From: Armatimonadota bacterium
Lineage (GTDB): Bacteria; Armatimonadota; Fimbriimonadia; Fimbriimonadales; Fimbriimonadaceae
NCBI GenBank assembly: GCA_017303935.1
Contig: JAFLBD010000002.1
Span: 1 to 64,000 of the forward strand
Length of the DNA stretch: 64,000 nt
Reading direction: 5' to 3'
The notes beneath the pieces were generated by a model. The model worked only from the letters and a program-made list of their open reading frames with translations, had not been told where the DNA came from and did no database searches. The translations under genes and the position numbers were made by a program. Below are positions 1 to 64,000 of the stretch, piece after piece (position 1 is the first letter of the stretch; each line of letters begins with the position of its first letter).

Positions 1-168
1 GCCATCTGGGTAACCCACGAGAATTCCTTCTCGCTTCAGGTTCTCAATGGCTTCAAATGCCCAGTGATTTTCCGGTACGTCCGGGAAGTTATCTTGTGCC
101 ATTGCAGGTACGACAAACAGTGTCGTCGTGGCAACAGCCAATGCTAGTTTAAGTGTTCGAGTCTTCAT
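1..168 (-). CDS. S-layer homology (SLH) domain protein, N-terminal part
   Basis: The 5' end of a gene that runs off the left edge; 56 codons are visible. The protein starts with a Sec signal peptide (MKTRTLKLALAVATTTLF, then an AMA cleavage-like site near residue 22). The next residues, DNFPDVPENHWAFEAIENL followed by REGILVGYPDG, are a typical start of an SLH domain, which anchors proteins to cell-wall polymer at the surface. GGAG lies nine bases before the ATG. The function beyond the SLH domain cannot be seen. A long leader of about 175 bases separates it from the nearest good promoter. Such genes are often major surface proteins or SLH porins; which one this is cannot be decided here. Confidence 0.85.
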   Translation of the reverse strand, partial: MKTRTLKLALAVATTTLFVVPAMAQDNFPDVPENHWAFEAIENLKREGILVGYPDG

Positions 169-349
169 TACTGATTTCTCCAGACAACCAGTCTTGGTTC
201 CTGGGAAATCCTTCACACCTGCGCCTTCCGAATGGCTCGCGCTGCAACTTTCCTTAAGTTCCCTACAGCGCGTTTCGCTACTCAAATCACGCGGCCTGAA
301 TTCATTCCTTGGTCAAGACCGAGAGCCACCTAGGGTGCCTCTATCTAGT

Positions 350-378
350 ATTATGGCGAGTTCTTGATTTTTTTGCAA
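350..378 (-). promoter_or_regulatory. Sigma-70-like promoter for the SLH gene
   Basis: Read on the minus strand: TTGCAA (-35, 373-378), 17-base spacer, CATAAT (-10, 350-355; an overlapping TAATAC is an alternative). It lies in the 246-base gap between the end of dinB and the SLH start, so the SLH mRNA would have a leader of roughly 175 bases. I see no clear hairpin in that leader. Confidence 0.5.
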
Positions 379-414
379 GTTTTGCATCAACTGAAGTCAA
401 AAACATGGAACAAA

Positions 415-1653
415 TTAGTCCTTTTGTCCCCATTCGTGGTCACCTGAACCCTCAACAAAAAGCTCGGTCTTTTGGAATGCGATCTTTTCGCTAGCCATCC
501 ACTTGGCACGCTGAACTCCTGCCAGGTACACCGTTTGCTTGCCGAATTTCTGATTGACTTTATCCAGAGCCTCGCTGAAAGCCACCGTGCTCCGGTCTGT
601 AAACAAACTTGGTGTTGCCATCCCAGCCGGTTCGAGATCGCCGAAATTCACCGCAACCAAATTCGGATTCACAAAGTTGCTGGATTCCCACAGTTTCAGC
701 GCGATGTCTGTCAGGTGAACCGTATCGCTCGTCGAATCGATCCGAAGTGACGCATCCCAAGATCTGGTGCGGCCCTTCACTGAGATAGAAATGTGCCCCG
801 CAACGAGACCCTCTGCACGCAACCGAGAAGCAGCCTTGTGCAATAGCCTAAGCATCACTTGCTTGGCTCCTTGCTCCGTGCGCATTTTGGGCGGCAGAAC
901 ATGACTATTGCTCATGCCCTTACGTTCAGTCTCTGGAAGTGAGAGCCGTTCGCCCCTAAGCAGATGCCACCATCGCTCACCGACGATGGAGCCCCAAGCT
1001 GCTTTTAGCTCCGATGCGGAAGCGCGGCACAAATCTTCGACCGTGAAAATTCCATGAGCTTGCATCCGAGCCAACATCGCGCGATTGATTCCTGGCAGAT
1101 CGGTGAGTTTTAGCCCGAACAGAGCGTGCGGGAGTTTGTCATCGCTCAGAATGACCAGGCCATCCCGTTTGACGAGTTCCGTACCCACTTTTGCGAGAAA
1201 GGAGTTCGGAGCAATTCCAATACTGCACTGCATTTGGCTACCCACCTCGCTCCAAATCGCTTGCTTGATCTCCATAGCCAAGCGCTCGGCTTCTTGCGGC
1301 GCGCACTCCTTACCGAACAGATGACATTCAAATTCATCGATACTGTGCACCTTTTCGATCGGAAGCACTTTTTCAGCTGCCGCGATCACGAGTTTATGAT
1401 AGTGAACATATTTGGCCGGAGTGGCATCCACCAAGGTCAAATTGGGGCATCGGAGCATGGCATCGCTCACGCGCATCACAGTCTTGACACCCGCCGCTTT
1501 TGCCTCTGCGCTCGCCGCGATGACGAACGTCGAATCCGCGATCATCGGTACCACCGCGATCGGCTTGTTGCGCAGTTCTGGGCGATCCTGTTGCTCGACC
1601 GAAGCGAAAAACGAATTCAGATCAAGAAACAGAACGCGGAGTGGGTGGGCCAA
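415..1653 (-). CDS. Y-family DNA polymerase (DinB/UmuC type)
   Basis: Translesion DNA polymerase of about 412 residues. The N-terminal palm motif VLFLDLNSFFASVEQ supplies the first catalytic aspartate (about residue 11), and SIDE (about 105-107) supplies the second Asp-Glu pair, so the active site looks intact, unlike ImuB. The thumb-like stretch GIAPNSFLAKVGTELVKRDG and a helix-hairpin-helix region (LTDLPGINRAML) follow; the C-terminal little finger is divergent. The longest frame starts at 1674, but GGAGGA lies six bases before a TTG at 1651-1653, and the homologous start of the family also fits there, so I use that TTG. It follows a secreted-protein gene by about 40 bases on the same strand. 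No LexA-type box was identified. Confidence 0.85.
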   Translation of the reverse strand: MAHPLRVLFLDLNSFFASVEQQDRPELRNKPIAVVPMIADSTFVIAASAEAKAAGVKTVMRVSDAMLRCPNLTLVDATPAKYVHYHKLVIAAAEKVLPIEKVHSIDEFECHLFGKECAPQEAERLAMEIKQAIWSEVGSQMQCSIGIAPNSFLAKVGTELVKRDGLVILSDDKLPHALFGLKLTDLPGINRAMLARMQAHGIFTVEDLCRASASELKAAWGSIVGERWWHLLRGERLSLPETERKGMSNSHVLPPKMRTEQGAKQVMLRLLHKAASRLRAEGLVAGHISISVKGRTRSWDASLRIDSTSDTVHLTDIALKLWESSNFVNPNLVAVNFGDLEPAGMATPSLFTDRSTVAFSEALDKVNQKFGKQTVYLAGVQRAKWMASEKIAFQKTELFVEGSGDHEWGQKD

Positions 1654-1692
1654 TTCCACTCCTCCATAATACAAACTTTAATAGACTTTCGT

Positions 1693-3963
1693 CTACTGTT
1701 TTAGGCCAAAAACTCTAACTTCTCTGATCTGACCAGTGCGCCCCGCCAAAAAGTCGATTCGGATGAATCTCGCTAGCCGTGCGGGTCCGTGATAGGCGAT
1801 CTCCTCGCCAGTCCCTCGGTTTGCGATCATCCACAATCCGGCTATCTCCGTAGCCCACGGGCGGGCAGAATCGATGCGTTGCCCAGTTTGATAAGTCGAA
1901 ATCCTGAACTTCTCCGGCAGATTTCCGCCAGCGGCGTTGAGAACGATCTCACCGATGGTTCGGTCTTTTTGAAGATCAATTTCAATCCAACTTCCACTCT
2001 CACCAGTGATCGGGACGCTCGTTGAATTGTCCTCGTCGGTCAGAGACGCTAGGAGAGCCGGAGGACGATTGGCACTATCGCTCACAAACCGGCCTTTTGC
2101 GATATTGGAATTTCGCAAAATCGGACCATCCGGCAGCGAAACCTTAAGCGCCACCATTGCAGAATCCGTGTTGCCTCTAGCGAAGGCATCGATCAATTGC
2201 CATCGCTTAATGAAGGTCACTGCGGATTCGCCGTCGCGGGTGATTTTCACCATCACGACCGGTGAATCCCCGATCAGCGACTTCAATTGTGGCACCTGTG
2301 CAACGCCCGCCTTAGCATCGAGCGAAAGTGCCGGTGTCTCCGAGAACTGGCCCGATTCCGACGACGGATAGAGGTCGATCTTGATCGCGCGCAACAGTTG
2401 ATTGTTCTCGCTTAACACACGGATCATGGCGGAATCCGGAATCATCGACTTATTCGACAGATTTGGATTGACGAGCTTCGCCTGAATAAAACCGAGTTCC
2501 GTTGCGGAAAGTAGTCCGGAAGGTTGCGGCATTACTAGGGCAAAGCTTGGATCAAGCCATGGCTCCGCCACCACTCCCAGCACGGTCGGTAATCCGGTCT
2601 CATCTCGAGTATCTCCACCACCCATGATTCCGGGGAACGGATCTTTGCTCGACCGTCCGGTGGTGGACGTTCGCGGAATCTGCTGGACGCTGAGGTCTGA
2701 ACATCCAAGTGAGGATAAGAGCAATCGGCTCGCGGTTCTCAGATCAAATGTACTGATCTTTGGTGCGGAATCAGATTCAATGATGCGTTGCAAGCGGACT
2801 GATGTCGTGCAGCCGTCTAAAGCAAAACTGAATCGACTCTGGGGTAATCCGGTGTCATTCAAGAACCGGACCCCTGACGATAGCCAAGCTCCAGCTCCGC
2901 CCTGAGAATCGAGCTTTGCCTTGTCTTCTGGCCGCAGAGCGACGGTGATCGGGAAAGACATTTCTGGTCCGGCCCAACTGTTGTTCGCCGGGTTGAGATC
3001 GGATGCTGTGCCTTTCGCAACGACTGACACGAGACGCTTTCGAGGATCGGCAACTCGTTCGAAAGCGATGGTTGCGTCTGCGGTGGCGCTTCCCTTTGGC
3101 GAGATTGCCGGGACCGATACCACCATCGGAGTTCCCATCACATCAAAGTTCACTTCGACTGGACCGGTTGTCGCATCACCGTGATTCTTGAGTCCGACCG
3201 TCCATTTGACGGGTGTGCCGTTCGCCGGGAATCCTGCAGAAAAATCGATATCCGTGCTCAAAGTTTCAATTGCAAGATCTGAGCCTGTTGCTAGCAGATT
3301 TTCTGTCGATATTTCGAGCGTCGGTCGTGCGCCCAAAGCTTCTGAACTCGAAAAATCGACTTGGTTCTTGAAGATCACCGCAAAGCCGTAATTCTCCCAC
3401 GGACGTGAAAGCATTTCCTGAACGGCTTCTCCGAGCCCGGAAATCGCGAATCTTCCGTTCTCATAAGAAGTAGTCACATCTCGAATGAGCGACGTATCTT
3501 GAGTTCCTTTTAGCCCAGCAGATTGCCAACGTTGCGGCTTGAGGCCCCCAAGGCGGTCTTCCCAGGTCACGGCAGAAGAAGGCGATTTTGCTCCGGCCTC
3601 AATCGGCACAGTGTATAGCCCGACTCCGCGGCGATCTGGCCCTTCGCCCCAGCGCTGATTGATTCGATAGATCCCTTCGAGCCGAGGCTCTTCTCCAATT
3701 TCCTGATTGAGCACGAGGCTCGCGTCGGCGACCCTTTTGGCGGCTCCTAATGCTGCTCCCAGACCTGAAAATCGGATCAGGATGACCTTGCCTGGACCTC
3801 CAGAGAGCAGTGGGTCTCGGCCAAAGTTTTTGGAAGGAGCCGATGCGTCGACAAATGAATCTGAAACTGCCCAGTATCCAAACTCCGATCCGTCCATCGC
3901 CCCGCGAGAAAGCGAGTGTGAACCTGAAAGCGCCAAAAGGGAAACCAAGCTAGCCGAAAGCAT
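1693..3963 (-). CDS. Large secreted protein with DNRLRE-like, CARDB-like and discoidin-like domains
   Basis: 756 residues, not assignable to a specific enzyme. It starts with a short signal peptide (MLSASLVSLLALSGS). Residues about 30-240 look like a DNRLRE/beta-sandwich module (SDSFVDASAPSKNFGRDPLL; ARPTLEIST). Residues about 240-340 resemble a CARDB/APHP adhesion repeat (VKWTVGLKNHGDAT; ASDLNPANNSW). The C-terminal 150 residues (GESGSWIEIDLQ, IGEIVLNAAGG, ARFIRIDFLAGRTGQIREVRVFG) resemble an F5/8 type C (discoidin) carbohydrate-binding domain. Probably cell-surface or exported. TAAAAT ends six bases before the ATG, which suggests a leaderless transcript of its own, separate from folE2 33 bases upstream. 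Confidence 0.6.
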   Translation of the reverse strand: MLSASLVSLLALSGSHSLSRGAMDGSEFGYWAVSDSFVDASAPSKNFGRDPLLSGGPGKVILIRFSGLGAALGAAKRVADASLVLNQEIGEEPRLEGIYRINQRWGEGPDRRGVGLYTVPIEAGAKSPSSAVTWEDRLGGLKPQRWQSAGLKGTQDTSLIRDVTTSYENGRFAISGLGEAVQEMLSRPWENYGFAVIFKNQVDFSSSEALGARPTLEISTENLLATGSDLAIETLSTDIDFSAGFPANGTPVKWTVGLKNHGDATTGPVEVNFDVMGTPMVVSVPAISPKGSATADATIAFERVADPRKRLVSVVAKGTASDLNPANNSWAGPEMSFPITVALRPEDKAKLDSQGGAGAWLSSGVRFLNDTGLPQSRFSFALDGCTTSVRLQRIIESDSAPKISTFDLRTASRLLLSSLGCSDLSVQQIPRTSTTGRSSKDPFPGIMGGGDTRDETGLPTVLGVVAEPWLDPSFALVMPQPSGLLSATELGFIQAKLVNPNLSNKSMIPDSAMIRVLSENNQLLRAIKIDLYPSSESGQFSETPALSLDAKAGVAQVPQLKSLIGDSPVVMVKITRDGESAVTFIKRWQLIDAFARGNTDSAMVALKVSLPDGPILRNSNIAKGRFVSDSANRPPALLASLTDEDNSTSVPITGESGSWIEIDLQKDRTIGEIVLNAAGGNLPEKFRISTYQTGQRIDSARPWATEIAGLWMIANRGTGEEIAYHGPARLARFIRIDFLAGRTGQIREVRVFGLKQ

Positions 3964-3996
3964 ATTGGTATTTTAGACGCTCATCTCCCAGTGAAT

Positions 3997-4806
3997 TTAC
4001 GGAGATTTGGTTCGCTCGATGAACGCATAGGCGTTGTGAGCGTGGATCGACTCATGGTTTTCGACCTCAATCGAGTACCACACGATCCGCTCGTCAGCAT
4101 CGAATCCGCGCGCGACCTCTCGAATCATGTCTTCAACAAATCTCGGATTATCGTAAGCGAGTTCGGTTACGTGCTTTTCGTCTGGACGCTTCAAAACAGG
4201 ATACAGAGGTGCCGAGGCTCTCTCTTCAATCATCTGGATCACTTCCTCGATCCAAACATGATTGTTTGTTCGGACGCGAACAGTGACATAACCACGTTGA
4301 TTGTGCGCGCCGTAAGCGCTGATCTCCTTGCTGCACGGGCAGAGCGTTGTCACCGGCACGACAATCTGCATCACAAAATCAGTCTCTGCGCCACCCACCG
4401 ATTCGAACCGGCAATCGTAACCCATGACGCCGACCTTCTGAGTGACTGGCGCCGGCTTATTGATAAAGTAAGTGAAATCGACCGTGAGGTGGGACCGCTC
4501 CGATTGAAGCCGATGCCGCAAGTCTTCGAGAATCTTCGGGATTCGATGGACGCTGACTTCGCCTCGATGCTCGTTCAGAACCTCGAGGAATCGGCTCATG
4601 TGGGTGCCTTTGAAGTGGTGAGGCAGATCAACCGTCAAGGTGAAAACGCCAACGGAATGCTGCATCTGATTCGACCGATCCATCACCTGAATGGGGTACG
4701 TGATGTTTCGCACACCGACGCGATCGATCGGGATGTTCCGCTCGTCGCGGCTGTTTTGCATATCCGCCAGGGTCACTGCGCTTGAAGTGCTCTTCTCAGA
4801 ATCCAT
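3997..4806 (-). CDS. folE2: GTP cyclohydrolase FolE2 (type IB)
   Basis: Converts GTP to 7,8-dihydroneopterin triphosphate, the first step of folate (and queuosine-type pterin) synthesis. The 269-residue length is normal for the COG1469/FolE2 family. The signature PVTTLCPCSKEIS (about 151-163) carries the conserved active-site cysteine, and RGYVTVRVR plus the C-terminal ENHESIHAHNAYAF are family landmarks. FolE2 enzymes can work with metals other than zinc and are often induced when zinc is short; no Zur site was identified here. The ATG has GAGAAG seven bases upstream. No other folate gene is adjacent. Confidence 0.93.
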   Translation of the reverse strand: MDSEKSTSSAVTLADMQNSRDERNIPIDRVGVRNITYPIQVMDRSNQMQHSVGVFTLTVDLPHHFKGTHMSRFLEVLNEHRGEVSVHRIPKILEDLRHRLQSERSHLTVDFTYFINKPAPVTQKVGVMGYDCRFESVGGAETDFVMQIVVPVTTLCPCSKEISAYGAHNQRGYVTVRVRTNNHVWIEEVIQMIEERASAPLYPVLKRPDEKHVTELAYDNPRFVEDMIREVARGFDADERIVWYSIEVENHESIHAHNAYAFIERTKSP

Positions 4807-4940
4807 ATTTCTTCTCGTAATTGCCTTACGATAGTTCGCTTGGAATGGTTCGCTGGACCAAAAACCAGCCGTTCAAACATACCTGCGGCCAACTATCCCC
4901 ATTTGGAGACAATTGGCCGCGTTTAATTTATTAGTTTGGT

Positions 4941-5084
4941 TTACTCAGTTTTGGCTTCGCCGCCTTCAGCAGCGCCACCAGCGGTTTCACCCGCAGGCTT
5001 TTCCTCTGTAGGAGCCGACGAACAACCTGCCACCACGGCACCCAAAACCAACGAAACCATAAAAATACTCATGAACTTCTTCAT
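4941..5084 (-). CDS. Small lipoprotein, 47 residues
   Basis: Short gene with a clear lipoprotein signal: MKKFMSIFMVSLVLGAVVAGC, lipobox VVAGC with Cys21. The mature part is a low-complexity tail rich in Gly, Ala, Glu and Thr (SSAPTEEKPAGETAGGAAEG) with no fold to recognise. GGAGGTG lies 13 bases before the ATG. It sits alone between folE2 and the divergent M50-like gene. A similar tiny lipoprotein with a Gly/Ala/Thr tail lies at 56913-57092. The function is unknown; it may only be a surface-tethered peptide. Confidence 0.7.
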   Translation of the reverse strand: MKKFMSIFMVSLVLGAVVAGCSSAPTEEKPAGETAGGAAEGGEAKTE

Positions 5085-5269
5085 ATACTTCTAAACACCT
5101 CCGGTAATTTTTAGCTCACGAAGCCATCTGACCAAGCGAACTAACAGCATTTAAGCAGATTTCTGCATTTAGTGCTTGAAGTTGATACGAGGGTGACGCA
5201 CCATTGGATTCAACCAGGACGAAAGTCATAGCTCAAAACCGGCTTTGCTTGACGTCCGTACACCTAGAC

Positions 5270-5956
5270 ATGGCCGCCAAAAAGTTGCATCCGGGGACAA
5301 TCGTGCTGATCACCAGCGCGGTGTCTTTGGCACTTTGGTTTGTGCCGTTCACTCGTCACTTTTTGCTGCCACTGGTCTACCTCAACACACATTTTCACGA
5401 GAGTTGTCACGCGCTAGTTTCGATGGCGACTGGCGGTCAAGTTGAACGAATTGAGGTCTATGCGAGCGGTGCCGGAGTCACTCTAAGCCGGGGAGGAATT
5501 CTGGCGCTTTCGGCCAGCGCGGGGTATTTCGGTGCATCGGTAATCGGGGGAGTATTAATAGCCTGCGCGAGGTCCGTCAAGGCGAGCCGAATCGCGCTGA
5601 TGACTTCTGGAATCGGGCTCGCAATCATGCTCGGGCTTTTCATTCGAGCAGATCTCATCGGAATCATTTCTGCTTCCGTTTGGAGCTTCGCTTTGATCTT
5701 CTCCAGCCAGAAACTGCCCGAAAAAGCGGTACCGATCTTCACCGGTTTTCTTGGCTTTCAGCAATGCCTCACGAGTATTCAAGCGCTGACAACCCTGTAC
5801 CTGATCTCTAGCACGACAAACGGACATAGCGATGCCAAGATCATGGAGCAGCTCACATACATTCCGGCCACCGTCTGGTCACTCTTCTGGATTTTGGCCA
5901 GCGTTTTTGCCATCGGTTTTGGCTACCGCCATGCATTGCGCGGGAGCTTGAAGTAA
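5270..5956 (+). CDS. M50-like (peptidase M50B family) membrane protein
   Basis: About 228 residues and six or so hydrophobic segments. The motif HFHESCHAL is an HExxH zinc site inside a hydrophobic stretch, as in the M50B-like family of membrane metalloproteases related to site-2 proteases. The usual second metal ligand of full S2P enzymes was not located, so proteolysis is inferred. The frame is open upstream to a TTG at 5204 with a GAGGGTG box, which would add 22 residues; I prefer the ATG at 5270 because the added residues look unlike the family. An ABC transporter operon starts 14 bases after its stop and is probably co-transcribed. Confidence 0.65.
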   Translation: MAAKKLHPGTIVLITSAVSLALWFVPFTRHFLLPLVYLNTHFHESCHALVSMATGGQVERIEVYASGAGVTLSRGGILALSASAGYFGASVIGGVLIACARSVKASRIALMTSGIGLAIMLGLFIRADLIGIISASVWSFALIFSSQKLPEKAVPIFTGFLGFQQCLTSIQALTTLYLISSTTNGHSDAKIMEQLTYIPATVWSLFWILASVFAIGFGYRHALRGSLK

Positions 5957-5970
5957 AGTCAACAAATCCT

Positions 5971-6909
5971 ATGATTGCCCCACCGAGCCTCGCAGCAGTT
6001 GCGTCAGTACAGAATCTCACGGTTCGGTATGGGCGGTTTACCGCTCTTAACGACTTCAGCGTTCAGATTCCAACTGGTTGTGTTGGCCTGCTTGGGCCGA
6101 ACGGAGCGGGAAAAACCACTCTGATCAAATCTCTGCTCGGATTCTTGACACCGAGTTCAGGCAGCGCAACCGTTCTAGGTTCAAACACTCTGAAAGAAGG
6201 GGCAAAAATTCGGCAATTGGTCGGATTGATGCCAGAACAAGACTGCCATCTTCCCGGAATGCCGGCGGTCGCGTTTGTGGCGTATGCCGGAGAACTCGCC
6301 GGAATGCCACGCGCTCAGGCTATTCGGCGCGCACACGAAGTGCTCGAATACTCTGGTCTAGGCGAAGCGCGCTACCGAAACATCGAGACATTTTCGACCG
6401 GGATGAAGCAGCGAATCAAGCTAGCCCAGGCTCTGGTCCACGGTCCGAAACTGCTGTTCCTGGACGAGCCAACCAACGGCCTTGATCCAAAGGGCCGAGA
6501 GGACATGCTCGATCTCATTAGAAGTATCAGCCATGGCAAGGATGTCAACGTCATTGTCAGCAGCCACCTACTCAAAGACATCGAAAGAACCTGCGATCAA
6601 GTCGTGGTAGTCGTCGGTGGGCAACTGAAAATGCAAGGTTCGATCAGCGAGCTCACCAAGATAGAAGGTGAACCGGTGGATGTTGAGTTGCTTGAACCCA
6701 GCGAGGCATGGGCTCAGCAGATGATCAACCACGGGGCAAAAATCCTCTATGCCGAACGCTATTCTTACCGAATTCAATTGAACAAACCGATGCCTGAAGT
6801 TTCAAAAGCCGTTTTCGATGTGGCGAGAGCCACCAATTCTCAAGTTCGGGGCATCCAAGTAGCTCGCCGATCGCTCGAAGAGGCGTTCCTGGAGGTCGTC
6901 CAGAAATGA
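5971..6909 (+). CDS. ABC-2 type transporter ATP-binding protein (first)
   Basis: ATPase subunit, 312 residues. Walker A GPNGAGKT (42-49), Q-loop MPEQD, signature FSTGMKQR, Walker B LLFLDEPTNGLD and switch histidine (VSSHLL) are all present, so it should be active. The C-terminal 80 residues after the ATPase core match the extra domain of ABC-2 (drug, polysaccharide or NosF-like) ATPases. Its stop overlaps the permease start by four bases (ATGA), so the pair is translationally coupled. First of four ABC genes; the substrate cannot be read from the sequence. Confidence 0.92.
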   Translation: MIAPPSLAAVASVQNLTVRYGRFTALNDFSVQIPTGCVGLLGPNGAGKTTLIKSLLGFLTPSSGSATVLGSNTLKEGAKIRQLVGLMPEQDCHLPGMPAVAFVAYAGELAGMPRAQAIRRAHEVLEYSGLGEARYRNIETFSTGMKQRIKLAQALVHGPKLLFLDEPTNGLDPKGREDMLDLIRSISHGKDVNVIVSSHLLKDIERTCDQVVVVVGGQLKMQGSISELTKIEGEPVDVELLEPSEAWAQQMINHGAKILYAERYSYRIQLNKPMPEVSKAVFDVARATNSQVRGIQVARRSLEEAFLEVVQK

Positions 6910-7910
6910 GCCAAATCAACCCGATTGCAGACCTCACGTATCGCAGTTATGACGGACCTCTAAATCCACCAACTCGAATCTGGTGGGTCATTGCGCGGAC
7001 GATGACCTTGCAGGTTTTCAAGCGAAAACCGTACTGGATCGGCACCGTTCTCAGTGGCTGGTACTTCCTCGTCATGCTGACCATCATTTTTGTGCTCGAA
7101 ACCTTGGGTGGCACTGCGGGCGAACAGGGTGGTTCAGAGCTGAATCGGTTCATCTCCACCATCAATTGGCGGGACACGATGTTGATCGGCTTCTCGTTTG
7201 GGCAGCTGATTTACATGCTGATCGCGCTCCTTATCGGTGCAGGAAGTATCGCCAACGATAACCGTGCAAACGCACTGCTGGTGTACTTGAGCAAGCCGTG
7301 TACTCGGCTCGATTACGTTGTTGGGAAGTTTGTCGGCATGCTCATTCCTCTGTTCATCTCGATGGCGCTACCGACGACAATCTTCTTCTTGTACGGTTCG
7401 TTGAGTTATCGAGGCTACGGCTTCCTAAAGGAACCCCTCGCCTACCCATCGTTGCTGTTCGGAATCCTGATCAGCGCCATTTTGCATACTGCACTAGTCC
7501 TCGGAATCAGCTCGTTGTTTAAGCAAGGCAGACTCGCGGGGGTGCTGTACGCTGGCATTTACCTGGTCGCCAATTTGTTTACCCAGCTGATGAAGGCGGT
7601 CTACATCTCGGATCAAAACCTCGTTTATGTGGCTTCCAGAGCGCTCTTTGGTGGAATGATCGAGAGCGAAATCGCAATGCGAAATCCGATTGTCAAGCTC
7701 CTCTTCTACGGTTCAATCGACGGGTTGTCGATCGGCATTTCGAAAGCGATCATGGGAACAGATGGGTCAGCACCGTTTGACGGCCAGTCTCGGATTCCGC
7801 AAGTCCCCGCACCTCCCACTTTTCCGATGATACTGATCATCGGCGGGCTGGTTGTGGCTGGAGTCGCGATTTTCTATCGCAAGGTCAAAGCAGTGGAGGT
7901 GATCGGTTGA
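6906..7910 (+). CDS. ABC-2 type transporter permease (first)
   Basis: Integral membrane subunit, 334 residues, with about six transmembrane segments (for example around WYFLVMLTIIFVLETLG and PMILIIGGLVVAGVAIFY). The organisation is that of ABC2_membrane permeases. It overlaps the genes on both sides by four bases and therefore belongs to one operon with the ATPases at 5971 and 7907. No known substrate motif was seen. Confidence 0.85.
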   Translation: MSQINPIADLTYRSYDGPLNPPTRIWWVIARTMTLQVFKRKPYWIGTVLSGWYFLVMLTIIFVLETLGGTAGEQGGSELNRFISTINWRDTMLIGFSFGQLIYMLIALLIGAGSIANDNRANALLVYLSKPCTRLDYVVGKFVGMLIPLFISMALPTTIFFLYGSLSYRGYGFLKEPLAYPSLLFGILISAILHTALVLGISSLFKQGRLAGVLYAGIYLVANLFTQLMKAVYISDQNLVYVASRALFGGMIESEIAMRNPIVKLLFYGSIDGLSIGISKAIMGTDGSAPFDGQSRIPQVPAPPTFPMILIIGGLVVAGVAIFYRKVKAVEVIG

Positions 7911-8818
7911 TCGAACTCACAAATGTTTCGCGGTGGTACGGGCTGGTCATCGGTCTCAACGATATCACGACCACCATTGGGCCTGGAATCACGGCGCTTA
8001 TCGGCCAGAATGGCGCGGGAAAATCGACGCTACTCAAGATCATCACCGGACAGATCCGCCCAACAACAGGCGATGTCAAAGTGTTTGGGCACGAGCCGTT
8101 CGCCAACCCAGAGGTCTACAAACACCTGGGTTACTGCCCAGAGATCGATCAGTTCTACGAACGATCGACCGGGCGAGAATTCGTGACCAAAATGGCGCGG
8201 CTTCAAGGACTTGGTGCCGGCGAAGCGAAGCGACGGACCGGTGAAACGCTCGAAATGGTAGGCATGGCGGATCGCTGTGACAAGCCGATCGCCGGGTATT
8301 CGAAAGGGATGCGGCAACGGATCAAGCTGGCACAAGCGATGTTGCATGAGCCGGAGATCATCCTACTTGACGAGCCTCTGAACGGTCTGGACCCGGTTGG
8401 TCGACACGAGTTTATGGGCGTGATCGGCGATCTTGCCGACCGAGGGAAATCCATCATCGTCAGCAGTCACATTCTTTTCGAGGTGGAGCAAATGACCCGC
8501 AACATCCTTTTGCTACATCGCGGACGATTGATGGCGACGGGTAACTTGCGAGCGATTCGTGCGCTAATCGACAAGCATCCACACCGGATAAGGATCGATA
8601 CTCCAGACCCCAGGAAAGTCTCCTCGCACATGGCATCGCTTGACAACATCATCAGCCTAGATATCGACCGCGACGGGGTGACGATGGAAGTCCGGAATGC
8701 GGACACATTCTATTCCGCGTTCGGACAAATCGTTCTCGATCATCAACTAGAGATCACTGGATTTTCGAGTCCAGACAACAACTTGGAAGCTGTGTTTGGC
8801 TACCTGGTGGGAGGCTAA
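7907..8818 (+). CDS. ABC-2 type transporter ATP-binding protein (second)
   Basis: Second ATPase, 303 residues, with Walker A GQNGAGKS (33-40), signature YSKGMRQR, Walker B IILLDEPLNGLDP and switch SSH. The start is TTG, overlapping the TGA of the preceding permease, which supports translational coupling. It is a paralogue of the 5971 ATPase, and with the following permease it could form either a second transporter or the other half of a heteromeric one. Confidence 0.92.
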   Translation: MIELTNVSRWYGLVIGLNDITTTIGPGITALIGQNGAGKSTLLKIITGQIRPTTGDVKVFGHEPFANPEVYKHLGYCPEIDQFYERSTGREFVTKMARLQGLGAGEAKRRTGETLEMVGMADRCDKPIAGYSKGMRQRIKLAQAMLHEPEIILLDEPLNGLDPVGRHEFMGVIGDLADRGKSIIVSSHILFEVEQMTRNILLLHRGRLMATGNLRAIRALIDKHPHRIRIDTPDPRKVSSHMASLDNIISLDIDRDGVTMEVRNADTFYSAFGQIVLDHQLEITGFSSPDNNLEAVFGYLVGG

Positions 8819-8823
8819 GCGCA

Positions 8824-9585
8824 ATGTTGGGATACATCTTTTCGAGCACATTAAAGGAGATGCTCAGCTTCCGCAAGCTCGCGGGCTGGCTCCTCGTTAT
8901 CTTGATCGTCGGCGGTCTGGGTTATGGCTGGATCACATTGAGGCAGACCCAAGTTAGTCCGCTCGCCACATTCTCCGGCTTGATGGAAATCATGGGATTC
9001 CGCCTCGTGGGTCTGTTTGCGGCGGTTTTTAGCACGACGGTGATTGCCGCCGAGGTCGAGCAACGCACCATTGTCTATCTGCTAACACGACCGATTCCAA
9101 GGTGGCAATTGCTAGTGGGAAGGACGCTCGCGGCGATGGTTGCCGTAGGCTTGCTCTCCTCTTTACTCGTTCTGGTCATTTATGCCGTTTCGACAAAAGG
9201 GGCTTCCAACACAAGTGCGTTGATCCAGGATTTGGGCGTCGTTTGGCTTGGTGGCGCGGCAAACTGCGCCTTGTTCGTGTTCTTCTCGTTGATCCTCAAT
9301 AGATCGCTGATTTACTGTCTGCTGTTTACATTCGGGTGGGAAGTTTTCGTGCCCAACATGCCCGGCGAGTTGTTCTATGCATCGATCTACAGCCACATGA
9401 AGGCGCTATCGGCATACGAAGTTGGCTCATCGGTCGACACCGGAGCGATCGTCAACGCCGCCGCTGCGCCGATTCAACATCCGGTAGCGATCGCCGTACT
9501 TTCCGGAATTGCCGTTGTCGGGCTGATTTTGAGCGCGTTTTGGTTCACTCAGTTCGAATACGTTCCGCGCGAAGACGCGGAGTGA
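8824..9585 (+). CDS. ABC-2 type transporter permease (second)
   Basis: 253 residues with about six hydrophobic helices (LAGWLLVILIVGGLGYGW; VGLLSSLLVLVIYAV). Residues EVEQRTIVYLLTRPIPRW are the hallmark cytoplasmic loop of NosY/ABC-2 permeases. It follows the second ATPase by five bases and ends the five-gene unit begun by the M50-like gene. It converges with scoB, whose stop is eight bases away; no strong terminator was seen between them. Confidence 0.88.
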   Translation: MLGYIFSSTLKEMLSFRKLAGWLLVILIVGGLGYGWITLRQTQVSPLATFSGLMEIMGFRLVGLFAAVFSTTVIAAEVEQRTIVYLLTRPIPRWQLLVGRTLAAMVAVGLLSSLLVLVIYAVSTKGASNTSALIQDLGVVWLGGAANCALFVFFSLILNRSLIYCLLFTFGWEVFVPNMPGELFYASIYSHMKALSAYEVGSSVDTGAIVNAAAAPIQHPVAIAVLSGIAVVGLILSAFWFTQFEYVPREDAE

Positions 9586-9593
9586 AGTATCGC

Positions 9594-10250
9594 TTAAACT
9601 GAAACGGGCTTTACCGACTCCGAAACGGTGAAGCTCGCTTCGGTCTTCTGGCGAATCTCGTCGACATCTACATCGCTCGCGTGTTCAATCAACACGAGAC
9701 CCGAAGAAGTGACTTCGAACACAGCGAGATCGGTGATAATCATGTTCACGCAGTGCTTACCAGTCAGGGGCAGTTTGCACTCCTTGAGCACTTTGGATTC
9801 GCCGGCTTTGTTGGTGTGCTCCATGACGACTACCACGCGCTTTGCTCCCGCTACGAGATCCATGGCACCACCCATGCCTTTCACCATTTTGCCTGGGATC
9901 ATCCAATTGGCCAAATCGCCATTCTCGCTGACTTCCATCGCCCCAAGAACGGTCAGGTCGATATGCCCGCCTCGGATCATCGCGAAGCTTTCGGCGGAGT
10001 TAAAGTAGCTGGATCCCGGGATCTCTGAAATCGTCTGCTTACCTGCATTGATCAAGTCAGCATCGACTTCATCTTCGAACGGAAACGGACCCATTCCCAG
10101 CATGCCGTTTTCGCTCTGTAGAAGAACATGCATACCGTCCGGAATATGGTTGGCAACCAGTGTCGGGATACCAATGCCCAAATTAACGTTAAACCCATCT
10201 TTGAGTTCGGCAGCGGCGCGCATCGCGAGTTGATCACGGCTCAGTGGCAT
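9594..10250 (-). CDS. scoB: 3-oxoacid CoA-transferase subunit B
   Basis: Subunit B of a succinyl-CoA:3-ketoacid (or acetoacetate) CoA-transferase, which moves CoA between succinyl-CoA or acetyl-CoA and 3-oxo acids. Landmarks are [15 protein letters not shown] near the N terminus, the catalytic-glutamate loop [11 protein letters not shown], and [14 protein letters not shown] start at the ATG giving [19 protein letters not shown] lies exactly six bases upstream, so the mRNA is probably leaderless; a longer frame runs through the rplA terminator and is not credible. The partner subunit A is not adjacent but at 16845 on the other strand, which is unusual since the two are normally one operon. Confidence 0.9.
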
Positions 10251-10281
10251 GGCACTATGATACCGGGCAAATGGGCAACCT

Positions 10282-10325
10282 GAAAAAAATTCAGCCCCTG
10301 GAGCCAAGCCCAGGAGCTGAATTTG
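10282..10325 (-). terminator. Rho-independent terminator after rplA
   Basis: On the minus strand an AAATTCAGC...GCTGAATTT stem with an inner CTCCTGG/CCAGGGG extension is followed by a run of seven T. It lies 20 bases after the rplA stop and before the scoB start. Confidence 0.85.
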
Positions 10326-10344
10326 GGATGATCGATTACTAAGA

Positions 10345-11067
10345 CTATTCGGAGAACTTGGTTACGTCCGAGACGTCCAGCGGGAAGCCTGGGCCCATCG
10401 TGCTCGAGAGAGTGCACGAGACCAAGTATTTGCCCTTGGTGCTCGAAGGCTTTGCCTTGATCACTGCATGAACGGCTGCCTTGAAGTTCTCTTGAATCTG
10501 CGCGGAGGTGAAGTTCACCTTGCCAAGAGGCACGCTGACCACGCCGCCCTTGTCAGCTCGGTACTCGATACGAGTTGCAGCTTTGATTTCCTTAACTGCA
10601 TTGCCGATTTGGTTGGTGACGGTGCCATTTCGCTTGTTCGGAGTCTTGGGGCCGAGGGCCTTACCAATCTTTCCGATCTGTGGCGCCATTTCTTCTGTGG
10701 CCAAAATGACGTCGAATTCCTTGAATCCACCTTGAATCTTGGTGATGAGGTCGTCGGAGCCCACGAAGTCGGCGCCGGCATCCTCAGCTTCCTTCACGTG
10801 ATCGCCCTTTGCCAGAACGGCAACGGTTTTCTTCTTTCCAGTTCCGTGAGGGATGTTTGTGGTACCTCGGACGTTTTGATCGCTCTTCTTAGGATCAATT
10901 CCGAGCTTGATGCTGACGTCGATGCTCTCGACAAACTTGGTGCTGGCTGCTGCCTGAACCTTCTCAATCGCCTCTACTACGGAATAGAGCTTGTCGGCTT
11001 CGACATGCTGAGCGGCGGAGATGAATCGGTTCGAATGGGGTTGCTTTCTCTTGTTTTTTACTGGCAC
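10345..11067 (-). CDS. rplA: 50S ribosomal protein L1
   Basis: L1 of the large subunit, 240 residues, which forms the mobile stalk near the E site and can repress its own translation. Recognised from [20 protein letters not shown], the [20 protein letters not shown] region and [16 protein letters not shown]. The start is GTG at 11065-11067, five bases after GGAGG. Usually rplA follows rplK; here it stands alone between its own sigma-70 promoter and a strong terminator, with no rplK, rplJ or rplL in the window. Confidence 0.97.
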
Positions 11068-11079
11068 TGTGTCCTCCGT

Positions 11080-11108
11080 GGTGATATCGGCTCGCCAACA
11101 GGCTCACC
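11080..11108 (-). promoter_or_regulatory. Leader hairpin before rplA, possible L1 autoregulatory site
   Basis: The roughly 50-base rplA leader contains a GGTGA...TCACC stem enclosing a small GCC-TGTT-GGC hairpin, ending two bases before the ribosome binding site. In other bacteria L1 binds its own mRNA leader at a mimic of its rRNA site. The resemblance to the known L1 target was not verified, so a regulatory role is an inference from position. Confidence 0.35.
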
Positions 11109-11122
11109 TCCCACAAGCGCGG

Positions 11123-11152
11123 ATTGTACCTAGTTCTGACGCGAAACGTCAA
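11123..11152 (-). promoter_or_regulatory. Promoter of rplA
   Basis: Minus strand TTGACG (11147-11152), 18-base spacer, TACAAT (11123-11128). This is the closest match to the sigma-70 consensus in the region. It overlaps the 3' end of the small membrane protein gene. Confidence 0.8.
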
Positions 11153-11291
11153 CTTTGGCGGGCTGAGTTTGTGCCACCACGGACTTGATGATTGATCCAG
11201 AAATCACCAAAATCGCCAAGACTCCAAGAAACCATCCTTCCCAAGCCTTTGGTCCTTTACCCTCGGGTTTGTGCCCGCAACAAGACTTCAT
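11130..11291 (-). CDS. Small single-span membrane protein, 53 residues
   Basis: Unrecognised short gene. The N terminus is MKSCCGHKPEGKGPKAWEGW, then one hydrophobic helix (about 21-40, FLGVLAILVISGSIIKSVVA) and a short polar tail. The paired cysteine and histidine at the N terminus (CCGH) could bind metal, but this is a guess. No ribosome binding site is clear. The rplA promoter lies in its last codons. It may be a small inner-membrane protein; a chance frame is not excluded. Confidence 0.45.
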   Translation of the reverse strand: MKSCCGHKPEGKGPKAWEGWFLGVLAILVISGSIIKSVVAQTQPAKVDVSRQN

Positions 11292-11441
11292 TGTTGTGAA
11301 ACATTATGCCAGCAATAAGGCGCATGAATAGACCTCCTCGTATCAATGCTAGGGGAGGAATAAGGGGATGGGCCGGGTAAACTGGCAGATACGGAGTATG
11401 GCCATCCTAGATGAGCCGAACCAACGGAGCTTCGATCACCT

Positions 11442-12617
11442 ATGAGTAAAACTTACGCAATTATTGGCTCGGGCATGCAGGGCACTGCTGCTGCCTACGA
11501 CCTGGCAAAGTTCGCCAACCCAGCCAAAATCTTGATGGGCGATGTCAGCCTAGAACAAGCACAGAAGAACACTGACCGAGTTAACCATTTGGTTAATAGC
11601 AATATCTGCCACCCACAAAAGGTCGATGCCTTGAACGAAGCAGAGCTCTTCGCATTTTTGAGCGATGTTGATGTTTTGATCAGCTGCGTTCCTTACTGGA
11701 TGCATCCGCGAATCGCGAAGGTCGCCATCAAAGCTGGCACCCACATGTGCGATTTGGGTGGTAACACCGAAGTCACCATGGAGACACTCGAGCTCGACTT
11801 CGCTGCGAAGGAAGCTGGCGTTTCTCTGGTTCCAGATTGCGGCTTGGCACCAGGACTGGTCAACAGCCTCGGCATGTATCTGATGGAGCAAATGGACGAG
11901 CCGGATACTATCAAGATGTATTGCGGTGTCCTGCCCCAAAATCCGAAGCCACCATTCAACTACAAGCTGACCTTCAACGTTGAAGGATTGGTCACCGAAT
12001 ACGACTATGAAGCGGTTGTTCTCAAGGACGGCAAAATCGCCCATGTCGACACCCTCGCTGACCTCGAAGACCTTCAAGTAGATGGTCTTGGCAAGATGGA
12101 AGCTTTCAACACATCGGGTGGCACCAGCACTGCGCCGTTCACCTTTGAGGGCAAAGTCAAGAATTACGTTTACAAGACGATTCGCTTCCCAGGCCACTGC
12201 GAGCGAATGCGAATCTTTAAGGACTTTGGATTCTGGAACGAAGAAAAGGTCAATGTTCGCGGCACAGAAATCGTGCCTAAGGATGTTTTCAATGCCGTTT
12301 TCGGTCCAGCGCTAGACAAGTTTGTGGATCGCGACATGTGCGCAGTTCGAGCTGTCGGTACGGGCACCAAGGGCGGCAAGCCTGTCAGCCTCCAGATCGA
12401 CATTCTGGATAAGGAAGACGAAGCTACCGGATTCACTAGCATGGAACGATTGACCGGTTTTAGCGTCGCAATCTACGCGATTGAAGCAGCCGAAGGTCGC
12501 ATTCCAAATGGCGCCATTCGATATGAAGAAGCCGTCACTGGCACCAAGTTCGTCGAAGAGATTCAAAAGCGAGGAATTAATCTCACTTTCTCGGACAACC
12601 TGGTCGGCGCAAACTAA
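11442..12617 (+). CDS. Saccharopine dehydrogenase family oxidoreductase (lysine 6-dehydrogenase-like)
   Basis: 391 residues. The N-terminal Rossmann signature IIGSGMQGTAAAYDLAKF binds NAD(P). LISCVPYWMHPRIAKVAIKAG and HMCDLGGNTEVTMETLELD, then VPDCGLAPGLVNSLG, are typical of the saccharopine dehydrogenase/Lys9 superfamily and especially of lysine 6-dehydrogenase-like proteins. The exact substrate (lysine, carboxynorspermidine or another amino acid) cannot be told. It is a single-gene unit: a strong shared terminator follows immediately. A TTAACC-N4-GGTTAA palindrome lies inside the gene at 11581-11596. Confidence 0.82.
   Translation: MSKTYAIIGSGMQGTAAAYDLAKFANPAKILMGDVSLEQAQKNTDRVNHLVNSNICHPQKVDALNEAELFAFLSDVDVLISCVPYWMHPRIAKVAIKAGTHMCDLGGNTEVTMETLELDFAAKEAGVSLVPDCGLAPGLVNSLGMYLMEQMDEPDTIKMYCGVLPQNPKPPFNYKLTFNVEGLVTEYDYEAVVLKDGKIAHVDTLADLEDLQVDGLGKMEAFNTSGGTSTAPFTFEGKVKNYVYKTIRFPGHCERMRIFKDFGFWNEEKVNVRGTEIVPKDVFNAVFGPALDKFVDRDMCAVRAVGTGTKGGKPVSLQIDILDKEDEATGFTSMERLTGFSVAIYAIEAAEGRIPNGAIRYEEAVTGTKFVEEIQKRGINLTFSDNLVGAN
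11581..11596. repeat. Recurring palindrome TTAACC-N4-GGTTAA (exact copy)
   Basis: TTAACCATTTGGTTAA, a full match to the palindrome that recurs through the window. Here it is inside the oxidoreductase gene and encodes the residues NHLVN. Confidence 0.8.
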
Positions 12618-12633
12618 CCTACTAGTTCCGAAA

Positions 12634-12673
12634 ATAAAGAAGGGCGAACCCATATCGGTTCGCCCTTCTTTTG
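12634..12673. terminator. Bidirectional terminator
   Basis: AAGAAGGGCGAACC, a CATAT-type loop, then GGTTCGCCCTTCTT followed by TTT, with A-rich sequence on the other side. It serves the oxidoreductase gene on the plus strand and the Ig-like gene ending at 12674 on the minus strand. Confidence 0.9.
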
Positions 12674-13324
12674 TCATTTAACTCGAACTCGTATTCGCTC
12701 AGAAAGCCCGGTTCCTGCCCCAGTGGTCACTTCGAGGGTGTGTGAACCACGTTCCATATCAATATTGAATCGCCAATAGCCTTCTTCATTCGCGGTGGTC
12801 TTGAACGGCCGTCCACCGTCGATCGTCAGGTAGACGCGAACTCCCGGTGGAGCTTGTCCGCGAAGCAAGACAGGTCCCTTTTCCATCTCGCCGCCATCAT
12901 CGTGCGAGGTGATCTTCAAAGTGGTGTCGTCAAGCTTGGAGAGCACATCTTTTACGGTGAACTTGACTGGCGCCGATTTTGGTCCCGATGCACCAGAATC
13001 GAGTTCGTACCGAACCGTCACTTCATGCCGGCCTGGGTCAAAATACGAGGTCAATTTCCAATTGCCTTTCTCATCAGCGATTGCGCGATTGACGAACGTG
13101 TCGCCTTCGTACAACAACACGATCCCGTCCTTCTTGGCTGTGCCAGAAAAGGTCACCACCGTATCATCAAACTGTGCGCCGCCTTTCGGGACAGTGATCT
13201 TTGGTGAGCCGGATTCTTGTGCAACGGATTGGAGTCCAAGTCCTGCGATCATGCAGAGCATGGCGACCAAGATTCGGACAATCGCCCATCCCTTAAAAAT
13301 GTCGTTCCGTTCGCCCGGCATCAT
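12674..13324 (-). CDS. Secreted protein with two Ig-like domains
   Basis: 216 residues: an N-terminal hydrophobic signal (about 13-34, ending LGLQSVAQ), then two beta-rich modules (about 38-125 and 130-216). Motifs such as VTFSGTAKKDGIVLLYEGD, DEKGNWKLTSYFDPGRHEVTVRYE and EEGYWRFNIDMERGSHTLEV are typical of Big/Ig-like adhesion repeats. No catalytic site is seen. Its ATG overlaps the end of the coiled-coil gene upstream, so the two are translationally coupled and probably act together at the envelope. Confidence 0.65.
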   Translation of the reverse strand: MMPGERNDIFKGWAIVRILVAMLCMIAGLGLQSVAQESGSPKITVPKGGAQFDDTVVTFSGTAKKDGIVLLYEGDTFVNRAIADEKGNWKLTSYFDPGRHEVTVRYELDSGASGPKSAPVKFTVKDVLSKLDDTTLKITSHDDGGEMEKGPVLLRGQAPPGVRVYLTIDGGRPFKTTANEEGYWRFNIDMERGSHTLEVTTGAGTGLSERIRVRVK

Positions 13325-15213
13325 GATAACTCACCCAGTTCAGACGACCGGATAACGCTTTCGCGCAGATGACTGATCTCGCGGTTCGCCGCGGCAAGGG
13401 CTTCTCTAGCCTCCAGTGCGTCCGCCTGAGTCTGGCTCAATTGAACTGTTACTTCGCCGATTCGAGTTCGGAGTTCGTCAACGTTTGCATCACCGCCCCC
13501 ACGCATGGATCGCAGTCGCTCGTTCTCTTCTCGAATCTGACTCAGCTCAGCGATTTCACCACGCAAGGACCGCAAGTGCTCTGTAGTTTTCTGCAATTCT
13601 GTGCGGTTCAATTCGTTTTCGCGCTTGTACTGTTCCATAGCGTGTACAAGGCTTTCGACCTTCTCGCGCAGTGGATCAATTTCGGCCACCGTGTCCTCCT
13701 TTCGAGCGATCTCATCGATCAGTCGGAGGTTTTCGGATCGAACTTCTTCCAATTGCTCAGCCGCCACTCGAAGGACTTCAGATTCAGCCTGGACTTTGAC
13801 CAGCGACTGCCGAATACCTTCAGATTCAGACTTGGACTGATCGAGCTCTCGTCGCATCGAATCCAGTTGTCCTAGGTGGGCTTCTGTTTGAATCAGCTTC
13901 GCGCTGAGTGCTTCCACTTCCCCATTCTTCTGGGCGAGCAATTGCTCTAATGCCTCCACCTTTTCGGAGATTGCATTCGAGTTTTCGACCTGCTCCTGCA
14001 GACTCAATGCGGCAGACTTGGCTTGGTTGAGTTCCTGAATTCGATTTTCGAGTTCAGATTCGAGCGCTCGGACTTGTTGATTCAACAAATCGACTTGTCC
14101 CGATTTGAAATCCGCATCAACCAATTGGTTAGAAAGTCGTTGAAATTCACCGCGCATTTCATCGGCTTCGTTCATCTGAGACTTCAACTCTTCGACATAA
14201 TTTTGTAACCGGACGAGTTCGCTCTCGGCTGCTCGCCGTGAGTTCTCGGATTGATCCAATTCGGATTGAAGTCGATTGACGTCTTCAGTCGATGAACTAA
14301 CTGCGAAGTTGACCGCACGGAGCTGCTCCAGCTCCTGCTTTGTCGCATGGAATTGCTGCACATATTCTGCGAGTAGTTCGTTTTCTTTCTTCGAAGTAGC
14401 CAGAGCGGAAGCGGTCGTTTCGAGCTGCTTTTGAAGCAATGCGAACTCGCCGATATTAGCCACTGCTCCAGCACCCGACTGCTTGATCTCTTTGAGTTCT
14501 TCGCGAAGAGCTGCAATTTCTTCGTCTTTCGACTGGAGCGAAAGTTGCAATTCTTGGGCCGATGTCTGCTTCGATCGCAGTTCGGAAATTTGTTGGTTAA
14601 GAAGTTCGTTTTGGAGTCGGAGTTTCTCTTGCGATGCCAATTCGGCATTGACCTGGCTAGCCTGTGAAGATTCTGAAGCCCGGAACCGCTCGTATTCCTC
14701 TTTGAGTTCCTTGAGTGCCGATTGAGCTTCTTCATTTTCGGCGTTAGCCGTGTTTAACCGGTTGGTTAAATCGTCGATCTTCGCCAGATAAGGCGATACA
14801 TCTGGAGCGGCCACAGGAGGAGCCGCTTTGAATTCTTCCATTTCGGACTTTGCCGTTTCCAAGTCCTTTTGCAACTCGCTTCGCTGGTTTGAAACTTTCT
14901 CCAGCTCAGCGGCGAGCAACCGGATTTTCTCTTCATATGGGGCAACATCAACTGCACCCGAACTGGCCATTCCATCGCGCTCTCGGGAAACAGTTTCAAG
15001 AGAAGATTGCAGTTGAAGGATCGTCTGTTCGGCGTCTTGCAGCTTCACCTGAGTGCTTTCTAACATCCGTGAGCGCTCTTGCAACGACTTGATTGCGCGA
15101 TCGTCCACGCCGCCCGCCATGATTCGCTTGCGGAAGTAGACCCAGTCAATCCCGAAGGTCAACAGCATGGCACCGGCGATGGCCAGCAACAACGTTCCAA
15201 TGTTCAGATCCAT
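13321..15213 (-). CDS. Membrane-anchored long coiled-coil protein
   Basis: 630 residues. A single N-terminal transmembrane helix (about 7-24, TLLLAIAGAMLLTFGIDW) is followed by RKR and then about 590 residues of almost uninterrupted heptad coiled coil, rich in Glu, Gln, Leu, Ser and Lys, with few prolines. The likely topology is a cytoplasmic rod tethered to the membrane. Such proteins can be scaffold, cell-shape or polar-organising factors, but no specific family was recognised. It is coupled to the Ig-like secreted protein downstream. Two of the recurring palindromes lie in this gene. Confidence 0.7.
   Translation of the reverse strand: MDLNIGTLLLAIAGAMLLTFGIDWVYFRKRIMAGGVDDRAIKSLQERSRMLESTQVKLQDAEQTILQLQSSLETVSRERDGMASSGAVDVAPYEEKIRLLAAELEKVSNQRSELQKDLETAKSEMEEFKAAPPVAAPDVSPYLAKIDDLTNRLNTANAENEEAQSALKELKEEYERFRASESSQASQVNAELASQEKLRLQNELLNQQISELRSKQTSAQELQLSLQSKDEEIAALREELKEIKQSGAGAVANIGEFALLQKQLETTASALATSKKENELLAEYVQQFHATKQELEQLRAVNFAVSSSTEDVNRLQSELDQSENSRRAAESELVRLQNYVEELKSQMNEADEMRGEFQRLSNQLVDADFKSGQVDLLNQQVRALESELENRIQELNQAKSAALSLQEQVENSNAISEKVEALEQLLAQKNGEVEALSAKLIQTEAHLGQLDSMRRELDQSKSESEGIRQSLVKVQAESEVLRVAAEQLEEVRSENLRLIDEIARKEDTVAEIDPLREKVESLVHAMEQYKRENELNRTELQKTTEHLRSLRGEIAELSQIREENERLRSMRGGGDANVDELRTRIGEVTVQLSQTQADALEAREALAAANREISHLRESVIRSSELGELS
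14117..14132. repeat. Recurring palindrome, near copy
   Basis: TCAACCAATTGGTTAG: the core AACC-AATT-GGTT is intact, with two outer mismatches to TTAACC-N4-GGTTAA. Inside the coiled-coil gene, where it encodes NQLV. Confidence 0.6.
14754..14769. repeat. Recurring palindrome (exact arms)
   Basis: TTAACCGGTTGGTTAA: both six-base arms match. The only copy with a G/C-containing centre. Inside the coiled-coil gene, encoding LTNRLN. Confidence 0.7.
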
Positions 15214-15294
15214 AGATTACGAAGCTCCGATCATTTCTACAGCGGGACAGTGCCACACGTAAAAATGCTTAGTGGAATTATCGGCACCTAAGTT

Positions 15295-16263
15295 CTAAAA
15301 CCTAAAGGGTTTTGTGAAAATTCCCGCTTCGGTGACAATCCCCGAAATGAGATCGCAAGGAGTCACGTCAAACCCTGGATTCCAAACCGGGCAGTTCTCT
15401 GGAGCGATTCGCACGCCTTCAATCTCGGTGATCTCGGAGCTCTCACGCTCTTCGATAGGAATATGGCTTCCGTCAGGGATTTGGGCATCAATCGTGCTGC
15501 TTGGAGCGGCAACATAGAATGGGATGCCGTAGTGGTTTGCTGCAACTGCAAGGCTTAACGTCCCGATCTTGTTCGCAGAGTCGCCGTTCGCCGCGATCCG
15601 GTCTGCTCCGACTATGACCAAGTCGGCCATCCCTTGCGAAAGCAGGCTTGCCGCGGCTCCATCAACGATGGACTTGAACGGAATTCCTTCCTTCATGAGT
15701 TCCCAAGCGGTCAGTCGCAAGCCCTGCTGACGGGGCCGTGTTTCGCACGAATACACGAAAATATCGCCGTCATGAGCTTCAAACGCGGTCCGGATGATCC
15801 CCAAAGCCGTGCCGTGGCCTGCAGTTGCCAAAGCTCCGGTATTGCAAATGGTGAGGATTCGTGCGCCCTTCTTGATCAAGCTAAGTCCATGGTTTCCCAT
15901 CGCTTGGTTCATCGCAAGATCTTCTTCGTCAATGGCGATCGCTTCTTTCAGGATGGCCTCGAACGTAAATTCTTGGACATTGGCGATCCTATCGAGCGCC
16001 CAAAACAGATTGACTGCGGTGGGTCGGCTCGCGCGCAAGCCAGCATCGGCTTCTGCGCGGTCTGCACCTTGTTTCGCCGCCAGCGCCATTCCATAAGCCG
16101 CCACGACTCCGATGGCTGGTGCACCTCGCACGACCATGGTCTTGATGGCATCAACAACATCTCGCCAATCGGTATAGAGAATCCAATTCTCTTGGGCAGG
16201 TAACAGCCTCTGGTCCAACAAGTACAACGAATCAGATTTGAACTCGATTGCGCGCAAATTCAC
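15295..16263 (-). CDS. mtnA: S-methyl-5-thioribose-1-phosphate isomerase
   Basis: Methionine salvage enzyme that isomerises methylthioribose-1-phosphate to methylthioribulose-1-phosphate; 322 residues. Diagnostic stretches are VVRGAPAIGVVAAYGMALA, the catalytic-cysteine motif ILTICNTGALATAGHGTALG, CETRPRQQGLRLTAWEL, and VGADRIAANGDSANKIGT with the conserved aspartate. It starts at a GTG with TACCTT seven bases upstream, so a leaderless mRNA is likely. No other mtn gene is nearby. Confidence 0.95.
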   Translation of the reverse strand: MNLRAIEFKSDSLYLLDQRLLPAQENWILYTDWRDVVDAIKTMVVRGAPAIGVVAAYGMALAAKQGADRAEADAGLRASRPTAVNLFWALDRIANVQEFTFEAILKEAIAIDEEDLAMNQAMGNHGLSLIKKGARILTICNTGALATAGHGTALGIIRTAFEAHDGDIFVYSCETRPRQQGLRLTAWELMKEGIPFKSIVDGAAASLLSQGMADLVIVGADRIAANGDSANKIGTLSLAVAANHYGIPFYVAAPSSTIDAQIPDGSHIPIEERESSEITEIEGVRIAPENCPVWNPGFDVTPCDLISGIVTEAGIFTKPFRF

Positions 16264-16323
16264 GAGTCAAAAGGTACCCGACGCCAAGAATTGCCAATGA
16301 ATCGCGCTCAGTCCGCGTAAATC

Positions 16324-16668
16324 ATGGTGATCATGAAAGTGCTGGTGTTTGAAGACAATCTGGTATGGAGTAGCAGACTTCTGCAGACTTTGAGGCACCT
16401 TGGGCACGAGCCCACTTTAATGAAGTGCGAAGAATTTGAACCTAACGGTGCGGAAGTAGCGATCGTAAACTTAGGTTCAGGAACTCTACCAGCCGCCCAA
16501 ATCGTGCCGAAGCTGAAAGCGTTTGGGGTTCATGTCATCGGCCATTCGGGTCACAAGGAAAAAGGTCTTCAAGCGTCCGGTGCCGAACTCGGCTGCGATC
16601 AAGTGGTTTCGAATAGTCAACTGACATTCAAACTAGATCAACTTCTGGCCAACATTTCCGGCTCATAA
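16324..16668 (+). CDS. Degenerate response-regulator receiver-like protein
   Basis: 114 residues, a stand-alone domain with receiver-like order: VLVFEDN at the N terminus matches the acidic pocket, VAIVNLGSG occupies the strand that normally ends in the phospho-acceptor aspartate but has Asn, HVIGHSGH stands in for the Ser/Thr strand, and the usual lysine is absent (QVVSNSQL). It is therefore probably a pseudo-receiver that cannot be phosphorylated. Alternative starts are 16324 and the ATG at 16333. It is divergent from mtnA and 60 bases away. Confidence 0.5.
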   Translation: MVIMKVLVFEDNLVWSSRLLQTLRHLGHEPTLMKCEEFEPNGAEVAIVNLGSGTLPAAQIVPKLKAFGVHVIGHSGHKEKGLQASGAELGCDQVVSNSQLTFKLDQLLANISGS

Positions 16669-16714
16669 CCCCGCGTAAATACTAGTTTTTGCAGTCAACG
16701 TTGATATTTTCCGG

Positions 16715-16808
16715 TGCATTTTCCATACTACTCGTGACTGCAATCAAAAAAGGAGAATTTCCTTATCCATTATTCGGGACGCTTTTTCAGCGTCCCATTT
16801 CTTTTTGT
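16715..16808 (+). ncRNA. Possible short transcript ending in a strong terminator
   Basis: Between the receiver-like gene and scoA lies a GGGACGC-loop-GCGTCCC hairpin (16776-16796) followed by a T-rich tail. About 90 bases upstream are promoter-like elements (TTGATA and CATACT, 17 apart, around 16702-16730), and an AAGGAG box with no usable start codon after it. Either the hairpin ends the receiver-like mRNA 100 bases late or a small RNA of about 70-90 bases is made. Only the terminator is firm. Confidence 0.35.
16776..16808 (+). terminator. Rho-independent terminator
   Basis: GGGACGC, loop TTTTTCA, GCGTCCC, then ATTTCTTTTTG. It insulates scoA from upstream transcription. Confidence 0.8.
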
Positions 16809-16844
16809 CCCAAGCGACTTCCGGCTCTCAAGTAAAATAGGCCC

Positions 16845-17546
16845 ATGGCAACCGTATTCGGTTCGGCGAAAGAAGCGCTTGAGGGCCTCTTGTTTGATGA
16901 GATGACCATCATGAGTGGCGGCTTTGGCCTCTGCGGTATCCCGGAGCATTTGATTCTGGCGATTCGCGACTCTGGGGTCAAGGACATCACCGTCATCAGC
17001 AATAACTGCGGCGTGGATGATTTTGGGCTCGGGCTATTGCTCCAAACCAAGCAGATAAAGAAGATGCTGAGCAGTTATGTTGGCGAAAACGCCGAATTCG
17101 AGCGGCAGTACCTCAGTGGCGAATTGGAACTTGAGTTTAATCCGCAAGGCACATTGGCAGAAAGAATCCGCGCCGGTGGTGCTGGGATTCCCGCGTTTTA
17201 CACTAAGACGGGCTACGGCACGTTGGTCGCCGAAGGCAAAGAAACTAGGCAATTCAATGGCGAATGGTACGTGATGGAAACGGGGCTGGTGGCAGACCTT
17301 TCAATCGTCAAGGCGTACAAGGCCGATAAGCTGGGCAACCTTGTCTATCGCAAAACGGCTCGCAACTTTAACCCAATGATGGCGACCGCAGGCAAAGTGA
17401 CCATCGCTGAGGTCGAGCAGGTTGTCGAAGCTGGAGAACTCGACCCGGACGGCATTCACACCCCCGCGGCGTTTGTCAACCGAATCGTATTAGGCGTTCC
17501 GTTTGAAAAGCGAATCGAGCGCGTTACCACGACCAGCCGAGCCTGA
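16845..17546 (+). CDS. scoA: 3-oxoacid CoA-transferase subunit A
   Basis: 233-residue subunit A of the CoA-transferase whose subunit B is at 9594-10250. Signature [16 protein letters not shown] near residue 26 is the CoA-binding motif of the family, and [14 protein letters not shown] and [19 protein letters not shown] are also diagnostic. TAAAAT ends six bases before the ATG and no ribosome binding site is present, so the transcript is probably leaderless. It is a single-gene unit with its own strong terminator. The subunits must be co-ordinated from two promoters. Confidence 0.93.
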
Positions 17547-17559
17547 GATTCCGGCAAGA

Positions 17560-17600
17560 AGAAGCCCCCGATCACTTGGTGATCGGGGGCTTTGTTTTTA
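17560..17600. terminator. Bidirectional terminator
   Basis: AAGCCCCCGATCAC-TT-GGTGATCGGGGGCTT followed by TGTTTTTA. Ends scoA and, on the other strand, the cyclophilin gene. Confidence 0.9.
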
Positions 17601-17612
17601 CCAAATGGTTAG
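17597..17612. repeat. Recurring palindrome, near copy
   Basis: TTTACCAAATGGTTAG: the core ACC-AAAT-GGTTA is kept. It lies at the junction of the terminator and the 3' end of the cyclophilin gene. Confidence 0.55.
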
Positions 17613-18346
17613 TTCTTTGGAGCCTGGTACTTTTCCAGCTTGCAGTCGATGATCCGTGCATCATCGCTATTCTTTGGATTGTCGTTTCGATCTCGATCCA
17701 GCATCACAATCTTTTCAATCACTTCCAAGCCCTTGATAACCTGACCGTAGATGGTGTACTGGTTATCGAGGTGTGGAGAAGTCTTGTGCATCAAGAAGAA
17801 TTGACTTTGCGCCGAGTTCGGGTCAGCGGTTCGAGCTGCGCTCAAAATCCCAGGAACGTGCTTGAGACTGTTGAACTCTTGCTTGAGCATTGATCCATAT
17901 CCGCCCATGCCGTCGTTGCTCTTGTCGCCATCCTTCGTATTTGGATCGCCGCCCTGAATCATGAATCCAGGAATCACTCGGTGGAAAAACGTCCCCTTGT
18001 AGATGCCTTTGGTCACGCACTCTTTGAATCGAGCGACGTGATTTGGAGCGACGTCAGGGAAGAATTGGATTGTAATGTCGCCTTGTGCTGTCTTGAGTAC
18101 GGCGACTTCTTCCCCATCTTTTGGCACTCGGCCAGTGGGGGTCTGCATTGTTTCGTTCATGGTTTCAGGAGCTGACGACTCCGTGGATGAAGTGTCCTTG
18201 CTCTCCTCAGTCTTAGCGACGTCCGACCCTGAAGTCTGGGAAGCTGTGGTGCCGGTATCAGTACTGGCCACCGGAGATGAAGAATCGCTGCAGCCCACCA
18301 TCAGGAAGGCTGCAACGATTGCGAAGGGCACAAACTTTGCCGTCAT
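17609..18346 (-). CDS. Cyclophilin-type peptidyl-prolyl isomerase lipoprotein
   Basis: 245 residues. Signal peptide with lipobox (FLMVGC, Cys19), then about 60 residues of Ser/Thr-rich linker, then a cyclophilin domain (about 82-240). FFHRVIPGFMIQGGDP is the catalytic-core signature, with NSAQSQFFLMHKTSPHLDNQYTIYG and VIKGLEVIEKI completing it. It catalyses proline isomerisation in exported proteins on the outer face of a membrane. TAAACT stands nine bases before the ATG. Confidence 0.92.
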   Translation of the reverse strand: MTAKFVPFAIVAAFLMVGCSDSSSPVASTDTGTTASQTSGSDVAKTEESKDTSSTESSAPETMNETMQTPTGRVPKDGEEVAVLKTAQGDITIQFFPDVAPNHVARFKECVTKGIYKGTFFHRVIPGFMIQGGDPNTKDGDKSNDGMGGYGSMLKQEFNSLKHVPGILSAARTADPNSAQSQFFLMHKTSPHLDNQYTIYGQVIKGLEVIEKIVMLDRDRNDNPKNSDDARIIDCKLEKYQAPKN

Positions 18347-18358
18347 AACGGCAATAGT

Positions 18359-19660
18359 TTACTGCCCGCGACCGGTAAGTGCGTACTTTGAACTTACAAT
18401 TTTTAGATCTAGGTTCGTTACATAACCATCGCCGTCCAAGTCGGCACGTGCATCCCACGTGGGGAGGGACGCCCAAGTGCCAACTTTTGACTGGACGAGA
18501 CGGTAGTCGGCAGCATCAATCGTATTGGAGCCATCTGCGTCGCCATTGACGAGAATGAACTCCGCAGTCGATTTGCTCGCATCGCGGGAGTCGATGCGAA
18601 CGGTGCGCTGCAGGAATGTTCCGATTTTGACCCGAAGGTCATACTCCCCGAGGAACTGTGGAGAGAGCACGCTGAAGGTGCCATCGGAGTTGAGTGGAAC
18701 GGTACGGCTTTGAATGGTCACTCCAGATCCTGGCCAGCCGATTTCGACGGTGACGCTGGACACTGGAGGCACGGGGTTGGTGCGATCTCCGAACGTGATT
18801 TTGCAATCAATGCTCGGATTCACGCGTTCGATATACCAGGGTTGAGTGAGACTCACTGTTGATGGCAAGAGGTTGCCGAGTACGGTTAAGGATGGGACTT
18901 GCAGTTTGGCCACATTGGTTTGGGCCCAGACGGTGGAGAGCAGCTCTCCTTTAGAGTTGAATTTGATGCCAAGCGGCTGACCGGGGACAGCTACGAAGCC
19001 CAAAAAGTCACCATTTGGTGAATAACGATAGATGCGCTGATTGTTTGAACTGGTGACGTACCAATTGTTATCTGGTCCCCAAGCAAAACCTTGGATGTCC
19101 CAAATGCCTCGGCCAGGTGCGATCACATCACCCATCGTGGTGCCAGAAGCAGGATCGAACTCCTCGATTCCGCCTCCGATGTTGGAGTTGAAGCTAGCAT
19201 ATATGCGTCCAGCGCGCACCACGACCGCTTGATAAAGTCGAGCAGTGTTCGGCGGGCTGACCCATGACACGAGTCCAAAACGGCTCAACGTGCCCATGTT
19301 TCGATTCGCAACAACAAGGTCGCGATCATAAAAGGCAAGTCCGTGTGGCTTCGGCGTAGTCTGAAAATTGTCGACAAAGACGCCGGCTTCCGTATACCGT
19401 TTGATCTGGTTCGTGCCGTAGCTACTTACATAGAGCAGGCCATCAGGGCCATATGAAAAGCCCATCGGGTTGGTGAGACCGCCTCCGCTCGCCATCGTTC
19501 CCATAAAGGCCCCCGTCAAGTCATCCGCTAGGATCACACGGTTTCCTGAATAGTCTCCAATAGCAACACGTCCGGCGTGAGCAGAGCCGACTGCGCTCAC
19601 TAGTAGCGCAACGCTCAAAATCTTGCGAATCTTCCCCAAGTTCGTCATGTTTCCGAGCAT
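18359..19660 (-). CDS. Secreted beta-propeller protein with C-terminal dockerin-like repeat pair
   Basis: 433 residues. Signal peptide (ILSVALLVSAVGSAHA), then about 250 residues of NHL/SMP-30-like repeats (GFSYGPDGLLYVSSYGTNQIKRY; GFAWGPDNNWYVTSSNNQRIYRYSPNG). The last 60 residues contain two calcium-loop motifs, NGDADGSNTIDAADYRLV and ADLDGDGYVTNLDLKIV, typical of type I dockerin domains, here probably a secretion or anchoring module and not cellulosome evidence. It is 12 bases upstream of the cyclophilin gene, but that gene has its own -10-like box. Alternative start: the ATG at 19648. Confidence 0.7.
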   Translation of the reverse strand: MLGNMTNLGKIRKILSVALLVSAVGSAHAGRVAIGDYSGNRVILADDLTGAFMGTMASGGGLTNPMGFSYGPDGLLYVSSYGTNQIKRYTEAGVFVDNFQTTPKPHGLAFYDRDLVVANRNMGTLSRFGLVSWVSPPNTARLYQAVVVRAGRIYASFNSNIGGGIEEFDPASGTTMGDVIAPGRGIWDIQGFAWGPDNNWYVTSSNNQRIYRYSPNGDFLGFVAVPGQPLGIKFNSKGELLSTVWAQTNVAKLQVPSLTVLGNLLPSTVSLTQPWYIERVNPSIDCKITFGDRTNPVPPVSSVTVEIGWPGSGVTIQSRTVPLNSDGTFSVLSPQFLGEYDLRVKIGTFLQRTVRIDSRDASKSTAEFILVNGDADGSNTIDAADYRLVQSKVGTWASLPTWDARADLDGDGYVTNLDLKIVSSKYALTGRGQ

Positions 19661-19867
19661 CCTCTTCCATCGCTTTCATCAGAATTCACCAGCAATTGGC
19701 GTTTTCCTAGCAAGGGTAATGGCTTAATCCCGAATCGTTTCTAGTAGCGATTTCACTGGCTGGTCAGGATGCTGACGGCGAACCTACTGGCGTGAGTTTT
19801 GCGGGGACTCTGAACCTCGTCGCCCAAGACATTACGAGGGTTTTAAACGTAGACTAGTCAGAGATTC

Positions 19868-21472
19868 ATGGCATATCAAGATTTCCAGCATTTTCTTGAA
19901 GTTCTGACCCAAAAACGAGAGCTGAAAACCGTTTCGCTTCCGATCAGCCCGTATCTGGAGATCACAGAAATCGCTGATCGTGCCATGAAATCCGCAGGCC
20001 CCGCGTTGTTTTTCAACAACGTCGTTGGCCCAAAACACCGCATGGGCACTCCGAATCCCAAGAGTGCAGTGATGAATTACCCCTCGATTCACGATTCTGC
20101 GTCACAGTTTTTCGGAGCAAGTTTCGTCAGCGGCAATCCGAGCCCTTCTCCAGATTCTGACCAAATGGTGAATTACAAATACCCGGTTGCGATCAACACC
20201 ATGGGATCTCGAAAGCGCATGAGTCTCGCTCTAAGCTGCGACGATTTTGAGGAGCATGCCGACCGGATTCGCAAGCTTTTGAAGGCGCCCAGCGACATGC
20301 CAAAGTCTCTCACAGAGAAGCTGAAAATGGCCTTTGAGCTGGGTGGTGAAGTCAAGACCACTGCCCCCAAGCTGGTCGGCTCCGGACTTTGCCAGGAAGT
20401 TGTGATGATGGGGGATGAGGTCGATCTCACCCAGTTCCCAATTCTCACTTGCTGGCCAGAGGATGGCGGCCCTTATGTCACGCTTCCGCTCGTTTTCACT
20501 CACGATCCTTCTACCGGCAAGCGAAACGTGGGGATGTACCGAGTGCAGCTTTACGATAAGAACACTTGCGGTATGCACTGGCAGATGCACAAAACCGGCA
20601 TGCGCCAAATGGAGGATGCGGGCGCGGCTGGTAAGAACAGATTTGAAGTCGCGGTGGTTCTCGGCGGCGATCCTGTTTACAATTTCTGCGCGATCTCCCC
20701 GCTTCCCCCTGGGATCGACGAGATGGTTTTTGCCGGATTTTTGCGCCGAGAGAACGTGCGTACGGTCAAATGCAAGACGGTGGATGTCGAAGTCCCTGCC
20801 GATGCGGAAATTGTGATCGAAGGGTATGTCGATCCGTCCGAACGGCGTATCGAAGGGCCTTTTGGCGACCATACCGGCTACTACTCTTTGGCAGGCGATT
20901 TCCCAGTTTTGCATGTCACAGCGGTCACGATGCGCAAGCAGCCTGTTTGGCCCGCAACGATCGTTGGCATTCCTCCGATGGAAGATGGCTGGATGGGCAA
21001 GGCTGTCGAAAGGATCTTCATGCCGATGATTCAACTCACGGTTCCGGAGATTGTAGATATGAACCTACCGGTGGACGCCTGCTTCCACAACGTCGCCTTC
21101 ATCAGCATCAAAAAGAAGTATCCAGGGCACGCTTATAAGATCATGAATGCGGTTTGGGGCCTCGGGCAGCTTGCGTTCACGAAGATGGTCTTTGTGTTCG
21201 ACGAAGATACGAACGTGCAAGACATCGGCGAGGTGCTGTTCAGGTTGGGCGCAAACTGCGATCCAATGCGGGACGTGATGATCTCTCGTGGCCCGGTTGA
21301 TCAACTCGACCACGCCTCTGTGGCTGAAGGATTTGGCGGAAAAATCGGATTCGACTGTACCCACAAGTGGCCAGGCGAGAATGGATTTAGCAGGGATTAC
21401 CCGAAGCTCATCAAGATGTCCTCTGACGTTAAGTCAAAGATAGATTCGATCTGGGACCAATTGGGGATCTAA
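19868..21472 (+). CDS. UbiD family decarboxylase
   Basis: 534 residues. UbiD enzymes use prenylated FMN to decarboxylate aromatic or unsaturated acids, for example in menaquinone or ubiquinone synthesis. The order ILTCWPEDGGPYVTLPLVFT, RNVGMYRVQ, MHWQMHKTG and IEGPFGDHTGYYS matches the family and supplies the conserved Arg and acidic residues. No ubiX-type flavin prenyltransferase or other quinone gene is adjacent, so the substrate is open. A TAGACT box sits 12 bases before the ATG. The 207 bases before it hold no gene I can support. Confidence 0.88.
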   Translation: MAYQDFQHFLEVLTQKRELKTVSLPISPYLEITEIADRAMKSAGPALFFNNVVGPKHRMGTPNPKSAVMNYPSIHDSASQFFGASFVSGNPSPSPDSDQMVNYKYPVAINTMGSRKRMSLALSCDDFEEHADRIRKLLKAPSDMPKSLTEKLKMAFELGGEVKTTAPKLVGSGLCQEVVMMGDEVDLTQFPILTCWPEDGGPYVTLPLVFTHDPSTGKRNVGMYRVQLYDKNTCGMHWQMHKTGMRQMEDAGAAGKNRFEVAVVLGGDPVYNFCAISPLPPGIDEMVFAGFLRRENVRTVKCKTVDVEVPADAEIVIEGYVDPSERRIEGPFGDHTGYYSLAGDFPVLHVTAVTMRKQPVWPATIVGIPPMEDGWMGKAVERIFMPMIQLTVPEIVDMNLPVDACFHNVAFISIKKKYPGHAYKIMNAVWGLGQLAFTKMVFVFDEDTNVQDIGEVLFRLGANCDPMRDVMISRGPVDQLDHASVAEGFGGKIGFDCTHKWPGENGFSRDYPKLIKMSSDVKSKIDSIWDQLGI

Positions 21473-21996
21473 TCCGGAATCCATTTGACGTGGCCGTCCG
21501 CATAGATGATCGCTCGCCCACCTGGACCCTCGACGTATCCCAACCGTGTCTGAGCAGGGTCTTCGATCTCACTCATATTTGCTCGGGGCATCGTTAGAAC
21601 CAGTCGGCTTGCGATCGACGAGTCTTTGAGATACGGCAGGATCGCCTCCCGAACTCCAGCCGAATCTGGCAAAACATCATCATTGTCGCTGGCATACATG
21701 ATCAATGCAAGTCCACACTGTTTTGCCTGGTGAATCGCGAGCTTTCGCGCACTGCTCAATTCTGCATATTCCAAGACCTTGATATCGATCGGCACGATTT
21801 CAAACCACGAAATCTGGCCACGCCGAATCATCAGTCCAAACGGAAGATCTGGCGCAAGTTGAATCTTATCTACCGATTGAATTCGGGCAACTTTGCTCCT
21901 TTTCTGGGGCTCAACATTAGTTTGATAATTGAGAACGGACTCGATCGTAGCATTGCCGTTCAAGTCAGCTCTTGCTAAGAATTCTGCCCTCTGCAC
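21469..21996 (-). pseudogene. Downstream half of a frameshifted secreted protein (pseudopilin-type C terminus)
   Basis: Reading frame of 175 residues that continues the protein encoded upstream at 21975-22814. Near residue 5 EFLARADLNG is followed by about 150 residues, with SARKLAIHQAKQCGLALIMY then ASDNDDVLPDS, and ends in IIYADGHVKWIPD. This H-x-DGH/ADGHVKW ending is the C-terminal motif of DUF1559-like pseudopilins, but the prepilin N terminus is not in this frame. The only starts are weak (GTG at 21994-21996), and the frames overlap by 22 bases, so I read it as one gene split by a one-base shift. A coupled second gene is the alternative. Confidence 0.5.
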
Positions 21997-22814
21997 ATAA
22001 AATTGTCCAGGAATGCGAGTTCATAAACACTTTTCTTATCGACGGAACTGTACTTGGCCGAAACTGGATCCCAGACAATCCAGCTTCCTATCGTGTACTG
22101 AACGCCCTTAAAGCCCAGGTACCACTCTCCCGTCGCGGGGTCTGGTGATTTAACGCCCAGAATTTGGTTTGTAAGAGATGGGCCAGATGCTTTAACCAAT
22201 TGGTTAGTTTCAGGGTTTATGCCGTAAAGCTCCTGTTGTAGCCCTGTCGCGATGCTTCCCCTGCCTATGAGCAAACCAACGTATTCGGAACCCGGACCAA
22301 TCAAGGGTGTCACAAGCTCATCGGGATTTTCGAGACGCAAAATACTGCCGCCGCGCTTCGTATTCCCAAAAATCACTCCAATCGAATTCCCTTCCGGATC
22401 GGTAGTGAACGAAATAGCTATCACGGACCCTGACTTGTTTGTTTCAGCGCCCAAAAACAATTGGCCGGGCGCCAAAGTTGAGATTTCCACCAACTTCCTT
22501 GTCACTCGATTGAACACAGAAAATGACTCTCGGAGGTTACTTGGTGGCTTTGCTTCACCTACCAAGAATGGAGCCGTTTTTGCACTGAGTTCTGTGTTCA
22601 GTTTCCGGACAAAGATCAGATCATCGTTGAGCCAATTGGCATCCAGCACGATCCCGGGCCCGGCATCAATTGAACGGAATTCCGACAGCATCCAAGCTTT
22701 TGTGTCGTAGCGAATGAACGCATCCGGGTCATCGAAAGGACTCTGAGCCAAACCAAGCCGAGTGAAGAGGCAAAGGCCTACCGCCATCAAAATCCGAATC
22801 GCGCCTACATTCAT
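21975..22814 (-). pseudogene. Upstream half of a frameshifted secreted protein
   Basis: About 279 residues. Signal peptide (MNVGAIRILMAVGLCLFTRL, cleavage near LAQS) and a beta-sheet-rich region with repeats like VFNRVTRKLVEISTLAPG, YGINPETNQLVKASGP and WIVWDPVSAKYSSVDKK, as in TolB-like or propeller proteins. The frame stops just after VYELAFLDN while the next frame carries the rest of the protein. I start at the ATG at 22814 with AGGA upstream; a GTG at 22841 overlapping the previous stop is the alternative. The deletion could be real or a sequencing error. Confidence 0.5.
22192..22207. repeat. Recurring palindrome, near-exact copy
   Basis: TTAACCAATTGGTTAG, one mismatch in the last base. 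Inside the upstream half of the frameshifted gene, encoding NQLVK. Confidence 0.7.
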
Positions 22815-22841
22815 CTTCCGAATCCTTTTGGCGCCGAGCAC

Positions 22842-23867
22842 TCAGATTTGCCCTGCAGATTTCGCCGCCTCAGCTTGACGACGCTTTTCCACAAAAAACT
22901 CGTTCACCCAATGCGCTCGAACGGCATTATTTAGTGTCAATTCGGGCAACAATTCTGCGCGGTAAACCGTGTTCGGCACAAAGCTGCGATAGGCCAAGAC
23001 CCCACCATGGCAAGACCAAGAACCAAGCATGTGGGTTCGTTTCCAGTTATCGCGCTCGTACTGATTCAGTTCGAGTGCCATGTGTGAGACACGCTCTGGG
23101 CTCATGACGAGCGGCACAGAAAGTGTGAAATGCAACCCATTTCCGAGAATCGGATGTGGTTCCCGCGTGGTGACATCAAGCACGATCCCACGCGAAGATT
23201 GGCTTGCACTCCAGATGAATTCTGCTTGGAGATGAGTGTGATGATCGCTGGTGAACTTCTCTGATTCACGCTCCACTGCGCGTTCGGTATCCGCCCATTC
23301 TGGCGCACCATGCCAACGACTTTGCTGCGCCCCTTGAGGTTTGAAGAATGTCTCCATCGCATGGCACATGTTGTCTGCCTGAGTCCGGATTCCCATTGTC
23401 GGATGCGCAGATGATGCAGGAATCGCGCCGAGTGACGACACTAATTTCTGTGCGACCATTTGGGCCTCGACGATCTGCAGAATGACCGCAGAAAAAGCCG
23501 TTCTCTTCAAATGGACGATGTTTTCTTCGGTGGCAAAGACGCTTGAATGAAGCTTGTATGTATCGTTCGGAGCGTCGTAAACAAGCGCATTGAGAGTCGT
23601 GTGGTCCATTTCCCGCTCGAGCGCCAATTCAAACGCGGTTGCTCTGCCACGCCCTCGGATCAAGTCGGTTTCGCAGTGCATGCGATAAGTCGTCGTCGCG
23701 TGCTGATAGATTCCTTCTTCACACCAGACTCTTTGGGCGAGATCATTCGCCCACCAGGTGAACCCCTCGTGATCGTCTTCAACGTACCGTTGATCGCTGA
23801 TCAGTGTTTTGCTGAGCTCCAGTAGCAACTGGTGCCCAAATTTGTCTCCAAGTCTCCAACTCATCAT
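22842..23867 (-). CDS. Hypothetical protein, about 341 residues
   Basis: I do not recognise the family. The protein is soluble-looking, with no signal peptide or membrane helix, rich in Trp and His (DHEGFTWWANDLAQRVWCEE; GSWSCHGGVLAYRSFVPN). The two ends share a loosely similar pattern (hydrophobic strand, then a charged helix), which could reflect a duplicated alpha/beta domain, but that is speculative. It probably shares a transcript with the next gene downstream on the minus strand, whose start overlaps its stop. The 132-base gap to prfA is a divergent promoter region. Confidence 0.6.
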   Translation of the reverse strand: MMSWRLGDKFGHQLLLELSKTLISDQRYVEDDHEGFTWWANDLAQRVWCEEGIYQHATTTYRMHCETDLIRGRGRATAFELALEREMDHTTLNALVYDAPNDTYKLHSSVFATEENIVHLKRTAFSAVILQIVEAQMVAQKLVSSLGAIPASSAHPTMGIRTQADNMCHAMETFFKPQGAQQSRWHGAPEWADTERAVERESEKFTSDHHTHLQAEFIWSASQSSRGIVLDVTTREPHPILGNGLHFTLSVPLVMSPERVSHMALELNQYERDNWKRTHMLGSWSCHGGVLAYRSFVPNTVYRAELLPELTLNNAVRAHWVNEFFVEKRRQAEAAKSAGQI

Positions 23868-23999
23868 GGCAAGCCTGACTCCTGCTCAAATCGCTCATAG
23901 ACTCTTTTCGCCCGCCAGCAGCCGTTTTCCTGCCAACCGGTAAAGATACTTACGTCCCGGTCTATGGGTCGTTGCGGCATAAAGTAAAATGGCCTCTAT

Positions 24000-25064
24000 A
24001 TGAGGGAGAAGCTGTTAGAGATTCGATCGAAATATGACGCCATCGAAGCTCAATTGATGGACCCCGAAATCACCAAGGATCCCGCAGAAATCCAGCGACT
24101 CGGCAAGGCTCGCGCCGAGCTTTCAGATTTTGCAGCTGTTATCTCCGAATACTTCCGTGCTGAGGAAGAACTCAAAGGGGCCGAGCAAATGCTCCAAGAC
24201 CCTGAAATGAAAGAGCTCGCCTACGAGGAGATTCCTGTCCTCAAGGAGAAGCTGGCTCAGTTCGAAGATCAGCTCAAACTGATGCTGATCCCAAAGGACC
24301 CAAACGACTCGAAGGACGTGATCGTCGAAATTCGTCCCGCTGCTGGGGGCGACGAAGCCGGATTGTTTGCAAACGAGATGTTCCGGTTGTACTTGCGCTA
24401 CGCAGAACGGCGACGATGGAAAACAGAGGTGATCGATCTCGAGGAAGATGGCATGGGTTCCATCAACCGAGTCACGTTCAAAATTGATGGGCAAGGCGCC
24501 TACAGCCAACTGAAGTTCGAGAGTGGAGTCCACCGAGTTCAGCGTGTGCCTGCCACCGAATCCAGCGGACGCACGCACACTTCAACAGTCACCGTCGCCG
24601 TTTTGCCCGAGGTGGATGATGTCGATGTTGAAGTCCGCGATGAAGACCTCGAGATTTCGACTTTTCGGTCGAGTAGCGCCGGCGGTCAGCACGTTCAAAA
24701 GAACGAAACCGCGATCCGTATCATCCACAAGCCTACCGGAGTAGTCGTCACCTGCCAAGACGAGCGCAGTCAGCAGCAAAACAAGCTCCGCGCATTATCC
24801 GTGTTGCGCGCCAAGCTTTACCAAGCCGAACAAGAGCGGATCGCAAAAGAACGCGGCGATCTGCGACGAGGGCAAATCGGCTCGGGTGATCGAAGCGAGA
24901 AGATTCGGACATACAATTTCAATCAGAACCGAATCACCGATCATCGAATCGGCAAGGACGTTCACAACATGATCGGGTTCATGGACGGCGATATTCAAGA
25001 CATGCTGGACGCCTTGATCCAGGACGACCAGGCGCGACTGCTCGCTGAAAGCAATGCGAATTAA
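24000..25064 (+). CDS. prfA: Peptide chain release factor 1
   Basis: Terminates translation at UAA and UAG; 354 residues, normal length. The codon-recognition domain is followed by the catalytic GGQ in SSSAGGQHVQKN (near residue 230), and the RF1-specific region EVIDLEEDGMGSINRVTFKI is present. TAAAAT ends nine bases before the ATG without a ribosome binding site, so the mRNA is probably leaderless. The next gene, maf, overlaps it by 11 bases. Confidence 0.97.
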   Translation: MREKLLEIRSKYDAIEAQLMDPEITKDPAEIQRLGKARAELSDFAAVISEYFRAEEELKGAEQMLQDPEMKELAYEEIPVLKEKLAQFEDQLKLMLIPKDPNDSKDVIVEIRPAAGGDEAGLFANEMFRLYLRYAERRRWKTEVIDLEEDGMGSINRVTFKIDGQGAYSQLKFESGVHRVQRVPATESSGRTHTSTVTVAVLPEVDDVDVEVRDEDLEISTFRSSSAGGQHVQKNETAIRIIHKPTGVVVTCQDERSQQQNKLRALSVLRAKLYQAEQERIAKERGDLRRGQIGSGDRSEKIRTYNFNQNRITDHRIGKDVHNMIGFMDGDIQDMLDALIQDDQARLLAESNAN

Positions 25065-25620
25065 GTACCCCGTTGTGCTTGCGAGCCAATCTCCCAGGAG
25101 GCAGGAACTGCTCAAAGCACTCGTGCCCGAATTCACGATCGATGTCCCGGATGTGGACGAAGACGCTTTGACCCTGAGTGATCCAGCACAAACCGCACAG
25201 AGGCTGGCGAAAGAGAAGGCACTCGTCGTCTTTGAGCGGCACCCAGACTCACTCGTCATTGCCGGGGATACCGTTGTTTGTCTGGACAACACACAACTCG
25301 CCAAGCCAGTCGATCAGGCGGACGCTTGCCGGATGCTCGGGCTCCTTTCAGGGCGCACCCATACGGTAATCACCGGTTTAGCACTGCGATGGCCAGGCGG
25401 TTTGATCGCGATCACCGATTCGACCGAAGTCACTTTTCGCACGCTTTCAGCATCAGAAATCGAGGATTACGTCGCGACGGGAGAACCAATGGACAAAGCT
25501 GGCGCGTATGGGATTCAGGCCGGTGGAGGCACATTTATCGAATCTGTCAAAGGCTCGGTCAACAATGTAATCGGGCTCCCCACAGAAAAACTGCAGGAAG
25601 CCCTTCAACAGGTTAAATAG
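25054..25620 (+). CDS. Maf-like nucleoside triphosphate pyrophosphatase
   Basis: Cleaves non-canonical or dTTP/UTP/CTP-type nucleotides to the monophosphate; 188 residues. The phosphate loop LASQSPRRQELL, then VIAGDTVV, and DKAGAYGIQ and FIESVKGSVNNVIGLP are the four Maf signatures. It overlaps prfA by 11 bases, so the two are co-expressed. It converges with sdhA six bases away; no terminator is obvious. Confidence 0.92.
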   Translation: MRIKYPVVLASQSPRRQELLKALVPEFTIDVPDVDEDALTLSDPAQTAQRLAKEKALVVFERHPDSLVIAGDTVVCLDNTQLAKPVDQADACRMLGLLSGRTHTVITGLALRWPGGLIAITDSTEVTFRTLSASEIEDYVATGEPMDKAGAYGIQAGGGTFIESVKGSVNNVIGLPTEKLQEALQQVK

Positions 25621-25626
25621 CCGAAA

Positions 25627-27573
25627 CTAGACTCCAGCTTTGTCCGCTGGCTGCCCCATTTTTGAGGAGGGCTTGCCTGTTGCTAAGTAATCCTCGCCCA
25701 TGACTTGATGCACAACCTTGATCTGGTTGATCTTGTACTTTCGTGGCCGCGGATCGATGTAGCTGCATTCGACCTTTTCGCTAAAGTCGAGATTGACTTT
25801 GCCGGTGTCGTAAGTTGCTTTGGTAGTCACCAGCCACTTGTTGTCATCGCGCTCTGGCGTATCCATCTTGAAGTGCGCCCCGCGGGATTCCTGTCGGTGA
25901 ATCGCACCTTCGACGATCGCTTGCGACTGGATGATCATGTGCTTGAGACTCCTTGCAAACGGGATCGCTTGGTTGGACCAACCGGCATCGTCGATCAGGT
26001 TGCAGCGAGTCGCGCGATCTGCGATTTCAACCAACTTCTCACGCGCAGATTCCAAGTCCTTTTGAGTTCGCCAGATGCCGCAGTTGTTCCACACGACATC
26101 GTTGAGGTCGGCGGCAACCGCATATGCATTCTCTGAGCCATTCGACCGGGCAAAACCATCGTACTCGGCTTGCTTCTCGGCACGGTGCGCCTCAATAACG
26201 CTGGAATCTAGATCAGCGTGCGAAACATCCATGCTCTTGAGATAGGCGGAGACGCCGTGAGCTGTGAGTTCACCACCTGTCAAGCAACTCAACAATGCGT
26301 TTGCGCCCAATCGGTTTGCGCCGTGGTACTGGTATTCACATTCGCCAGCGGCATAAAGGCCCGGGATATTGGTCATCTGGTTTCGGTGGCTGTTGATATC
26401 CAGCGCCCCTTCGTGACCCTTTTCATAGTCGACCCAAAGACCGCCCATCGTGTAGTGCTGCGCCGGGTAGATCTTCATCGGGTTGTTGATCGGGTCCACA
26501 CGCATGAACTTCTCATAGATTTCCAGCACGCCTTCGAGCTTGTCGTTGATGATCTCGCGCGACCATGGCCCGCCTCGGCTCGTGTGAAGTTGCGTGATGT
26601 CCAAATAGACCTGTTCTCGGCCCTGAATTCCCTTTCCGATTCGGCAGATGCAGTAAATGATGAAGCTGACGAGGTCCCGGCTGAGAAGGTTGCCGTAGAC
26701 CGGATCGAGTTCTTCGCAGAAATACCACCGATCTGGCTCGGGAATGTCGACAGGATTTCTGGCATCCATCGGGTCGCGAGGTACCCATAGCCGGCCGCCT
26801 TCACCACGAACCGATTCAGACATCAATCGGCACTTGTCTTCGCCTGGAATGGCCGTCGGGTGAATCTGCACCATTTCCGGATTTCCGTAAACTGCGCCTT
26901 GCTGATAGCAAATCGAAACTGGCGAGCCAGTGTTGATCACCGAGTTGGTGGTCTTGCCGAAAATCACACCGTTGCCACCGCTTGCAATCACCACGGCATC
27001 AGCTGCGAACGCTTCGACAGCCATGGTTTTCAGATTCTGCGCAGTGATTCCACGGCACTTGCCTTGACCATCCTTGATCACGCCCAGGAATTCGTAGCCC
27101 TCGCGCTTTTCGACCAAATTCATGGCCTCGTATCGGCGCACCTGCTCATCCAAGGCGTACAGCAACTGCTGACCCGTCGTCGCGCCTGCGTGCGCCGTGC
27201 GGTGCTTCAAGGTGCCGCCGAATCGCCGGAACGAGAGCAGACCCTCAGCCGTACGATTGAATGGAACCCCCATTCGGTCGAGCAAAAAGATGATTGCGGG
27301 GGCGCGCTCAGCCATGTACATTACAGGAGGCTGGTGATTCAAAAAGTCGCCGCCGGTGATCGTGTCCTCGAAATGGAGGTAGGGCGAATCGCCTTCTCCG
27401 CGAAGGTTCACGGCGCCATTGATACCGCCTTGCGCACAAACGCTATGACTACGTTTTACGGGCACAATAGAAAAAAGCTGGACTTTTACGCCAGCTTCGG
27501 CAAGCTTGAGAGTCGTCATCAGGCCTGCAAGCCCTCCGCCAACAACGATGACCTTTCGCGGTGCTCCACTCAT
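25627..27573 (-). CDS. sdhA: Succinate dehydrogenase/fumarate reductase flavoprotein subunit
   Basis: FAD subunit of the respiratory complex that oxidises succinate to fumarate; 648 residues. FAD-binding GGGLAGLMTTLKLAEAG at the N terminus, the covalent-flavin histidine region HSVCAQGGINGAV, HPTAI and GAVYGNPEMVQIHPTAIPG, and the substrate arginine near HRNQMTNIPGLYAAGE. The longer C-terminal part and the loops resemble the Bacillus/Bdellovibrio-type enzyme with a single membrane subunit. TAGAAT lies ten bases before the ATG. No sdhB or sdhC is in the window, so it is an orphan here. Confidence 0.93.
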   Translation of the reverse strand: MSGAPRKVIVVGGGLAGLMTTLKLAEAGVKVQLFSIVPVKRSHSVCAQGGINGAVNLRGEGDSPYLHFEDTITGGDFLNHQPPVMYMAERAPAIIFLLDRMGVPFNRTAEGLLSFRRFGGTLKHRTAHAGATTGQQLLYALDEQVRRYEAMNLVEKREGYEFLGVIKDGQGKCRGITAQNLKTMAVEAFAADAVVIASGGNGVIFGKTTNSVINTGSPVSICYQQGAVYGNPEMVQIHPTAIPGEDKCRLMSESVRGEGGRLWVPRDPMDARNPVDIPEPDRWYFCEELDPVYGNLLSRDLVSFIIYCICRIGKGIQGREQVYLDITQLHTSRGGPWSREIINDKLEGVLEIYEKFMRVDPINNPMKIYPAQHYTMGGLWVDYEKGHEGALDINSHRNQMTNIPGLYAAGECEYQYHGANRLGANALLSCLTGGELTAHGVSAYLKSMDVSHADLDSSVIEAHRAEKQAEYDGFARSNGSENAYAVAADLNDVVWNNCGIWRTQKDLESAREKLVEIADRATRCNLIDDAGWSNQAIPFARSLKHMIIQSQAIVEGAIHRQESRGAHFKMDTPERDDNKWLVTTKATYDTGKVNLDFSEKVECSYIDPRPRKYKINQIKVVHQVMGEDYLATGKPSSKMGQPADKAGV

Positions 27574-27645
27574 GGTTAATCACATTCTACTGAATGTCGC
27601 TATCATTAGTCTTAACAGAACTTGGTTTTCATCGACCTTTACCCA

Positions 27646-27661
27646 CTAACCATATGGTCAA
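27646..27661. repeat. Recurring palindrome, weaker copy over a start codon
   Basis: CTAACCATATGGTCAA. The core ACCATATGGT is perfect; the right arm has one mismatch. The ATG of the acetyltransferase gene is inside the centre (27654). Confidence 0.5.
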
Positions 27662-28280
27662 ACTTCACGAACTCACCAGCAGAAATGATCCTCACGAGGC
27701 AGTCGCCTGGAAGATATTGGAATCCAATTTCCCTCGCGAGGAGTTAGAGGAGCGCGATGTAGTGCTGGGTGAGATCGGCACTGCACACGGACATCGAATC
27801 TGGTTGGTCCACTCGCTGGAAGGAAAGATTGCTGGGGTCGTTCGAGGCAAGCTGCTTCCCAAATTAGGCTGCGGTTGGATTGTCCATATGGCGCTGACAC
27901 CCGATTACCGAGGCATGAATCTCGGCACATCGATGGTTCAGGCCGCCATCGATAGCCTAAGGCGACTCGCCGAGAACCAAAATTCTGTTTATGCTGGCAC
28001 GCTCTTTGAAGTAGAAATCATCGACGACACCATCCCTTTGGCGGTGGTTCCGATCCGTAAAAAGCGCCTTGAGTTCTTTGAGAAGCTCGGTACGACGATC
28101 CTCACCGATCATTACTGGCAACCGCCAACACGGCCAGATACCGATTGGATCCGAATGAACCTGATCTTAAAAGCAGAACCGCGCCTCACGCTTTCGCGTG
28201 AGACGCTGATTCGGGGATTCTATCAAGAGGCTTTTGCCGTCGCTGAGAATCACCCAAAAGTGATTCAAGCGCTCGCTTAG
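27654..28280 (+). CDS. GNAT family N-acetyltransferase
   Basis: Transfers an acetyl group from acetyl-CoA to an amine; about 208 residues. The core ALTPDYRGMNLGTSMVQAAIDSL is the classic acetyl-CoA pyrophosphate loop (R/Q-x-x-G-x-G/A). The acceptor is unknown. I start at ATG 27654 (MVKLHELTSRNDP); an upstream ATG at 27594 would add 20 residues that look unrelated. The gene is divergent from sdhA, 80 bases away, and its end overlaps the end of the Bax-inhibitor gene by four bases on the other strand. Confidence 0.8.
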   Translation: MVKLHELTSRNDPHEAVAWKILESNFPREELEERDVVLGEIGTAHGHRIWLVHSLEGKIAGVVRGKLLPKLGCGWIVHMALTPDYRGMNLGTSMVQAAIDSLRRLAENQNSVYAGTLFEVEIIDDTIPLAVVPIRKKRLEFFEKLGTTILTDHYWQPPTRPDTDWIRMNLILKAEPRLTLSRETLIRGFYQEAFAVAENHPKVIQALA

Positions 28281-29041
28281 CGCTTGCTAAGCTTGCTCAG
28301 CAGGCGAAGGATTTCGAGGTACAGCCATACGATGGTGACCAGGATTCCGAATCCGGCGTACCATTCGAATTGCTTCGGCATTCCACGTTCGACGCCGCGT
28401 TCGATGAAGTCAAAATCCAGCAAAAAGTTGAACGCAGCCAGTCCGATCACGAACACCGAGAAGCCGATGCCGATCGGGCCAGATCCGTGCATCGCCCAAG
28501 TCTGCGGTACTCCCGGCATCAACAGCGAAGCAACAAGGCTAATGAGATAGAAAATCGCTACCGCGCACGTCAAACCGATCACGACACCGCGCAGCGTTTC
28601 GGTGACCTTGATCACGCGAGTCGTGTACAGCAGCAACATGATGCCCAGAGTGACCATTGTTCCTGCGGACGCGATTGGCACCGCGTTGGCGTACTGTGAC
28701 TTTGCCATCGCCACGGTGTACATGAACGAGACAGCACCAACGAAATATCCTTCGAGAACAGCATATGCAGGTGCCAAAGAAGGGGCGAGATTTGGCTTGA
28801 ATGCGATTGCAATCGCCAGTCCAAATGCCACTAAAGCAGCGGCAATCGCGGCCAACATGTTCGGAAAAATGAAGCCGACAACAGCACAAGGAATCAGAAG
28901 GGCCAGCAAAATTCCGGTCTTTTGAATCGCGCCTCGAACCGTCATCGGCTCGGAGCTCACAGCCTCCATTCGATCAAAGGCTCGTTCGTTTGTCGTCGGA
29001 TTGCTACTGCGAATCCAGGGGTTTTGTCGTTGATCGCTCAT
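28277..29041 (-). CDS. Bax inhibitor-1 / YccA family membrane protein
   Basis: Seven-helix membrane protein, 254 residues. The BI-1 family usually acts as a pH-regulated calcium leak or in protein quality control. Recognised from the helix pattern, from APAYAVLEGYFVGAVSFMY, and from the C-terminal pair FNFLLDFDFIERGVERG with the two conserved aspartates and the charged C-terminal tail. GAGGT lies seven bases before the ATG at 29041, which decides the start. It is divergent from the methyltransferase gene. Confidence 0.9.
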   Translation of the reverse strand: MSDQRQNPWIRSSNPTTNERAFDRMEAVSSEPMTVRGAIQKTGILLALLIPCAVVGFIFPNMLAAIAAALVAFGLAIAIAFKPNLAPSLAPAYAVLEGYFVGAVSFMYTVAMAKSQYANAVPIASAGTMVTLGIMLLLYTTRVIKVTETLRGVVIGLTCAVAIFYLISLVASLLMPGVPQTWAMHGSGPIGIGFSVFVIGLAAFNFLLDFDFIERGVERGMPKQFEWYAGFGILVTIVWLYLEILRLLSKLSKR

Positions 29042-29109
29042 ATCGCTACCTCTAACAATACAACGATTTGACACCCGAATGCGATCCAATTTTAGGTAGT
29101 TTCTATGCC

Positions 29110-29859
29110 ATGAACCCCATCGAACCCCGCTCTTGGCGCGAATTCTTCGAGAGCCACGCCCCGCATTACGATCAAAATCCGTTCACAAAGAACACTTTGG
29201 TCGAGTGCCAATTCCTCATCGAAAAGATGAAACTGAAGCCAAAAATGCGACTCCTTGATGTCGGATGTGGAACGGGCAGGCACGCGATCGAACTCGCGAA
29301 GGCCGGTGTAGAAGTAACTGGGATCGACATTAGTCCGGCGATGCTTTCGGTCGCTCGGGAAAAGGCTGCCGAAGCTGGCGTCAACGTCGAGTGGATTGAA
29401 GCCGATGCAACCGCCTGGCAAAGTCCAGGCAGTTTTGACGCCGCGATTTGTCTTTGTGAAGGCGGATTCGGCCTCGTCAACCACAACGAGGATCCAGTCA
29501 CTCACGATCTCAATATTCTAAGGAACATATCTGCGAGCTTGAAGCCAGGATCGCCGTTCATCCTAACCGCCTTAAACGGATATTCGATCATCCGCCGAGT
29601 GACCGATGAGCATGTCGAACAACAGAGCTTTGATCCAGCGACGATGGACATGATCTACATCGACGAAATGAATCTCCCAGAAGGCCCGACCCCCATGCTC
29701 ATCCGAGAACGACTTTTCATTCCACCTGAAGTCAAGTCCATGATGTTTCACGCCGGATTCGAAGTTTCGAATGTCTGGGGCGGAACGGCAGGAAATTGGG
29801 GCGAGAGGCCGTTGTTGATGGATGAAATTGAAGCTATGTACTTTGCGACGAAGCGCTAA
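29110..29859 (+). CDS. Class I SAM-dependent methyltransferase
   Basis: 249 residues. Motif I LLDVGCGTGRHAIELAKAG binds S-adenosylmethionine; GIDISPAMLSVAREKA (motif II acidic loop) and FDAAICLCEGGFGLV (motif IV) complete the methyltransferase_11/25 fold. The substrate is unknown. TAGTTT stands seven bases before the ATG, pointing to a leaderless mRNA. Its last 26 bases overlap the end of the MobA-like gene on the opposite strand. Confidence 0.88.
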   Translation: MNPIEPRSWREFFESHAPHYDQNPFTKNTLVECQFLIEKMKLKPKMRLLDVGCGTGRHAIELAKAGVEVTGIDISPAMLSVAREKAAEAGVNVEWIEADATAWQSPGSFDAAICLCEGGFGLVNHNEDPVTHDLNILRNISASLKPGSPFILTALNGYSIIRRVTDEHVEQQSFDPATMDMIYIDEMNLPEGPTPMLIRERLFIPPEVKSMMFHAGFEVSNVWGGTAGNWGERPLLMDEIEAMYFATKR

Positions 29860-30613
29860 CCATTTGGTTAAATATCACCTTGATTTCTTCATACTCCTGG
29901 ATGTTGTCGAAGTCGAGCACGGTACTCGGGTGGCAGTCCGAAATGAGAATACACTGATGCCGCATCAACCGTTCTAAGCGGGATTCGGCCTCGGCAAGGG
30001 TTACACGTCTGAAGACAAATCGTATCAAGACATCGAGTCCAACCCTGGCCACCATCTTGATTTGCGACTTGCGGCTCTTTCTGAATTCCGCAACAAGGTT
30101 TTCGCAAGAAAAGATGGCTTCTAGCGTCCCAGCGAACAATCCGCCGGAAAGAAAGGCCCCGTCACGGAGGCGTATCGGAGTCGCCGTTGCGGTTGGGTAC
30201 ATCTTTCGGAAATCGGTAAGCCTGGCCAGGCCAGCGGCGTAGAATTCGCCAAGAATCGTTCGAGAATCAAGCCGATCTACGAAATCTCGAATCGCCGCCC
30301 CAGTCATCAGCGGCTGATCGGCCGGAAGGATTAATAACCTTGAGACTCCAAACTCAGCTAAGGCACGTGCGCCTGCGACAGCGTTTTTGGCAGCAGTGCC
30401 GTGGTCGGGCATGTTTCCAGAAATCTGCAAGTCACATTCACAGCCCACAACTACAATCTGGGTGATTCCGGCGTCTCTGACCGATTCGATGGTCCGCTCC
30501 AAACTTGAACGTCCGCCAAATTTCGCAAGGGCCTTTTGCGGTGTGCCGAGCGCTGAGGCCAACGGGTCCTTGACTAACCCGCCTGCCAAGATCACAACAC
30601 CCCACTGGGTCAT
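29834..30613 (-). CDS. MobA-like nucleotidyltransferase family protein
   Basis: 259 residues. The NTP-transferase start VVILAGGLVKDPL followed by PQKALAKFGGRSSLERTIESV and the metal-binding LLILPADQPLMTG is typical of the NTP_transf_3 group (MobA, MocA, IspD-like). The C-terminal half is not assignable. Which acceptor it uses is unknown: no molybdopterin gene is near. GAGG stands four bases before the chosen ATG (30613); a TTG overlapping the ribH stop is an alternative. Its tail overlaps the methyltransferase gene at 29834-29859. Confidence 0.7.
   Translation of the reverse strand: MTQWGVVILAGGLVKDPLASALGTPQKALAKFGGRSSLERTIESVRDAGITQIVVVGCECDLQISGNMPDHGTAAKNAVAGARALAEFGVSRLLILPADQPLMTGAAIRDFVDRLDSRTILGEFYAAGLARLTDFRKMYPTATATPIRLRDGAFLSGGLFAGTLEAIFSCENLVAEFRKSRKSQIKMVARVGLDVLIRFVFRRVTLAEAESRLERLMRHQCILISDCHPSTVLDFDNIQEYEEIKVIFNQMVSASSQST
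29856..29871. repeat. Recurring palindrome, near-exact copy
   Basis: CTAACCATTTGGTTAA: one mismatch in the left arm. It sits over the stop codon of the methyltransferase gene, where it overlaps the tail of the opposite gene. Confidence 0.7.
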
Positions 30614-30624
30614 ATCGCCTCTGC

Positions 30625-31089
30625 TCAATCTTCTGGGCGGATCATTTCGAGCAACGTTGCCATCTCAATGGTGGACGCTGCTGCTTCTCGACCCTTGTTA
30701 CCCAGCTTTAGACCTGAACGATCAAGCGCTTGATCTTGATCTTCGGGGGTCAAGATGCCGTATCCAATCGGAATTCCGGTTTGGGTTTGCAAGTTCATCA
30801 GTGACTTGCTTACATCCGAAGCAAGCAACTGTGCATGGGTGGTTTGACCTTGCAAAATGCATCCGAGAGCGATTACGCCGCTGATATCGCCGCGCTCGAT
30901 CAATGCCTGACAAGCGATCGGAATTTCCCAGCTTCCAGGAACTTGGACCACGATCGACTCTTCAGCGCCGGAAGCTTCGAGGGTCTCGAGTGCACCCTCC
31001 AGGAGTTGCTTGGTCACAAGCTCATTCCAGCGCCCCACAACAATTCCAAATCGCTTGCCCGAAGCGTCAACCTTCCCAACCAGTTTCAT
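30625..31089 (-). CDS. ribH: 6,7-dimethyl-8-ribityllumazine synthase
   Basis: Penultimate riboflavin-synthesis enzyme, which condenses ribulose-derived butanone phosphate with the amino-ribitylaminopyrimidine. 154 residues is the normal length. FGIVVGRWNELVTKQLLEGAL, VQVPGSWEIPIACQAL and the catalytic-histidine loop GQTTHAQLLASDVSKSLMNL are diagnostic. The start is the ATG at 31089: CATACT ends six bases upstream. A much longer frame continuing upstream overlaps the divergent transporter and is a shadow. It lacks other rib genes; the next gene on this strand is MobA-like, coupled by overlap. Confidence 0.96.
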   Translation of the reverse strand: MKLVGKVDASGKRFGIVVGRWNELVTKQLLEGALETLEASGAEESIVVQVPGSWEIPIACQALIERGDISGVIALGCILQGQTTHAQLLASDVSKSLMNLQTQTGIPIGYGILTPEDQDQALDRSGLKLGNKGREAAASTIEMATLLEMIRPED

Positions 31090-31123
31090 GACTCTAGTAT
31101 GATTGAATTTGAACAGGCGATTT

Positions 31124-32722
31124 ATGCAATTTGTGATCCAGCTGTTTTCGGCGAACCCTCTGCTTACGCTGTTCTTTGTCGCTGGGGTTGGATTCGTTCT
31201 AGGCAAAATCAAACTACTATCGGTCCAATTGGGCGTAGCCGCAGTGCTATTCACCGGACTTGCTGTTGGCGCACTAGATCCTTCCATCAAGCTCCCGGAT
31301 GTCTTGCAGAACCTAGGCCTTGTGCTGTTTGTGTACACACTCGGCCTGAGTTCTGGACCTGGTTTCTTTCGGTCGTTCAAGCGCAGAGGAATCCAGACGA
31401 CAGTTCTAACGCTTGGCTCTCTGCTGCTGACCGCCTTCATTTGGGTGGCAATGGCACGAACGCTGAACCTCTCTCCTGGCACCGCCGCTGGAGGATTCAC
31501 CGGCAGTTTGACCAACACTGCCGCTCTCGCCGCGGTCATGGAAATTTCGGGCGGTAGTTCTGAGCCAGCGGTGGGATATGCCATCACTTATCCGGCTGGC
31601 GTGGTCGGATTGATCTTGGTACTGATCGGATTAGCGGCCTGGTCTCGCAAGAAAGGCAATCTCGCACCACCTCCTAAAGAGGATTTGATTAACCGGACTT
31701 TGGTTGTCAAGCAACCTGGCGCGATTGGCAAAACTATTTCGGAAGTCGTCGATGAGCACAACCTCACGATCATTTTTGGACGAATTTTGCGTGGTGGCAA
31801 CCTTCATCTAGCCAATAGCCATGAGAAGCTCGAATTGGGCGACTTGATCACCACCGTGGGCACCCCCGAGGAGACGTTTCGAACCGCAGAAATCCTCGGG
31901 GAAGTCAGCAAAGAACGGCTTGAATTTGATCGACGTGAGTTCGACTATCGCCGAATATTCGTCAGCAATCCGGACGTGTTCGGGAAGTCGCTAGCAGAAC
32001 TTGACCTCCCAACTCGTTTCAACGCAACTGTGACTCGCCTCAGCCGCGGAGATATCGAGATTCTCCCTGACGGTCACACCGTGCTCGAACCTGGCGACCG
32101 TGTGCGCGTTTTGACCCGTCGCGAGAACTTGTCACTCATCAGCAAGGAACTCGGAGATTCGTACAAAGCGCTCAGTGAAGTCGATGTAATGAGCTTCGCA
32201 CTCGGGATCGCGATCGGTCTGTTAATCGGATTAATCGAGGTCCCACTGCCAGGGGGCATCTCGTTCAAATTGGGTGTCGCAGGCGGTCCGCTCGTCGCGT
32301 CGCTCGTGCTTGGAGCGCTACACCGCACCGGGCCGATTCATTGGGGCTTGAGCTTCAACGCCAATCTGACGCTGCGGCAGATTGGGCTCATTTTGTTCTT
32401 GGCAGGAGTCGGAATCCGTTCCGGCTACGCCTTTCGAGATTCTATGGCGGCCGGCACTGGCCTCCCAGTGTTTTTGGTGGGATGCGCCGCGACAGTCATA
32501 TCTGCGGCAATCTACCTTTTGATCGCGAACAAACTTTTTGGACTCAGTGGCGCAACGCTCATGGGGATGGCCTCGGCGATTCACACGCAGCCTGCCGCGC
32601 TGAGCTTCTCCGCCGAACAAACCAACAGCGACGCTCCTAATGTGGGCTATGCGACGGTTTTTCCGATTGCCAGCGTCAGCAAGATCATCCTTGCTCAGCT
32701 CATCTACCAATTCTTGAAGTAG
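31124..32722 (+). CDS. AspT/YidE/YbjL-type membrane transporter with two TrkA_C domains
   Basis: 532 residues. Two clusters of about five membrane helices (residues 1-160 and 370-532) flank two RCK C-terminal (TrkA_C) domains (about 180-350, e.g. KTISEVVDEHNLTIIF and FGKSLAELDLPTRFNATV). This duplicated architecture is the aspartate:alanine exchanger (AAE) family. GLSSGPGFFRSF and AGVGIRSGYAF are paired internal repeats. The substrate is not inferable. I start at ATG 31124; a TTG at 31103 adds seven residues. It is divergent from ribH with overlapping -10 elements and is followed directly by the ribosomal operon promoter. Confidence 0.85.
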   Translation: MQFVIQLFSANPLLTLFFVAGVGFVLGKIKLLSVQLGVAAVLFTGLAVGALDPSIKLPDVLQNLGLVLFVYTLGLSSGPGFFRSFKRRGIQTTVLTLGSLLLTAFIWVAMARTLNLSPGTAAGGFTGSLTNTAALAAVMEISGGSSEPAVGYAITYPAGVVGLILVLIGLAAWSRKKGNLAPPPKEDLINRTLVVKQPGAIGKTISEVVDEHNLTIIFGRILRGGNLHLANSHEKLELGDLITTVGTPEETFRTAEILGEVSKERLEFDRREFDYRRIFVSNPDVFGKSLAELDLPTRFNATVTRLSRGDIEILPDGHTVLEPGDRVRVLTRRENLSLISKELGDSYKALSEVDVMSFALGIAIGLLIGLIEVPLPGGISFKLGVAGGPLVASLVLGALHRTGPIHWGLSFNANLTLRQIGLILFLAGVGIRSGYAFRDSMAAGTGLPVFLVGCAATVISAAIYLLIANKLFGLSGATLMGMASAIHTQPAALSFSAEQTNSDAPNVGYATVFPIASVSKIILAQLIYQFLK

Positions 32723-32765
32723 ATCTCACGTGACGAAAAACCTGTCAATTTCGATTCATAATGCC

Positions 32766-32794
32766 TTGAATTTTTTGCCGAGTGCGGGTACCAT
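32766..32794 (+). promoter_or_regulatory. Promoter of the rpsN ribosomal operon
   Basis: TTGAAT (32766-32771), 17-base spacer, TACCAT (32789-32794). It lies 44 bases after the transporter stop and about 94 bases before rpsN, so the ribosomal operon starts here and does not depend on an upstream L14-L24-L5 unit. Confidence 0.7.
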
Positions 32795-32887
32795 CCAAGG
32801 TTCTGGCGCAGTGCGTCTGAATTCAAAACCAGGCCACGAGTTGTGTGCGGCAAGTTCGCAGACTGGCTCGGGAACGGCGAAAAATCT

Positions 32888-33181
32888 ATGGCAAAAGAAT
32901 GTCTCATCCAAAAGCAAAAGAAGCTTTCCGCTAAGTGGGAAAAGCTTCATGCGGAAGAAATGCAGATTCTAGCGTTGCCTGCTGATAAGCGTGAAGAAGC
33001 GCTGAAGGCATTTAACGAGCGACGAATCAAGAATCGCATGTATCGAACGCGCAACTACAATCGATGCTCAATCACCGGCCGACCAAAGGGGTACTCACGT
33101 TATTTCGGCGTGTGCCGCCAGGTCTTGCGAGAAATGGCACACCAGGGCATGTTGCCCGGCGTGACAAAGTCGAGCTGGTAA
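32888..33181 (+). CDS. rpsN: 30S ribosomal protein S14 (zinc-independent form)
   Basis: 97 residues. The C-terminal half [21 protein letters not shown] and the end [11 protein letters not shown] are S14. This is the longer form of S14 without the four-cysteine zinc ribbon of the 61-residue type: only two isolated cysteines occur in the region. It is the first gene of the operon; usually rplE precedes it. Confidence 0.96.
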
Positions 33182-33203
33182 GCAGGTCTAACAGGAAAGA
33201 ACT

Positions 33204-33599
33204 ATGCATAGTGATCCCATTGCAGACCTATTGACGCGCATCCGAAACGGCGCGCAGGCACGAAAGCAGTTCGTCGAGATCCCAATGAGCAAGATCAAGG
33301 TTGAAATCGTAAAGATCCTTGAGCAAGAAGGCTTCATTTCGGGACACGAAATTACGACGGAATCCAAGTTTCCGAGCCTAAAAATTCATTTGAAATATGA
33401 CGCAAAGCGAAAGCCGGTGATCCAAGTCATCAAGCGCGTTTCGAAGCCTGGTCTTCGAGTTTATCGCGCAAACGATGATCTTCGACCGATCCGAAGCGGC
33501 CTCGCAACGCGGATTTTGACGACCAACCAGGGCGTGATGACCGACCGAGAAGCGCGAAAGCGACACATCGGCGGCGAAGTCCTTTGTGAGGTGTATTAA
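33204..33599 (+). CDS. rpsH: 30S ribosomal protein S8
   Basis: 131 residues; binds the central domain of 16S rRNA. HSDPIADLLTRIRNGAQARK, and VSKPGLRVYR and GVMTDREARKRHIGGEVLCEVY at the C terminus, are diagnostic. In E. coli S8 represses the spc operon through a site near rplE; that gene is absent upstream here, so a different control site would be needed. Confidence 0.97.
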   Translation: MHSDPIADLLTRIRNGAQARKQFVEIPMSKIKVEIVKILEQEGFISGHEITTESKFPSLKIHLKYDAKRKPVIQVIKRVSKPGLRVYRANDDLRPIRSGLATRILTTNQGVMTDREARKRHIGGEVLCEVY

Positions 33600-33602
33600 T
33601 CC

Positions 33603-34166
33603 ATGTCTCGAATTGGACGACAACCGATTGAAATTCCAGCTGGTGTGGAACTGCAGATTGATGCTGACAATCGCGTGACCGTGAAGGGTCCTAAGGGCAC
33701 CTTGATGGAGAACATTGCACGCGAATTGGAGATCAAGCAGGAAGGCGCCACGCTGACGATCGAGCGACCGAACAACAGCTACCGAATCCGCGGTCAGCAT
33801 GGTCTCGCTCGAACCTTGATCAATAATATGGTCGAGGGTGTGACCAAGGGTCACCAAAAGCAACTTGACATCATCGGCGTGGGTTACCGTGTTGCTGCAG
33901 ACGGCAAGGGTCTTCTGTTCAACATCGGTTATTCGCACCCAGTGAAAGTGGCTGCCATTGACGGCATCGACTTCACACTGTCAGCCGATGAAAAAACTCG
34001 TGTCCAGCGCGTCACGGTTCAAGGCATCAACAAGGCTCTGGTGGGCCAGATCGCAGCGGACATCCGCAAGATCCGAAAACCAGATCCGTACAAGGGTAAG
34101 GGTATCCGCTACGTGGGCGAAGTCATTCGACTTAAGGCCGGTAAGCGCGCATCCGCTAAGAAGTAA
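33603..34166 (+). CDS. rplF: 50S ribosomal protein L6
   Basis: 187 residues; binds near the sarcin-ricin loop. MSRIGRQPIEIPAGVELQI and VTVKGPKGTLMENI at the N terminus and the C-terminal PDPYKGKGIRYVGEVIRLKAG-type region are conserved. It starts three bases after rpsH. Confidence 0.97.
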   Translation: MSRIGRQPIEIPAGVELQIDADNRVTVKGPKGTLMENIARELEIKQEGATLTIERPNNSYRIRGQHGLARTLINNMVEGVTKGHQKQLDIIGVGYRVAADGKGLLFNIGYSHPVKVAAIDGIDFTLSADEKTRVQRVTVQGINKALVGQIAADIRKIRKPDPYKGKGIRYVGEVIRLKAGKRASAKK

Positions 34167-34182
34167 GGAGGACTGATTAAAG

Positions 34183-34536
34183 ATGGCAAACAAATCTCGT
34201 TCTGACCTTCGCGTCGTCCGCCATGCGCGGGTGCGTAAGAAGTTGTCGGGAACCGCGGAACGACCGCGACTCGCAGTATTTCGAAGCTTGAAGCACATTA
34301 GTGCGCAAGTCATCGACGATCTTTCAGGCAAGACGCTGGCTAGCGCCAGCAGCTTAGAAAAGGATCTCAAGGCCGCTGGCAACATTGATGGTGCCAAGAA
34401 AGTCGGTGTTGAGCTCGCTAAGCGCGCCAAGAAAGCAGGCATCGAATCCGTGATCTTTGATCGCGGCGGATTCAAGTATCACGGCCGTGTGGCGAGCCTC
34501 GCCGATGGCGCACGTGAAGGAGGTCTTAAGTTCTAA
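34183..34536 (+). CDS. rplR: 50S ribosomal protein L18
   Basis: 117 residues; binds 5S rRNA. Conserved [20 protein letters not shown], and [20 protein letters not shown] with [11 protein letters not shown] at the end. GGAGG lies 12 bases before the ATG. The stop TAA overlaps the rpsE ATG by one base. Confidence 0.97.
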
Positions 34537-35117
34537 TGAGAATGGCTCAAAGACAAACTGGACGACGGGATAACCGCAATCCAGCACAAGAAGGACCTCA
34601 ATACGACGTCCGCGTGATTCGAACCAACAAGGTTTTCAAGACCCACAAGGGTGGTAAGACCGCTTCTTGGTCCGTCTTGGTCGTTGTTGGAGACAACAAG
34701 GGCAAAGTCGGCGTTGGCTTGGGCAAGGCCCGAGGCGTTCCAGACGCTATCCGAAAGGCTGAAGAAACTGCACGAAAGTGCATGATCCGAGTGCCAATGA
34801 TCGGCGAAACCATTCCACACGAAGTCATTGCCAAGTGCGGCACCGCGCAAGTTATGTTGCGCCCTGCTTCTCCTGGTACTGGCGTCAAGGCTGGTAGCGC
34901 TGTTCGAGCTTGCCTCGAAGCGTGCGGAATCCACAACGTGCTTGCAAAGGCGCTTGGTAGCCGAAACCCGGTGAACATGGCCTACGCCACCTTTGAAGCT
35001 TTTAAGGCTCTTCAGATTCCAGAAGATCGCGCAGCAACTCGCGGCGCCGATACCAATGAACTGATTCCTTGGCTGGCTAAGGCTCGAAAGGAGGAAGAAG
35101 ACAATGCTTCGCATTAA
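34536..35117 (+). CDS. rpsE: 30S ribosomal protein S5
   Basis: 193 residues; acts in decoding fidelity. VVGDNKGKVGVGLGKARGVP and HNVLAKALGSRNPVNMAYATFEA are S5. It overlaps rplR by one base and rpmD by 14 bases. The N-terminal tail is basic and somewhat extended. Confidence 0.97.
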   Translation: MRMAQRQTGRRDNRNPAQEGPQYDVRVIRTNKVFKTHKGGKTASWSVLVVVGDNKGKVGVGLGKARGVPDAIRKAEETARKCMIRVPMIGETIPHEVIAKCGTAQVMLRPASPGTGVKAGSAVRACLEACGIHNVLAKALGSRNPVNMAYATFEAFKALQIPEDRAATRGADTNELIPWLAKARKEEEDNASH

Positions 35118-35286
35118 GCTCGTCAAGAGCCTGATCGGTCAAAAGCCGACCAACAAGGCTACGCTATTTTCGATGGGACTTCGCCGAGTTGGCGCGTCCG
35201 TCGATCTGCCAAACAACGACTGCACCAAGGGCATGATCCACAAGGTCAAGCACATGGTCACCGTCGAAGAGGTGAAATCTAAGTAA
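35104..35286 (+). CDS. rpmD: 50S ribosomal protein L30
   Basis: 60 residues, a typical bacterial L30 (IKLVKSLIGQKPTNKATLFSMGLRRVGASV in several short conserved pieces). It overlaps rpsE by 14 bases and rplO by one base. Confidence 0.95.
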   Translation: MLRIKLVKSLIGQKPTNKATLFSMGLRRVGASVDLPNNDCTKGMIHKVKHMVTVEEVKSK

Positions 35287-35726
35287 TGAGTTTGCACAAA
35301 CTGACCCCAAATGATGGGTCGACGAAGCGACGACGACGCGTTTGCCGAGGTATCGGCAGCGGCCTCGGAAAAACCGGCGGCCGAGGTACCAAAGGCCAAA
35401 AGGCTCGTCGACAAATTCCTGCCTGGTTTGAAGGCGGACAAACCCCAATTCATCGCCGACTTCCGGTCAAGAAGGGTTTCCGAAACATCAACCACAAGGA
35501 ATACGCAATCATCAACCTGGATGACCTCGAAAAGCACTTTAGTGCCGGAGACTCGGTCACCCCAGAAAAGCTGATCAAGCTCGGCGTTATTCCTGGCATC
35601 AAGGACGGATTGAAGGTTTTGGCCTTTGGTTCGCTCTCCAAGAAGCTCACTGTCTCGGCACACAAGCTAAGCGCGGTTGCATCTGACAAGATCAAAGCTG
35701 CTGGCGGCGAGGTCGTCGTCCTGTGA
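35286..35726 (+). CDS. rplO: 50S ribosomal protein L15
   Basis: 146 residues. The N terminus MSLHKLTPNDGSTKRRRRV and the Gly-rich GIGSGLGKTGGRGTKGQKAR are the L15 signature; the end KIKAAGGEVVVL is also conserved. It overlaps secY by four bases. Confidence 0.97.
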   Translation: MSLHKLTPNDGSTKRRRRVCRGIGSGLGKTGGRGTKGQKARRQIPAWFEGGQTPIHRRLPVKKGFRNINHKEYAIINLDDLEKHFSAGDSVTPEKLIKLGVIPGIKDGLKVLAFGSLSKKLTVSAHKLSAVASDKIKAAGGEVVVL

Positions 35727-37090
35727 GCCTCGGCGCAGGGTTCGGGCAAGTTGGACCGGGCGGCGGCGATAAGTCGCTGAAGTTCACGCTGGCGGATACG
35801 TTCCGACTCGCGTGGGCGGACCCAGATCTCAAAGCGCGCATTCTCTATATCTTAGGAATGTTCGCCGTCTACGCCCTGTGCGTTCACGTGCCGGTACCCA
35901 TCCCTGGTGTATCGACCGCAGAGATTGAAGAGTTGGTGAAAAGCAACCAACTCTTCAATCTCCTCAACGTTTTTGGTGGTCGCGCGCTACAACGCATTTC
36001 GATCCTGGCACTAGGACTTAACCCCTACATCACTGCCAGCATTATCATGCAGATCATGACCGCGGCTACTCCTGCTTGGAAGAAAGAACTCCAAGAAGGT
36101 GGAGAGTACGCTCGAAAAGCTCAAAACAAGCGAACGAGACTGCTTTCTATCGGCCTGTGCATCGCTCAAGGATGGGGCCTGCTCTCCGTCCTGAAGGCAG
36201 CTCCGACGATCGCTACTGCGATGACACCGATGGTGCAATTCACGACTATCTTGTTCTGGACCACCGGCTCCATGTTCCTGATGTGGATCGGCGAAAGGCT
36301 TAGCGAAAAGGGCATCGGAAACGGTATGTCCTTGTTGATCTTTGCCGGCATCGTCATTGCATTCCCGGGCACGATCCAGCTCGTTTACGAAGCTTCGTTC
36401 GTCAACAAGACAAGTAACCCGATCAACCTTTTCTTGGTGCTCGGACTGTTCGTTTTGGCAACCTACTTCGTGACTTACTTCACGATCGCTCAGCGACGTA
36501 TTCCGATTCAGCACGTTCGACGGCAGTTCGGCACGAAAGCAATGGGAGGCGGCTCGAGCTACCTACCATTTAGCGTGGTGATGGTCGGTGTTATCCCAAT
36601 CATCTTCGCGTTCTCGCTGCTCACCTTGCCGCAGATGTTTGCGAATATGTTCCCGAAGGATAGTAGCGCACACAATGCACTGCTCAAGGTGTCGGAGTTC
36701 ATTTATCCGAACTTCCAGAAGCCAGAGGGGTACATCGGCATTGTGTTCTTCATGCTGCTGATCTTCTTCTTCACCTACTTCTACACGGCGATTCAGTTCA
36801 ACGTGGAAGACATTGCGAACAACCTAAAGAGAGCCGGATCGTTCATCCCTGGTGTACGACCTGGAAAGCAAACGAAGGACTTTTTGGACGCTGTAATTTC
36901 GAGGATCACCATTCTCGGCGCATTCTTCCTGTCCGTGGTTTCACTCAGCCAGTTCTTGGTTCCGGTGTTCATTAACGTGGCTAGCGTCGGCTGGCTGTTC
37001 GGGACGTCATTGCTCATTATGGTGAGCGTGGCTCTTGAGACCATGCGCCAGATTGAAGCGAATCTCTTGATGAAGCAATACGGTCAATAA
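35723..37090 (+). CDS. secY: Protein translocase subunit SecY
   Basis: 455 residues and ten membrane helices, the channel of the Sec translocon. The start is GTG overlapping the rplO stop. The N-terminal region ahead of the first helix (about 40 residues, Gly-rich start) is longer than in E. coli. TASIIMQIMTAATPAWKKEL and GTKAMGGGSSYLPFSVVMVG are conserved pore and loop pieces, and FIPGVRPGKQTKDFLDAVISR precedes the last helices. Confidence 0.97.
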   Translation: MSLGAGFGQVGPGGGDKSLKFTLADTFRLAWADPDLKARILYILGMFAVYALCVHVPVPIPGVSTAEIEELVKSNQLFNLLNVFGGRALQRISILALGLNPYITASIIMQIMTAATPAWKKELQEGGEYARKAQNKRTRLLSIGLCIAQGWGLLSVLKAAPTIATAMTPMVQFTTILFWTTGSMFLMWIGERLSEKGIGNGMSLLIFAGIVIAFPGTIQLVYEASFVNKTSNPINLFLVLGLFVLATYFVTYFTIAQRRIPIQHVRRQFGTKAMGGGSSYLPFSVVMVGVIPIIFAFSLLTLPQMFANMFPKDSSAHNALLKVSEFIYPNFQKPEGYIGIVFFMLLIFFFTYFYTAIQFNVEDIANNLKRAGSFIPGVRPGKQTKDFLDAVISRITILGAFFLSVVSLSQFLVPVFINVASVGWLFGTSLLIMVSVALETMRQIEANLLMKQYGQ

Positions 37091-37125
37091 CAGGATTCGG
37101 CACGACATTTGCAGAAATAGTTACT

Positions 37126-37776
37126 GTGCGAATCGTACTCATCGGACCTCCAGGAGTTGGAAAAGGAACTCAAAGCGAACTGCTCACCGCAAGGCGGGGA
37201 GCAGTTCCGCTTTCTTCGGGGGCCATCTTCCGCTCCGAGATTGAAGCGCAAACCGACCTCGGAAATCTCGCCAAGCGCTACATCGACCAAGGTCGCCTCG
37301 TTCCAAACGGAGTGACCATCGAAATGATGGCTAAGCGGATGCGCTCACCAGAAGTCATCAAGAAGGGATACATCCTGGACGGATTTCCTCGCACGGTTGA
37401 TCAGGCCAAGGCGCTCGATCTGATGCTCGAAGAACTTGACCAGCCACTGGATGGAGTGGTGAGTATCGAAGTTGATGACGAAGAAGTAGTCACCAGACTC
37501 AGCGGCCGGATGGGATGCACCAAATGTGGCGCGATCTACCACCAGCTTTCGAAACCTCCAAAACGAGACTGGATCTGCGATAACTGCAACAGCCCACTTT
37601 TCGTCCGAAACGACGACAAGCCAGAAACCATTCGAGAAAGGCTGAACATCTTCCATGAAAACACTAAGCCCGTGATTGACTACTATGTTGAGCACGGATT
37701 AGTGCGCCACATTGACGGCTCTCAAGAACCTGACAAGGTGTATCAAGATATTGAAAAGGCACTTGGGCTCGAATGA
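37126..37776 (+). CDS. adk: Adenylate kinase (zinc type)
   Basis: 216 residues; balances ATP, ADP and AMP. P-loop GPPGVGKGT (7-15), DGFPRTVDQAKAL and the LID domain are intact. Four cysteines in the LID (131, 134, 151, 154) form a structural zinc site as in Bacillus. The start is GTG. It overlaps map by four bases. Confidence 0.96.
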   Translation: MRIVLIGPPGVGKGTQSELLTARRGAVPLSSGAIFRSEIEAQTDLGNLAKRYIDQGRLVPNGVTIEMMAKRMRSPEVIKKGYILDGFPRTVDQAKALDLMLEELDQPLDGVVSIEVDDEEVVTRLSGRMGCTKCGAIYHQLSKPPKRDWICDNCNSPLFVRNDDKPETIRERLNIFHENTKPVIDYYVEHGLVRHIDGSQEPDKVYQDIEKALGLE

Positions 37777-38519
37777 TCATTCTTAAGACCCGCGCCGAAA
37801 TCGCGAAAATGCGAGAAGCGGGCCGGATATTGGCGCGTGCGCAACGAATCGCGGGCGAAATGTTGCGTCCCGGCATCACCACAGAAGAACTTGATGCCGA
37901 AATCCATCGAGTTATCACCGAAGCTGGCGCAAGTCCGAGCTTCTTGGGCTATAACGGATTCCCAAAGTCGGCATGTATTTCGGTCAACGAAGAGGTTGTG
38001 CATGGGATCCCCGGCAAGCGCAAAGTGAAAGAAGGCGACATCGTCGGCATCGATATCGGTGTATATCTCGATGAGTACCACGCCGATGCCGCTCGGACTT
38101 TTGCCGTCGGTGAAGTCACGCCAGAAGTCGCGAAGCTCTTGAAGGTAACCGAGGACGCCTTGATGCTCGCGATCAACATGATCAAACCCGGAAAGAGGCT
38201 CGGCGATATTTGCGCTGCTATCCAAAAGCATGCCGAAAGTCACGGCTTTTCTGTTGTCCGCGAGTTGTCTGGACATGGGATCGGACAAAGCCTACATGAA
38301 GAACCGAGCGTTCCGAATTTTGGCCGCATGGGAACGGGGCCAAAGCTCAAAGAAGGCATGACGCTAGCCATCGAGCCGATGGTCAATATCGGAACTCCAA
38401 AAGTAAAGATTTTGAGCGATGATTGGACAGTGGTGACCGCGGACGGTAAATGTTCAGCTCAGTTCGAACACACCATCGCAATCGGCAAGAATTCAGCTGA
38501 AATCTTAACTTTGGAATAG
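37773..38519 (+). CDS. map: Methionine aminopeptidase, type I
   Basis: 248 residues; removes the initiator methionine. Conserved metal ligands are seen in GIDIGVYLDEYHADAARTF (two Asp), SGHGIGQSLHEEPSVPNF (His), and the C-terminal Glu motifs AIEPMVNIG and AQFEHTIAI. The ATG overlaps the adk stop (ATGA). Confidence 0.96.
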   Translation: MIILKTRAEIAKMREAGRILARAQRIAGEMLRPGITTEELDAEIHRVITEAGASPSFLGYNGFPKSACISVNEEVVHGIPGKRKVKEGDIVGIDIGVYLDEYHADAARTFAVGEVTPEVAKLLKVTEDALMLAINMIKPGKRLGDICAAIQKHAESHGFSVVRELSGHGIGQSLHEEPSVPNFGRMGTGPKLKEGMTLAIEPMVNIGTPKVKILSDDWTVVTADGKCSAQFEHTIAIGKNSAEILTLE

Positions 38520-38525
38520 CTGGGT

Positions 38526-38554
38526 TTCGCAGAACTGGCGCAATGGGCTACAAT
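38526..38554 (+). promoter_or_regulatory. Promoter of infA
   Basis: TTCGCA (38526-38531), 17-base spacer, TACAAT (38549-38554). Located in the 55-base gap between map and infA. Confidence 0.55.
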
Positions 38555-38574
38555 AGCCGCGAGGTAACGAATAC

Positions 38575-38835
38575 TTGCGTAAAGGTTTTCAACCAAGAAA
38601 GAAAAAAGAAAATTCAGATAAGGAAGAAGGCATTGAGCTTGATGGCGTGGTCATTGAGAATTTGCCAAATGTGAAGTTTCGGGTTCAGTTGGATGAGGGT
38701 GATATGGTCATTCTCGCTCACATTAGCGGCAATATGCGCCGCCACTGGATTCGTATTTTGCCCGGTGATCGTGTAAAAGTTGAAGTATCACCGTACGACC
38801 TTACAAAGGGTCGCATCACCTACCGCTACAAGTAA
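38575..38835 (+). CDS. infA: Translation initiation factor IF-1
   Basis: 86 residues. The S1-like fold is intact: [40 protein letters not shown] and [13 protein letters not shown]. The N terminus has an added basic stretch of about 14-16 residues ([19 protein letters not shown]) compared with the usual 72-residue IF-1. The start is TTG with GAGG some ten bases upstream, so an internal start cannot be excluded, but no in-frame ATG, GTG or TTG lies nearer the core. Confidence 0.92.
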
Positions 38836-38846
38836 GGTGCATTTTC

Positions 38847-38888
38847 GTTCTGTCCCGTAACACGCTTGTATTGCGGGGCAGAACTTTT
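38847..38888 (+). terminator. Terminator or attenuator after infA
   Basis: GTTCTGTCCCG (38847-38857) pairs with CGGGGCAGAAC (38874-38884) through 11 pairs including one G-U, followed by TTTT. It separates infA from the rpmJ-rpsM unit. Confidence 0.65.
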
Positions 38889-38934
38889 CCACAAAATAGT
38901 GCAACAAATCCCGGCAGAAGATCGTCTGGGGCAG

Positions 38935-38964
38935 TTGCATTTCTCCCGCGCTGGCGGGTATCTT
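38935..38964 (+). promoter_or_regulatory. Candidate promoter of the rpmJ-rpsM-rpsK-rpoA unit
   Basis: TTGCAT (38935-38940), 18-base spacer, TATCTT (38959-38964). The spacer contains a CCCGC-GCTG-GCGGG inverted repeat. The leader to rpmJ is about 105 bases and holds further short inverted repeats, so it could carry control by a ribosomal protein; this is not shown. Confidence 0.5.
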
Positions 38965-39078
38965 TTCAAATCGCGCTCGGCTTCGCGTGCCTTAATCTGC
39001 ACGCCTTCGTCGAAGGGACTTTTTTAGAAATGACGAAAGTTCTGGACGGGAAGATGCCGAGACTGACGAGGATTTCAA

Positions 39079-39192
39079 ATGAAAGTCAGGGCTAGTGTAA
39101 AGAAGATTTGCGAAAAGTGCAAGATCATCAAGCGTTCCGGTGTGGTGCGCGTGATCTGCGAGAACCCAAAGCACAAGCAGCGACAAGGTTAA
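39079..39192 (+). CDS. rpmJ: 50S ribosomal protein L36
   Basis: 37-residue protein [18 protein letters not shown] then [19 protein letters not shown]. The cysteine pair CEKC with the later Cys and His forms the zinc ribbon of the C+ type. GAGGA lies six bases before the ATG. It opens the alpha-operon part, followed by rpsM. Confidence 0.96.
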
Positions 39193-39208
39193 GGAGAAAC
39201 AAAGCAGA

Positions 39209-39586
39209 GTGGCTCGTATAGCTGGTGTAGATTTACCGCGCGACAAGGCAATTGCCTATGCCTTGCCGTTGATTTATGGTCTTGGAATGAAGACCGCCGC
39301 GGAAGTGATTGAAAAGGCGGGACTAGATCCAACTACCCGTGTTCGTGATTTGAACGAGCACGAGATTGGAAAGCTCCGCGAAATCATTGACGCAGATTAT
39401 CAAGTCGAGGGCGACCTTCGACGAGAGGTCTACGCCAACATTCGCCGACTGATCGAAATCGGTTCCTACCGAGGGCTTCGACACCGACGTGGACTGCCAA
39501 CTCGGGGCCAACGCACCCGAAGCAATGCCCGAACTCGAAAGGGTAAGGCCAAGACCGTTGCCGGCAAGAAGAAGGTCAAAAAGTAA
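39209..39586 (+). CDS. rpsM: 30S ribosomal protein S13
   Basis: 125 residues. The GTG start gives [19 protein letters not shown], and the C-terminal basic stretch [20 protein letters not shown] contacts tRNA and 16S rRNA. GGAG is present upstream. Confidence 0.97.
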
Positions 39587-39596
39587 GGTTTAAGCT

Positions 39597-39989
39597 ATGG
39601 CTAGAAAGCAAAACGTACGCGGAAAGGTTAAGGAAAAACGCCAAGTTGCCCAAGGCATGGCCTATATCCAAAGCACTTTCAACAACACCATCGTTTCGAT
39701 CACTGACCCGCAAGGCAATGTCCTTTGCTGGGCAAGTGCTGGCAATGTTGGATTCAAGGGAAGCCGAAAAGGCACTCCATTCGCCGCTCAAATGGCTGCA
39801 GAAACCTGCGCTAAGAAGGCTGCCGAGCACGGCATGCGAAAGGTGGATGTCCGTGTTTGTGGCCCTGGTGGCGGACGCGAAACAGCGATTCGATCACTCC
39901 AGGCTAACGGACTCGAAGTCCAAACCATTCAGGATGTCACTCCATTGCCACACAATGGTTGCCGACCTCCAAAGAAGCGACGCGTCTAA
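39597..39989 (+). CDS. rpsK: 30S ribosomal protein S11
   Basis: 130 residues. Conserved [36 protein letters not shown] and the C-terminal [17 protein letters not shown]. In most bacteria rpsD follows; here rpoA follows directly. Confidence 0.97.
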
Positions 39990-40007
39990 TTCTCCCTGCA
40001 TAAACTC

Positions 40008-40997
40008 ATGCCTCACATTACGACACAAGAACTGACAAACGACTACGGAAAGTTCGTTTTTGAACCGCTGGAACGCGGATACGGACACACTGTAGGTAAC
40101 TCGTTGCGCCGAGTGCTGCTTAGCAGCATTCAAGGTGCAGCCGTGGCTGCAGTCAAGGTCGGCAAGGTCTTCCACGAATTCGCTCCAATTCCAGGAGTGA
40201 AAGAAGACACCACCGAGCTCTTGCTGAACCTGAAGGATTTGGCGATTGCCGTCGAATTCGAAGGCGCTGCTCCGGATGAGTTGGTTCTTTCCATCAATGT
40301 GAAAGGCCCAGGCCGCGTGACCGGTGCAGATATTGTCTGCCCAGAAGGCGTGACCATCGTTAACCCAGAGGTTTACATTGCGACCGTGAGTGACGCTAAA
40401 GTCACCCTCGATATCGAACTGTTTGTGAACTGGGGCAGCGGATACACCCTCCCAGAAAAGCAAGAGCGATACCGAGGCATCATTGGCATCTTGCCGACCG
40501 GGTCGCAGTTCACTCCTGTAAAGAAGGTCAATTATACTGTCGAGCCGACTCGTGTAGGAAGCCGAACTGACTTTGAGCGACTCGTCTTGGATGTTTGGAC
40601 AAACGGTGCTGTACCGCCAAACGATGCTGTCACTCAAGCTGCACAAATTCTTGTTCGATCGTTGCAGATGTTCTTTGAACTTGGCAAGGGCAACTTTGAT
40701 CTGGACTTCGCTGACGAAGAAAGCGAATTGCCAGAACTCTCAAACGTTCCTGAAATAAAGATCGAAGAGATGGATTTCTCGCAGCGAACCTTCAACTGCT
40801 TGCGACGCGCTGGATTGCTGACATTGCGACATCTGGCCGCCACAACCGAGAGCGACCTTACCAGCATTCGTGGCTTCGGTAAGAAATCGCTGAACGAAGT
40901 GCGCGACAAACTCGCTGAGCACGGCCTGGCGATCAAGCCACCAAAGGCAGGCTACCGAGTAGTTGATTTTGACGACGACGAAGAAGATTTCGATTAA
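40008..40997 (+). CDS. rpoA: RNA polymerase alpha subunit
   Basis: 329 residues. The N-terminal dimerisation domain (EPLERGYGHTVGNSLRRVLL, about 24-43) and the C-terminal domain (RAGLLTLRHLAATTESDLTSIRG in short pieces; FGKKSLNEVRDKLAEHG) for UP-element and activator contact are both complete. It ends in an acidic tail. Confidence 0.98.
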   Translation: MPHITTQELTNDYGKFVFEPLERGYGHTVGNSLRRVLLSSIQGAAVAAVKVGKVFHEFAPIPGVKEDTTELLLNLKDLAIAVEFEGAAPDELVLSINVKGPGRVTGADIVCPEGVTIVNPEVYIATVSDAKVTLDIELFVNWGSGYTLPEKQERYRGIIGILPTGSQFTPVKKVNYTVEPTRVGSRTDFERLVLDVWTNGAVPPNDAVTQAAQILVRSLQMFFELGKGNFDLDFADEESELPELSNVPEIKIEEMDFSQRTFNCLRRAGLLTLRHLAATTESDLTSIRGFGKKSLNEVRDKLAEHGLAIKPPKAGYRVVDFDDDEEDFD

Positions 40998-41008
40998 GGA
41001 CCAAACCG

Positions 41009-41458
41009 ATGAATCATAAGATTGACCGACGTAAACTTGGACTGCCTAGCGATCAACGCCGCGCGCTGTTGACAAACTTGACGCGCCAGTTCATCCGACA
41101 TGGCTATGTCCGAACAACCTTGGGCCGAGCAAAGGAACTTCGACGTATCGTCGAAAAGCTCATCACCTTGGCGAAGGATGATTCATTGCAGTCACGACGA
41201 GAAGCTCGAAAGATCCTCGTCGGACACAGCAGCAGCTCCAAGAAGCCAGAAAAATTGCTGGCCGGCAAAACCGAGCTCGAAAAGATGCTCATCTTGCAAG
41301 AGCGCAGCCTGATCAACGGCGAAGACCTCGTCGCTCACCTGTTCGACGTCGTGGCTCCTCGCTTCCGCGATCGAAAGGGTGGCTACACCAGGCTCACCAA
41401 GACCGGTTTGCGACGCGGCGATGCTGCAGTGACTGCCGTTCTCGAACTCGTAGACTAA
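41009..41458 (+). CDS. rplQ: 50S ribosomal protein L17
   Basis: 149 residues, conserved KIDRRKLGLPSDQRRALLTN and GYTRLTKTGLRRGDAA. A middle insertion of about 30 residues (about 65-95, rich in Ser and Lys) relative to the E. coli protein is typical of longer L17 variants. Confidence 0.96.
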   Translation: MNHKIDRRKLGLPSDQRRALLTNLTRQFIRHGYVRTTLGRAKELRRIVEKLITLAKDDSLQSRREARKILVGHSSSSKKPEKLLAGKTELEKMLILQERSLINGEDLVAHLFDVVAPRFRDRKGGYTRLTKTGLRRGDAAVTAVLELVD

Positions 41459-41465
41459 GTTTGCT

Positions 41466-42281
41466 CTGAAAAGACTTCAACTCATCGTCGCCTATGATGG
41501 CACTGACTTCTGTGGATGGGCCCCGCAGAAAGATCAACGAACGGTCCAAAGTACATTGACAGATATCGTGCGCCAGGTCTCGGGCGAAGATTGCGAGATC
41601 ATCGGAGCAAGCCGCACCGATTCAGGAGCTCATGCTGATTACCAGGTGTGTCATTTCGACACGAACTGGAAAGCAGATCCTGTTCAGATTCCCAGAATCT
41701 TGAACAACATGCTCCCGCAAGATATCGGGATTCAAAAAGCAAAGTTCGTCCCGGACTCGTTCCATTCGAGATTTAGTGCGGTTGATCGAACATATCGCTA
41801 TCGAATTCGGCAATCTCCTCGAAATCCAAATATCTCGCGGTTTACCCACGACTACTGGAAAAAGCTAGACCTAAAAGCTATGCAGGAAGCATCGAAGTGC
41901 TTGGTTGGAGTTCATGACTTCAGAGCATTTAGCGAGGAAGTCGAACCAGAAGCAAACGCAATTCGAGAGATTTTTGAGATCAATGTCCGAGGCGCCGGGA
42001 GAGAAATCTGGATCGACATTCGAGGAAACGCATTCATGCGAGGAATGATGCGCAGAATCAGTGGAGGACTCTTCGAAGTCGGCCGAGGTCGACGTCCAGG
42101 AAGCGACATCGCAGGATTGCTCGATTTGGAAAGGCGGGAAACCATCCATTGGCCGGTTGTCCTACCCGCGAAAGGACTTTGCCTCAAAAACATCCGCTAT
42201 GGACGGCATCCTAGAGATTTCCGATCACGATATCAACAAACAGATTTGACGGGAGAAATCCCTCACTTGGAGAACAAATGA
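41466..42281 (+). CDS. truA: tRNA pseudouridine synthase A, with a non-standard start codon
   Basis: Makes pseudouridine at tRNA positions 38-40. The conserved N-terminal strand RLQLIVAYDGTDFCGWAPQ and the catalytic-aspartate motif GASRTDSGAHA are in one frame, as is the C-terminal NAFMRGMMRRISGGLFEVG. The frame is closed at TAG 41451-41453, and there is no ATG, GTG or TTG before a TTG at 41556, which would remove the essential first 30 residues. The best candidate is CTG at 41466, giving 271 residues (the E. coli enzyme has 270). It overlaps rplM by four bases. Confidence 0.85.
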   Translation: MKRLQLIVAYDGTDFCGWAPQKDQRTVQSTLTDIVRQVSGEDCEIIGASRTDSGAHADYQVCHFDTNWKADPVQIPRILNNMLPQDIGIQKAKFVPDSFHSRFSAVDRTYRYRIRQSPRNPNISRFTHDYWKKLDLKAMQEASKCLVGVHDFRAFSEEVEPEANAIREIFEINVRGAGREIWIDIRGNAFMRGMMRRISGGLFEVGRGRRPGSDIAGLLDLERRETIHWPVVLPAKGLCLKNIRYGRHPRDFRSRYQQTDLTGEIPHLENK

Positions 42282-42715
42282 ACAGAACGTATAGTGCGTC
42301 AAAAGAGAATATTGAGCGCAATTGGCACGTGGTTGACGCCACAGGTGTGCCAGTAGGCCGATTGGCCGCGCAAGTTGCTCAAGTGCTTCGCGGTAAGCAC
42401 AAGGCAACGTTTACTTACAACCAAGATTGTGGCGACTTTGTAGTCATCATCAATGCAGATCGAGCGGTGCTCACCGGTACCAAGGGTGACGAACTCATCT
42501 ATTGGCACTCGGGATGGCCAGGCGGACTTAAGAATGTTTCGCGCTCGAAGATGCTCGCTGACAACCCAGAAAAGCTCGTCTCGAAGGCTGTTTGGGGCAT
42601 GTTGCCAAAGACCAAGCTTGGCCACCAGATTTTTACAAAGCTGAAGGTGTACTCCGGGCCAAATCACCCCCACACCGCACAAGATCCTAAGCCATTGGAG
42701 ATCGGTAAGAACTAA
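42278..42715 (+). CDS. rplM: 50S ribosomal protein L13
   Basis: 145 residues. WHVVDATGVPVGRLAAQVA and HKATFTYNQDCGDFVVIINA are L13 motifs. It overlaps truA by four bases and rpsI by one base. Confidence 0.97.
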   Translation: MNRTYSASKENIERNWHVVDATGVPVGRLAAQVAQVLRGKHKATFTYNQDCGDFVVIINADRAVLTGTKGDELIYWHSGWPGGLKNVSRSKMLADNPEKLVSKAVWGMLPKTKLGHQIFTKLKVYSGPNHPHTAQDPKPLEIGKN

Positions 42716-43104
42716 TGAAAAACGCTAATTACGGCACTGGCCGACGAAAATGCGCAATCGCTCGAGTTTGGGTCACCAAGGGCGAAGGCAAGATCACCAT
42801 CAATGGTCGAGAAGCCAGCGAATATTTGGGACGACCTGTTCTGGACATCTTGATTAAGAGCCCAGCTGTCGCTCTCGGAATGGAAAGTCAAATTGACGTC
42901 GTTGCGAGCACCAAGGGTGGCGGAATTACCGGTCAAGCCGGCGCCATTCGACTTGGAATTTCACGAGCACTCATCGAAATGGATGAGAATTTGCGAAAGC
43001 CGTTGAAGGACGAAGGATTCCTGACTCGAGATTCGCGAGTCAAGGAACGAAAGAAGTACGGTCGAAAGAAGGCACGACGCGGCTTCCAGTTCGTCAAACG
43101 ATAA
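42715..43104 (+). CDS. rpsI: 30S ribosomal protein S9
   Basis: 129 residues, YGTGRRKCAIARVWVTKGEG at the start and KKYGRKKARRGFQFVKR at the end, which enters the P site. Fourteen of its fifteen arginine codons are CGA, which is exceptional (see findings). It is the last gene of the cluster. Confidence 0.98.
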   Translation: MKNANYGTGRRKCAIARVWVTKGEGKITINGREASEYLGRPVLDILIKSPAVALGMESQIDVVASTKGGGITGQAGAIRLGISRALIEMDENLRKPLKDEGFLTRDSRVKERKKYGRKKARRGFQFVKR

Positions 43105-43128
43105 GAACCACTATCGTTGTTCATCTCC

Positions 43129-43171
43129 AAAATGGGGCGAATTCCAAATACGGAATTCGCCCCATTTTTGT
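43129..43171 (+). terminator. Terminator of the ribosomal cluster
   Basis: AAATGGGGCGAATTCC, loop AAATAC, GGAATTCGCCCCATTT then TT. Long perfect stem with a T-run. Confidence 0.92.
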
Positions 43172-43189
43172 GAAAAAAGAAAGAAGGAT

Positions 43190-43275
43190 TGGTGCGCGGG
43201 AGAGGACTCGAACCTCCATGCCTTGTGAGCACTACCACCTCAAGGTAGCGTGTATACCAATTTCACCACCCGCGC
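43190..43275 (-). tRNA. tRNA-Leu, anticodon GAG
   Basis: On the minus strand an 86-base gene begins GCGCGGG, whose acceptor stem pairs with CCCGCGC, followed by the discriminator A and an encoded CCA end. The anticodon stem CTACC/GGTAG closes loop TTGAGGT, giving anticodon GAG (leucine CUC/CUU). The T arm has GGTTCGAGTCC and a long class II variable arm is present. Confidence 0.95.
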
Positions 43276-43286
43276 GTGGAACTCAG

Positions 43287-44252
43287 TTATACCTTAGGCT
43301 TTGCAGGCTCGGCAACCCGAGGCGCAACATACATCTTGACTTCGCCCTTCTTATAAATCTGAAGCCAGTGTCGCAGCCCCCAAGGTAACGAGATTCCTTG
43401 AATTCGGCCCAATCCCCAGCGATTGATGTTCTCAGATGAAGGTGATGGCATCGGGACGGCACCCACACGAACCGCACCATCGAGCTTATAGCGCTTTCCA
43501 TTCCATTTGAATTCTTTCAGCAAGGACTTGTTCTTTGGATAGATTCCGTATGGCATAGCCATTGTTTTGGGTTCAATTCCCCACGATCTCACCCAGTCGA
43601 TTGAACCACCGATCTCCTTTTTGACTTGCTCATCGGTAAGAGTATCGAGCCGGTGATGACTCAGGGTGTGAACGCCGATTTCGCTACCTTGAGATTTCAA
43701 GAAGGCCAACTTTTCTCTTGCCGTATCCATCTTGACAAAGGGAACCGGAGGAAGCACGAAGAAAGTAGCCCTCACAGGGAAGTCCGGTCGAGTTTCTGCA
43801 AATTTCTTCCAGATGCCCACCGCGCAATTTGGATCGACTTCCCCGTTCGGAAGAATCCGATATTGGCTTTCGTGGCCATCGTCAAAAGTAAAGACCACCG
43901 GCGTGGCACCTGGCGGGACTTCAAATTTATTCTGCAGGTACTGAGATAAGGTAATCGGCCGAAAGCCCACCGCGTACAACAACTCCAAATCTCTGCGAAA
44001 ACTCGCTGGCGTTCGACCCCACCGCGTCTCTTTCTCCTCAAACTTATGATATTCGAGGATGAAGACCTTCCCGTTTGTATTCGGTTCTCGATTGGTGACC
44101 GGCTTGTTACTTTGCTTCTTTGGTGCGGTCACGTTCTGCTTTGGCGGGGGCACCGCGGCAACACCGGAAACCACCCTATTCGCAGGTGCAGATTGGCAAC
44201 CGATCAGAGGCGCAGACGCAACAAGGCAGAGCAAGAGGAAGGGGGGCTTCAC
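43287..44252 (-). CDS. Polysaccharide deacetylase family lipoprotein
   Basis: About 321 residues. Lipoprotein signal (MKPPFLLLCLVASAPLIGC). The NodB-type domain contains FTFDDGHESQ (catalytic base and metal Asp), HTLSHHRLD (the two metal His) and later MAMPYGIYP. It probably removes N-acetyl groups from surface polysaccharide or peptidoglycan. I start at GTG 44252 because TAATAT ends six bases upstream; a TTG at 44258 abuts the box. It follows the fused guanylyltransferase gene on the same strand by 22 bases, so both could act on the same polysaccharide. Confidence 0.88.
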   Translation of the reverse strand: MKPPFLLLCLVASAPLIGCQSAPANRVVSGVAAVPPPKQNVTAPKKQSNKPVTNREPNTNGKVFILEYHKFEEKETRWGRTPASFRRDLELLYAVGFRPITLSQYLQNKFEVPPGATPVVFTFDDGHESQYRILPNGEVDPNCAVGIWKKFAETRPDFPVRATFFVLPPVPFVKMDTAREKLAFLKSQGSEIGVHTLSHHRLDTLTDEQVKKEIGGSIDWVRSWGIEPKTMAMPYGIYPKNKSLLKEFKWNGKRYKLDGAVRVGAVPMPSPSSENINRWGLGRIQGISLPWGLRHWLQIYKKGEVKMYVAPRVAEPAKPKV

Positions 44253-44274
44253 TGCCAAATATTATGAATCAGAT

Positions 44275-46779
44275 TCAGTCATTTTCCAACTGTAATCGGT
44301 TGACTTCGTCGGCAAATTCTTGAACCATTTGGCGGCTTACCGCATCGTCGTCCGATTCCGCATGAATATGGAAGGTTGGTTCAACCGAATCGGGGATCAC
44401 CAACACCCATTTATCACCGTCAAAAATCTTGATTCCGTCCAGAAGTTCAACCTGATCATCACTCTGGTATCGCTCGGCGAGTTTGCGCATCACCGTTCCC
44501 TTGATTTCCCACGGGCAGCGCACTGTTTCGCTGGCGATATGGAATTCAGGCAGCGATTCGAGCACCTGGCTGAGCGTCATCTCCTGGAGTTGGAGCATCT
44601 TCACCAGCATCGAAAGACCAAACATGGCATCAAATCCGCTGTGGAATTTCGGGAAAACAAAGCCCCCGTTCTGGTCGCCAGCGAGCAGAACTTCTTCTGC
44701 GTCCGCGGTCGCCAACAATGATCGAGTGTCAGCTTTCGAGCGCACGATGTTGCCGCCCATGGCTGTCAATGTCCGCTCTAACGCGCTTGGTGCCGTGACC
44801 GACAGGGCAATTTTTGCGCCTGGAGAACATTTCTGAACGAGCCAACTCATGGCGGCGAGCAGAACTGTACCGTTGATGATTCGGCCACGTTCATCCACCA
44901 GCGCCAGCCTTTCGCCTTCGTTGATGAACAGCACGCCCATCTCGTATCCGAGGGTGCTCACGATCTGAGTGAGCTGACTGAGGTGCCGCGTGATGTCCTC
45001 CTCGTTTCGAGGAGCGAGCCTTGCGTCGTTGAAGCTGTTGGTATTGATCGCGTCGATGCCACTGCGCGACATCATCTGAGGAAAGATCGAGCTCATCGAG
45101 CTGTAGCCAAAGTCGCAGACCATTTTCGTGCGCTTGGCCTTTGGCAATTCTCCAAGAAATCGGAAGTAATCCGCTTGATATTCCTCGATCGCTCGGCTGG
45201 CGAACTCGATGTACCCAAGATCGTCCGGATCGACTCGGTGGAAGTCCTCGCGGAAGAAAGCGGATTCGACTTTGCGCTCCTGATTCCGCCCCATGTACAT
45301 CCCTTTCTCATCGAAAAATTCGATGAGAGTCACCCGACTATTTCCGGGGAGCTTTCGTACGTTCACCGCGCCCGCTGCTCCGCTAGCCCGTACAAAGTGC
45401 CGCATGATTGGGACCGCCGTACTGCGCATGTCGACGACTTCGCAGCCGACGCTGAGCAGCGACGACATGATTGCGCGCTTGATCATTCGACTCGAGCGGC
45501 TGCTATCTCGTCCAGTGACCACAGTGGAGCCTTTGCGCAATGTTGTCCCGTAGGCTGAGCCTAATCGAGTCGCGAAGTCCGGAGTGATTTCGATATTCGA
45601 AAGTCCTGCAACGCCAAGTTCTCGGAAAAGGGCTCCTCGCCACTTGTTGCCCCAAACCAGAGACATCGTGACCGTCGAGCCGCGCTCGATTACCTTATCT
45701 GGCCAGAGTTTGATTCTCGGCCGGATCGTACACCCAACGTCAATCAAGCAACGATCGCCAACAACCGCGTCTTCCCGCACAACGGTATCCCGCTTGATCG
45801 TCACCCGCGAACCGAGAATTGCGGAGTGGATTCCGACCCCAGGGCCAATGTAGGCGTTATCCCAAATGACGCTCCGTTCGATGACGGAACCTTCTTCGAC
45901 CAGCGCATGATCACCGATGACCGTATAAGGTCCGATTCGGGCGCCACGCTTGATTTTGCAATTCCTTCCGATACAGACCGGCGGGATGATCTGGGCGTCG
46001 TCCTCGATCGTTGTGCCCTGCCCCAGCCAGATTCCAGGTTGCTCCTGTTCGCCAGGTACATCGAGCGAAGTCCGGCCGCTCAGTAGATGCTCTTGAGCTT
46101 CGCGGTACTGCCCCAACGTGCCGACATCGCACCAATACTCTTCCATGATGTAGCCATAAATCGGCTTGCCGTCACGCAGCAGCTGGGGGAAGATGTCTTG
46201 CGACCAGTCGTATTGCTTTCCCTGCTCCATAAGATCAAAGATCTCTGGCTCAAGGATGTACATTCCCGTGTTGACCGTATCGCTGAAGACCTCAGACCAG
46301 CTCGGCTTTTCGAGAAACCGAATGACTCTGCCGTCTGGGTCTGTGATGACCACGCCGAACTCGAGCGGAGATGGCACTCTATATAGAATAAGTGTTGCCA
46401 GCGAACCTTTGGCTTTATGAAATTCGATCGCCTTTGTCAGGTCGCAATCGGTCATAGCATCGCCGCTGACGATGATAAAGGTTCCGTCGTTGAGCTGATC
46501 TTCGGCCTTTTTGACGCTACCCGCGGTTCCAAGTGGGGTGTCTTCGATGCTGTATGACATCTCACAACCGAAATCGGAGCCATCATCAAAATAGCTCGTG
46601 ATTTCGTCGGCGAGGTAGTGCAAGGTTGAGACGACTTCTGTAATTCCGTGTCGCTTGAGGAGCTCAAGAATGTGCTCCATGATCGGGCGGTTGCCCACGG
46701 GGACGAGGGGCTTCGGTCGATTTGCCGTAATGGGTCGGAGTCTCGACCCTTCACCACCTGCCATCACCACTGCTTTCAT
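44275..46779 (-). CDS. Mannose-1-phosphate guanylyltransferase-like protein fused to a degenerate phosphomannomutase-like domain
   Basis: 834 residues. Residues 1-230: nucleotidyltransferase ([21 protein letters not shown], then VSGDAMTD). Residues about 250-360: left-handed beta-helix repeats. Residues about 400-800: a phosphohexomutase fold ([20 protein letters not shown]), but the phosphoserine loop SHNP is replaced around [12 protein letters not shown], and the metal loop reads [12 protein letters not shown] in place of DGDGDR-type, so this part is probably not a working mutase. Families of this architecture occur in several phyla. It probably makes GDP-mannose or a related activated sugar. 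Confidence 0.82.
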
Positions 46780-46831
46780 TTTTTAGCCCTTGCCTCGAAA
46801 CTTCTACACTACTAACATTATGTTCTCAGGA

Positions 46832-46865
46832 ACGAGATTGCGCTTGAACACTGCCCGCAATCTTA
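46832..46865. repeat. Inverted repeat in the manC-like/PEP-CTERM intergenic region
   Basis: AGATTGCG, about 13 bases, CGCAATCT. No T-run follows on either strand. It could be part of the guanylyltransferase leader or an operator; I cannot decide. Confidence 0.35.
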
Positions 46866-46938
46866 CTAGGTTGTGCAAGTATTCTGTCCGGTCGTGCCCA
46901 AATGGCATGAAAAAAGATTAGGAATTTGCAGGAACCCA

Positions 46939-46947
46939 TGCTATACT
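46939..46947 (+). promoter_or_regulatory. Extended -10 promoter of PEP-CTERM gene 1
   Basis: TGC-TATACT with no good -35. The same TGC-plus-box layout (TGCTAGAAT) occurs before PEP-CTERM gene 2, with similar upstream words (GAATTTGCA and GAATTTGGA). Confidence 0.6.
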
Positions 46948-46953
46948 CGTAAC

Positions 46954-47013
46954 GGTCCAAGGTGTAGGTTGTGGTGTATGCCCAGCTTACATGAGAGTAT
47001 TTGGACCGGGCAT
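46954..47013 (+). promoter_or_regulatory. Leader RNA of PEP-CTERM gene 1, pseudoknot topology
   Basis: GGTCCAA (46954-46960) can pair with TTGGACC (47001-47007), and ATGCCC (46978-46983) with GGGCAT (47008-47013). The order A-B-A'-B' with A' and B' adjacent is that of an H-type pseudoknot. It starts at about the predicted transcription start and ends 35 bases before the ATG. Pairing inferred by eye. Confidence 0.5.
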
Positions 47014-47048
47014 CCAAAGTCCTAGATGAATAGTTAGAGGTTAGACTT

Positions 47049-47693
47049 ATGAAGAAATTTGCTTTATTGATTGGCGCCTTGGTAGCAGCTGCATCTTCGC
47101 AGGCAGTTACTTGGACCATTTTGCAATTCCCAACTGGATCGTATGGTGCAGGTTCCACCGTCACTTCCAGCACTTTGAGTGGTGTGGTCAACATGACTTC
47201 GACCAACACTCCTTACGTTGGCAGCAACGCGATCACGATCATGATGCCAAATGCCAACCTTCTCGGTGCTGGCGGTCCTCACTCGATCGTTTTCGAATAC
47301 GTTGCAAACAACTTCGGCGGAAATGCTGTTGCTGTTGACTGGTCGATCTCCGGCTCGGTCTTCGGTACTGGCATTGTTCAGTTCGTTGAGCAGGTATACG
47401 AACAAACCAACACCGGTGAGTTCTTGGTCGGTTCGCTTACTAAGCAGTGGACCACGAGTAACACTCCTGGAAACACCTTCGCAGAAGCTGGCTTGATCAA
47501 CCTTTCCCGACCTGTCGGACAAATCCGAGTCAAGAAGGAAATCATTCTTGCTGCTGGTACAGGCGGAACCTCGTTTGATGCCGCTGCTGTGAGCATCATG
47601 AACCAGAGCGTTCACGTTGTTCCAGAGCCAGGCACCATGACCGCTCTCGGCCTTGGCGTTGCCGCACTGCTGCGACGTCGCCGAAAGAGCTAA
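47049..47693 (+). CDS. PEP-CTERM sorting domain protein 1
   Basis: 214 residues: Sec signal (FALLIGALVAAASSQA), a beta-sheet domain without cysteines, and the C-terminal VPEPGTMTALGLGVAALL followed by RRRRKS, the PEP motif, hydrophobic stretch and basic tail cut by exosortase. First of three tandem paralogues. Such proteins are exported and often associated with extracellular polymer. GTTAGAGGTTAGACTT precedes the ATG. No exosortase is in the window. Confidence 0.88.
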   Translation: MKKFALLIGALVAAASSQAVTWTILQFPTGSYGAGSTVTSSTLSGVVNMTSTNTPYVGSNAITIMMPNANLLGAGGPHSIVFEYVANNFGGNAVAVDWSISGSVFGTGIVQFVEQVYEQTNTGEFLVGSLTKQWTTSNTPGNTFAEAGLINLSRPVGQIRVKKEIILAAGTGGTSFDAAAVSIMNQSVHVVPEPGTMTALGLGVAALLRRRRKS

Positions 47694-47729
47694 CTTTAGC
47701 TCCAGAACAACTACTCATCTGGACAAACA

Positions 47730-47770
47730 GGGATGGCAAGTGCAAACTTGCCATCCCTTCTTACTTTTCC
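47730..47770 (+). terminator. Terminator of PEP-CTERM gene 1
   Basis: GGGATGGCAAG-TGCAAA-CTTGCCATCCC followed by TTCTTACTTTT. Confidence 0.85.
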
Positions 47771-47835
47771 ACCCGGCTTAAATACCAGGTTGTCTCCGAA
47801 ATCCTGGTTATTTACAGGTTTTCTTCAACAACTCC

Positions 47836-47864
47836 TTTGAATTTGGACCGACCTATGCTAGAAT
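47836..47864 (+). promoter_or_regulatory. Promoter of PEP-CTERM gene 2
   Basis: TTTGAA (47836-47841), 17-base spacer, TAGAAT (47859-47864) with TGC extension just before it. Confidence 0.65.
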
Positions 47865-47873
47865 GATCGTGTT

Positions 47874-47918
47874 GACATCCGACCTGGTTGCACTTGAAGG
47901 GCAATCACCGATGATGTC
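47874..47918 (+). promoter_or_regulatory. Leader hairpin of PEP-CTERM gene 2
   Basis: Outer stem GACATC/GATGTC (47874-47879 with 47913-47918), a symmetric internal loop, and an inner stem GGTTGC/GCAATC around CACTTGAAGG-type loop sequence. An alternative local hairpin ACCGA/TCGGT overlaps it. It ends before GAAGAGG, the ribosome binding site. Confidence 0.5.
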
Positions 47919-47936
47919 GGTTTGAAGAGGTTTACT

Positions 47937-48551
47937 ATGAAGAAAGTATTTTCCGTTCTCGTGATTGCTGTTGCTGCTGTTGCTTCGCAAGCTGTGACGT
48001 TCACGAACTTTGTTTACTCTGGCGGTCAATTGGGATCAGGCATCACCTCGACGGTCTTTGGCACAGGCGTTACATTCACTACTCCAAATGCTAAAGTCGG
48101 CGACACCGTGATCGTTTCTGGCAACCCATACCGAAGCGGCAACTTCAGCATTCAATACGATGCCGAATCAACCGCGTCGATGACGGCTGACAATGTGAGC
48201 ATCAACCTTGGTGGTGGACTCTCCGGTAGCGGCACGATCGCTTTCAAGGAGCAGATCTTTAAGCTCGACAGTTTGGGCAATGAAGTCGCTTTCTTGGGTG
48301 AAGTCGAGCACGTATTCACTGGCGGCGGCCCAATCAACTGGAGCAACGTCATCAGCTGGTCAGACACTTCGGTTACTCGAATCCGAGCAAAGAAGACGTT
48401 CGAAATGTTCGCACCTGATACCGCAGCTCTCGACTTCGCAGTGGTTGGATTTGTGAATCAATCGTTGCAAGTGGTTCCAGAGCCAGGTCCGTTCATCGCT
48501 ATGGGTCTTGGATTGGTCGGATTGGTCGCTCGACGACGACGCTCGAAGTAA
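47937..48551 (+). CDS. PEP-CTERM sorting domain protein 2
   Basis: 204 residues, same plan as its neighbours: MKKVFSVLVIAVAAVASQA signal, beta-rich domain, then VPEPGPFIAMGLGLVGLV and the basic tail ARRRRSK. GFVNQSLQVVPEPG matches the junction of gene 1. An in-frame TTG at 47922 would add five residues; GAAGAGG decides for the ATG at 47937. Confidence 0.87.
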   Translation: MKKVFSVLVIAVAAVASQAVTFTNFVYSGGQLGSGITSTVFGTGVTFTTPNAKVGDTVIVSGNPYRSGNFSIQYDAESTASMTADNVSINLGGGLSGSGTIAFKEQIFKLDSLGNEVAFLGEVEHVFTGGGPINWSNVISWSDTSVTRIRAKKTFEMFAPDTAALDFAVVGFVNQSLQVVPEPGPFIAMGLGLVGLVARRRRSK

Positions 48552-48583
48552 TCCCTAATTCCTAGACCTCTTCAACTCAAACC

Positions 48584-48617
48584 AATAGGGTCGTGCCAAT
48601 GCACGACCCTATTTTTA
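48584..48617 (+). terminator. Terminator of PEP-CTERM gene 2
   Basis: AATAGGGTCGTGC-CAAT-GCACGACCCTATT followed by TTT. Confidence 0.9.
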
Positions 48618-48680
48618 CTAGTATTGGTTAAATTTGCGTTTTTGTCGCATTTTGCCCTACCAGAATCAGAAATCCTGTTC

Positions 48681-48711
48681 TATAATTAAAGGACTAGGTT
48701 CTGCAGAACCT
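48681..48711 (+). promoter_or_regulatory. -10 box and palindromic leader hairpin of PEP-CTERM gene 3
   Basis: TATAAT at 48681-48686, followed by the perfect 16-base palindrome AGGTTCTGCAGAACCT (48696-48711), which would fold as a hairpin at the very 5' end of the mRNA. No clear -35. Confidence 0.6.
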
Positions 48712-48728
48712 GGAAAGGACTGGTTATT

Positions 48729-49352
48729 ATGAAATTGAATAGAATTGGAGTTGTAAGTGCTCTGGCTGTCGCAGCGTCGATGGCAAATGCACAGTATTTC
48801 GTCAACAACCTTACTGTTAGCGCTTCGGCTAACGTGAGCAGCGGATTGGTTTCCAACGCTACAGGTAACTCGGTTACCGTCGGTACCCCAGGTGCCGTCG
48901 TTGGCGACAGCGTCCCAGGACCACGAGTTGGTCAAATCTTCATCACTTACGATGCACAGCCTTTGGGTGGACCAAGCTCGACAGCATTGTTCGGCGGCAT
49001 TAGCCTCAACATCCGAGGATTCGCTTTCGGCAACGCTTCGGTCACCGTAACTGAAGAAGTTTTTGAACTCAACCAAGCTAACAACGAAATTGGCGGACCA
49101 TTGACCTCGTTCACCCGAACGTACACCAATGGCGACTTCCTCGATTTCGCTACGATCACTGTCAACCGAGTTGCTTACGGCCTTCGAATCAAGAAGACCG
49201 TGTTCCTCGAAGCATTGCCAGATGCCCCAACCGGACTCGACCTCGCTGGTGTTTCGTACATCAACCAGGCCGTCGTTCCAGAGCCAGCTACTATGACAGC
49301 ACTGGCCCTCGGTGTAGGCGCACTCTTGCGACGACGACGATCAGCTAAGTAA
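48729..49352 (+). CDS. PEP-CTERM sorting domain protein 3
   Basis: 207 residues, with signal peptide (NRIGVVSALAVAASMANA) and PEP-CTERM end VVPEPATMTALALGVGALL plus RRRRSAK. The PEP motif has Ala after PEP instead of Gly. The mature domain is more diverged from genes 1 and 2 but keeps the IRxKK and GVSYINQ positions. AAAGGA lies nine bases before the ATG. Confidence 0.87.
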   Translation: MKLNRIGVVSALAVAASMANAQYFVNNLTVSASANVSSGLVSNATGNSVTVGTPGAVVGDSVPGPRVGQIFITYDAQPLGGPSSTALFGGISLNIRGFAFGNASVTVTEEVFELNQANNEIGGPLTSFTRTYTNGDFLDFATITVNRVAYGLRIKKTVFLEALPDAPTGLDLAGVSYINQAVVPEPATMTALALGVGALLRRRRSAK

Positions 49353-49366
49353 TAACCAGTAAGTAC

Positions 49367-49405
49367 AAAATTGCCCAGGTGGTAATCCACCTGGGCAATT
49401 TTGTT
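49367..49405. terminator. Bidirectional terminator
   Basis: AAAATTGCCCAGGTGG-TAAT-CCACCTGGGCAATTTT then GTTT. Ends PEP-CTERM gene 3 and the convergent DUF1800 gene. Confidence 0.92.
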
Positions 49406-49419
49406 TCCGAGGCTTGGAA

Positions 49420-50811
49420 TCAGCAGAATTGAAACTCGGGGCTGCTGAAGACGAGTCGGCTGGCGAGAACAACCACCGACTGCTTTGTCTTTGTGAGATC
49501 GCGGCCAGCTTGCTTTGTTGCCGCCGCTACAATAGGGTCCATTTTGGAGATTGGCAGCTGAATGTCCAGAATCCGAACGAGTTTGTCGACAATTTGTCGT
49601 GCATCCTCACTTTCTCCAAAACTGGCTTCAACCAATGCCTTCCCTTGACCACCAAAGAGCCGATCAGCCCATTTGATCCGCTCGACCATAGTTGCGCTGC
49701 TAATCCAGGCGGCGCCCCAATCCCATCCGGCCACATCGGGCGGAAAGAGCACTTCCATCCCCATAGACTTTGTCGCCCGAAGACAATTCAAGATTCCGGC
49801 GATTTTGCGGCCGATGTTGTCGCCATCTGTGTCGGCCTCATCAATTCTGGAGCGCAAGATTGCACCCGCCCCAGTTTGCCGAAGCGTGGGGATACAGAAG
49901 TCGATCGGGCTCTTGTACAGCTTTCGCATTGCCTTGTCAGAATAGAATTCCGGTGATTCCATGATTGCTCGTAGGAGCACTTTCATTTCGAATCCGTTGG
50001 ACCTCCAAAGCGTTGCCAACCGCTTGATCAGTGCCTCATCGGGCTTTTCGTAGGCAAAGAACTCCCAAATCTTCTTGGTGATGGCGAGCGCAGTCTGCGG
50101 ATGCCCGACCAGAATCCCACAAATTTCTTCGCCATTCCAAGGCCCCTTGTTATTCAGCACTACCTTGATCCCGTCATCGTGTTGAGCAGGGTTGAAGAGA
50201 AACTTGTTTTGCCGATTTGGGACGCGTTCGACCTGCCGGTTGCCGTTGCCGTATCCCCAGCCAGTAAACGCCCGTGCAGCCTCCTGGACATCCTTTTCGG
50301 TGTAGTGGCCAATCCCGAGGGTGAACAACTCCATCACTTCGCGTGCGAAGTTCTCATTCGGCTTCCCTTTCTTGTTCAGCTGATTATCTAGCCAATAGAG
50401 CATAGCCGGGTCTTTACTAACGTTCAAGAGCAGAGATTCAAATCGGCCCAATCCCTCGGATAGAAAGATCTCAAGCTGATTTTGCATGGCGGTCGGAGAG
50501 TCGACCTTCTGCGCGCTGGTGGCAAAATGATCGTGCCAAAACAGCGCCATTTTCTCTTTCAGCGGGTTCTTTGTGAGCACCATTCGGCAGAGCCAGTACA
50601 GTTGCACGCTCTGGAGTTTGATTGCGCCGTTCTTTGAAGCGAACTTTGAGACATCCAAATTGATGCCGTCATCGCGCTGATCATCTAAGAGGAGGTCTAT
50701 GGCACCTTTGACGCCGTTCTGACCGTAAAACTCCACCTCTTGGACACTGGCACCTAGGCCGAAGCGGCGGAGTAAGTGCGCAACCCGATCAGATTCTTTT
50801 AAGGGGCCCAT
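49420..50811 (-). CDS. DUF1800 family protein
   Basis: 463 residues. The family is widespread in Planctomycetes, Armatimonadota and others, usually next to a DUF1501 gene; none is seen here. ALFWHDHFATS, NENFAREVMELFTLGIG and EAARAFTGWGY are characteristic and the C terminus VLASRLVFSSPEFQF fits. No signal peptide is seen. The function is unknown; no catalytic motif can be named. Confidence 0.88.
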   Translation of the reverse strand: MGPLKESDRVAHLLRRFGLGASVQEVEFYGQNGVKGAIDLLLDDQRDDGINLDVSKFASKNGAIKLQSVQLYWLCRMVLTKNPLKEKMALFWHDHFATSAQKVDSPTAMQNQLEIFLSEGLGRFESLLLNVSKDPAMLYWLDNQLNKKGKPNENFAREVMELFTLGIGHYTEKDVQEAARAFTGWGYGNGNRQVERVPNRQNKFLFNPAQHDDGIKVVLNNKGPWNGEEICGILVGHPQTALAITKKIWEFFAYEKPDEALIKRLATLWRSNGFEMKVLLRAIMESPEFYSDKAMRKLYKSPIDFCIPTLRQTGAGAILRSRIDEADTDGDNIGRKIAGILNCLRATKSMGMEVLFPPDVAGWDWGAAWISSATMVERIKWADRLFGGQGKALVEASFGESEDARQIVDKLVRILDIQLPISKMDPIVAAATKQAGRDLTKTKQSVVVLASRLVFSSPEFQFC

Positions 50812-50867
50812 TGGTGTAAAGACGCTCTAGCATGCCAGGGGTTCGCCGGACACTGGTGCTAAATAGC

Positions 50868-50900
50868 AAAAAACGGCGGGTACAACTTGTGTCCCGCCGC
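50868..50900 (-). terminator. Terminator after the small basic protein gene
   Basis: On the minus strand GCGGCGGG, 12-base loop, CCCGCCG, then six T. Confidence 0.88.
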
Positions 50901-50925
50901 TATGATTGATTATATCAGCCGTTGA

Positions 50926-51123
50926 TTACTTGGCATCAGGAGCATTAGTGCTCTTGTAAACAGCTTCGCTCACGAACTTAAAGAGTTCGCGGCCATCGTG
51001 CTTTCCAACGAGGGCGTAGCGGGTTTGCTCACCAGACTTGGTCTTTCGGACCATTTTCTTCTTCATGATGTTGCCTTCGGCGACTTCAACGTGCTGTCGA
51101 GTTTTCAGATCGTAGAACTTCAT
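50926..51123 (-). CDS. Small basic protein, 65 residues, divergent from a Fur-family regulator
   Basis: Not recognised. MKFYDLKTRQHVEVAEGN followed by a Lys-rich turn (MKKKMVRKTKSG) and YALVGKHDGRELFKFVSE. No cysteines or membrane segment. GGAGGG stands six bases before the ATG, which decides for this start over a longer frame to 51150. The gene has its own strong terminator and shares an intergenic region with the Fur-family gene, so it may be regulated by or with it. Confidence 0.65.
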   Translation of the reverse strand: MKFYDLKTRQHVEVAEGNIMKKKMVRKTKSGEQTRYALVGKHDGRELFKFVSEAVYKSTNAPDAK

Positions 51124-51199
51124 TTTTCCCTCCGTAATCAGGAATTGCATAGGTTAGACAATTTCTCGTAAATCCTATTCAAATGCCTTCGGATATCTA

Positions 51200-51263
51200 G
51201 ATTCAAATGAACCTGATGTATCCCTAGACGATTATGCTTCAAAACTTGATTCAAATGAACCTG
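51200..51263. promoter_or_regulatory. Duplicated 16-bp box between the small gene and the Fur-family gene
   Basis: GATTCAAATGAACCTG occurs exactly at 51200-51215 and 51248-51263, 48 bases apart. The box contains the inverted pair TTCA-AA-TGAA. A partial copy (ATTCAAATGC) lies near 51178. Position between divergent genes and just upstream of the presumed fur promoter suggests operators for the Fur-family protein. Confidence 0.6.
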
Positions 51264-51326
51264 TTTTTGAGCAAGAAATTTTCGAATAAAATGAAAACGT
51301 CCTGATATCGTAACCGAACCGCAGAA

Positions 51327-51770
51327 ATGAAGCCGCTTGAACCTAATTTTGAATCTGTCGCAACCGAGAAGCTGCGTGAAGCGGGATTTCGCATTACCAA
51401 GCCTCGTCTATTGGTGGTTCGAGCTCTCAGCGAGTCAAATCGCGCCCTCGGCGCCTATGCCATCCATGAGTTGCTGGTCCAGCAAGGCGATCGCACCGAC
51501 GTCGTGAGCGTTTACCGCACGCTGTCGGTTTTGGTTGAACTGGGCCTAGCGCACCATCTAGGGATTGTTGACGGATTTCGAGCGTGTTGCTTTAACGGCG
51601 ATCATGGCACCGTCAGTCAGCATTTCATCTGTAACAAGTGCGGCAACGTGAATGAGATTCATCCCAGTGCGGGCGTCCGTTCACTCACCGATGATGCAGC
51701 CGCAGAGATCGGGTTTGAGAGCCAAGAAACCCGGATTGAGGTTCTTGGACATTGCGCCCAGTGCAAGTAA
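51327..51770 (+). CDS. Fur-family transcriptional regulator (Fur/Zur/PerR)
   Basis: 147 residues. Winged-helix N-terminal half (FRITKPRLLVVRALSE; DVVSVYRTLSVLVELGL) and the metal-binding C-terminal half with CNKC (102-105) and CAQC (143-146). The zinc structural site is complete. The regulatory metal cannot be told from the sequence, although the HHLGIVDGFRACCF region resembles Zur-like members. It ends close to a hairpin. Confidence 0.92.
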   Translation: MKPLEPNFESVATEKLREAGFRITKPRLLVVRALSESNRALGAYAIHELLVQQGDRTDVVSVYRTLSVLVELGLAHHLGIVDGFRACCFNGDHGTVSQHFICNKCGNVNEIHPSAGVRSLTDDAAAEIGFESQETRIEVLGHCAQCK

Positions 51771-51775
51771 GAAGT

Positions 51776-51807
51776 AAGCCCGCCGAGGATGGTCGCCTGG
51801 CGGGCTT
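51776..51807. terminator. Hairpin between the convergent fur-type and htrA genes
   Basis: AAGCCCGCC, 14-base loop, GGCGGGCTT. The T-run is weak on both strands, so termination is likely but not certain. Confidence 0.5.
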
Positions 51808-51830
51808 GATCTCGATCACTTTTTCTGGGA

Positions 51831-53453
51831 TTAGAACTCAAAGTCCGTCGTAAACGAAAGCTGTGAGTTCTCACTGAACCTTCGATACGTGATTTGGGAC
51901 CGATCTCCAGTTTTGAAGTTGTTGACGGCGTCGATAAGATCTTGGCTGGACTTAACCGCTCGATCACCGAGGCGTGTAATCACATCACCCGATTTCAAGC
52001 CAAGCTTAGCCGCTGGCGATCCTGGTTGGACGTCCATCACGATCACTCCCGAGACTCCTTCTGGAATCGAATATGCCTTGCGATTTCCGTCATTGATCTC
52101 GTTGAAGCTCACGCCTAGTCGGGCCTTTTCGCCCTTGACGGACGGAGTTTCATCAGCTCGTTGGTCCTGTTGACGATTGTTATCGCTTGGCGCCTCGTCG
52201 TTAAAGAACTCTCGCCATTGGTCAGGCACTTGGAACCGGAATCCGTTTCGATCTTCTTGACCGTCTGGAATCTGATTTCGTCGCGATTGATCCGGAGCAG
52301 GAATACCCATTGTCTTGCTATCCGGCTTGATGTCCACCGTTTTGGCGGCACCGTTGCGGACATAGGTGAGTTCCGTCGTTTCGCCCGGCTTGTAGGTCAA
52401 TAGAGCATTCAGCAGGTCTTGGTCATTATCCACTGCTTCGCTGCCCAGCCTAGTGATGATATCGCCTTTCTTGAGGCCTGCCTTGGCCGCTGAGCCGCCC
52501 GGGAGTACTTCCATGACTCGAACACCACCTGTCAACTTGAGCTCTTCCAGCTCATAAGGCTTCAAGCTCTCCATCTGGACATTGAGATAGCTTCGGGTGA
52601 TCTTCTTCTCACCGATCAAAATGTTGGAGATCAGTCGTGCCTGATTGCTCGGAATCGCAAAGCCGATTCCCGCATTCGAGCCGCCGCCCATCACGCTCAT
52701 CCCTGAATAAATCGAAGTGTTAATACCGACCAATTCCCCACGGATGTTCAACAACGGCCCGCCCGAGTTGCCCGGATTGATCGGAGCATCGGTTTGAATC
52801 ATGTTGTTGTAGGTGCGAATCTCGGTCGCGTCGCCGGCTTGATTCATTCGCCCGACGGCACTAATGTGACCGATTGTCACCGTGTTTTCGAGTCCAAATG
52901 GCGCGCCGACAGCGATGGCGTATTGACCAGGTCGCACATGATCGCTATCTGCGAACCGTGCAGCCTGCAAGTTGTTGGCGTCGATCTTGACGACCGCGAG
53001 GTCATTGCGATCATCGTTCGACTCGATGACGGTGCCCTTATATTCCTTGCCGTTCCACAAGATAATCGTGACCGTCTTTTGACCGCGCACGACGTGGTCG
53101 TTAGTCAGAATCCAACCGTCGTTGCGAATGATCACACCCGATCCCTGGGACATTGGAACGGTGCCATTCGCAGATTCGGTTTCTGTTCGAACGTGAACCA
53201 CCGATGGAGCAATTTCATCCACGAGGTTGGCGAACGTTTCGTCAGCTGCTTCTAAAGAAAATCCTGTGCCAGTTCCCGTCGAGTTCGATTCAAAACTAGC
53301 CGGCTTTGTAATCATCGGTTTGGGCTTTGAAGCAAACATTGGGGCAGCATTCGCCCGGCCCGATTGGAACGCGACGGCGCTCACCACAAGCAAGCCGCAA
53401 ATCCAAGTTGCGGGATGGCGTACGATTGTGTTGACTTTGTTCATTTCGATCAT
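51831..53453 (-). CDS. HtrA/DegP-like serine protease with two PDZ domains
   Basis: 540 residues; exported (one N-terminal hydrophobic segment, about 14-34). The trypsin-like protease domain has all three catalytic residues: H120 in TNDHVV, D151 in NDLAVV and S230 in NPGNSGGP. Two PDZ domains follow (about 285-375, SAAKAGLKKGDIITRLG; about 430-530, SPAAKLGLKSGDVITRLG), separated by a polar linker rich in Asp, Gln and Asn. It degrades misfolded envelope proteins. It closes the sigma-E-type operon and has a matching ECF-like promoter 36-65 bases upstream. Alternative start: the ATG at 53444. Confidence 0.96.
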   Translation of the reverse strand: MIEMNKVNTIVRHPATWICGLLVVSAVAFQSGRANAAPMFASKPKPMITKPASFESNSTGTGTGFSLEAADETFANLVDEIAPSVVHVRTETESANGTVPMSQGSGVIIRNDGWILTNDHVVRGQKTVTIILWNGKEYKGTVIESNDDRNDLAVVKIDANNLQAARFADSDHVRPGQYAIAVGAPFGLENTVTIGHISAVGRMNQAGDATEIRTYNNMIQTDAPINPGNSGGPLLNIRGELVGINTSIYSGMSVMGGGSNAGIGFAIPSNQARLISNILIGEKKITRSYLNVQMESLKPYELEELKLTGGVRVMEVLPGGSAAKAGLKKGDIITRLGSEAVDNDQDLLNALLTYKPGETTELTYVRNGAAKTVDIKPDSKTMGIPAPDQSRRNQIPDGQEDRNGFRFQVPDQWREFFNDEAPSDNNRQQDQRADETPSVKGEKARLGVSFNEINDGNRKAYSIPEGVSGVIVMDVQPGSPAAKLGLKSGDVITRLGDRAVKSSQDLIDAVNNFKTGDRSQITYRRFSENSQLSFTTDFEF

Positions 53454-53488
53454 CTTCTCTCAGTCGAATTTTCTCTTGGTATGCGAAA

Positions 53489-53517
53489 TAACTAATTCAA
53501 ATGGTTGGATGGTTCCC
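53489..53517 (-). promoter_or_regulatory. ECF-sigma-type promoter of htrA
   Basis: On the minus strand GGGAACC, 18 bases, GTTA. The same GGGAACC-N18-GT(T/A)A spacing occurs before the sigma gene at 55535-55563. Confidence 0.6.
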
Positions 53518-53538
53518 TGAGGGTCGTTAGTCCCGATT

Positions 53539-54480
53539 CTATCGACGGATAGCTTCAAAAATACGGGTCCCGATCACTTCTGGAGGCTCGGAAACGACTG
53601 CGTAACCGACTCCTTGCCGCTCGCCGGTTTGGACCTCCATGGCTCCAAAGCTAGGCGCACGGCTGCTCGCGCTCCATTGGTACAGCGTGGCTACTGCCAA
53701 ACCGTCCGAAAGCCGGACTGAAAGCACTTTTTGCCTTCCAATCGTAACGACCTCCACTGCCTCAACGATAAATCCATAAGGCATTTTTGCTGGCTGAAAT
53801 GGTTCGAAACCGAGCGACTTCTCCGCATCGGAAACGGTTTCAAACTTTGGTGATCCGGAATTGACGACTCGCTTGTAGCCTTCTGGTAGTTCGAGTTGGA
53901 AAAGCTCCCGAGGTAGCGACCTTGGAAACTCGACACTCAGCGTATCGAGCAGCACTTCGAATTGAGACCCATTCTGATATTCGGTCCGGAGTGGTAGTGT
54001 CGTTTTCTCGTCTAGATACAGCCTTCGTGTCGGAATCCCGCGTGACTTCGCGCGGCAAACAAGGGTGATCGTGTCTCTTCCGGCTATCTTGATGGACTTA
54101 TCTTCACTTACCCGGTAATTCTTGTTGATGAGTTCAACGCGCACCTTAACCGTCATCGCACGTGTTTGTGGCGAGGGCATCGAGAGCAGAACTTTTTGAT
54201 CGGGAACTTGTACTTGCCAGGTTCGGCCATCATCGACCGACGTTAACCCTTGCAATCGAAGGGGTTGCATGACTGTCCGGCGGACCTTGCCGTGCCCGTC
54301 CATCTCTACTTTGGTGACGACCTTCGTAGGCTCACCAAATGCGGACTGAACAACGAGCAAACTCGCGGGCGTTGTCTTTCGCGATTCGTACGACCTCGTC
54401 AGGATCTCCAAAGGAGTCTGAGCCAGCCCAAAGCAACAAAGCGTCGCAAGAGCGATCGTGGAGTAGATCCTACCGGCCAT
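53539..54480 (-). CDS. RseB/MucB-like outer regulatory protein of the sigma factor
   Basis: 313 residues with a signal peptide (ending LGLAQT). In MucB/RseB the N-terminal domain binds the periplasmic part of the anti-sigma factor. The order here, EVLLDTLSVEFPRSLPREL then YGFIVEAVEVVTIGRQK, and position between the anti-sigma and HtrA genes, support the role; sequence similarity is only moderate. It overlaps the anti-sigma gene by 11 bases. Confidence 0.6.
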   Translation of the reverse strand: MAGRIYSTIALATLCCFGLAQTPLEILTRSYESRKTTPASLLVVQSAFGEPTKVVTKVEMDGHGKVRRTVMQPLRLQGLTSVDDGRTWQVQVPDQKVLLSMPSPQTRAMTVKVRVELINKNYRVSEDKSIKIAGRDTITLVCRAKSRGIPTRRLYLDEKTTLPLRTEYQNGSQFEVLLDTLSVEFPRSLPRELFQLELPEGYKRVVNSGSPKFETVSDAEKSLGFEPFQPAKMPYGFIVEAVEVVTIGRQKVLSVRLSDGLAVATLYQWSASSRAPSFGAMEVQTGERQGVGYAVVSEPPEVIGTRIFEAIRR

Positions 54481-54928
54481 TATCTGTGTTTGAGACGCTA
54501 AACACAGGAGCGGTGCCGCCGAACGAGTCGGATGCGGCGATCCTTGCTTGGTCGTCGGCGACGCTCATTGTCGGCGCCTGAACATAAACTTCCTTTGTTT
54601 GCGGCTGGTCTGGCTGACCGAAAAAGTAGAGTGCGCCGTAGACAATCGTTGCCGCCACCATTGCGGTAGAAAAACCTAGCAGCCAAGGACGATCCGCTCG
54701 CTTGGGCTTTGACGACATCACCGCGCTTACCAACCGATCTTCGAGGCCTTCTGGAATTTCGACATTCATCGGAGAACCCACGATCGCCTTGAGGTCTCGA
54801 AGCTCATCAAGCACGACTTGGCATTTCGAGCATCGATCGAGATGGCGACGGATTTCAAGCATTTCGGCGCCCGAAAGCTCACGATCAATGAATTCCGAAA
54901 GCCGGGGTTCGACTTGATTGCAGTTCAA
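54470..54928 (-). CDS. Zinc-finger anti-sigma factor
   Basis: 152 residues. The cytoplasmic zinc-associated anti-sigma motif is complete: Cys3, His29, Cys33 and Cys36 (HLDRCSKC). A single membrane helix (about 84-105) leads to a short exported tail of about 45 residues. The TTG start overlaps the sigma-factor stop, with GAGGTG five bases upstream, so it is translated with the sigma factor it binds. Lacks the long regulated-cleavage domain of E. coli RseA. Confidence 0.88.
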   Translation of the reverse strand: MNCNQVEPRLSEFIDRELSGAEMLEIRRHLDRCSKCQVVLDELRDLKAIVGSPMNVEIPEGLEDRLVSAVMSSKPKRADRPWLLGFSTAMVAATIVYGALYFFGQPDQPQTKEVYVQAPTMSVADDQARIAASDSFGGTAPVFSVSNTDNGR

Positions 54929-55515
54929 ACGGTCACCTCTTCTCGGTACTTGTCTGGATTTGCAGCGACCAAGTACTTCCTGAGTTGGTTTCGTCCACGG
55001 TGGATTCGAGATCGAACGGTACCGATCGATGTATTCATCAATTCCGCAATCTCTTCGTAAGCCATACCTTCAACATCGGCCAAGACAACCGCGGTTCGGA
55101 ATTCAGCGCTCATCGCGAGCAGTCCGAGTTGCAGATGCTCATCTAGCAAGTTCTCATTGATCTCACGATCTGGGCTGAGACGCTCGTCGGCGACTTCCCA
55201 CGAAGTCTCGCCGTCCGCACCGGTGCTGTCCAAACTGAACGATTTGATTTTGATTTTTCGCCTGGAGTCGATATGTACGTTGGTGACAATGCGATACATC
55301 CAACTCGTGAACGGTAGTGATCGGTCGTAGCGATAGAAAAATCGAAACGCTCGAACGTAGGCTTCTTGCATCAAGTCTTCTGCATCTGATGCTTGCCCCG
55401 TCAGTCGGAGCGCGAGAGCAAAGACTTGCTTATACGATTGACGCATGCATGCTTCAAATTCCTGTTTGGAATTCTCGTTTGCATTCGATGAGGCTCGTGT
55501 CCAGACGTTTAGCAT
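54925..55515 (-). CDS. ECF RNA polymerase sigma factor (sigma-E group)
   Basis: 196 residues. Region 2 (SDAEDLMQEAYVRAFRFFYRYD; SWMYRIVTNVHIDSRRK) and region 4 (LADVEGMAYEEIAELMNTSIG; TVRSRIHRGRNQLRKYL) are complete and no region 3 is present. It heads the module with the anti-sigma, RseB-like and HtrA genes, so it most likely controls envelope stress. The ATG at 55515 is chosen; a TTG at 55524 adds three residues. A candidate autoregulated promoter overlaps the end of holB. Confidence 0.94.
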   Translation of the reverse strand: MLNVWTRASSNANENSKQEFEACMRQSYKQVFALALRLTGQASDAEDLMQEAYVRAFRFFYRYDRSLPFTSWMYRIVTNVHIDSRRKIKIKSFSLDSTGADGETSWEVADERLSPDREINENLLDEHLQLGLLAMSAEFRTAVVLADVEGMAYEEIAELMNTSIGTVRSRIHRGRNQLRKYLVAANPDKYREEVTV

Positions 55516-55534
55516 GATTTGCAATCAAAGTTGA

Positions 55535-55563
55535 TTACCTATTTTATCGTTAGTCTGGTTCCC
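55535..55563 (-). promoter_or_regulatory. ECF-sigma-type promoter of the sigma gene
   Basis: GGGAACC (minus strand, 55557-55563), 18 bases, GTAA (55535-55538). Overlaps the last codons of holB and would give a leader of about 13-15 bases. Confidence 0.55.
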
Positions 55564-56516
55564 GGTCGGTGGATTTGACCAAGAAGTCCCGAAAAAAGTG
55601 CATCAAATTCGAGCCCAGCGTTGACGTTGCCTGCAATTCTGCGGTGACACTTGGCGATTCGACTCAGTGTTTCCGGAGAATCTGCGAGCGTAACCCGCGC
55701 CCAGGTTCCGATATGCTGGATGAATTCGAGTTGTCCTTGCCGAGCGGGAAAATTGCGGACCTTTCCAATTTCTTCGCCAAACTCCCGCGCTTCTTCGGAG
55801 AGCTTGAACGCTTCGATTGCCTTCCGTTTAGGCAAGGAGTTCGCAAAATCCCAGATGCGTCGATATAGGTCTTGATGCTCCAGCATGAAGCTCAACTCGC
55901 CTGGAACTCCGGCAGAAAGTACCGCCGCAAACTCCTGCGACGAATCCGAACTGTTTTCGCCTAGTTCGTACCCGCACATTACAACCAGGCAGCGCGACAA
56001 GATCGTGGGCAAAATTCTGCTCGGAGAGTCCGTAGTGAGCACAAACTTGGCGTGCAGAGGAGGCTCTTCGATTGTTTTGAGAACTGCGTTCGCACTCGCA
56101 GAGTTGAGTTTCTCTGCCTGATCAAAGTGGATCACCTTTACCCTTGCCGCGAGAGGTCTCGTTCGAATGAAAGTGAGTACCGGAATACCTGTGGGAGGGT
56201 TCGAACTGTCCGCGGTCTCCAGGATGTCGGCGATTCTAATGGATTGCCCTTTTCCGCTCGGACCGATGGTTTGGAAGTCCGGATTTGTGCCAGATGCGAG
56301 CGTGCGGCAAGAATAGCATTCTCCGCAAGGACGAGTAGAGTCCGTTGCTGTACACATCCATCCGGATACCAGCAGTTGCTTGAGTTCAGCGACCCCGCTC
56401 CCGCTCGCACCGCATAGAAGTACTGAGTGGAATGCATGATCTGCCGAGATTAGACGTTTAACAGTCTTCAGCGCCGTTGGACTGGCTACTGATTCCGCGA
56501 GGTCAGAACCGCTCAA
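55539..56516 (-). CDS. holB: DNA polymerase III delta-prime subunit
   Basis: About 325 residues; clamp-loader subunit. Zinc module with CGECYSC and P-loop-like GASGSGVAEL, in which the Walker lysine is replaced as is usual for delta-prime; ARVKVIHFDQAEKLNSASAN and LLKTIEEPPLHAKFVL-type sequence (AVLKTIEEPPLHAKF) are typical. I start at TTG 56516, which overlaps the upstream gene by 14 bases; longer frames start inside that gene. A cyclic-di-AMP receptor directly upstream is the same arrangement as in Firmicutes. Confidence 0.88.
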   Translation of the reverse strand: MSGSDLAESVASPTALKTVKRLISADHAFHSVLLCGASGSGVAELKQLLVSGWMCTATDSTRPCGECYSCRTLASGTNPDFQTIGPSGKGQSIRIADILETADSSNPPTGIPVLTFIRTRPLAARVKVIHFDQAEKLNSASANAVLKTIEEPPLHAKFVLTTDSPSRILPTILSRCLVVMCGYELGENSSDSSQEFAAVLSAGVPGELSFMLEHQDLYRRIWDFANSLPKRKAIEAFKLSEEAREFGEEIGKVRNFPARQGQLEFIQHIGTWARVTLADSPETLSRIAKCHRRIAGNVNAGLEFDALFSGLLGQIHRPGTRLTIK

Positions 56517-56832
56517 ACTGATCGACAGGCATGACAAACATGACTGCGCCTCCAACTGGGACCTTGATCGGGGAAGGCACAAAGGCTCCTTGCGTGCCAG
56601 CTTCCATTGAGCCGAAATTGATGACTTGTTCCCTGGCTTGACAATGGTCTTTGAGAACTTGGCGTAGCACGTCGACCTCGGACTCTTCAGTTCCGATTAA
56701 AAAAGTCGTGTTGCCTTCTCGGAGGAAGCCGCCAGTAGAGCCGATGATCGTGAACTTAAACCCCGCACGAACAAGCTCGTCGGTTACCCGATTCTTGTCT
56801 CGGTTATGAATAATGACGACGCAAAGTTTCAC
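56503..56832 (-). CDS. Cyclic-di-AMP receptor, PII-like (DarA/PstA family)
   Basis: 109 residues, family of PII-like proteins that bind c-di-AMP (DUF970). KLCVVIIHNRDKNRVTDELVRAG, FKFTIIGSTGGFLREGNTTF and VGGAVMFVMPVDQFERF match. GTG start with GGAG eight bases upstream. It lies upstream of holB, as in Bacillus and related bacteria. No diadenylate cyclase is in the window. Confidence 0.92.
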   Translation of the reverse strand: MKLCVVIIHNRDKNRVTDELVRAGFKFTIIGSTGGFLREGNTTFLIGTEESEVDVLRQVLKDHCQAREQVINFGSMEAGTQGAFVPSPIKVPVGGAVMFVMPVDQFERF

Positions 56833-56912
56833 AAACTGGCTCCATTGAAGCGATCAGGGAGCCAAGACGTGGATTCGCCTTGACTCCCTGCATCTTAACC
56901 TGATTTTACGCC

Positions 56913-57092
56913 TTAGCGATCTGGCTGGGTTCCAGCAGTTCCGCCTTCAGCAGGAGTCTGTTGGGTTCCCGCATTTCCAGCAGTTGCTGAAGTATCGTCG
57001 AACTTCGCCGCGTCGCTGGCGGACACTTCACCCTGACTGCAACCGGCAAGAACAAGACCTGCGACCACAGTCAAAAGAAGTGCTCGGATCAC
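56913..57092 (-). CDS. Small lipoprotein, 59 residues
   Basis: GTG start overlapping the pseudopilin stop (GTGA). Signal IRALLLTVVAGLVLAGC with lipobox LAGC (Cys18) and a low-complexity Ala/Gly/Thr/Gln tail. It resembles the tiny lipoprotein at 4941-5084. It is downstream of and coupled to the pseudopilin gene. Function unknown. Confidence 0.7.
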   Translation of the reverse strand: MIRALLLTVVAGLVLAGCSQGEVSASDAAKFDDTSATAGNAGTQQTPAEGGTAGTQPDR

Positions 57093-58030
57093 TGACCAAG
57101 CCCCCAGAACGGATAGTTGATGGTGGTGTTAGGCACCGATCCGACAGGCAACAAGTAAGCGTTAGTGGCTACGCGGCAGTTAGAAGCAAATGCGCTTCCT
57201 GCAGGGAAAGCCTGAGTCAAGTACTCGTTGTTTCGAGGAGTGAGGCCCAAGAACCGCTCGACAGTGATGAACTTTGCGCTACCGTCAGCCATTCCGCAGA
57301 CCACACCACCGGCTGGAGCCGCGACCTTTTCGATCGTAAGCGGGGTGGAGTTAGTGCAGTTGTTTCCGCCAGTAGTCTTGTAGAAAATCTTCTCCCAATA
57401 CTCGCGGATAGCCATGGTGTAGCCAGTCTGCGCGACAGGTGAAGTGGACGACGTGACCTGAGGAACAACCTGAGGTACGGCATAAGTGTTTGGCATTTCC
57501 ATCAGCAACATGGCGGCCGATGGGTTTGGCAATCCACCTTGGTTACCACCCGTCCATGGAGTAGTCACAAATCCGGTTCCCGATTCAACTGCAGCACCGG
57601 TCAATCCGAGATTCATCACGAAGCTGTTCAAGAATTGGCCATTTCGATTCCAATCTGTCTGATCGTTCTGTCGCAATGGGTGCTTGAAGAGATCGATATT
57701 CTTGACATAAGGATAAATGTACTTTTGCCAAGATTGCCAAGTCATGCTGTGACCAAAGCCAGTTGCGTTCGAGCACTTAACCACGGCACCAACGTTGAGC
57801 GCAGGGTTCAGCGAGGAACCAGCTTCGCAACCGGCGCGCATTGGATAGCGGTCTTCGTTGTCGCCGAGGTACATCATGAAGCCAAGGCTGATCTGCTTTT
57901 GATTGCTGATCGCCGCAGTCTTCTTGGCAGCAACGCGAGCTTGCGCAAAGACGGGGAAAAGAATTGCGGCGAGAATCGCAATAATCGCGATTACCACCAA
58001 TAGTTCTATAAGCGTGAATGCTTTTTTCAT
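57089..58030 (-). CDS. DUF1559-like pseudopilin (type II secretion/type IV pilus family)
   Basis: 313 residues. N-terminal prepilin peptidase signature [21 protein letters not shown] with the conserved Glu5 of the mature form, then a long globular domain with the DUF1559-like ISNQKQISLGFMMYLGDNEDR and a C-terminal MADGSAKFITVE (H/x-DG type). The cleaved protein would be assembled in a pseudopilus or stay in the membrane. The ATG at 58030 is chosen. A divergent NamZ gene is not present; the gene is upstream of the c-di-AMP receptor on the same strand. Confidence 0.9.
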   Translation of the reverse strand: MKKAFTLIELLVVIAIIAILAAILFPVFAQARVAAKKTAAISNQKQISLGFMMYLGDNEDRYPMRAGCEAGSSLNPALNVGAVVKCSNATGFGHSMTWQSWQKYIYPYVKNIDLFKHPLRQNDQTDWNRNGQFLNSFVMNLGLTGAAVESGTGFVTTPWTGGNQGGLPNPSAAMLLMEMPNTYAVPQVVPQVTSSTSPVAQTGYTMAIREYWEKIFYKTTGGNNCTNSTPLTIEKVAAPAGGVVCGMADGSAKFITVERFLGLTPRNNEYLTQAFPAGSAFASNCRVATNAYLLPVGSVPNTTINYPFWGLGQ

Positions 58031-58155
58031 TGTTTTCGATCCTGATCCAGCCAACAGGGAAGGAAATTTAGTTTCCTACACATTGTGGACCAATAAGGGC
58101 CAAAAAGTGTTAAATTTCAATGGTGATTTGCCGGAAAACTGGTGAATAGCCTTGT

Positions 58156-59334
58156 TTATCGACTGTAGATCATCGCTGCCCGCCGAGTTGGCTCGAACAC
58201 GCTGCACTGTGCCTTCATCCGCTCTTGAAGTCGTTCCAAGCTCACTCCTGATTCGAGGTCGGCGCGCAGCCACTCACATCCCGCCAGGATATCAAACGGC
58301 AACTTCACATACTCATATTCGTAAGGTGGATCCTGCCATTGGAATTGATCACGCCAATTTTCGAGCACCAATCGCAGCAGGGCGAGTGTAGTCAAAACTG
58401 GAAGATAGCTCTTTGGATCGATCACGTGTACTTGGACTCCGTTGCACGGTATTCCAGCGAACTTTTGGAACGTCGGCTGGAAGGAGACTCGCCGAAATTT
58501 GACACCAGGCAGCCCGCTTGAATTCAGCTCCCGCGCTAAGAATTCGCCATCGATGTACGGCGCACCGACGATCTCGAATGGACGCGTCGTGCCTCTTCCC
58601 TCAGACATCTTGGTGCCTTCCAAAAGGCACATCCCGGGATAAACAATCGCAGTCTGCGGCGTAGGCATGTTTGGCGAGGGCATCACCCACGGCAGCCCAG
58701 TTCCGCCCCAGAACTCAGATGGGTTGTAATTAACCATTTGATGAATGGTCAATTTGCAATCAGGATAGAACTTGTTTTTGAGATAGTTTCCGATTTCGCC
58801 GATTGTCAGCCCGTGGCGAAGTGGCATCGGACGCAAGCCAACAAAGCTCTCCCAACCTTCTTCAAGCACAGTGCCCTCGACATCGACGCAGTTCACTGGG
58901 TTTGGCCGGTCCAGCACCATGATCTCGATCCCGGCTTCTTCTGCGGCCTCCATGCAGTACATCAAGGTCCACATGAAGGTGTAATAGCGCGCTCCGACAT
59001 CTTGCACGTCAAACAAGATCAAGTCGGTACCTTCAAGCAGGCTCTGTGCAGGTTTTCGATGCGCGCCATACAGCGAGTTGAAGATCAAACCAGTGTCGGG
59101 ATCGACGTAGTCCTCCCACTCGATCATGTTGTCTTGGGTATGCCCCCAAACGCCGTGTTGTGGTCCGAAAATGCGCGTGATGTTGAACTTTCCGGCAGAC
59201 GCACTCACCATTAGGTTAATGATGTGTTCGTAGTTCGAGTCAATGGTTGCCTGATTGCAAACGATCGCGACGTTGCGACCATGCAGTTCTTTGAACTGGC
59301 TTTGCACCAATCGATCTAGTCCAGAGTTCACCAT
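58156..59334 (-). CDS. NamZ-like exo-beta-N-acetylmuramidase (DUF1343)
   Basis: About 392 residues. In Bacillus, NamZ releases terminal MurNAc from peptidoglycan fragments. Recognised from FGPQHGVWGHTQDNMIEWEDYVD, SLYGAHRKPAQSLLEGTDLI, FDVQDVGARYYTFMWTLMYCMEAAEE and VLDRPNP, all typical of the family. No clear signal peptide. The longer frame to 59436 is not credible; ATG 59334 fits the gap to the PIG-L gene. Together with the PIG-L-type gene it could belong to amino-sugar recycling. Confidence 0.87.
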   Translation of the reverse strand: MVNSGLDRLVQSQFKELHGRNVAIVCNQATIDSNYEHIINLMVSASAGKFNITRIFGPQHGVWGHTQDNMIEWEDYVDPDTGLIFNSLYGAHRKPAQSLLEGTDLILFDVQDVGARYYTFMWTLMYCMEAAEEAGIEIMVLDRPNPVNCVDVEGTVLEEGWESFVGLRPMPLRHGLTIGEIGNYLKNKFYPDCKLTIHQMVNYNPSEFWGGTGLPWVMPSPNMPTPQTAIVYPGMCLLEGTKMSEGRGTTRPFEIVGAPYIDGEFLARELNSSGLPGVKFRRVSFQPTFQKFAGIPCNGVQVHVIDPKSYLPVLTTLALLRLVLENWRDQFQWQDPPYEYEYVKLPFDILAGCEWLRADLESGVSLERLQERMKAQCSVFEPTRRAAMIYSR

Positions 59335-59356
59335 GAATTTGATTTGCCTACTAATA

Positions 59357-60058
59357 CTATTTTGGTTGGATCGCATCCAGCCAGATCTTCCATTTTGCGG
59401 AACGACGCAGCCGAACGCGCCTTTTATCATCGCCAACTGGCTCGGAATAGGAGTGATTCGCGACTCTCAATTTCTCGAAGCGGATCACATCGGAATCGAT
59501 CCAGCGATCATAGAAGTTCAAGATCTTACCAATTCTTTGGCTTTTGTAGAATTTTAGGACTGCTCGCCTGAGCTTGCGATCTTCCTCTGTAAGTAATCTA
59601 GCTTCGCCGCTTAATGGTTCCACAAATCGATTTACTGTTTGCAACTTTCGATCGTAAGAATGGTACATCGGGAATTCGAGAGTGGCGTAATCCCCCACCA
59701 GCGATGCCACGTAGTTCGTCGCATCATGGTCCAGGTGGCCCTGCTCGAATGCCGTGGTCACGATCCGGTCTGGCTCAAATTCTGAAACTACATCGGTGAT
59801 GGAGCTCAACATTTTTGGAATCGCCTTGACGAATCCGCCATCTTCAAAGTTGAGAAAACTGAATTGCTCAACCCCTAACAGCTTCATCGCGGCCTCGCTT
59901 TCGGCTCGGCGGACAGGGGTTGAGTGTAGCCATACACACCGCACCGCCACACCAGATTTAACCAAATGGTTAATCCACGCAGCCAGAGCGATTTCGTCAT
60001 CGGGATGCGGGAACAGAAACAGCCATCGCAAAGCTTGCGAATCATCAAACAACTTCAA
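59357..60058 (-). CDS. PIG-L family deacetylase
   Basis: About 233 residues. The zinc motifs FPHPDDE (near the N terminus) and HLDHDATNY are present, as in N-acetylglucosamine-type deacetylases (LmbE, BshB, PIG-L). The start is uncertain: TTG at 60058 keeps the gene clear of the divergent GT9, while ATG 60112 overlaps it by 14 bases. A TTAACC-N4-GGTTAA palindrome lies inside. It is 22 bases upstream of NamZ on the same strand and probably co-transcribed. Confidence 0.85.
   Translation of the reverse strand: MKLFDDSQALRWLFLFPHPDDEIALAAWINHLVKSGVAVRCVWLHSTPVRRAESEAAMKLLGVEQFSFLNFEDGGFVKAIPKMLSSITDVVSEFEPDRIVTTAFEQGHLDHDATNYVASLVGDYATLEFPMYHSYDRKLQTVNRFVEPLSGEARLLTEEDRKLRRAVLKFYKSQRIGKILNFYDRWIDSDVIRFEKLRVANHSYSEPVGDDKRRVRLRRSAKWKIWLDAIQPK
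59958..59973. repeat. Recurring palindrome TTAACC-N4-GGTTAA (exact copy)
   Basis: TTAACCAAATGGTTAA, perfect arms, inside the PIG-L-type gene encoding NHLVK. Confidence 0.8.
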
Positions 60059-60098
60059 GTCAGTTGGGTTGTACCCGGCATCGGCTAAACTACACCCA

Positions 60099-61109
60099 AT
60101 GAAGATCCTCATCGTCAAATTGAGCGCGATTGGCGATTGTCTTCATGCAACACCCGTGGCCCGAGCATTGCGCCAGACGTTTCCCGATGCAAAAATTGGA
60201 TGGGCGGTACATCCCCACTGCGCTCCAATTCTGGAGGGAAACCCGGACCTCGACGAGATCCACCTGATTCCACGAAAAAAGTTCTTCCGGGAATTTCCGC
60301 GAGCAATTTTGCCCGTTCGCCGGGAGAAGTACGACATCGCCATCGACTTACAAGGATTGATGAAATCAGGACTGGTCACCAAGCTTTCGAGCGCACCGAA
60401 GCGTATTGGGCCGGTTGAAGCTAAAGAGGGCGCACGAATGATGTACAACTTTCGCGTCGCTCGGGACAATGCGAACCTGCATGTGGTCGATGGGTACCTA
60501 AAATTGGCCGAAGCCGCTGGAGCAAAAGTTGTCCCAGCACCTCAAATGGTATTGCCGGACCGCACGGAGGACAAGCTTCAAATTGACAATCTCCTATCTG
60601 AGATTGGTATCGTCCCTGCCGATCGCTTGATCGTTTTGAATCCTAGCGCGGGCAGAGACATCAAACAGTGGCCGGCAGAGAGATTTGGAGAGCTTGCCCA
60701 TCAAATTCGGTCCAAATTTGATGCCAAGTTTCTGATCACAGGTGCTCCAGCAGATGCTCATCTCGCAGAGAGAATTCTATCGGCGTTTCCCGATGCCATC
60801 AACCTCACTGGCAAAACGAGCCTCACTGGCATGGGTGAATTGCTTCGAAGAGTTGAGCTATTTGTTGGCGGCGACACCGGCCCAATGCACATGGCTCAAG
60901 CCGCTAGCACTCGGGTGGTCGCGATTTTTGGGCCAACAAATCCAAAAACGCTTGGTCCGACCTTACCGATTCATCGCGTCGCCTATAACCGACAACCTTG
61001 CTCACCTTGCCGACACCGGGAATGCCCGATCGGCCGCCCTTGCCTGAATGATCTGGGCGTACAAGACGTCTATCAGTTGTGCGCCGAGATTTTACAAGAA
61101 CTGGACTGA
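60099..61109 (+). CDS. Glycosyltransferase family 9 (heptosyltransferase-type)
   Basis: 336 residues, GT-B fold. [19 protein letters not shown] and the C-terminal [16 protein letters not shown] with [14 protein letters not shown] are the GT9 signature of ADP-heptose:LPS transferases. It probably adds a sugar to lipopolysaccharide or surface glycan. TAAACT ends seven bases before the ATG, so the mRNA may be leaderless. The longer upstream frame is a shadow of the opposite gene. Its TGA overlaps the ATG of the following pseudopilin. Confidence 0.9.
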
Positions 61110-61786
61110 TGCAGCGGCGCGCATTCACTTTGATCGAGTTGCTTGTGGTCATCGCGATCATCGCGATCTTGGCGGCGATCCTCTTCCCGGTCTTTGCCCG
61201 TGCGCGGGAATCAGCAAACAAGACCGTCTGCCTTAGCAACCTACGACAATTTGGACTGGCATTTGCGATGTATCAGGACGATTCAGACGGCAACATGCCA
61301 GATCGTCGAGACCTGAAATCGACACTCGGATACCGGCCCTGGACCTCGTGGCCACCAAGCGACCCGAGAGTGGGTTGGGCATGGTCGATTCTCGGCCCCT
61401 ATGCGAAATGGGGCTATCTCACGTGCCCCGCGTCTCGTTCGCGATTTACCGAAGTACCCCAGGTCAAACAAACCGTGGCTGAAAATGTCTACACCTACTA
61501 TTGGATGTGGCGATTCGACCGAGTCGACGACCCAGTTCCGCTCGATAACTTTTGGGGGAAAACCGTGGATCAAGCTGTGACGGATTTGCAGGCAAGCGGC
61601 AACACGACGGTGGGTAATCCAGACGGCCCTTCGCAAGTCGAACTCGTCGTCGATCCGTATTTCCCAAAGACTATTCCAACCGTGCCAGCAGCATTGAAAG
61701 GCAAGACCTCGCATTTGAACGGCAGAAACCGGCTGTTCTTGGACCTTTCGGCAAAGTTCGTCGCCGACTCAAGAACAACAAACTAA
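61109..61786 (+). CDS. DUF1559-like pseudopilin
   Basis: 225 residues with the complete signature [21 protein letters not shown] at the N terminus. The mature part begins [21 protein letters not shown] and has a Trp-rich middle ([34 protein letters not shown]). Coupled to GT9 by the TGATG overlap, which is an odd pairing of a transferase with a pilin. It has a tandem, diverged paralogue 98 bases downstream. Confidence 0.9.
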
Positions 61787-61883
61787 GAACCCCTTTGTAT
61801 TTTACGAACTAGGCGAAGTTCAACAGAGTTTTGGGCGTTCGCCATTTCATCAACGATTCGGAAAGTCGTAGCGTCTAACAGAT

Positions 61884-62663
61884 ATGCGCCGCTCCGATTA
61901 TCTTGATGAAGTAAGTTATCGGCGAAAGATCTCGTTATGGGACGTTGTTGTCGTCACTGCAATCTGCATGGTTTTGGCGGCAGTACTTTCACCTGTATTC
62001 CCCATCGAATCTGGACAAGCCCGTAATTCAGTCTGCGTCAGTAACCTCAAGTATTTTGGAACGGCACTTACCATGTATGTCGATGACTGCGACGGTCGAA
62101 TGCCTGACCGTCGTGACCTAAAAACTGAGCTTGGATTTCGACCGTGGACTTCGTGGCCGCCTACAGACCCAAGGGTTGGTTGGGCGTGGTCGATACTTGG
62201 CGTTTATGAACATCGGTACGGCCTCAATTGCATCCTTTCAAGAGAAATGTTCGCCGATGTGCCACAAGTTAAGCAAGCCGTCAAAAAGAGCGAATTCACT
62301 TACGATTTGAGGCGGAAGTTGAATGGTGTTAGCTCAATTGGTAAGCCAGTCAGCACTGAAGAATCGTTCACCTATTTTTGGATGTGGGGGTTCGATCGCA
62401 TCGAGTATCCAGTTCCGAGTAATAATTTTTGGGGGAAAACCATCGACCAAGCCGTGATGGACTTGCAAGCAACCACAAAAATTGGTGTCAATAATTCGGA
62501 CGCCTTATCACAAGTTGAACTGATTTCAGACCCATACTTTCCATCAGATATCCCGACAGTGCTGCCGGAGCTCAGAGGGAAGACTCCACACACGAAGGGC
62601 ATAAGCACCTTGTTTCTAGACCTCCGAGCAAAGTTTGTTCCTGTCCCTAAAACAACAAACTAA
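61884..62663 (+). CDS. Diverged pseudopilin paralogue with a broken prepilin signature
   Basis: 259 residues. From NSVCVSNLKYFGTALTMYVD onward it parallels the preceding protein ([46 protein letters not shown]), but the N terminus reads YRRKISLWDVVVVTAICM in place of [18 protein letters not shown]: the Gly/Ala-Phe-Thr-Leu-Ile-Glu cleavage motif is lost, and Asp replaces the conserved Glu. An extra segment of about 25 residues sits in the middle. It may be a non-processed membrane-bound paralogue or a degrading copy. Confidence 0.75.
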   Translation: MRRSDYLDEVSYRRKISLWDVVVVTAICMVLAAVLSPVFPIESGQARNSVCVSNLKYFGTALTMYVDDCDGRMPDRRDLKTELGFRPWTSWPPTDPRVGWAWSILGVYEHRYGLNCILSREMFADVPQVKQAVKKSEFTYDLRRKLNGVSSIGKPVSTEESFTYFWMWGFDRIEYPVPSNNFWGKTIDQAVMDLQATTKIGVNNSDALSQVELISDPYFPSDIPTVLPELRGKTPHTKGISTLFLDLRAKFVPVPKTTN

Positions 62664-62705
62664 AATGCCCTGGACCAAAGTCGGCCCAGGGCACTTCGTA
62701 TTTTG
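62664..62705. terminator. Hairpin between pseudopilin and Spy-like genes
   Basis: TGCCCTGG, 12-base loop, CCAGGGCA, followed by CTTCGTATTTT. The T-run is imperfect. Probable terminator for the plus-strand gene and perhaps for the minus-strand gene. Confidence 0.6.
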
Positions 62706-62736
62706 CGAAAGGTTAGTTAGGCTGAGTTCCGCCTGA

Positions 62737-63513
62737 TCACGGGCGTCCGCCGCCTGGTCGACCAGTACCGGTTCCGTTACCTTGACCGTTTGCACCCGCG
62801 GTTGCCTTGAAAGGCGCGCCACCGAGCTTCTTGAGGTTTTCGAGGTCAGTTTCTGTCAGAAGTGACTTCAACTTTTCGTCCAGACTCTTGTTCGCGGCCT
62901 CCATCTTGGCTTGCATATCTTCTCGGGACATGCCTTGACCACCATTTTGTCGAGCAGCCCGCATTTCGTCCATCATCGCTTGATTTGCGTTCTTGGCATC
63001 TCGGAATGCGTTGTTGATCTTCGTTCGAACAGCAGGATCCAGGTTCAACGCCTTTTGAACGTCTGCACTTTGAACCGCTCGGATTCCAGCGATTTGGACT
63101 CGGATTTCGAAGAATCGGGATTCTTGTTCGTCAGTCAAGACCTTCTTAATTTCGCTAGCTACTTCTTTGTCGAGTTGAGCAGCGATCTCTTGTGGATTCT
63201 CGCCATTTTGACGAGCAGCCATCAATCGCTCGCGCATCACCGACATGTAGTCTTGCTGCAGCTTGTCGAGCTTGCCGATTTGCTCTTCAGTGAGCTTCAG
63301 ATCAGCGCGAACATCCGCTCGGTTCAGCAGTTGGAAACCACTGCCTTCCATCACGTTGTTCTGCATCATGCCCATTCGACCGCCACCTTGCTGGCGACCG
63401 TTCTGGCCATTTCCTCGTTGTGGTGGAGCGGTTTGACCGCTGTCTTGAGCGAATGCCGATCCAACCAAAATCACGCCCATGGCGAGCACGAAAAATGTTC
63501 TTAAAGCCTTCAT
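62737..63513 (-). CDS. Spy/CpxP-like periplasmic protein
   Basis: 258 residues. Signal peptide (FVLAMGVILVGSAFAQ), a Gln/Gly/Asn-rich linker, then a helical LTXXQ-type region (LKLTEEQIGKLDKLQQDYMS and VLTDEQESRFFEI), followed by a second helical part and a Gly-rich tail (GTGTGRPGGGRP). LTXXQ proteins such as Spy and CpxP chaperone or monitor envelope proteins; that function is inferred from motif only. AGGAGAGG is about 12 bases before the ATG. Confidence 0.75.
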   Translation of the reverse strand: MKALRTFFVLAMGVILVGSAFAQDSGQTAPPQRGNGQNGRQQGGGRMGMMQNNVMEGSGFQLLNRADVRADLKLTEEQIGKLDKLQQDYMSVMRERLMAARQNGENPQEIAAQLDKEVASEIKKVLTDEQESRFFEIRVQIAGIRAVQSADVQKALNLDPAVRTKINNAFRDAKNANQAMMDEMRAARQNGGQGMSREDMQAKMEAANKSLDEKLKSLLTETDLENLKKLGGAPFKATAGANGQGNGTGTGRPGGGRP

Positions 63514-63601
63514 ATCTTTATCTACCTCTCCTCAAAACTGGAGAACTGTATGGCTCAGACGCACAACAGTTTCACTTGTTCTGTAAAAAGAACTCGAATT
63601 C

Positions 63602-64000
63602 TTAAACCTTTGTTCCCGAAAGTACTCGGTGAACGGCCTCGGCCTGATTCAAGTGGCGGTTTCCATGCTTACAAACGATCATCAGGACGTCAAATCCATT
63701 CCACTTGATGAACTTGGCCCCATCGCTTTGCACGCGGACCTTTGCCAAATCGGCGGTCATCGCTCGTGGCAGCATCGCCTTTACCTTTCGAAGGTTCGCT
63801 ACATATTGCTCGACCACCGAATGATCGTATTGCCGCTTCTCCGGTTCAAACGCGGGCGGGACCGGAACATTGGGCCGCAACATGCCGCCAAGAATGAACT
63901 TCGCCAACATCGTGTGCCGTGCGTCCGAGTCATTAACTCCGCTGCCTGAAGCTAACGCCGTCTCTAGTCGCTGGGTCGCGTTCAAATCAGCTTTAACCAA
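63602..64000 (-). CDS. DinB-superfamily protein, C-terminal part
   Basis: The 5' end lies beyond the right edge. About 132 residues are visible. The C terminus HGNRHLNQAEAVHRVLSG is the H-x(3)-H-x(2)-Q metal-binding end of DinB/YfiT-like four-helix proteins. The start is not in the window; the first codons seen include a half copy of the TTAACC palindrome (63993-64000), cut by the edge. The function of the family (thiol transfer or metalloenzyme) cannot be specified here. Confidence 0.6.
   Translation of the reverse strand: MVKADLNATQRLETALASGSGVNDSDARHTMLAKFILGGMLRPNVPVPPAFEPEKRQYDHSVVEQYVANLRKVKAMLPRAMTADLAKVRVQSDGAKFIKWNGFDVLMIVCKHGNRHLNQAEAVHRVLSGTKV

Follow-up and report, generated by a model that had tools for sequence, protein, structure and literature searches.

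Most PEP-CTERM genes form single-gene units preceded by large upstream regions (Haft et al, 2006; PMC1569441). A sigma-54/PrsR motif was found at such genes in Proteobacteria only, and many PEP-CTERM upstream regions, within and outside Proteobacteria, were left unexplained in that study (Haft et al, 2006; PMC1569441). RpoN dependence has been demonstrated experimentally for pepA (PMC9850573). At the RNA level, stabilizing 5'-terminal stem-loops are known from ompA and papA of E. coli and aprE of B. subtilis; in B. subtilis, mRNA becomes more stable when a hairpin lies at the 5' end or close to it, and in E. coli a 5' hairpin added to a transcript impedes RppH and stabilizes the transcript (PMC3997798). 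Our literature search found no regulatory scheme for PEP-CTERM genes in the phylum Armatimonadota, and no literature on PEP-CTERM in combination with an untranslated region or with Fimbriimonas.

Here, we analyze the leader of a PEP-CTERM gene (gene 1) from an Armatimonadota bacterium, together with the leaders of two neighboring PEP-CTERM genes (genes 2 and 3). All three lie in one window, which is the whole stretch of 64,000 nucleotides that was analyzed. The features of the region are as follows.

46939–46947, forward strand: extended −10 promoter of gene 1, TGCTATACT, with a poor −35 element
46953–47008, forward strand: predicted 5'-terminal hairpin of the gene 1 leader, minimum free energy −26.5 kcal/mol, z −5.55
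46953–46961 with 47000–47008, forward strand: outer stem of this hairpin
46954–46960, forward strand: strand A, GGTCCAA (RNA GGUCCAA), 5' side of the outer stem
46962–46971 with 46983–46992, forward strand: inner stem, 10 bp
46973–46975 with 46980–46982, forward strand: apical stem, closing the loop 46976–46979
46978–46983, forward strand: strand B of the proposed pseudoknot, ATGCCC (RNA AUGCCC), mostly paired within the hairpin
47001–47007, forward strand: strand A', TTGGACC (RNA UUGGACC), 3' side of the outer stem
47008–47013, forward strand: strand B' of the proposed pseudoknot, GGGCAT (RNA GGGCAU)
47014–47048, forward strand: 3' part of the leader, weakly structured, with a purine-rich TTAGAGG close to the start codon
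47049–47693, forward strand: PEP-CTERM gene 1, 214 aa, with a signal peptide-like N-terminus and a C-terminal PEP-CTERM motif
47729–47758, forward strand: terminator-like hairpin after gene 1
47870–47936, forward strand: leader of PEP-CTERM gene 2, which forms a nested hairpin starting at 47872 (weak, z −0.67)
48693–48728, forward strand: leader of PEP-CTERM gene 3, with a 5' hairpin (CU)AGGUUC-UGCA-GAACCU(GG) (z −2.17)

The product of gene 1 matches PF07589 at residues 191–212 (E 1.1e-6, 28.9 bits, cut-off 20.7) and TIGR02595 above its cut-off; its signal peptide was judged by eye from the N-terminus. The 2.6-Mb genome to which the window belongs contains 57 PF07589 matches over cut-off. Since a terminator-like hairpin follows the gene, gene 1 is probably transcribed alone. 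Its transcription start, predicted from the position of TATACT (46942–46947), lies about 5–7 nt past this element, at approximately 46951–46954, which would leave 0–3 nt before strand A and the first base of the hairpin. A preliminary description of this DNA had reported a structured leader, some 95 nt long, ahead of a PEP-CTERM gene, in which two perfect complementary pairs of 7 and 6 bases follow an extended −10 promoter in the order A-B-A'-B', with A' adjoining B'. All of these elements are present as described, and the leader is indeed structured. The A:A' helix grows to eight Watson–Crick pairs (CGGTCCAA/TTGGACCG), or nine with a G-U pair, and the extra G of the eight-pair form is also part of B'.

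The interleaved pattern is not rare and by itself means little in a read of 64 kb: 7 + 6 interleaved pairs occur in 77 of the 2663 96-nt segments of the window (2.9%), and 74 of 10,000 dinucleotide-shuffled versions of the gene 1 leader contain them as well. The feature that stands above chance is the nested hairpin 46953–47008, rather than this pattern. Minimum-energy folding yields a simple hairpin for the leader, with energies of −26.5 to −30.8 kcal/mol, an outcome that the preliminary description had itself named as evidence against a pseudoknot. The hairpin has approximately 22 bp with A:A' as its base, two bulges (one U and the seven bases 46993–46999), and an energy of −26.5 kcal/mol compared with −12.4 ± 2.5 in shuffled sequences, none of which was as stable (0/200). 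Among 127 leaders compared, that of gene 1 ranks third most structured. The inner 10-bp helix, which is absent from the preliminary description, is a competitor of B:B', and four of the six bases of strand ATGCCC are paired within the nested fold, which leaves the region of the start codon clear.

That the leader forms an H-type pseudoknot from A:A' and B:B', acting as a switch or riboswitch, is a proposal that has to be weighed against this hairpin, and we consider it very improbable. The helices are perfect, their 3' strands are adjacent, and the two 17-nt loops would make the fold sterically possible. In addition, A:A' retains five of seven pairs in the one orthologous leader, one of them through changes on both sides. 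However, we estimate the pseudoknot at about −19 kcal/mol, approximately 7 kcal/mol weaker than the nested fold; this value adds the stacking energies of the two helices to a coaxial-stacking term and the customary pseudoknot penalty, with approximate figures for the last two. In the nested ensemble, B:B' has a probability of 1.7e-8, in a model that is unable to hold both helices at once. Furthermore, the inner helix would be complete before A' and B' are transcribed, two of the four comparable B:B' pairs are broken in the orthologue, and interleaved pairs are not in excess across the PEP-CTERM leader set (7 observed, 4.9 expected). An Rfam search of the whole window returned a tRNA only, with no match in the gene 1 leader. 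The pseudoknot was thus rejected on energy, order of synthesis, the orthologue, and group statistics, and the riboswitch suggested earlier found neither an Rfam match nor a conserved sequence. The leader shares the strand order A-B-A'-B' with the H-type pseudoknot riboswitches of the preQ1 and SAM-II classes; unlike these, it has long loops, no conserved core or Rfam match, and a much more stable nested competitor.

Gene 1 has one complete syntenic orthologue, in the congener G003 (locus L003), with 43% protein identity. The orthologue adjoins a divergent sugar-nucleotidyltransferase-like gene in the same place as gene 1, and an identical TGCTATACT is found at the syntenic position in the congeners G003, G001, and G004. 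The G003 leader is shorter and largely different in sequence. The preliminary description had proposed covariation as a check on the pairs; in this single orthologue, no two-sided change was found in B:B', a result that leans against the pseudoknot, and the test is weak because the genomes examined contain just two orthologous leaders in full. The G003 leader forms two different hairpins, with a stability that is not out of the ordinary (z −0.30), and a consensus fold of the two leaders gave no credible common structure. A search for the leader DNA in 85 genomes of the family returned, apart from the window itself, only two matches, both short and weak; a scan of genome contigs with gene 1 as the query found no relative. 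As the G003 leader folds differently and the leader is absent from the other family genomes, the exact structure is not conserved. In G001 and G004, no gene 1 orthologue was found, and the contigs of both (L079 and L080) stop at the same base within the gene 1 leader, which suggests variable or repeated sequence at this point.

These comparisons bear on one alternative, namely that both the hairpin and the interleaved pairs are neutral, with nothing acting on them. The lack of conservation across the 85 family genomes, the different fold of the orthologous leader, and the frequency of 7 + 6 interleaved pairs all favor neutrality, which we nevertheless regard as somewhat unlikely in view of the z-score of the nested hairpin and an excess of structure across PEP-CTERM leaders as a group.

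This excess emerged from a comparison of PEP-CTERM leaders with those of other genes, prompted by the hairpins that genes 2 and 3 likewise carry downstream of their promoters. From the genome of the window, the data set comprised the window, the PEP-CTERM loci, and 20 stretches of 20 kb each. Sixteen relatives, 15 of them in the same family and one in the same order, contributed 40 stretches of approximately 20 kb around PEP-CTERM genes. Identical rules for open reading frames, starts, and promoters were applied to both groups (promoter score ≥ 6.5), and the first 60 nt were folded. The median z was −1.27 for PEP-CTERM leaders (n = 54) and −0.15 for leaders of other genes (n = 73; P = 5e-6), a contrast that would be inflated if the predicted promoters were misassigned more often in controls than in single-gene PEP-CTERM units. 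The contrast persists in relatives only (P = 4e-4), in leaders of similar length (P = 4e-5), with the genes of the window left out (P = 4e-5), and in a fixed stretch from −70 to −12 before the start codon (P = 7e-4). About one-third of the PEP-CTERM genes examined were uninformative, either because they lacked a good promoter or because their leader was very short. The hairpins of PEP-CTERM leaders share no common sequence or shape, and perfect helices of at least 7 bp are no more enriched in them than in controls.

Individual leaders vary. In the same genome, a 16-bp 5' hairpin is present in the PEP-CTERM leader upstream of the gene at 953 of locus L193, and the PEP-CTERM leader at 210–275 of L045 contains, by eye, an apparent three-way junction, GGTGTT-[ACCTAC..GTAGGT]-[TGGGGCATGA..TCGTGCCCCA]-AACACC. 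A separate PEP-CTERM subgroup (L134, L137, L139, L163, L174, L178, L184, L185, and L186), whose mature proteins begin with SFDL or SFEL, has a TTATACT-like −10 element just 4–8 nt or so before the ATG; its mRNAs should therefore be leaderless, unlike the structured leaders.

For gene 1, the reading that we favor, at roughly even chances, is that the leader carries a stem-loop at its 5' terminus comparable to those of ompA and aprE, which would stabilize the mRNA of a surface protein. With transcription starting about 5–7 nt past TATACT, the first pair of the hairpin would lie at the 5' end or at most about 3 nt from it, and the ribosome-binding region, some 30–40 nt beyond the hairpin, would be left weakly structured. 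Enzymes that require a free single-stranded 5' end, namely a pyrophosphohydrolase, RNase J, and RNase E/G in its 5'-end-dependent mode, would be hindered by such a hairpin, which would thereby prolong the life of a transcript whose product, a surface protein, is made in abundance. The genome encodes a J-type RNase (TIGR00649, 489 bits), an RNase E/G (PF10150, 355 bits), and RNase Y (494 bits), all over cut-off. The hairpin near the 5' end, the weakly structured ribosome-binding region, and the terminator-like hairpin would together suit a stable single-gene mRNA. Strong 5' hairpins in the leaders of gene 3 and L193 also count in favor of stabilization, while the leaders of the G003 orthologue and gene 2 count against it; because the first is not unusually stable and the second only weakly so, selection on the particular hairpin of gene 1 does not follow from the comparison. 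An mRNA stabilizer was among the options named in the preliminary description. We infer the transcription start, the high expression, and the stabilizing effect alike.

A different role for the same RNA, as a binding site for a regulatory protein or small RNA or as a device for translation control, would make gene 1 a leader-regulated gene. The hairpin is strong, bulged, and asymmetric, lies ahead of a surface-protein gene, and belongs to a single-gene transcription unit, all of which favor this role; yet the absence of a shared sequence or shape among PEP-CTERM leaders and the unoccluded start-codon region make this role unlikely. The inverted repeats could also act as DNA, forming an operator just past the promoter, for example through the gapped palindrome TTTGGA-CCGGGCA-TCCAAA at 47000–47018. 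The sequence TTTGGACCG occurs four times in the window compared with 0.5 expected (47000–47008, 47842–47850, 41542–41550, and 60708–60716), and two of these copies lie in promoter or leader regions of neighboring PEP-CTERM genes, the second in the promoter spacer of gene 2. However, the remaining two copies lie elsewhere, and TTGGACC was seen, by reading rather than by counting, in none of the other listed PEP-CTERM promoters apart from an upstream terminator, so that the chance of an operator seems close to negligible.

Another upstream element was observed on the DNA of many PEP-CTERM genes. The motif TACCAG(G/T)TTT is located on the same strand, 60–190 nt ahead of many PEP-CTERM starts, with sites near 47783 (gene 2) and 48658 (gene 3) in the window and at L019, L023, L031, L018, and L225. 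It was found at 14 of 105 PEP-CTERM genes and 7 of 317 controls (P = 4e-5, unadjusted). With the motif held fixed, 7 of 17 genes of outgroup families carried it, and 0 of 17 on the opposite strand, in a set where some genes are close kin and two loci come from the first set. This motif is a possible activator site, with a role that may be comparable to that of the proteobacterial PrsR site.

Taken together, the leader of gene 1 is ordinary when viewed singly; of more interest, though mildly so, is the excess of structure seen in leaders across the family. Tentatively, and with doubt prevailing, we propose that PEP-CTERM genes of Fimbriimonadales-like bacteria are selected for sequence-unrelated 5'-terminal hairpins that keep the mRNAs of exosortase cargo long-lived, gene 1 being among the strongest cases. 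Should this trend hold, many surface proteins in a little-studied phylum would be controlled in common at the level of mRNA stability.

Compared with the proteobacterial PrsR/sigma-54 system, the PEP-CTERM genes described here likewise form single-gene units with long non-coding upstream regions, whereas the promoter looks sigma-70-like and has an extended −10 element, and it is the transcribed leader that shows the excess of structure. In contrast to ompA, papA, and aprE, the 5' end is a predicted one, the PEP-CTERM hairpins differ between genes in both sequence and shape, and the Armatimonadota-like host combines RNases J, Y, and E/G. In common with these three genes, gene 1 encodes an exported or surface protein; its leader is predicted to have a stable hairpin at the 5' end or a few nucleotides from it, and the ribosome-binding region downstream is weakly structured.
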